DNA of 20,177 nt from Baffinella frigidus. Lineage: Eukaryota > Cryptophyceae > Cryptomonadales > Baffinellaceae. Within the stretch, counting starts at the first letter, position 1. Each line of letters opens with the position of its first letter. The translations under genes and the position numbers were made by a program. Shown here in pieces: positions 1 through 20,177 of the stretch. Under the pieces are notes generated by a model. The model was given only the letters and a program-made list of their open reading frames with translations. It searched no databases and was not told the DNA's origin. The DNA lies in the NCBI GenBank assembly GCA_026770585.1, contig MU648175.1, positions 1 through 20,177 of the forward strand, in the 5' to 3' direction.

Positions 1-97
1 TGTGGGTCATTGCCCATTCGGTCCTGTGGGTCATTGCCCATTCGGTCCTGTGGGTCATTGCCCATTCGGTCCTGTGGGTCATTGCCCATTCGGTCGT
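1..97. repeat. 24-bp tandem repeat, four near-perfect copies
   Basis: Units begin at 1, 25, 49 and 73 and differ only in the last base of the fourth. A degenerate fifth copy follows to about 120. The period is a multiple of three and is read as DRMGNDPQ on the minus strand. The array may continue to the left of the window. Confidence 0.95.
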
Positions 98-293
98 GTA
101 GGTCATTGACCAGTTGAACGGCAGGACCACTTACCATCTCAAGCCCTTGTAGGTCGCCTGCCAGCATGGTCAATCCACAGGCTTCGTTGTTTTCAAACTC
201 CTGAGACCCTGCTTTATCACGGTCATAGTCGAACATAGTATCCCCTGGGCGGGGTGCACGCCCTCCATCCGGGTGTGGATTGTAAACAGACAT
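1..293 (-). CDS. 5' part of an octapeptide-repeat protein, runs off the left edge
   Basis: The minus-strand frame is open from an ATG at 291-293 to the first base of the window, giving about 97 visible residues and no stop. The N-terminus (MSVYNPHPDGGRAPRPGDTM) is polar and rich in Gly, Pro and Asp. From about residue 67 it becomes perfect copies of the octapeptide DRMGNDPQ, preceded by a worn copy (VQLVNDLH). An A/T-rich TATA-like stretch (AAATAAA on the minus strand, near 316-322) lies about 25-30 bases before the ATG. No family is recognised. The repeat resembles the RMDSDAG repeat of the coiled-coil protein at 15.3-17 kb in length, reading frame and Arg-Met-Asp content. Being open at the edge, its size and C-terminus are unknown. 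It is probably real because the non-repeat part is also open and has a natural start. Confidence 0.6.
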   Translation of the reverse strand, partial: MSVYNPHPDGGRAPRPGDTMFDYDRDKAGSQEFENNEACGLTMLAGDLQGLEMVSGPAVQLVNDLHDRMGNDPQDRMGNDPQDRMGNDPQDRMGNDP

Positions 294-393
294 GCTCTGG
301 TGGCCGTATACCGGTTTATTTGTCTCTTGTTGCAACGAAGTACCTTAATATGATACACCGACGATGGTGTTAAAGTGAACGCAATAAACTGGC

Positions 394-432
394 TACCCTG
401 TCATTCCGCCAATGACAAATAAAATGCCAACA
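394..432 (-). other. 39-nt element with 7-bp hairpin at the 3' end of the 519-aa gene
   Basis: Read on the minus strand, this is TGTTGGCATTTTATTTGTCA followed by the rest of a TGTCATT-GGCGG-AATGACA hairpin and GGGTA. The gene's TGA stop overlaps the right arm. A second copy with 37 of 39 identical bases lies at 19270-19308 on the plus strand, and both differences fall in the hairpin loop. It may be a transcript 3'-end signal or a duplicated gene end. Confidence 0.6.
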
Positions 433-1960
433 GGTCTCGGCAAGACCCATTGTATACGGCACCATCCAATACAGATACAAGGTATATACCTCCCCCAATC
501 ACAAACCAATACCAATCAATTACATCCGTACTGGCCCCTCCTTCAACGGAAGCGTTTTTTTCAATACAGGTCCCGTTGGTACATGCGGCAATACGGGCTT
601 GTAGTGCATCACTTGTCCTTGATATAGCAACCGTTGGCTTGTGGCAAACACGACTGGGTGTCGTGTGTTTGGTGTTTGCCGTGTGTTTGGTGGCTGCCGT
701 GTGTTTGGTGGCTGCCGTAGACCACGAGAGTAGCACTGGTACACGGACACCCCCGGATTCTTTTTTGAAATGATGGTCCTCGAATGCAAACCCGATTTCC
801 GGGTATATCTGTTTGAGTGCTGGTAGAACGGCAAGATCACAGGCTTCGTCTACTTCTACTTCTGCGAGTGTTACAGGGAACCTTCGCTTGTATGACGGGA
901 AGTGGCGGTATACACACTGGGACACGTTGTTGTAATATCCACTATACGAGTGTTTATACTCGAGTAGACACCCGGCGGGGATGTCAAAATACATCCCAAG
1001 CATGTGAAAATCGTCAACACCCGCCTCGAGGTGGAAACTCTCGATCGTGAATGGGTATGTGCCACTTGTAACGTTCTTGCCCACAGGCACGGGGACAGAA
1101 TATCGCTGTAAAAACAACAGTCGAAACAAAACAAAGAATATATTCATATAGAATTTGATTCCCATTTCTGTAAGAACCAATGAATGGCTTGGTCCGGTGT
1201 TGTAGACAAACTCTGTATCGTCGGCTTGCCATGACTGAATGTTGCTCTCGAACAAGTACCCGCCAAACCAGATGAACAATTGTGTGACGAGGCGCTCAAC
1301 GGTCTCCAACAAAACCATCCGGTCTGGGCGAGAGTCACAATCGTCTATCGCTTGTTGCATCAAGGGCCATTGGGTCTGTACGGCATAAACAAGGTCGCGC
1401 AGCTGTTGGAGGGAAATATGCTGGGGTACTACGATAGCCGACTGGTGTACTGCACCGTCGCTCGTTGGAAGGGTGTCGGGGTTGGAGTTGGTGGTGTCGG
1501 GGTTGGATTTGGTGGTGGTGTTGGATTTGGTGGTGTCGGGGTTGGGGGTGTCGGGGTTGGTGGTGCTGTTTACAGACGTTTCCACGCCATTACTTGCGTA
1601 AAAATGCGGCAAGAAAATCCCACAATGGGTGTAAAGCAGTTCTGTGTCAGATTGGTCTATAATGACAGGAATAGAGCTTAAGACATCTCCTTCGCTCTGG
1701 TATGCTTCTGCAAATACCCTCGTGCATACCATCCCCACTAGGTGCATCTGATGGAATTCACACGTACAACGCTCACATACCTCGTTGGCGTCACTTCCCC
1801 ACAACCAAAACCGTAACAGTGAATTCGTTTCCAGAACTGGGGTCGTTGCTCTTTCGCTACGCGAAATTCGTGTCAGTGCTTCTTGTATACAAGGGAAATC
1901 TAACACAGTGGCAGGGTTAATGGTTTCACAGGGTGTATTGGGGACCATCGTTGCCGCCAT
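401..1960 (-). CDS. 519-aa protein of unknown function
   Basis: I do not recognise a family. The protein starts MAATMVPNTPCETINPATVL and has a Cys cluster near residues 62-67 (CERCTC). A low-complexity linker of Asn, Pro, Asp, Thr and Ser lies at about residues 130-165. One clear hydrophobic segment lies around residues 270-290 (IKFYMNIFFVLFRLLFL), so it may be a one-pass membrane protein. An AATKHT-type hexapeptide is repeated three times near residue 410, and a hydrophobic stretch lies close to the C-terminus (WFVIGGGIYLVSV). It is divergent from the ankyrin gene, with about 145 bases between the two start codons. A weak TATA-like TTTAGATAAG lies about 45 bases upstream of the ATG. The tandem Asn/Asp/Thr codons make the opposite strand G-rich and open, but the plus-strand frames there look like shadows. 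The stop is embedded in the duplicated hairpin element. Confidence 0.8.
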   Translation of the reverse strand: MAATMVPNTPCETINPATVLDFPCIQEALTRISRSERATTPVLETNSLLRFWLWGSDANEVCERCTCEFHQMHLVGMVCTRVFAEAYQSEGDVLSSIPVIIDQSDTELLYTHCGIFLPHFYASNGVETSVNSTTNPDTPNPDTTKSNTTTKSNPDTTNSNPDTLPTSDGAVHQSAIVVPQHISLQQLRDLVYAVQTQWPLMQQAIDDCDSRPDRMVLLETVERLVTQLFIWFGGYLFESNIQSWQADDTEFVYNTGPSHSLVLTEMGIKFYMNIFFVLFRLLFLQRYSVPVPVGKNVTSGTYPFTIESFHLEAGVDDFHMLGMYFDIPAGCLLEYKHSYSGYYNNVSQCVYRHFPSYKRRFPVTLAEVEVDEACDLAVLPALKQIYPEIGFAFEDHHFKKESGGVRVPVLLSWSTAATKHTAATKHTANTKHTTPSRVCHKPTVAISRTSDALQARIAACTNGTCIEKNASVEGGASTDVIDWYWFVIGGGIYLVSVLDGAVYNGSCRDLLAFYLSLAE

Positions 1961-2065
1961 ACGAACACAACGGTGTACTATCTACCACTGTCTTATCTAA
2001 ACAGATACATAGAGAATGTGTACATCGTGGACATTACACTACGCAGACCAATAACCTTGTGGTCA

Positions 2066-2073
2066 TATATAAA
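2066..2073 (+). promoter_or_regulatory. TATA box of the ankyrin gene
   Basis: TATATAAA lies 40 bases before the ATG at 2106, so a start of transcription about 25-30 bases downstream would give a 5' leader of only about 10 bases. The coiled-coil gene at 15268 shows almost the same spacing, which supports both start choices. Confidence 0.75.
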
Positions 2074-2105
2074 CAATACTGATCATAGATACAGTGTACA
2101 ACAGC

Positions 2106-3176
2106 ATGTCCGGCAGGAAAAAAACCAACCTCCCAGCACACGAAACCCTAGTGTATGAGTTTTGGCGGAAACTTGTAAATACACCAAGGGATTGTCGATC
2201 AATCACAGACGCATGGGACAACATTCAGGAGTTTGAATGGAAGGCCAGCAATCAACGTGACGCCCCGTGCGAAATATTTGATATAAATGCTCCATTGACT
2301 CTACAGGGTATGTGGTTTGGATACACTCCGTTGTGTATTTGTCTTCTAATGTTTCATCATGATACTGCATGGTTCTTCTTGGAAATATGTAAGGCGGATG
2401 TGAATGCGAAAAGCAACGGACAAACTCTCGGTTCATCTGCACAGGGGAGAGCACCTCTACATTTCGCTGCAAGCAACGCTAGTGCTTCTGAAACGATGAT
2501 CCGTGTAATGTGCAGATTACTGCAACACGGCGCGGACACTTCCGCAATTGACACGAATGGCATGACAGCACTTCACTACGTTTGTTCTGGTAGAATGGAT
2601 CGCAATTCATTCAGGGCTCTAAATGCTCTACGCGATGTACTCACCGCCACTGTCGATAAGTCGTCACTCGTGTCGATGCTTGACTTCAATGGGGAATCGG
2701 CGCTTAGTTATGCATGTGCTGTATTCCAACCACGGCCTTATGATATAGATATTTTGAATATACTGATTGAAAACGGAGCTAATGTCAACAGCAAAAAAGG
2801 CATACTTGTGCGTGCTATAGACGGAATGCAAGACCAACACCGCAGAACTATGTTTTTCGGTAATACTAGGGTTCCAAGGTGGTATAAGGCTATCAAGATA
2901 TTGCTGCTGGCCGGTGCAGATCCGTTCGCGATATATGAGGAGGGGTCCGCTATGGGCAAGGCTTCACAACTCGCCAAGGGTAAACACCCTGCAGCTGATA
3001 ACATCAAAGCTATATTTGTGGGCATACAGGAGGCTACAGACGCATTAAAAGAACAGGATCTCCACCCTGTCATTTCACATAGCAAAATGAAACACATCAT
3101 TGAAACAGTCGAGTCCGTACATGACTCTGATAAACGCCGTTGCAATCAATTTGGTCGATCCTTATCAGATGATTGA
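2106..3176 (+). CDS. Ankyrin-repeat protein, 356 aa
   Basis: Ankyrin repeats are protein-binding helix pairs. In large DNA viruses such proteins often act as adaptors that bind host factors. Visible repeat cores are TPLCICLLMFHHDTAWFFLE with KADVNAK (about residues 73-100), APLHFAASN with LLQHGADTSAIDTNG (115-152), TALHYVCSG (154-162), SALSYACAV with ILIENGANVNSKKG (198-232), and AIKILLLAGADPFA (262-275). The C-terminal 70 residues are charged and helical, with no F-box visible. I chose ATG 2106 (MSGRKKTNLPAHETL), which follows the TATA box at the usual distance; an in-frame GTG at 2094 is less likely. It converges with the membrane protein ending at 3247, leaving about 70 bases between stops. 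The partner protein cannot be told from sequence. Confidence 0.9.
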   Translation: MSGRKKTNLPAHETLVYEFWRKLVNTPRDCRSITDAWDNIQEFEWKASNQRDAPCEIFDINAPLTLQGMWFGYTPLCICLLMFHHDTAWFFLEICKADVNAKSNGQTLGSSAQGRAPLHFAASNASASETMIRVMCRLLQHGADTSAIDTNGMTALHYVCSGRMDRNSFRALNALRDVLTATVDKSSLVSMLDFNGESALSYACAVFQPRPYDIDILNILIENGANVNSKKGILVRAIDGMQDQHRRTMFFGNTRVPRWYKAIKILLLAGADPFAIYEEGSAMGKASQLAKGKHPAADNIKAIFVGIQEATDALKEQDLHPVISHSKMKHIIETVESVHDSDKRRCNQFGRSLSDD

Positions 3177-3246
3177 CGAGGTTGGTATGTATGGCATCTC
3201 CAATAGAACACCTACACGATAGACTAACAACGAAATGTTTTACGTT

Positions 3247-4140
3247 CTACGATCTGGATTTCTTATAATGTTTCTTAGGGTGTCCCATTTCGTCGTCCGT
3301 TCCTTCATACTGGGGACTATATGTGATACTTGGAGGAGCTTCGACAAGCGCATTAAATGCGACTCCGCCCTGTTCTGTTTGAATGTCCAACTTTCTACTG
3401 ACTGGTGCCTTCATCTCGTATTCCGCATCAGGAGTGGTTGTCTCGTACTGCACACCAGGTCGGTTCGACCTGGTATTGGAGCTCCGCGTGTCGTGGTCGT
3501 CGGTGTTCGCTGTAAGGGAGTCAGTGTCGTCTTCGTTAAGGAACTCTGTATGGTATCGATATGGGTCGTGCGACTTGTTCGCCAGGAAGCGTCGTATCGT
3601 ATACTGGTTGACCATTAGGTCTACCACGAGACGGATCATGATAAGGTCAAACTGTGCAAACACAAGTGCGATCGACGCAACCGACATCGTGCCACAGTAC
3701 AGCGACCACATTTGTGTAATAAAAACAATCGTAAACTTGCTGTATGGGATCGTGCGAGTCTTGTGGTCCATCACCGTGTTTTGGATCCAGGGACCGATAG
3801 CATCGGATGCAAAATCATTGATTGCAGTGGATATAACCACGAACCCGACGACTGTCAAGTATCGAGACATGGTTTGGATTTTCATCCCCATGTATGTAAG
3901 TGTTTCAGATGGACCGATGCGCATGTATTCGCTGCCAAAGATACCAAGCCATGTAAATCCTATTAGACATACCATAAACCACACGGAAATACAGGCGATA
4001 GTCACTCGCTTATCGTCGAACGCGTTGTCAACACACGCAGCAAATGAGTTCAGTTTAGGGACAGGTGTCCGGTGTCCACGACCTTGACGGGATTCTGGCT
4101 CCCCATTTGAGATGCGTGCACTGGCATCTTCATTCATCAT
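3247..4140 (-). CDS. Multi-span membrane protein, 297 aa
   Basis: Hydrophobic segments occur near residues 45-70 (ISVWFMVCLIGFTWLGIFGS), 90-112 (YLTVVGFVVISTAINDF) and 137-175 (a long stretch fitting two spans, ending LIMIRLVVDLM). A conspicuous motif is DAIGPWIQNTVMDHKTRTIP between spans. The C-terminal third is hydrophilic, rich in Asp, Thr and Ser, and ends in a basic tail (HPKKHYKKSRS). The first ATG in frame is at 4140 (MMNEDAS); upstream codons reach only a TTG. A TATA-like GAGTATAAG lies about 65-75 bases upstream on the minus strand. It is followed in the same direction by no close gene and converges with the ankyrin gene. I know of no function; a virion or host-membrane protein is the natural guess. 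Confidence 0.85.
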   Translation of the reverse strand: MMNEDASARISNGEPESRQGRGHRTPVPKLNSFAACVDNAFDDKRVTIACISVWFMVCLIGFTWLGIFGSEYMRIGPSETLTYMGMKIQTMSRYLTVVGFVVISTAINDFASDAIGPWIQNTVMDHKTRTIPYSKFTIVFITQMWSLYCGTMSVASIALVFAQFDLIMIRLVVDLMVNQYTIRRFLANKSHDPYRYHTEFLNEDDTDSLTANTDDHDTRSSNTRSNRPGVQYETTTPDAEYEMKAPVSRKLDIQTEQGGVAFNALVEAPPSITYSPQYEGTDDEMGHPKKHYKKSRS

Positions 4141-4265
4141 GACTAGCAACAACCATGGGAGGTCCCTGTGCCCGTGTGTTAATAAACGCGTGTCGGTGTT
4201 TTTGCGACTTATACTCTATTCCAGACAAATGATAATTCATGTTTATTGGGACCTCTGTAAATTTT

Positions 4266-5390
4266 CTAAGCTGCCTGTTCGTCCATGACTTCCTGAAAAA
4301 GGGAATTGTAGTCAATCGAGGGTTGTTGAGTTGGCAATAAAGGGGGTGTATCCAACCCCGCACTATCTGCACCCCCTGGAAGAAGACCAAATCCAGACAC
4401 ACCCCCTGTACCACTAGCAATTGACCCACTACCATTACTTATGGTCAATGCCAACGAATCCGCTTTTTCATGAAGCACCACAGGGGCGCGGTATGAAATC
4501 CCAGACCCTGTTGGTGCATCACGACCAACCACTACCGCTTTGTCTGGTGTATGTATCGGCTGGTACACATAGTCGGGCGTGCTTGTAGGCACCAGCGAAT
4601 TTTCTTGGTAGTGCATCTCGAGCCGAAAATAGACCACCGCAAGGACACCCGCTATCATCGCGATACCTCCAACCGCAAACGGGGTTGGTGTGAGGAAGAG
4701 TATACTACTGAAACGTAAGACACATGGTGTAAATGGTGCGACTGTCGAATACCGAAGCTCTCGGTAATACACTGTGTATAGCCAAACGAGTGACAAAACC
4801 ATAAACGACCAAACACGTAGATTGTTAAGAAGAGGATCGTGTGTGTTAACTGGCATTGAACACGTACTCAACACGACCAGGAGTATACAGTTACATAACA
4901 CACAGAGTAGCGAACTCGCAGTATATGTCGAGCTGTTATGATGCGAGGAATGTAAACTTAAGTGGGATTGACGAGGTCTCTTGGACACATCCGCCGTCGA
5001 ATATGGGGATGTGGACGGTGGGAAATGGCTCAGTACATTCCCAAGAGTGTGATTCTCCCCAAGTACAATGACTAAGAGATTGACCGCCACCAACATGGAG
5101 AGTGCAACCGTGTGCGCAAATTCACCGTGTACCCGTTCTTGCACGCCTGCATCCCGCAGTTCGTGTACGAGAAGAGATGCTGCTAACATCGCAGCACAGC
5201 TATTCGTGTTAACCAGGTACTCCGAGGCAACCCAGTTATCCACATACAGCATTGCGGCGATCAATGCGTATCTCTCTGTGACGAATAATATTGGAAGTGT
5301 CGAGTAGTGGAATACCATCAACCCACAAACTTTCAGGATACAGACGAGTACAGGTTTGTACGAAGTAGCGAGTGTCATGTCAATGTTCAT
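4266..5390 (-). CDS. Multi-span membrane protein, 374 aa
   Basis: About six to eight hydrophobic spans are visible: PVLVCILKVCGLMVFHYSTL, FVTERYALIAAMLYV, the AAMLAASLLVH region, LSMLVAVNLLVIVLG, LLCVLCNCILLVVLS, VWSFMVLSLVWLYTVYY, FSSILFLTPTPFAVGGIAMI and a final VLAVVYF. A Ser/His-rich loop lies mid-protein. The last 110 residues are soluble and rich in Gly, Ser and Pro. The frame is open for 93 more codons upstream of the ATG at 5390, but only a TTG could start it there. The ATG has two TATA-like GCATATACAC copies 25-45 bases upstream on the minus strand, so I start at 5390. If the Pro-rich upstream stretch is translated, the protein would be 467 residues. Same direction as the membrane gene at 3247-4140, with a 125-base gap. 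Function unknown. Confidence 0.8.
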   Translation of the reverse strand: MNIDMTLATSYKPVLVCILKVCGLMVFHYSTLPILFVTERYALIAAMLYVDNWVASEYLVNTNSCAAMLAASLLVHELRDAGVQERVHGEFAHTVALSMLVAVNLLVIVLGENHTLGNVLSHFPPSTSPYSTADVSKRPRQSHLSLHSSHHNSSTYTASSLLCVLCNCILLVVLSTCSMPVNTHDPLLNNLRVWSFMVLSLVWLYTVYYRELRYSTVAPFTPCVLRFSSILFLTPTPFAVGGIAMIAGVLAVVYFRLEMHYQENSLVPTSTPDYVYQPIHTPDKAVVVGRDAPTGSGISYRAPVVLHEKADSLALTISNGSGSIASGTGGVSGFGLLPGGADSAGLDTPPLLPTQQPSIDYNSLFQEVMDEQAA

Positions 5391-5639
5391 CTGTAGAAGT
5401 GGGGGTGCTAAAGGTGTATATGCAGGTGTATATGCAGGTGTAGAACGGGTTGTGTGTTTATCCGGATTCGTTGTGAACACAGGGGACTTCGTGTAAGATG
5501 AAACAAACGGAGGGGGTGGGTATTCCCCAGACTGTGTGCTTCGGGACGAACCCGCCGACAATCTCTTCAGTGGTCGTGTGGGTGTGTGCTCCTGTAAGAT
5601 CTGTACGAGACAGCGCGTTCGTAATGAGTGTGCATATCC

Positions 5640-5647
5640 TATATAAT
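5640..5647 (+). promoter_or_regulatory. TATA box of the 106-aa gene
   Basis: CCTATATAAT lies about 55 bases before the ATG at 5695 in the correct orientation. It falls inside the non-ATG upstream extension of the minus-strand membrane gene, which argues that the extension is intergenic. Confidence 0.6.
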
Positions 5648-5694
5648 CATACTCGGGCGCTGAAGACAAACGCTGACAAGGGGTTACAGATCAG

Positions 5695-6015
5695 ATGAAA
5701 GAAGGCAGGATGGTGCAAGTAGACTCCGCTACAGTGTGGGGGCTTTTCCTTTCAACCATGCTCATACATGTAGTAACATTCCATTTCCTCGAGTACATTG
5801 CAAACACTTTTAGAGAATATCTTACACTTTCTGTTCTCGACGGCTCTGCCCATGTAACATCGGGTAACAACGCAAAGGACCATATACTAGTGCCACTCGT
5901 CCCCCCAAAAACACCCGGTTCGGAATCTAACGTCAATTCGTACAACATAGCAGTTTCATCTCAAGTGCACTACAAACCGTTGCATGACACCTTAGATGTA
6001 AGTGTGTTTAGATGA
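5695..6015 (+). CDS. Small single-span membrane protein, 106 aa
   Basis: The N-terminus MKEGRMVQVDSATVW leads into a hydrophobic segment at about residues 13-33 (WGLFLSTMLIHVVTFHFLEY), followed by a polar tail of about 70 residues ending DVSVFR. The layout fits a small type II or signal-anchored protein. A second possible start is the ATG at 5710. A TATA box stands 55 bases upstream. The gene is divergent from the membrane protein starting at 5390 and convergent with the bZIP gene. A 20-bp tandem array begins on the base after its stop, followed by the hairpin at 6145-6169. No family is recognised. Confidence 0.7.
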   Translation: MKEGRMVQVDSATVWGLFLSTMLIHVVTFHFLEYIANTFREYLTLSVLDGSAHVTSGNNAKDHILVPLVPPKTPGSESNVNSYNIAVSSQVHYKPLHDTLDVSVFR

Positions 6016-6086
6016 GAGTTGCTCGGACAACTTGGGAGTTGCTCGGACAACTTGGGAGTTGCTCGGACAACTTGGGAGTTGCTCGG
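6016..6086. repeat. 20-bp tandem repeat, 3.5 copies
   Basis: The unit GAGTTGCTCGGACAACTTGG starts at 6016, 6036, 6056 and 6076 (partial). Each full unit contains the short inverted repeat GTTG/CAAC. The array begins exactly after the TGA of the preceding gene. Confidence 0.95.
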
Positions 6087-6144
6087 GTCGCGGCAGAGTC
6101 GCTCAATTTACTTGTGAACCCCACAAACACCCATACCACACCCA

Positions 6145-6169
6145 TACCACACCCCTACGGGGTGTGGTA
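6145..6169. terminator. Strong hairpin between convergent genes
   Basis: TACCACACCCC and GGGGTGTGGTA form a perfect 11-bp stem with a TAC loop. It lies 8 bases from the stop of the bZIP gene and about 130 bases after the stop of the 106-aa gene, which converge here. It is therefore well placed as a bidirectional 3'-end signal. Some giant viruses use palindromic hairpins for mRNA 3' ends; use here is inferred. Confidence 0.6.
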
Positions 6170-6176
6170 GGGGTGT

Positions 6177-6845
6177 CTAGAGCCCCAACTTAAGCGCCGA
6201 CAGTTCTTCGTTGACGCGGCGAAGCTCTTCGGTCTGGGCCTCATAGCAAAGGGCCCAGTCGTTGGCCTGTGCCGCAAAGCGAAGTGCCCAGTCGTCGACC
6301 TCAGACTGAAGCTGCGTGACGACGACGTTCTTCTTCGTGCGGCTCCGGAGAGCAGACAAGCGGTTGCGCTCCTTTATTCCCGCAACCTCTTCCGGGTCCG
6401 TGATGACCTTGGGGATGCGGATGCGGGCGGGCGCCGGTTTCTTGGCCATGCCGGGCACGTTGGACGCGTTCCTGGGGCCGCCCTTCTTGACGTAGGCGCG
6501 TTTCTTGCGCGTCGGGACCGTCGACACCATCTCGTCTTCCGCGTTGTCCGCGATGGAAGGCGCACTGGGAACGAAGTCTGCGTCCATGTCATCAGAACCG
6601 ACACCGTCGCCATCCTGGTCCTCCGCGTCTGACCCGGCCCCGTCCAGTGGCCAACCCCCCGCCTGTCCCACAGCAGTCGAACTCCTTGTCTCAGGAGGAC
6701 TGCCCCAGAAGGGTGCTGGTGCAGGAACACACATGAGGTTGTCCATATCCCGCGGAGTGCCCGGTGCAGACTCTGAGCCCATACTGCCACAGTCTCCCCA
6801 CTGGGCGTTGAAAGTACGAGGGTTGTCGTTTCCGAGCTCCGTCAT
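6177..6845 (-). CDS. bZIP transcription factor, 222 aa
   Basis: bZIP proteins bind DNA as dimers through a basic region followed by a leucine zipper. Residues about 157-170 (KERNRLSALRSRTK) fit the bZIP basic signature: the invariant Asn (161) and Arg (169) are present with the SA pair and RSR between, and the first zipper Leu lies 18 residues after the Asn, as in GCN4. The zipper is irregular: an 11-residue unit with DWAL is repeated (DDWALRFAAQA, NDWALCYEAQT), then Leu recurs every seven residues at the end (EEL, EEL, LGL). The N-terminal half is acidic and Pro-rich, like an activation domain (about residues 70-105 very Asp-rich). A basic Lys/Arg stretch (RKKRAYVKKGG) precedes the bZIP. The gene is GC-rich compared with the membrane genes to its left. 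No clear TATA box was found upstream of the ATG at 6845. It is the most upstream-acting candidate of the nuclear gene group at 6-11 kb. Confidence 0.85.
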   Translation of the reverse strand: MTELGNDNPRTFNAQWGDCGSMGSESAPGTPRDMDNLMCVPAPAPFWGSPPETRSSTAVGQAGGWPLDGAGSDAEDQDGDGVGSDDMDADFVPSAPSIADNAEDEMVSTVPTRKKRAYVKKGGPRNASNVPGMAKKPAPARIRIPKVITDPEEVAGIKERNRLSALRSRTKKNVVVTQLQSEVDDWALRFAAQANDWALCYEAQTEELRRVNEELSALKLGL

Positions 6846-7051
6846 ATTACCTGTGTGGGGGCGATGTATGTTAAACTCTGAGAGGTGCTAAAAGGTGATG
6901 TACCATACAGTCGGAGAGGTCCTAAACACAATTTACTAGATAGGTGTTCCTTGGATGGGGTTGCTGGAGTGGTGTGGGGGGCGTGTCACCGGTGTGTGGG
7001 AGTGGACGAATTTACGGAAGGGATGCGTCAATCGTGAAATAGAGATTCCAT
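6846..7051. other. Spacer upstream of the bZIP gene
   Basis: No supported gene. A 32-codon plus-strand frame from the ATG at 6955 is rich in Trp and Gly and has no support. This segment should hold the bZIP promoter, but I see no convincing TATA element. Confidence 0.5.
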
Positions 7052-7226
7052 AAACACAAAATGGTTAGTCAACACCCCTGCAAGAAACACAAAATGGTTA
7101 GTCAACACCACTGCCAGAAACACAAAATGGTTAGTCAACACCCCTGCCAGAAACACAAAATGGTTAGTCAACACCCCTGCAAGAAACACAAAATGGTTAG
7201 TCAACACCCCTGCAAGAAATACAAAA
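7052..7226. repeat. 33-bp tandem repeat, about five copies, open on both strands
   Basis: Units centred on CACAAAATGGTTAGTCAACA recur every 33 bases. On the plus strand each unit carries an ATG, and a frame of 57 codons (7061-7234) repeats the 11-residue KHKMVSQHPCK. On the minus strand the array is also open and would encode the hydrophobic repeat FVFLAGVLTNH, but only from a TTG. Because 33 is divisible by three, an open frame needs no selection; whether it is translated is unknown. Confidence 0.9.
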
Positions 7227-7339
7227 GGGGTTAACCAGCCAACGCACCAAGACAAACGCGCGTGTACCTTGGGATGGGTGGGATACGTTCTATCACATGA
7301 GACTCATACATGCATTTGAATGAACCGAGTAGGAAATTA

Positions 7340-7471
7340 GAGTGACATACTAATATAATTAGTTGAAATTTTGAGTGACGTACTAATATAATTAGTTGAA
7401 ACTTTGAGTGACGTACTAAGATATTGAGTGTGATATTTGAGTGACGCACTAAGATATTTAGTTGAATTTGA
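7340..7471. repeat. Second 33-bp tandem repeat, four diverged copies
   Basis: GAGTGACGTACTAATATAAT-type units start at 7340, 7373, 7406 and 7439. The last two are diverged. The sequence is unrelated to the preceding array although the period is the same. AT-rich compared with the surroundings. Confidence 0.85.
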
Positions 7472-7563
7472 GACACATGCCTCAAATTTGCTAGAAGATT
7501 CAAGCCACCCACTCAAGATTTGGTAGAAGAAACTTGAGTTGTGCGAATTTTATACGACCTACG

Positions 7564-7583
7564 GTGTGTGTGTGTGTGTGTGT
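7564..7583. repeat. GT dinucleotide microsatellite
   Basis: About ten GT units. The following sequence to 7760 shows no supported gene; an 81-codon plus-strand frame at 7539-7784 runs through the microsatellite and looks accidental. Confidence 0.9.
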
Positions 7584-7761
7584 TGGGGCGACCCTCAAGG
7601 TGGTTGGGATTTTGTTAAATTATACCTCCCACGCGGGTCTGGTCACAAGACGTCCCACGGTACCAGCCGCGACCCAGTCGTAACCGTGTGCTCCGGGTTG
7701 TTACGTGGGAGGGATAGAATGTGTCAAGTGGGCAGACTCCATATATTGCAATTGGTTGTGC

Positions 7762-7863
7762 AACACGTGTTACCATTTGTTTGACCAGGTCTTCAAGATT
7801 ACGCTAACACGTGTTACCATTTATTTGACCAGGTCTTCAAGATTACGCTAACACGTGTTACCA
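7762..7863. repeat. 44-bp repeat carrying the AACACGTGTTACCA motif, three motif copies
   Basis: AACACGTGTTACCA occurs at 7762, 7806 and 7850, exactly 44 bases apart, with GACCAGGTCTTCAAGATTAC between. AACACGTGTT is a perfect palindrome containing CACGTG (G-box/E-box core), a site class bound by many bZIP and bHLH proteins. The last copy ends 67 bases before the ATG of the small frame at 7930. Related motifs recur at 9123 and 9208. Confidence 0.85.
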
Positions 7864-7929
7864 CCAAACTTATGTTAGGACCCTACATCCAGATAGACCA
7901 CTCCAACCACACCCCCCTTCCATACTGAC

Positions 7930-8085
7930 ATGACTCGATCCGGCGGCATTATCTCAAACCAACACCGGCCGGAAACGTCATTCTTTGTCCGGGAAGAATA
8001 CAACCAACCAACGGGATCATGTGACTCCGCATCTTCCAGCGGTCGCTACGACAACAAGGAATGCCGTGGACGCAAACGTTCTTAG
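7930..8085 (+). CDS. Candidate small protein, 51 aa
   Basis: An ATG frame reads MTRSGGIISNQHRPETSFF, a polar middle with Asn, Ser and Tyr, and a basic end (ECRGRKRS). The composition is balanced and not repeat-derived, unlike the shadows nearby. It begins 67 bases after the G-box repeat array in the same orientation and ends about 140 bases before the 3' end of the chromodomain gene, with which it converges. The basic tail could be a nuclear signal. No homology is recognised and no TATA box is evident, so it may be a chance frame. Confidence 0.35.
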   Translation: MTRSGGIISNQHRPETSFFVREEYNQPTGSCDSASSSGRYDNKECRGRKRS

Positions 8086-8224
8086 AACACCCTAGAGAAG
8101 TTTTGGATGTACATGTTTAAGTAAAACTGCTACATTTCGGCCCGGGAATGGACTTTCCACGAGATACATGCATGGATTTTCCATGAGACACAGGAATTGA
8201 TTTTCCAGTTTATTGTTGAACACC

Positions 8225-9034
8225 TCAGTTGTCATCCGACTCGGTGTCGTTGACATACTCCGCCAGGGCAAGAAGCGCCCGCATTGCAAGCTGTTCTTTC
8301 TTGGAACCCTTGGACTTGGGAGTTCCAGACTTGGACTGTGCACATGCCTTAGGGGGGTGCACAGCAGATTCCTCACTCTCAGACTCGAGATACTCAAAAG
8401 CGGCCCCATAAGCACTGGGGTGGTTGTTAACACCCTTGGGCTTCTGGGCCACAGCCTTGGGCTTCTGGACCACAGACTTGGAAAGAGCAACTACCGAAGG
8501 TAGTTCCACAAGCTCGTCGTCGCTATCACTATCGTCGAAGATAAGCTTCCTAGCGCTGCGACGGGTGCTCTTGTGGTGCCGAGTGCAGACGCGCTTGCGT
8601 TTCTTCTGGCCCGTCGTCTCTGTGTAGTCCTCACCCGAGTCGTCTGAATCTGGTTCGTCGGCATCACTGCCCACCTCATCTTCAGATGAAACCGCTTCAT
8701 CCTCAGAGGTGACCACTTCATCCCCAACAGACCCAGAACCCGAATCGGCACTATCTTCACTGACCGAATCAGACTCCACGGGGTCGTCTTCGTCACTCAA
8801 ACTCGCTTCGTAGAAACTAGAGTTCTTTTTGAAGAAGGAAGGAAGCTTGTCAATCCACATGTTGTCATCTGAACCGTAACCCCTCCACTTTACAAGATAC
8901 TCACGTCCCCACTCACCCTGTCGCGACTTGATAACTTTCTCGATTTCGTACAGAAGATGCTTCTTAACAATTGGGGTGGGTGCTGCACGGACAGCCTTAC
9001 GGCCACGAACGAACCCATCCGATCGGATTAGCAT
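8225..9034 (-). CDS. Chromodomain protein, 269 aa
   Basis: Chromodomains bind methylated lysine in histone tails. Residues about 28-78 match the fold: YEIEKVIKSRQGEWGREYLV, then KWRGYGSDDNMWIDKLPSFF. The three aromatic-cage positions of HP1-type domains are all present (Tyr29, Trp50, Tyr53), and the DDN-W motif follows. So methyl-lysine binding looks intact. Residues about 80-140 are a long Asp/Glu/Ser stretch like histone-binding acidic regions. It is followed by basic clusters (QKKRKRVCTRHHKSTRRSAR) likely to serve nuclear import or DNA binding. A second acidic patch (FDDSDSDDELVEL) and Lys/Pro repeats (VQKPKAVAQKPKG) come next. There is no chromoshadow domain or catalytic module, so it is a reader, not an enzyme. 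An ACCAATAAAATACC element about 75-85 bases upstream and the palindrome at 9096-9110 (TACCTA-TCA-TAGGTA) may be promoter parts. It lies between the bZIP and SET-like genes on the same strand. Confidence 0.9.
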   Translation of the reverse strand: MLIRSDGFVRGRKAVRAAPTPIVKKHLLYEIEKVIKSRQGEWGREYLVKWRGYGSDDNMWIDKLPSFFKKNSSFYEASLSDEDDPVESDSVSEDSADSGSGSVGDEVVTSEDEAVSSEDEVGSDADEPDSDDSGEDYTETTGQKKRKRVCTRHHKSTRRSARKLIFDDSDSDDELVELPSVVALSKSVVQKPKAVAQKPKGVNNHPSAYGAAFEYLESESEESAVHPPKACAQSKSGTPKSKGSKKEQLAMRALLALAEYVNDTESDDN

Positions 9035-9114
9035 TTGATGCGATTCGTGCCAGGTGAAATGGTGTGTGATACAACCCCTGTGTGGAATTATCTATTACCT
9101 ATCATAGGTATTTT

Positions 9115-9244
9115 ATTGGTCGACACGTGTTACCACAATTTCACCCTGGACATATCCGTAGGCCAGCCGTAGGGTCCTAGGTGTATTTCGCAGTTATTCT
9201 ACTGGTCAACACGTGATACCACAATTTCACACTGGACATATCCG
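9115..9244. repeat. Pair of 44-bp direct repeats with CACGTG core
   Basis: Copies at 9115-9158 and 9201-9244 are near-identical and share ACACGTGTTACCACAATTTC or its close variant (the second has GTGATACC). They lie in the upstream region of the chromodomain gene and, in the opposite direction, upstream of the small frame at 9300. The core matches the motif of the array at 7762-7863. Confidence 0.85.
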
Positions 9245-9299
9245 CAAGGTCTTAAAAACAGAGCTAAGCACGAGTCGCTCGACACGACACCCCCTCAGC

Positions 9300-9383
9300 A
9301 TGGCAACCCCGCAAGAAACCGCAGCACCAGAGAACTTCGAGGAAAATAAGGACAGGGGGCTCCCTCGGGGAATTTATTGGTGA
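9300..9383 (+). CDS. Candidate small peptide, 27 aa
   Basis: The frame starts MATPQETAAPENFEENKDRG in a good start context (CAGCATGG) and ends at a TGA. It lies 56 bases after the second G-box repeat, much like the small frame at 7930. A weak TATA-like CTTAAAAACA stands about 50 bases upstream. It is very short, so it may be a leader peptide, a gene remnant or chance. The rest of the spacer to 9505 holds an AC-rich stretch and no other supported gene. Confidence 0.2.
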   Translation: MATPQETAAPENFEENKDRGLPRGIYW

Positions 9384-9505
9384 CAGTACACACACACACC
9401 ACCCCCAAACGACCAGATCCACCCTACTAAATCACGGGTAGCTATCTTAAGCCCGAAGGACTGTGCTAAGCCCCGATCGGCTATCATAGGTGTGCTGTAC
9501 GTCTC

Positions 9506-10993
9506 CTACATGGTGAAGGTGGCGTCGCGCTCCTCGTCATCCCCGTCGTCGTAGAACTCGACAAGCAGCTCGGTGCCGCCGAGGATGACCTGGTCGAGCG
9601 ACATGAGCCAGAGCTTCTCGTCCCCGTCCTCGTGGATGTAGCAGTTGGGCTTGCGCTCCTGGCCGCAGTCCTTGACACGCGCCGCGTAGTTCTGGACGTT
9701 GGGCTTCGCGTTGGTGAGTGCCGGCACGACGTGCCGCCCGTGGATACCGACCGCCATCGCGTGCTTACGCCGCGGGTCGTTGGCACGCATGCGGTTGAAG
9801 TCGCGCGCTTCTACGAGGTCCCCGTAGTAGCGCGAAATCGTCGAGCTTGCGGGGATCGACGCACCGTCACGCACGAAAACACCCGACGCGAAGACAGGTG
9901 ACCGCAGCTTGCTTGAGATGTTGTCCAGTGGCTTGCACGGGCACGGCACGGTGTAGTAGCTTGTGTACCCCGGGCACATGACCTGCGTCCCCATGACCCT
10001 CCCGGGCTGCGTGCAGTTGCCGCAGGAAATGTTGTTGTTGTCGTTCACCATCTTGGTCGCGACGTCGCGCATGTCGGTGTGCTTGACCAGTGGCGAAAGG
10101 ATCTTGGCGCATTGAAGGAGGACCACCTGGAGATCATCCGTCGAAAGCAAGTTGTTTGCGACGAGCTTGGAGATGGACTCGGTCATACAGCTGGCGAGGA
10201 CACTGCTGGGAGCAACGTCGGCGACTATGTCCATGGAGTCCACGGCGAAGTGCTGGAGCGACTCGAGGGTGGCGCTCCGAAGTTCCTTGCGAGCCGCCTC
10301 CAAGTACTGCGAGGAACCCGCCGTAGCGTAGTTGGAGGATTTCGCCACCTTAGAGCGCTTGTTAGTCTCGATGGGTCCCGGGCGCTTGTTGGTCTCGACG
10401 GGCCCCGGGCGCGGCATGTACGTGGGGATGGGCGTGGGGATGGGCGTGGGGATGGGCGTGGGGATGGGCGTGGGGATGGGCGTGGGGATGTGCGTGGGGA
10501 TGGGCGTGGGGGTGGGGAGGTTGCTGGTGGTTGGTGCAGGCGGGGCGGCCACGAACCCGCGGTTGAAGGAAGGGAGCGAAGTGTTGCATGTCCGAAGCTC
10601 GTTGTTGAAGGGCGGAAGCTCGTTGAAGGGCGGAATCTCGGGGTTGAAGGAGGGTGAAACCCCGTCGTCGAGGAGCGGAAGCTCGTTGTCGAAGGGTGAA
10701 AGATCATTGGCGATCCTGTCGAAGGACATGTCGCATGCGAGCGGGTTGGTGTCCAGCGGCGGGCCGCTGGAGTCGGTGTGCAGCTCACCAGAGCCAGGCG
10801 GGTTGTTGTAGAGCACACCGGAGTGATCGGGCGAGATCGACTGCATACTGGACGGAATCGGCGATGCAAAGGGGTTGAACATCGCCGGGCTGTCCCTGAG
10901 AGTTTTGTCGGGGGACTGCAGCGAGTCGAACACCGTGCGGTCGAAGTAGTCAGCCTCGGGAGAAGGCGGGGGGTCGTTCAGCATGCTGGACAT
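9506..10993 (-). CDS. SET-domain-like protein (candidate lysine methyltransferase), 495 aa
   Basis: SET enzymes transfer methyl groups from S-adenosylmethionine to lysine, often on histones. Residues about 366-483 show the order of SET landmarks: ASGVFVRDGASIPASS (first strand pair), SRYYGDLV (the Tyr-x-Gly step), ALTNAKPN and RKPNCYI (in place of the usual NHSC-PN block, with an insert), and LWLMSLDQVILGGTELLVEF (the final GEEL-x-x-x-Y block). The last catalytic Tyr aligns with Phe, next to a Tyr, so activity is uncertain. Just before lies a Cys cluster (Cys324, 327, 340, 351, 353) that could hold zinc like a pre-SET module. The N-terminal half is disordered: Asn/Pro/Phe-rich, then a (PTPI)n tract (about residues 160-192) and basic TNKRPGPIETNKRSKVAKSS, a likely nuclear signal. 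The C-terminus is acidic. GC-rich gene. A second in-frame ATG at residue 4 is possible. Confidence 0.65.
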   Translation of the reverse strand: MSSMLNDPPPSPEADYFDRTVFDSLQSPDKTLRDSPAMFNPFASPIPSSMQSISPDHSGVLYNNPPGSGELHTDSSGPPLDTNPLACDMSFDRIANDLSPFDNELPLLDDGVSPSFNPEIPPFNELPPFNNELRTCNTSLPSFNRGFVAAPPAPTTSNLPTPTPIPTHIPTPIPTPIPTPIPTPIPTPIPTYMPRPGPVETNKRPGPIETNKRSKVAKSSNYATAGSSQYLEAARKELRSATLESLQHFAVDSMDIVADVAPSSVLASCMTESISKLVANNLLSTDDLQVVLLQCAKILSPLVKHTDMRDVATKMVNDNNNISCGNCTQPGRVMGTQVMCPGYTSYYTVPCPCKPLDNISSKLRSPVFASGVFVRDGASIPASSTISRYYGDLVEARDFNRMRANDPRRKHAMAVGIHGRHVVPALTNAKPNVQNYAARVKDCGQERKPNCYIHEDGDEKLWLMSLDQVILGGTELLVEFYDDGDDEERDATFTM

Positions 10994-11224
10994 TGGCTGG
11001 GGTATATGCTAGAAATCTTTCCGCGGACACCTACATCTTCTCGAGGATCCGCAGATCCGCGGATCCGCGATGGTACTGCGTCTTTGGAAATTTAGCCAAC
11101 CACTCAAGTTTGCCATCTATCCTCTCGGTCGTGGTAGTTACGAACATTGGAGGCTTGTTTGGTTTTTTTTTTGATTGGCTGACTTGTTTGTCCACAAAGT
11201 AGACGGCCTATGTATTATCCCTGC

Positions 11225-11270
11225 ATGTCATCATCAAGCTTCGTGCTATGTCATCATCAAGCTTCGTGCT
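11225..11270. repeat. 23-bp tandem duplication
   Basis: Two identical copies of a 23-bp unit containing CATCATCAAGCTTCGTGCT lie at 11225-11247 and 11248-11270. They directly precede the left arm of the inverted repeat at 11275. Confidence 0.9.
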
Positions 11271-11274
11271 GTAA

Positions 11275-11482
11275 AACACGTATCATACAACGATACATCA
11301 ACCTCTCAAGTTGAATCATGGTTTGTGACTGTAAAACATTCGCATGGTTTGTGTCTGTAAAACATTGTTGGTTGATTGGTGTAGCTCTGGTGTAGGGCTG
11401 TTTCCTTCTTGACAGGCGTACACGTTCACAGAAGGGACACACTATGTCATGTCCCTTATATTATCGTTGTATGATACGTGTT
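11275..11482. repeat. 21-bp perfect inverted repeat bounding a 208-bp segment
   Basis: The left arm (11275-11295, ACACGTATCATACAACGATA core) is repeated exactly in reverse complement at 11462-11482. Between the arms lies a partial direct repeat with GGTTTGTG-CTGTAAAACATT at about 11320-11365. No target-site duplication and no transposase are seen. It could be a small non-autonomous mobile element, a replication or recombination site, or a long hairpin. Plus-strand frame 11444-11650 overlaps the right arm and is not supported. Confidence 0.7.
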
Positions 11483-11787
11483 CGATCAAGAGTCGCAGTG
11501 AAGACCTGTAAAGACTCTTATCTAAAATGTATATATTTTGTGAATTTGTCATCATTTGTCACCCCCCACCCCGAAAGAATCTATCTACTTTCTGATATCT
11601 TGTCATCTAGGACTCCCCCGAAGCTTCGTATTCTGATATCCACCCGTTAATCAAGCGTGACCAGGCTGCAGGCCTTTCATTTATCCAGGTGCATCCGCCT
11701 CTGTTGTGATATTCACACCGACACAGGGCACGAACGTCATCTCGGACGCCACTTTAGACGAGATTACACAATGTCGCTCTACACAGA

Positions 11788-11860
11788 CGTGTCTGGTGTA
11801 GTAAAGGGCGGATAATATGACGCGATTCGTGTCTGGTGTAGTAAAGAGCGGATAATATGA
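11788..11860. repeat. 33-bp direct repeat, two copies 40 bp apart
   Basis: CGTGTCTGGTGTAGTAAAG with GCGGATAATATGA occurs at 11788 and 11828 with one mismatch. It precedes the hairpins at 11864-11906. Confidence 0.9.
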
Positions 11861-11863
11861 AAG

Positions 11864-11906
11864 CTCTCGTACCCTCATATCAGGATACGAGAGTTGTTAG
11901 AACAAC
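11864..11906. terminator. Two consecutive hairpins
   Basis: CTCTCGTA and TACGAGAG pair (11864-11871 with 11886-11893), with an inner CCT/AGG extension. They are followed directly by GTTGTT-AG-AACAAC (11893-11906). This could be a transcript end or a protein-binding palindrome; no adjacent gene makes the direction clear. Confidence 0.4.
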
Positions 11907-11928
11907 TTAATTAGCCAGTCAATCAAAA

Positions 11929-12030
11929 TTGCCAAGGCAACTTTACTAATTTTAACGGCAAAGTTGCCAAGGCAACTTTACCGATTTTAACGGCAAAGTT
12001 GCCAGGGCAACTTTATCGGTTTTAGAGGCC
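11929..12030. repeat. 35-bp tandem repeat with AAAGTTGCC palindrome, three copies
   Basis: Units start at 11929, 11964 and 11999. Each boundary holds AAAGTTGCC-AA-GGCAACTTT or a close variant, a near-perfect hairpin, and between them ATTTTAACGGC. It lies about 270 bases upstream of the ATG at 12297. Positions 12031-12296 hold no supported gene; they include CACGTG at 12268 and a pyrimidine-then-CAG stretch (TGTCTGTCCACAG ending at 12283) that could be a splice acceptor in the leader. Confidence 0.85.
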
Positions 12031-12296
12031 GCACGAACAAAGGGACCAAGAGCAGCGAGCTGGTTGATAAGCCCAACGGTGCGCCCCCGAACCGCTCCCC
12101 ACCACCCAAGTGAACACGCGGCACGCGCCCAGTCATCCCAGTTGCGTTTGTGTGCACAGATTGCAGCTGCCACGCTCTCGGGCCCACCGCTTGGGTATCT
12201 GCGTCCCGTGCTGTCACACTCGAGTCTTTGCGACAACCCGTCATTCGGGTCCCCGCCCCCGCTGAACCACGTGTCTGTCCACAGGATTGTCCGGTC

Positions 12297-14194
12297 ATGG
12301 CGAGCATGGCACCAGACGGGGCGTGGCGCGACGACGAGATCGACGACGGGTCCGTCGACCGCGAAATCCTGTTCGAGACTTTCAGATACGGTACAACGAT
12401 TCCCGACACCTCAATTTTCGACACGGGCGTGGACTTCAAGACACATCGGTGCCATGTGGTGAGCTTCAACACCTTCAAGCGGGTCTTTGACGGCAATTGG
12501 GTGGATATGGCGCTGCTGGAGTTCAACGACTGCCGTTTCTCTGCAATGCCCACCAACAACCTCATCTACGCCCACCACATCTCCAGCTTGGCCCACGCCG
12601 ACCGCTACAAGATCGCTGCGAGGACATCTGCACAGTTCTTCGGGTATTGCGACCTCGAACCCGTCCTCACACCCAAAGCCTTCCTTACACCCCTCTTCAC
12701 AGAGTTCTTCGCCAACTTCGCGGTGCCGCGCAGCAAGATCTACCAAACGCGCCTGGACGGGAGTGTGCAGATCGTCACCATCGCGGATTGCGTCACGAAC
12801 ACCATCACTGACATGGCGGAACTCGTCAAGCGCTGGAACCCTGTCCCGTTCAAGGAGAACGAGTGCAGCTTGTACATCGGGGTCAACGTCCGCGAGTGCT
12901 CGGACCAGGAGGATTCCAGCACGGATGCGGACATCGACGAGGATGAGAACGACCTCGTCGAGCTCACCGGCGATGAGGCCGCGGAGGACGCCGCGCATCT
13001 CTTGGAGATCAAGAGGCAACAAGTGCATGACGCGCCGCGTGTGAAGAAACCGGTCGTGAAGCCTGCGAACCCAGACCCTACGTCGTTCCCACCGGAGCCT
13101 ATCGCCAAGGGGCCGATGCCAGAGCCTATCGCCAAGGGGCCGATGCCAGACGAGGGGGCCACCGCTGCCCCTGCGGTGGCCGCTGCGGTGGCCGCACCCC
13201 CTTCTTCGCCAACCTCAGAGCCCTCTTCGCCGCCTCCCAAGCGTTCCGCGCGTGCCGTACCGCCCTCGAAGGCCGCCTCTGTGCCGGTGCCCTCGAAGGC
13301 CGCCTCTGTGCCGGTGCCCTCGAAGGCCGCCCCTGTGCCGGCGGACTCGCTTCCTCGCAAGGCTGGTCAGACCAACAACGCCCAGAACGCCGGGCGGTCC
13401 TCGACGAACAACACCAAAGATGCTTCCATCGGGCCCAAGCAGTCTTCTAGCGACAAAGACGCCGCCGCTTCTTCTTCCGGCAACAGGGCTTCGAGGTCCG
13501 GCACCGCGTCCTCCGAGCCGCCCAAGTCCGCCACCGCGTCCTCCAAGCCGCCCAAGTCCGCCGCGGCATCCCCGGCCCCGTCCCCGGCCCCGTCCAAGTC
13601 GCACAAGAAGAAGTCCACCACCGCGGACGCCGGCGGGGCCAACGCGCCCCTCGCTTATACCACCCCTATGCGCACGCGTTTCCACCCCGCGGTAAAACCC
13701 TCCCTTGAACTTCAACCCGAAGCTCTGAACCCAACCCCCTAGAACTGAAACCCTGGAACTGGAATCCTAGTCCCACCCAAGCCCTGGACCTTCAACCTGA
13801 AACCCTAAACCCTGAAACTGGACCCACAACCCCTAAAATGAAATCCTAAACCCTAACCCCTCGAACTGAAACCCTAAACCCTACACCCTAGAACCAGAAC
13901 CCTGGAACTGAAACCATAAACCCAACCCCCAAACCCTAAACCCTAAACCCTAAATCCTAAATCCTTAAAATGAGACCCTAAACCCTAAACCCTCGAACTG
14001 AAACCCTAAACCCACCCCCCAAACCCTAAACCTTAGAACTGAAATCCTAACCCCTTTCTCAGGCGGCTGGTCCCAAGGGCACTACCAAGGAAGTGACACA
14101 GGACAAGACGCCAGCAGTCCCGGCCGACACCCTCAAGCGCACGCGCGACTCCTCTCTGGTACCACCCCTCCTCTCTGGTACCACCCCTCCATAA
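12297..14194 (+). CDS. GC-rich protein with low-complexity tail; probably spliced (12297-13691 joined to 14063-14194)
   Basis: I do not recognise the family. Residues 1-205 (from MASMAPDGAW) look globular, with runs such as THRCHVVSFNTFKRVFDGNW and VDMALLEFNDCRF. A strongly acidic patch (SSTDADIDEDENDLVEL) follows. The rest is Ala/Pro/Ser/Lys low complexity with repeats EPIAKGPMP (two) and PSKAASVPV (three), ending in a basic SKSHKKK. Unspliced, the frame stops at 13742, with the last 16 residues translated from telomere-like repeats. A better model removes 13692-14062 (GTAAAA to TTTCTCAG, phase 0). The joined exon encodes AAGPKGTTKEVTQDKTPAVP and about 23 more residues to TAA 14192-14194, for 508 aa. 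Its PADTLKRTRD resembles PADSLPRKAG upstream. An upstream in-frame ATG at 12150 is possible but gives a Cys-rich, unlikely start. No TATA box seen. Confidence 0.7.
13692..14062 (+). other. Probable spliceosomal intron made of telomere-like repeats
   Basis: It begins GTAAAACCC and ends CCCCTTTCTCAG, with coding-like sequence in the same phase on both sides. Its body is degenerate AACCCTAAACCCTGAAACTG units, with a short perfect CCCTAAA run near 13935-13955, matching the plant-type telomere repeat (TTTAGGG on the other strand). There are no other coding frames inside. An alternative is that telomere-like DNA was inserted into the gene and truncates it. Confidence 0.5.
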
Positions 14195-14354
14195 ACACAC
14201 CCTTGTCTTAAAGGAGTGACACTAGCCCTAGGGTTCTGGGTGACACATCGAGGGGTTAAGGCGCGTAGGGTCTACAAAGCACATCTAGCGGTTCTAGTAT
14301 TGAGGATCCACGCCTCCCTTTTTAAAGTGGAAACCCTCGGTCCTAACCCGTGTC
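14195..14354. other. Short spacer after the spliced gene
   Basis: Nothing recognisable apart from the 3' end of the repeated CTCTCTGGTACCACCCCTC unit just before it. A 77-codon plus-strand frame at 14216-14449 crosses the repeat that follows and is not supported. Confidence 0.4.
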
Positions 14355-14468
14355 ATGGGCTCGCAGGAGACCACCAAAGACATACACCAAGGCCCGCATG
14401 GCGTCGGCAGCTCCAAAGACGTACGCCAAGGCCCGCATGGCGTCGGTAGCTCCAAGGCGAGGAAGTAG
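14355..14468 (+). CDS. Candidate 37-aa frame or further exon, 45-bp duplication
   Basis: An ATG frame reads MGSQETTKDIHQGPHGVGSS, then a second copy of KDVRQGPHGVGSSK, ending ARK. It comprises two copies of a 45-bp unit. The ETTKD start resembles GTTKE of the preceding exon, and GCTCGCAG before GAGACC could be an acceptor joining in phase with CTG at about 14158. So it may be an optional last exon of the gene at 12297. The pyrimidine tract is weak, so this is a low-confidence call. Confidence 0.2.
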   Translation: MGSQETTKDIHQGPHGVGSSKDVRQGPHGVGSSKARK

Positions 14469-14551
14469 GCTGCAAGACCAAGGGCTGGTCTACAAGAGGG
14501 GGTACTTGAGAGTATCCATCAACCGACTAGTAGGCTCGTATTCCCTATGAT

Positions 14552-14775
14552 AGGACCCTATGGTAGGGCCCTGTCCCAGGACCCTATGGTAGGGCCCTGT
14601 CCCAGGACCCTATGGTAGGGCCCTGTCCCAGGACCCTATGGTAAGGCCCTGTCCCAGGACCCTATGGTAAGGCCCTGTCCCAGGACCCTATGGTAAGACC
14701 CTGTCCCAGGACCCTATGGTAAGGCCCTGTCCCAGGACCTTATGCGAAGGCCCTGCCCCAGGACCTTATGCGGAG
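14552..14775. repeat. 26-bp tandem array, eight copies plus a partial
   Basis: Units AGGACCCTATGGTAGGGCCC with TGTCCC start at 14552 and every 26 bases to 14760. Copies change gradually from left (GGTAGGG) through the middle (GGTAAGG) to right (GCGAAGG, GCGGAGG). The last partial copy runs directly into CATATAAG. The array is preceded by CCTATGATAGG, a palindrome also seen at 9096-9110 and near 9481. It may act as an upstream promoter array or an origin-type iteron set. Confidence 0.9.
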
Positions 14776-14778
14776 GCC

Positions 14779-14785
14779 ATATAAG
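14779..14785 (+). promoter_or_regulatory. TATA box at the end of the 26-bp array
   Basis: CATATAAGC abuts the last repeat unit. Expected transcription start is about 14805-14812. The ATGs at 14791 and 14794 would lie upstream of that start, and no other ATG occurs before 15161. Confidence 0.55.
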
Positions 14786-14804
14786 CACTCATGATGCATA
14801 GCAC

Positions 14805-15160
14805 CTTCCACACACCAAGCAGTGGTAGTGTACCCAGTGGTGGTGGCTGGGACTTCTCATACACCCGTGTGTGATTGAAGACCCCCTCGTGCGAGTATTT
14901 CCTTCTGTGGGGCTTTTCACCCGTGTCTTGGCGTACAAGACACGGGTTTTCACCCGTGTCTTGGTTCCACTCCCACCACTCGCATCCACAGACGTACAGG
15001 TGTCCACTCACGCCACTCCCATTCCACTCACATCACCTCCCATTCCACGCACGTCCTCTCCAGACCACAAGAGGACAGACACCACACACCATCCACCCGC
15101 CCTCCACAACTCCACACAAACTCTGTAAGCCAGTCTTAGAATAGGTTGTTTCTGTTTGTC
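14805..15160 (+). ncRNA. Candidate ATG-free transcript or long leader with three-arm hairpin
   Basis: This stretch has no ATG in any plus-strand frame. It holds ACCCGTGTCTTG (14919-14930), its exact complement CAAGACACGGGT (14936-14947) and a second ACCCGTGTCTTG (14952-14963). The middle arm can pair with either neighbour, allowing two exclusive stems. The remainder to 15128 is C-rich with CCACTC and CCATTCCAC repeats. CTGTAAGCC near 15124 could be a splice donor leading to the coiled-coil gene. Either a non-coding RNA or the far 5' leader of the gene at 15268 fits. Boundaries are estimated. Confidence 0.3.
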
Positions 15161-15230
15161 ATGACACCTCGTCCATGTCCTCTTTTATTTAAGCAATGGG
15201 GTGTCATCTTCAAAGTACAGAGCTTCTCTC

Positions 15231-15238
15231 ATATATAC
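15231..15238 (+). promoter_or_regulatory. TATA box of the coiled-coil gene
   Basis: ATATATAC lies 37 bases before the ATG at 15268, matching the spacing of the ankyrin gene. A second A/T element, TATTTAAG at 15186-15193, lies further up and would favour a longer leader. Confidence 0.65.
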
Positions 15239-15267
15239 CACCCTACAAACTAATCCCGGTTTCCAAA

Positions 15268-16971
15268 ATGTCGAAAGCACGCACCTCCACCGTTCCAGCC
15301 GTTCCAGCCGTTCCAGTCGGTCCGGCGCCTTTTAAAATTTCCATGGATTATACGCACTTGTATGGTCAAGTTGCTCAGTCTGTTACCCAGGGCGCTCTCA
15401 AGTCTAGTAACGCAGGCCTGTGGATGATAGAACAGTCCCGCATCGACCAAATTGTCAAAAATAAGACATGTCGCCAGCTACTCAGGGACACGGACCATAT
15501 TGCCAATACATGGGTCGCAGAGAAGGGCCTTGCTGAAAACACATGGGTCGTCGGCAGGATTGTTTCCGCTGAATGGAAGGCTGGTGTCGATATACAGGTA
15601 AAGGTTGACTTTCCAGGATATCGAATCGCTAAAAATGACAGGCATATAATTTGTTCTCTGGGGGTGCACAACAAAGGCAGTGAAGTTAAGCTTGATACCT
15701 CTAGTAATACGTTCAAATGCCTGTCTAATCGAAATGCCGGCGGCTCCAATAAACCGGCGGATCTAATCATGTTCACCACGGACCAGCTGGGGTACAAGGA
15801 TGATGCTGGATTGGAACAAGCGCGAGTGTCTCTTTCAACCTTTTCGGCCGATATCACACAGCGCAGCAACCACCTTTCGCAACGCGAGAAGGAACTGAAA
15901 ACCGCCCAAGAAACTCTTAAGGTTGATATAGACAAGTTTGAGAAGGAACGGGGTACCGACTCGACTAAAACCAACTTGGTGACCACCGAACTGGAGAAAG
16001 AGCTGCACGATGCACTTGAGAATACTAGGAAGCAGGCGATGAAACTGGAAGAACTGCGCCATGAATTCAAACAGAAATCTGCCAATACTGCGAAAGATAC
16101 CGAAGCCCGCACTGAACGTATCCAAGTGAAGCTCACCCAAGCTAAAGAAGGGTTGAAAAAGGCCAAACAGGACCAGGCAGTCCTCTCTGACAAGTTTGCA
16201 AAGTCACAGAAAGAGAAACTTGAGTCAAACGACGCCCGTCTCAAAGAGCTAGAGAAGGAGCTTACAGAGGCACACAACCAGACAGATCAGTATAAACAGC
16301 AAATGGCCCAGCTTGAAACCCACCGTAAGAACGTTGATAACCCCGATAACTTGGCTAGCATCAAAGACATGGAAGACAAGATGAAACAGGCGGATGTCCA
16401 ATTGCAATCCAAGGTTAAATATAACGACCTGGTCGCCAACGGGAAGGCACACAAAGAAAAGACAGCGGAGCTTCTACTTCAACACCAGCACGAACTCAAA
16501 CAGGCCACTCAACGAAGCGCTGAGCTACTAGGGGCACTTGAAAGGAGTGAAAATCTCTACAAACAACTGCAAAAGGTGCATAATACCACCCCTGCTACCA
16601 AGGCTGGGGCTGAATACGGATACCGTTCCATCAGGTCTCGATTTGAAGACGGAATCCGTCCCACCGAAAAAAGGTACCGAGGCGAGTACGAAACCCCGCG
16701 GTCGATGGACAGTTATGCGGGTGGTCGTATGGACAGTTATGCGGGTGGTCGTATGGACAGTTATGCGGGTGGTCGTATGGACAGTTATGCGGGTGGTCGT
16801 ATGGACAGCGATGCGGGTGATCGTATGGACAGCGATGCGGGTGGTCGTATGGACAGCGATGCGGGTGGTCGTATGGACAGCGATGCGGGTGGTCGTATGG
16901 ATACCGAGAAGACTTTCCGTGACAATATCGTGGACAAGGTCATGTTGTCACTGGGTGGTGGTTCAATGTGA
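15268..16971 (+). CDS. Long coiled-coil protein with C-terminal octapeptide repeats, 567 aa
   Basis: The start at 15268 (MSKARTSTVPAVPAVPVGPA, context CAAAATGTCG) suits the TATA box; an ATG 24 codons earlier lies upstream of the expected transcript. Residues about 20-180 form a possible globular head (KISMDYTHLYGQVAQSV, then VVGRIVSAEWKAGVDIQVKV). Residues about 185-440 are almost continuous heptads of Lys, Glu, Gln and Leu, a long coiled coil without visible Pro breaks except near residue 357. The tail has eight copies of an octapeptide, RMDSYAGG four times then RMDSDAGG-type four times, ending MLSLGGGSM. It is probably a structural or scaffold protein, inferred from architecture only. AATAAA overlaps the position right after the stop. 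Gene composition resembles the membrane genes more than the GC-rich group. No family recognised. Confidence 0.85.
   Translation: MSKARTSTVPAVPAVPVGPAPFKISMDYTHLYGQVAQSVTQGALKSSNAGLWMIEQSRIDQIVKNKTCRQLLRDTDHIANTWVAEKGLAENTWVVGRIVSAEWKAGVDIQVKVDFPGYRIAKNDRHIICSLGVHNKGSEVKLDTSSNTFKCLSNRNAGGSNKPADLIMFTTDQLGYKDDAGLEQARVSLSTFSADITQRSNHLSQREKELKTAQETLKVDIDKFEKERGTDSTKTNLVTTELEKELHDALENTRKQAMKLEELRHEFKQKSANTAKDTEARTERIQVKLTQAKEGLKKAKQDQAVLSDKFAKSQKEKLESNDARLKELEKELTEAHNQTDQYKQQMAQLETHRKNVDNPDNLASIKDMEDKMKQADVQLQSKVKYNDLVANGKAHKEKTAELLLQHQHELKQATQRSAELLGALERSENLYKQLQKVHNTTPATKAGAEYGYRSIRSRFEDGIRPTEKRYRGEYETPRSMDSYAGGRMDSYAGGRMDSYAGGRMDSYAGGRMDSDAGDRMDSDAGGRMDSDAGGRMDSDAGGRMDTEKTFRDNIVDKVMLSLGGGSM
16705..16896 (+). 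repeat. 24-bp coding tandem repeat, eight copies
   Basis: ATGGACAGTTATGCGGGTGG-type units start every 24 bases from 16705. Copies 1-4 carry AGTTAT (Ser-Tyr) and copies 5-8 carry AGCGAT (Ser-Asp), so two blocks were amplified separately. Copy 5 ends GATCGT (Asp-Arg) instead of GGTCGT. Confidence 0.95.
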
Positions 16972-16977
16972 AATAAA
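16972..16977 (+). terminator. AATAAA polyadenylation signal of the coiled-coil gene
   Basis: AATAAA directly follows the TGA at 16969-16971, giving a very short 3' untranslated region. The promoter of the next gene begins about 15 bases later. Confidence 0.6.
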
Positions 16978-16993
16978 ATGTATGAGTATAAGG

Positions 16994-17003
16994 TTATATA
17001 AAA
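16994..17003 (+). promoter_or_regulatory. TATA box of the membrane gene at 17082
   Basis: TTATATAAAA lies 79 bases before the ATG at 17082 but only 10 bases before the ATG at 17013. A start 25-30 bases downstream falls at about 17021-17030, after the first ATG and at the foot of the hairpin. Confidence 0.6.
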
Positions 17004-17023
17004 TGGAACCAAATGGGTAATAC

Positions 17024-17070
17024 AAAAAGTAGAAACGGGGTTTCTACTTTTTCCCCCGTTTCTACTTTTT
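17024..17070 (+). other. Three-arm hairpin in the leader
   Basis: AAAAAGTAGAAAC (17024-17036), a GGG loop and GTTTCTACTTTTT (17040-17052) form a perfect 13-bp stem. CCCCC and a second exact GTTTCTACTTTTT (17058-17070) follow. The first arm can pair with either later arm. It ends 11 bases before the preferred start codon at 17082, and would lie at the extreme 5' end of the mRNA. Confidence 0.8.
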
Positions 17071-17081
17071 GGTCTACTCTA

Positions 17082-17978
17082 ATGGGGAAAATCGGCCCTA
17101 CTGTGGACTTATACTCAACTGGTTATACAAATAGACACGCCTCTATCAAAGAACTATGGATCGAGGGTGTGACCCCGCTTTTATTGGAAGCTTTTGCAAT
17201 TCACCTGTGGGTACCACCTATAGCCAATAGTCTAATCAGCACACGCCCCATGATTGCAGGCAGCCATGCATTAACCCTAGCCGTGATAGGGTCCGTTGTA
17301 GCGATCTTCACATTTCTTGTGAACCTATGGATACACCCGCACACACATAGCATCCTCGCGAAAACAGGCGTTGGTGAGAGCCCTCTGTTCCGTAGTGTTT
17401 GGGTGTTCATATGCGCATGTGCAGTCTCTCGTTACACGGGGAATGATGGGATAATGCAATTCACAGTCGTGACAATACTGCCATTGGTCTATGTCCGTGT
17501 ACCAGAACAGCTCGCGTCTTGTGCTGCGGTCTATGCTGGCATCTTTTCGATACTCTGCATATGTCACCATATTGCTCTTTTCGTGGCGGGGCGTCCTTTT
17601 TGGACAGAAGCACCTGTTGATACCACACACCACCACGGCTATAGTATTGCAAGTCACTCGGCCGTATTCGTGGCTACGTCTGTTTACCACATCCTGTGGT
17701 TTTCGTCACACAGACACACTTCAGACCCAACCCAACAACCAAGTTTGTCGTATTTCTTCTTTCCGTGGGAAACGTCCGCATTACCACTGTCTGTGTTCAG
17801 AACCATCTTAGTGCTTCTCTCAATGTTTGAGCATGTCGGTCATGCAACGCAAACGGACGGCATAACATACACGAATCAAAAAGTTGTCGAGTTCCTTCGG
17901 ATACTCTTCCTATTCACAACAATCTCTACGTTTACCGCGTGGACCCATTGCCAACACAAGCATCATAATAGACTCTGA
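17082..17978 (+). CDS. Multi-span membrane protein, 298 aa
   Basis: Seven or eight hydrophobic spans are visible: PLLLEAFAIHLWVPPIANSL, LAVIGSVVAIFTFLVNLWI, SVWVFICACAVS, FTVVTILPLVYVRV, AAVYAGIFSILCICHHIALF, AVFVATSVYHILWFS, VFRTILVLLSMFEHVG and LRILFLFTTISTFTAW. The tail is His-rich (HCQHKHHNRL). I chose the ATG at 17082 (MGKIGPTVDLYSTGY) because the ATG at 17013 lies too close to the TATA box and its 23 extra residues are translated from the hairpin; a 321-aa product from 17013 is the alternative. A membrane protein of this size resembles the two on the minus strand at 3.2-5.4 kb in general layout. The 3' end overlaps a small minus-strand gene by about 69 bases. No specific function is assignable. 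Confidence 0.8.
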   Translation: MGKIGPTVDLYSTGYTNRHASIKELWIEGVTPLLLEAFAIHLWVPPIANSLISTRPMIAGSHALTLAVIGSVVAIFTFLVNLWIHPHTHSILAKTGVGESPLFRSVWVFICACAVSRYTGNDGIMQFTVVTILPLVYVRVPEQLASCAAVYAGIFSILCICHHIALFVAGRPFWTEAPVDTTHHHGYSIASHSAVFVATSVYHILWFSSHRHTSDPTQQPSLSYFFFPWETSALPLSVFRTILVLLSMFEHVGHATQTDGITYTNQKVVEFLRILFLFTTISTFTAWTHCQHKHHNRL

Positions 17979-18194
17979 ACTATCATATGTGCTTCCGTGA
18001 CAACTGCAACCTGTGGGATGATTGCAGTCAACATACAACATCATATGTTTCTCTGGGCGGTGTTCATTGTCGGGATCATAATTGACGTTGTATACTGCAC
18101 GAACCTCCCTCAAGAGAAGCAGCATCGGTCTTAATAGTCTGTCAACTGCGTGGGGGTTGTTATTGTGTTTGCGGCGAGTAAACGTAATTTCCAT
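17910..18194 (-). CDS. Candidate small protein, 94 aa
   Basis: The frame starts at an ATG (MEITFTRRKHNNNPHAVDRL) and has a Leu-rich stretch (RPMLLLLREVRAVYNVNYD). A Cys/His group follows (VDCNHPTGCSCHGS), which could bind a metal. The last 23 codons overlap the 3' end of the membrane gene on the opposite strand. The non-overlapping part occupies an otherwise empty 215-base gap. No clear TATA box lies upstream, where the tRNA-like sequence begins. No family recognised. It is moderately likely to be real because its composition is balanced outside the overlap. Confidence 0.45.
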   Translation of the reverse strand: MEITFTRRKHNNNPHAVDRLLRPMLLLLREVRAVYNVNYDPDNEHRPEKHMMLYVDCNHPTGCSCHGSTYDSSESIMMLVLAMGPRGKRRDCCE

Positions 18195-18241
18195 ATCCCA
18201 TATGCCCTTGTTTCTGTATCATAGTATCGACTGTCATTCCA

Positions 18242-18327
18242 TCTTATGGGAGGATGGGAGGATGGGAAAGTGGTACAGAAGCCTCCTGCGTTGCAGGAGG
18301 CAGTGGGTTCGAATCCCGACATAAAAA
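18242..18327 (+). pseudogene. tRNA-like sequence, probably a broken tRNA gene
   Basis: It has an A-box-like TGGGAAAGTGG (18263-18273), an anticodon-arm-like palindrome GCCTCCTGC-GTT-GCAGGAGGC (18281-18301) and a perfect B box GGTTCGAATCC (18306-18316). The 3' CATAAAA (18320-18326) pairs in six of seven positions with TCTTATG at 18242-18248, but 14 extra bases, made of a duplicated GGGAGGAT, separate that strand from the D arm. The anticodon is ambiguous: a 7-base loop would read GTT, but lacks T33. It ends directly at the first base of tRNA-Ile, as in a tandem tRNA transcript. Confidence 0.45.
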
Positions 18328-18400
18328 GGGTGTGTAGCTCAACCGGTAGAGCGTTTCACTTATTATGAAACGGTTGCCAGTTCAAATCTGGTCATACCCA
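18328..18400 (+). tRNA. tRNA-Ile, anticodon UAU
   Basis: A full cloverleaf can be drawn. The acceptor GGGTGTG pairs with CATACCC (one G-T pair). The D stem is GCTC/GAGC, the anticodon stem TTTCA/TGAAA, the variable loop has five bases, and the T stem is GCCAG/CTGGT with the TTCAAAT loop. The seven-base anticodon loop is CTTATTA, giving UAU, which reads the isoleucine codon AUA. Position 37 is T, where a purine is normal. The discriminator is A, and no CCA is encoded, as in eukaryotic nuclear and many viral tRNAs. No intron. Confidence 0.9.
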
Positions 18401-18620
18401 TTGTCTTTTGCCCATCATATATGGTCTATCTATTCCTTTTTACCTGCATTAAGACACCAGCACGTTTATGGATTTGATCAACAACAGACAACCCCACACA
18501 TGGGTTCTATTTTTGCACGCAGTTAACTACATAGTCCAGTTTATTGTATACCACACCACAAGCGTGGTACAATGCACCCCTTTCGAGAACAGACACGCTA
18601 TAAGATTGACTTTACGTACT
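18401..18620. other. Spacer between tRNA and the 158-aa gene
   Basis: No supported gene. A plus-strand frame from 18468 continues antisense through the real minus-strand gene and is taken as a shadow. A TACCAC/GTGGTA inverted repeat lies near 18550-18570. Confidence 0.4.
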
Positions 18621-18626
18621 TTTATT
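18621..18626 (-). terminator. AATAAA signal of the 158-aa gene
   Basis: On the minus strand AATAAA lies 25 bases after the stop at 18651. Confidence 0.55.
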
Positions 18627-18650
18627 ACACAAATCACTTTAAACTACGGC

Positions 18651-19127
18651 TCAATCTCCGTCCGAATCACTCTCGTCTTCAAAGGCCTGCGAGCCCCCAG
18701 CCACCTTGGGAAAAGTAATACCGGCTTCTCCATTCTGATTCTTACGAACGGCATGCAGAGCATCCAAGTTCTCCTGAAGCAGCTTGTTGAGCTTGTTCCT
18801 TTCCATGACAATCTCCTTCTCACCATCTGACAAATGGTTTTCCTCTTCAACCTTCTTCACGTGTTCTGCATACACCGTCTCGGCCTTCACGAGGGCATCG
18901 AAAAGCCCCTTGGCGTCGGGGGGTACAGTAGCAGTGGTTGCCATAACAAACTGGCGGATCTCCGAAGCCTCGCGGAACAGTTCCTGCATACCAGAGAGCT
19001 TAATCTGACCATCGTCGTCATACTGCACGCGACGGCGACGAGCATTCCCGGTGGGCGGCGACGGACCCGTCGCACCCACAGGCGTAACTGCGGCATTTCC
19101 GCCATTGTTCTTCTTACCACGGCCCAT
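18651..19127 (-). CDS. Small charged coiled-coil protein, 158 aa
   Basis: The N-terminus is basic and Gly/Asn/Pro-rich (MGRGKKNNGGNAAV, then NARRRRVQYDDDG). Residues about 40-130 are helical with heptad-like Leu, Val and Lys/Glu (AEHVKKVEEENHLSDGEKE, NKLNKLLQENLDALHAVRKN). The C-terminus is acidic (FEDESDSDGD). Such a charge layout suits a nucleic-acid or structural accessory protein, but no family is recognised. It has the best promoter in the window, TATAAAAG about 40 bases upstream of the ATG, and an AATAAA after the stop, so it is probably well expressed. It diverges from the gene at 19474, with 346 bases between start codons. Confidence 0.85.
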   Translation of the reverse strand: MGRGKKNNGGNAAVTPVGATGPSPPTGNARRRRVQYDDDGQIKLSGMQELFREASEIRQFVMATTATVPPDAKGLFDALVKAETVYAEHVKKVEEENHLSDGEKEIVMERNKLNKLLQENLDALHAVRKNQNGEAGITFPKVAGGSQAFEDESDSDGD

Positions 19128-19163
19128 ATCTATATTGCTGCTGGTCTTCTTGTGACGAAACCG

Positions 19164-19171
19164 CTTTTATA
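19164..19171 (-). promoter_or_regulatory. TATA box of the 158-aa gene
   Basis: On the minus strand TATAAAAG within GAGTATAAAAGCGG, ending 37 bases before the ATG at 19127. This is a consensus TATA box. Confidence 0.8.
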
Positions 19172-19269
19172 CTCGAGACACCTCATCCGATCTGAAATAC
19201 ACGCATCGCATACCACGACTATACGAAAATATACCAACCAAATCCGTGAAACCTTGTACGTGAAACACG

Positions 19270-19308
19270 TGTTGGCATTTTATTTGTCATTGGTGAAATG
19301 ACAGGGTA
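19270..19308 (+). other. Second copy of the 39-nt hairpin element
   Basis: It has TGTCATT-GGTGA-AATGACA with the same flanks as 394-432. In the same frame it would end a protein LAFYLSLVK, matching LAFYLSLAE at the end of the 519-aa protein, but no gene precedes it here on this strand. AACACGTGTT (19264-19273) overlaps its left edge. It is followed by two copies of CCCGTTAAAAT. Confidence 0.7.
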
Positions 19309-19473
19309 TTCCCGTTAAAATACCCCCGTTAAAATTGGAATGTTCTAAATAAAAGTAGAAAGATTGAAAGTTGTCAAGTTACTGCGCAGACACGTGCAAC
19401 CCAACTAAAGCTGCACCACACCCACCACGAGCTAAGTGGAGTACCAAACCACAAGCCTGACACGGGTCTACCC

Positions 19474-20025
19474 ATGGCATCCACTAAAAAACGGATCTCG
19501 AAAAAGACAGCGACCCCACGCCTCGGTTCTACACACCGCAACGCTACACTCTCTGTAGAGGCACAATGGCCACCCGCTGGAGCCGTCCAACATGGACCTT
19601 ACGTGCTCACCGCGGGAGAGTACTGGGTGGGAGACTTGTCCACTGTACTCAGTGGTGCCGAATGGGGAGAGGTCGGTGACACCGAGGGGTCTGTTACGTT
19701 AAAAAACGGCCGTACCGTCGTTGCATTCAAGCTCCCTGAAGGGAGTGGCATTTACCCCGGGAAAGATAGACACAATCATCTCATCGAGAGCGGTATGGTT
19801 GGTATTACAACGACAGCTGGTCTCCCAGAAGAGGCACGAGTGACCGGCCAGATCATCGACTACACCAACGCGTTTTCTTCTACGTCGATCACAGTCGCGC
19901 ATCCGCAAGGGGGAGGCGACGTTTCCTTCAACACATTTGGACCCAAGATCGAGATCGACTCGGACGACCAAATATACTCAACGGCCCAGTTCTTTCGGGA
20001 GGCGGTCTCTTCCAAGCACCGCTGA
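19474..20025 (+). CDS. GDPCY-like domain protein, 183 aa
   Basis: A basic N-terminus (MASTKKRISKKTATPRLG) precedes a compact domain. The core GPYVLTAGEYWVGDLSTVLS, GAEWGEV, a SVTLKNGRTVVAFKLP strand pair and HLIESGMVGITT follow the order of a small beta-rich family seen in phages, bacteria and giant viruses. Those proteins typically read Y-x-GD-PCYV, then an acidic helix, then a Gly-Asp turn and VD-x-G-x-IG. Here the PCY is replaced by LST. The function of that family is not known to me. The start has a good context (CCCATGG), and no ATG lies in frame just before it. A TATA-like ATAAAAG near 19348-19354 is about 120 bases upstream, and CACGTG lies at 19391. An 81-bp repeat begins at the stop codon. 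Confidence 0.75.
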   Translation: MASTKKRISKKTATPRLGSTHRNATLSVEAQWPPAGAVQHGPYVLTAGEYWVGDLSTVLSGAEWGEVGDTEGSVTLKNGRTVVAFKLPEGSGIYPGKDRHNHLIESGMVGITTTAGLPEEARVTGQIIDYTNAFSSTSITVAHPQGGGDVSFNTFGPKIEIDSDDQIYSTAQFFREAVSSKHR

Positions 20026-20177
20026 GACACTAGGTCCACAATACTGAGGTTCTTGTTCGACGTGTAGGCTGTGACACCAAGAGGTGGTCACTGGAACAGC
20101 CACCGAGACCCTAGGTCCACAATACTGAGGTTCTTGTTCGACGTGTAGGCTGTGACACCAAGAGGTGGTCACTGGAA
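20024..20177. repeat. 81-bp tandem repeat at the right edge
   Basis: The first copy starts at about 20024, overlapping the stop of the preceding gene. The second starts at 20105 and is cut by the window end after 73 bases. The copies are almost identical. Each contains GTGACACC-AAGA-GGTGGTCAC, a hairpin with one bulged base. The array may continue beyond the window. Confidence 0.9.

What the first reader, a model, noticed from the sequence alone, without database searches (positions are those of the whole stretch)
6177..10993. bZIP, chromodomain and SET-like genes grouped on one strand in a viral-type region
Three consecutive large minus-strand genes encode a DNA-binding factor, a methyl-lysine reader with all three cage aromatics (Tyr29, Trp50, Tyr53) and a candidate lysine methyltransferase. 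A binder, reader and writer set would let a virus or integrated element set or hold a chromatin state. The domains are seen in the sequence. What each class does is established for the families. The joint system is inference from position, strand and domain type.
Basis: partly seen in the sequence, partly recalled or inferred. Interest (0 to 1): 0.8.

Follow-up and report, generated by a model that had tools for sequence, protein, structure and literature searches.

The report
Chromatin-gene cassette in virus-like elements
In an unnamed eukaryote's genome, a family of large virus-like DNA elements carries neighbouring genes for a DNA-binding bZIP-like protein, a chromatin-mark reader and a SET-like protein, a set that would suit control of gene silencing.

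Summary
Three minus-strand ORFs lie in a row: bZIP-like (6177-6845), chromodomain (8225-9034), SET-like (9506-10993). The window is a whole 20-kb contig of a 382-Mb eukaryote assembly. The chromo/SET-like pair is no accident: it recurs on one strand in one order on the five contigs that top both genome searches. These contigs share a wider gene order and a tRNA-Ile(UAU) (4 of 4 covered). The chromodomain is certain, its methyl-lysine cage kept in 5 of 5. The bZIP is probable. The SET assignment is weak, and the aligned NHSC and catalytic-Tyr positions are replaced in 6 of 6, unlike a host SET gene. I read it as a chromatin-targeting cassette (DNA binder, methyl-lysine reader, probably non-catalytic SET-like partner) of an unclassified family of virus-like endogenous elements. 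Copies are old and separately descended (pS 0.43-0.79); most matched stretches hold no stop.

The parts
401..1960 (-). 519-aa conserved element protein of unknown fold; 22 matching stretches on 14 contigs of the genome
   Evidence: no Pfam, PHROGs or NCBIfam match
2094..3176 (+). ankyrin-repeat protein
   Evidence: PF00023 1.1e-15
3247..4152 (-). conserved protein, probably multi-pass membrane (read by eye); 73% identical over 225 aa on contig C1162
4266..5669 (-). conserved protein, probably multi-pass membrane (read by eye); 67% over 205 aa on C1162, 54% over 257 aa on C993
5695..6015 (+). small conserved protein that borders the cassette on C1317, C1162, C879 (and by eye C993)
6016..6086 (.). 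20-bp tandem repeat, 3.5 identical copies; three full GTTGCT-CG-GACAAC near-palindromes
6177..6845 (-). bZIP-like protein: basic region N161-R169, first leucine at the expected R-x9-L spacing, later heptads irregular with an 11-residue repeat (by eye)
   Evidence: pairwise match to the C879 copy E=4e-7
7762..7863 (.). 44-bp tandem repeat, 2.3 copies, with two TAACACGTGTTA palindromes (CACGTG core, a possible bZIP-type site; recalled, untested), between the chromo gene's end and the bZIP gene's start
8225..9034 (-). chromodomain protein: N-terminal chromodomain, acidic middle, conserved C-terminal end
9506..10993 (-). SET-like protein: low-complexity Pro-rich N-terminal part, Cys cluster, divergent SET-like C-terminal domain
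11924..12024 (.). 35-bp tandem repeat, 2.9 copies, with GTTGCC-NN-GGCAAC palindromes (look like RFX X-boxes; recalled), upstream of the SET-like gene
12150..13742 (+). ORF at the place where C1334, C879 and C1221 carry a shared protein; similarity to it not significant (E=0.16 and 0.75)
13803..14032 (.). degenerate CCCTAAA (telomere-like) tract
15196..16971 (+). coiled-coil protein, homologues on C1162, C1221, C1334
17013..17978 (+). conserved protein, probably multi-pass membrane (read by eye); homologues on C1221, C1330, C993, C1162 (there in two frames), C147
18328..18400 (+). tRNA-Ile, anticodon TAT; also on C1162, C1334, C1221
19474..20025 (+). conserved 183-aa protein, 60% (156 aa) and 52% (185 aa) identical copies on C1221 and C1162; matches a phage family of unknown function (phrog_20074, E=9.5e-5)

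Best explanation
The window is a fragment of one member of a family of large (shared genes span about 39 kb on C1162) virus-like endogenous elements in a eukaryote with introns. Its bZIP, chromodomain and SET-like genes are a chromatin-regulation cassette. Shown: the three ORFs are open, lie together on one strand, and the chromo/SET-like pair is kept in order and strand in five divergent elements. Inferred: the bZIP-like protein binds element or host promoter sites; the HP1-like chromodomain docks on methylated histone H3; the SET-like protein, which has lost the usual catalytic positions, works as a non-catalytic partner (peptide or nucleosome binding, or a decoy of host SET enzymes) rather than as a methyltransferase. 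Together they would set whether the integrated element, or host genes, are silent or active, as in latency control.
For: Chromo/SET-like pair: the top five places of both searches are the same five contigs, one strand, same order. Collinear neighbours on C1162, C1221, C1334, C879, C993. tRNA-Ile(UAU) on 4 of 4 contigs whose right-hand part was read. Element genes are single long ORFs, while a SET gene elsewhere in this genome lies in several reading frames over 3 kb, as if split by introns (by eye, one gene). Ribonucleotide reductase small chain on C1162 (PF00268, 6.3e-114); serpin on C993 (3.7e-50). Chromodomain above the Pfam cut-off in 5 of 5, Y29, W50, Y53 invariant in 5 of 5, pN 0.15-0.24 against pS 0.52-0.78 over ten pairs. 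SET-like: a profile of five copies hits yeast Set2 at E=0.0038; with six copies that match is E=0.0073 and 10 of 14 chains listed at E<=10 are Set2/SETD2.
Against: No capsid, terminase or B-family polymerase match in the genome, though the polymerase miss in a eukaryote shows that these searches are insensitive here. The SET assignment rests on weak scores: the window's own protein has no Pfam SET match, 1 of 6 copies matches PF00856, below cut-off. Single-sequence folds failed (mean pLDDT 35.5 and 35.7). bZIP is below the Pfam cut-off; one of two C1162 bZIP-like genes is on the other strand; C993 has no chromo match; no bZIP was seen on C1221. For the SET-like domain pN (0.28-0.43) is not far below pS (0.43-0.64), so constraint there looks modest. 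The window itself holds no proven host gene, so integration of this copy is not shown.
Confidence: 0.5

Rival explanations
1. The SET-like gene is an active but divergent methyltransferase: a viral writer paired with its own reader, which methylates host or element histones.
For: The first half of the domain and the ELL-D region align with Set2; a Cys-rich stretch precedes the domain, as in pre-SET/AWS regions (recalled); five copies keep the Cys pattern, C993 part of it.
Against: In 6 of 6 copies the aligned NHSC and DY positions read other residues, while a host SET gene of the same genome keeps NHCC and TYDY (one of three host SET places looked at).
Confidence: 0.2
2. These are giant transposons or host multigene clusters, not viruses; the chromodomain came from a chromodomain retrotransposon or from host HP1.
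For: No capsid or packaging gene was identified; the only IMG/VR relative of the chromodomain is a Ty3/gypsy-like element; ankyrin genes are plentiful.
Against: The chromo gene is a free-standing ORF with its own conserved N- and C-terminus in 5 of 5, not an integrase tail; ribonucleotide reductase, serpin and tRNA are more usual for large DNA viruses (recalled).
Confidence: 0.25
3. The contigs come from free viruses or episomes in the sequenced culture, not from the host chromosome.
For: Many carriers are small contigs; the window is 20 kb with no proven host gene; most matched stretches hold no stop.
Against: CCCTAAA-type tracts, present in huge number in this genome (15,790 + 14,832 overlapping exact 28-mers against 1 + 1 for the reversed control), also lie in elements; a related gene set sits on 465-kb contig C147 with a 1234-aa Ephrin_rec_like protein nearby, though that gene's origin is not proved.
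Confidence: 0.2
4. The third protein is not SET-related at all; the Set2 match is chance.
For: E=0.0038 on one query, weaker (0.0073) with a sixth copy; one Pfam match of six, below cut-off.
Against: Matches fall on the proper first-half and second-half SET positions in separate searches.
Confidence: 0.25

Closest known systems
Chromodomains of HP1/CBX, Polycomb and CDYL
   Same: Best solved matches are CDYL and CDYL2, then HP1/CBX and Polycomb chromodomains; three cage aromatics kept (positions by recall of HP1).
   Different: The Pfam match covers profile positions 1-34 of 53 in the window's protein; the last part is an element-specific LPSFFKK-like stretch; no chromoshadow domain was reported by Pfam.
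SET domain of Set2/SETD2 (H3K36 methyltransferases)
   Same: Best solved matches.
   Different: Aligned NHSC and catalytic Tyr positions are not kept; Pfam score below cut-off.
vSET of chlorella virus PBCV-1 (H3K27 methyltransferase; only paper listings seen, details recalled)
   Same: A SET-type gene in a virus-like genome.
   Different: vSET is an active free-standing enzyme (recalled); here the domain is divergent, has a long low-complexity N-terminal part and stands beside a chromodomain gene.
Herpesvirus bZIP regulators (EBV Zta, Marek's disease virus Meq; recalled)
   Same: A bZIP-type protein in a large virus-like genome, a possible latency switch.
   Different: No sequence link tested; no herpesvirus hallmark gene found.
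Chromodomain Ty3/gypsy retrotransposons (PMC12477816, passages read; L027)
   Same: Chromodomain in a mobile element, thought to steer it to chromatin.
   Different: There it is fused to the integrase end; here it is a separate gene.
Endogenous giant viruses and mirusviruses of protists (PMC12210455 and PMC12768974, passages read; PMC10675990, abstract and outline read)
   Same: Many divergent, partly broken copies of large viral elements in a eukaryote genome.
   Different: No mirusvirus or Nucleocytoviricota hallmark was shown here; a ribonucleotide reductase gene is present, which two mirusvirus orders are said to lack.

Membership tests
Chromodomain (PF00385) | Score above the curated cut-off | tested here: met
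   35.1 bits in the window; 34.1, 33.1, 31 and 36 in the other four; cut-off 25.1
Chromodomain (PF00385) | Three-aromatic methyl-lysine cage | tested here: met
   Y29, W50, Y53 invariant in 5 of 5; correspondence to the HP1 cage by recall
Chromodomain (PF00385) | Complete domain with C-terminal helix | tested here: inconclusive
   Match covers 1-34 of 53 profile positions in the window
bZIP (PF00170) | Basic region N-x7-R | tested here: met
   N161-R169; 3 pattern hits against 0.36 in shuffles, pattern framed after seeing the proteins
bZIP (PF00170) | Regular leucine heptads | tested here: not met
   Only the first leucine fits in the window's protein; the plus-strand C1162 copy has three in register (by eye)
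bZIP (PF00170) | Score above the curated cut-off | tested here: not met
   18.9 against 27.6 bits; 1 of 4 copies matches PF00170 at E<=1
SET methyltransferase (PF00856) | Score above the curated cut-off | tested here: not met
   Best is the C879 copy, 16.8 against 22.4 bits; the other five copies no match
SET methyltransferase (PF00856) | NHSC motif | tested here: not met
   0 of 6 copies; a host SET frame has NHCC
SET methyltransferase (PF00856) | Catalytic Tyr in the C-terminal DY motif | tested here: not met
   F at the aligned place in 6 of 6, given the alignment to Set2
SET methyltransferase (PF00856) | SET fold | tested here: inconclusive
   Two single-sequence models with mean pLDDT 35.5 and 35.7
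Nucleocytoviricota | Double-jelly-roll major capsid protein | tested here: inconclusive
   PF04451: no match, but no control rang either
Mirusviricota / Herpesvirales | HK97-type capsid, portal, terminase | tested here: inconclusive
   PF03237 no match, in a genome where family searches proved insensitive; capsid not searched for; a conserved 475-aa protein on C1162 looks portal-like by eye only, no family match
Chromodomain retrotransposon | Chromodomain fused to the integrase end of a Ty3/gypsy polyprotein | tested here: not met
   Free-standing ORF in 5 of 5; contrast with L027

The most novel reading that the evidence does not exclude
An undescribed lineage of large DNA viruses that persists in a eukaryote's nucleus carries its own chromatin-state module, a sequence-specific bZIP, an HP1-like reader and a SET-derived pseudo-enzyme, to place its integrated genome in, or protect it from, host heterochromatin; the DNA-binding part changes between sister elements (bZIP copies far apart in sequence, a weak homeobox-like gene at the same place on C993).
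Probability: 0.2. Interest if true: 0.8.

Novelty: new variant of a known kind. Interest (0 to 1): 0.55.

Why it matters
Viral latency in protists is little understood. Condensed, hypermethylated giant-virus insertions are reported in Acanthamoeba (PMC12210455, passages). A virus-like element family that carries its own methyl-lysine reader next to a SET-like gene, kept together over long divergence, would make it testable whether the element, not only the host, controls its chromatin state. My paper searches listed no title or abstract start that describes a chromo plus SET-like gene pair in an endogenous virus; the one paper holding all three terms concerns Ectocarpus transposons (passages). 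The searches cover one library of open-licence papers, and most listed papers were not opened.

Tried and rejected
Relatives elsewhere: six IMG/VR scans gave only L027, a Ty3/gypsy-like retroelement (by eye). tblastn of two conserved element proteins against the phage collection: none. PHROGs matches to the ankyrin, coiled-coil and low-complexity parts were set aside; the 19474 protein's match to a family of unknown function (E=9.5e-5) stands but names nothing. Viral hallmarks: PF04451, PF00136 and PF03237 in G000 gave none; since any eukaryote has B-family polymerases, the method misses long models, so I draw no absence from it. Host identity: the rRNA search failed in the tool and was not repeated; Cymbomonas (PMC10675990, abstract and outline) was considered and dropped because its expected genome is near 1 Gb. 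That the 12150 ORF is homologous to the shared gene at its place was tested and is not significant. The exact X-box form was found in the window alone among the window and L001-L022. That CCCTAAA tracts are integration sites was not pursued: they lie inside the elements.
Full report
What was checked. The window is the whole of contig C1317 (20,177 bp) of an assembly of 382,457,362 bases in 1364 contigs. In transcription order they run SET-like, chromodomain, bZIP-like, with 471 bp and about 1.4 kb between them.

Chromodomain. PF00385, E=1.3e-8. The four sister copies score 31 to 36 bits against a cut-off of 25.1. All five have Y29, W50 and Y53, which by recall of HP1 are the methyl-lysine cage. 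The best solved relatives are CDYL/CDYL2, then HP1/CBX and Polycomb. Behind the domain comes an acidic, variable middle and a conserved C-terminal end in 5 of 5. Non-synonymous differences are far fewer than synonymous (pN 0.15-0.24, pS 0.52-0.78 over ten pairs), so the domain has been under constraint while silent sites changed heavily.

bZIP. PF00170 at E=0.0017, below the curated cut-off. The basic region reads N-x7-R with a leucine at R-x9-L, as in bZIP proteins; the later zipper is irregular, with an 11-residue repeat (by eye). The pattern search found three hits in all ORFs scanned, against 0.36 in shuffles; all three are at this cassette; I wrote the pattern after seeing them. The C879 copy matches the window's at E=4e-7, the plus-strand C1162 copy at E=1e-4. 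C1162 also has a weaker minus-strand copy. A C993 ORF at this place is bZIP-like by eye only, with no bZIP match in Pfam. The genome search with the window's bZIP found no place but itself, so this gene seems to change faster than its neighbours. Of four bZIP-like copies scanned, one matches PF00170 and one PF07716 at E<=1.

SET-like protein. The window's protein alone has no meaningful match (chance-level matches only). A profile of five copies finds yeast Set2 at E=0.0038 over both halves of the SET domain. With a sixth copy that match weakens to E=0.0073, and 10 of 14 chains listed at E<=10 are Set2 or SETD2; these are near-copies of two proteins and so not independent. The C879 copy alone matches the second half of PF00856 at E=0.0095, below cut-off; the other five do not. 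In 6 of 6 copies the NHSC motif and the tyrosine of the DY motif are replaced (placed by the Set2 alignment). A SET gene elsewhere in this genome (L023, 59.9 bits; the best of three places found) keeps NHCC and TYDY, so this is not a peculiarity of the organism; the other two places were not inspected. I therefore call it SET-like and think a non-catalytic role more likely. A cysteine cluster before the domain is kept in five copies and partly in the sixth. Two folds without an alignment failed.

The pair is a real unit. Searches of the whole genome with the chromo and SET-like proteins return the same five contigs on top: C1317, C1162, C1334, C879, C1221. In 5 of 5 both genes are on one strand, SET-like upstream. 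Weaker chromo places on C895, C623, C1230 and C1352 have no SET-like match; a SET-like gene on C993 has no chromo match; a last SET-search place on C76 falls on the repeat-rich N-terminal part. The bZIP-like gene is seen at the cassette on C1317, C1162 and C879. C1334 ends too close to tell, and on C1221 the pattern found none.

The element family. Neighbouring genes are shared too: the 401-1960 protein, the 3247 and 4266 proteins and the small 5695 protein on the left; the 15196 coiled coil, 17013 and 19474 proteins on the right; not each contig has each gene. tRNA-Ile(UAU) lies between the 17013-like and 19474-like genes on C1317, C1162 and C1221 (on C1221 its strand is turned relative to them) and beyond the coiled-coil ORF on C1334, where neither of those two genes was found: 4 of 4 contigs whose right-hand part was read. 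It is the only tRNA found in the window and 19 loci scanned. At the cassette itself C993 has a weak Homeobox_KN-like ORF (E=0.019, below cut-off). Elsewhere in the elements lie a six-finger C2H2 protein (C1334, next to the tRNA) and a weak Myb-like ORF (C1162, right end). C1162 also has a ribonucleotide reductase small chain (6.3e-114; best solved matches are M2-type small subunits), C993 a serpin (3.7e-50), and C879 a Tcp11-like gene inside the block (5.6e-21).

Age and breakage. Synonymous differences between copies are 0.43 to 0.79 (chromodomain, SET-like domain and the 401 gene), so the copies parted long ago and are not one recent burst, although in another gene one pair is 99% identical over 270 aa (C1162 and C1342) and one 88% (C1162 and C958). 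Matched stretches without a stop: 9 of 10, 20 of 22, 12 of 13, 7 of 7; the SET-like search has 6 of 7, the one with stops being the doubtful C76 place. The C1162 copy of the 17013 gene lies in two frames. The family thus mixes open and broken copies. I mended none.

Host setting. Exact (CCCTAAA)4 occurs 15,790 and 14,832 times (overlapping) on the two strands, the reversed control once each; such repeats are strewn through this genome. Degenerate tracts also lie inside the elements between the coiled-coil gene and the SET side on C1317 and C1162 and, in a CCCTAA form, on C1221, but not on C1334 (3 of 4). A related gene set lies on the 465-kb contig C147 with an Ephrin_rec_like protein nearby. 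This favours integration, but no junction with a proven host gene was read. Long runs of N (for instance 9,197 of 9,999 bases of L008 and all of L017) hide parts of the elements.

How it may work. Shown: the genes, their order, their upkeep. Inferred: the bZIP targets DNA (candidate sites are the CACGTG palindromes at 7762-7863 and the GTTGCC-GGCAAC palindromes at 11924-12024, upstream of the bZIP and SET-like genes); the chromodomain holds the complex on methylated nucleosomes; the SET-like protein adds a second histone or enzyme contact. The product would be a switch between silent and active element chromatin. Nothing here tests binding or expression.

Place among known things. Chromodomain membership is met. 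bZIP is met in its basic region but not by cut-off or heptads. SET methyltransferase membership fails on motif and cut-off. Virus class could not be set. Paper searches for this combination listed nothing that describes it, judged from titles and abstract starts. I rate it a new variant of a known kind: endogenous large virus-like elements, with an unusual chromatin cassette.

Noticed in passing
window 13803-14032; L002 5312-5566; L006 1634-1920: Degenerate CCCTAAA/CCCTAA tract at the same place in three of four elements read there, in a genome strewn with such repeats.
   Followed up: partly
window 394-435 and 19267-19308: Inverted repeat of 42 bp (93%) near the two ends of the window: the end of the 401-1960 gene recurs turned round at the end of another ORF.
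   Followed up: no
window 6016-6086 and 11924-12024: Two arrays of GTTGCY-NN-RRCAAC palindromes flank the cassette; the perfect form looks like the RFX X-box (recalled) and was not found in L001-L022.
   Followed up: partly
window 18328-18400; L003 9896-9967; L011 2342-2418; L014 5748-5818: tRNA-Ile(UAU) kept in the right-hand part of four elements.
   Followed up: yes
L026 7171-8058: Serpin ORF (PF00079, 3.7e-50) in the C993 element.
   Followed up: partly
L004 2052-4580: Tcp11-like ORF of 842 aa between the bZIP-like and chromo genes of the C879 element.
   Followed up: no
L009 7083-8507: 475-aa protein, 71-99% identical on five other contigs and 25-32% on four more, among the most conserved genes seen; portal-like by eye only, no family match.
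   Followed up: partly
L011 and other loci: Many ankyrin ORFs end in a similar A-x-G-H-x-x-R-L-G-like C-terminal stretch (by eye), perhaps a common adaptor tail.
   Followed up: no
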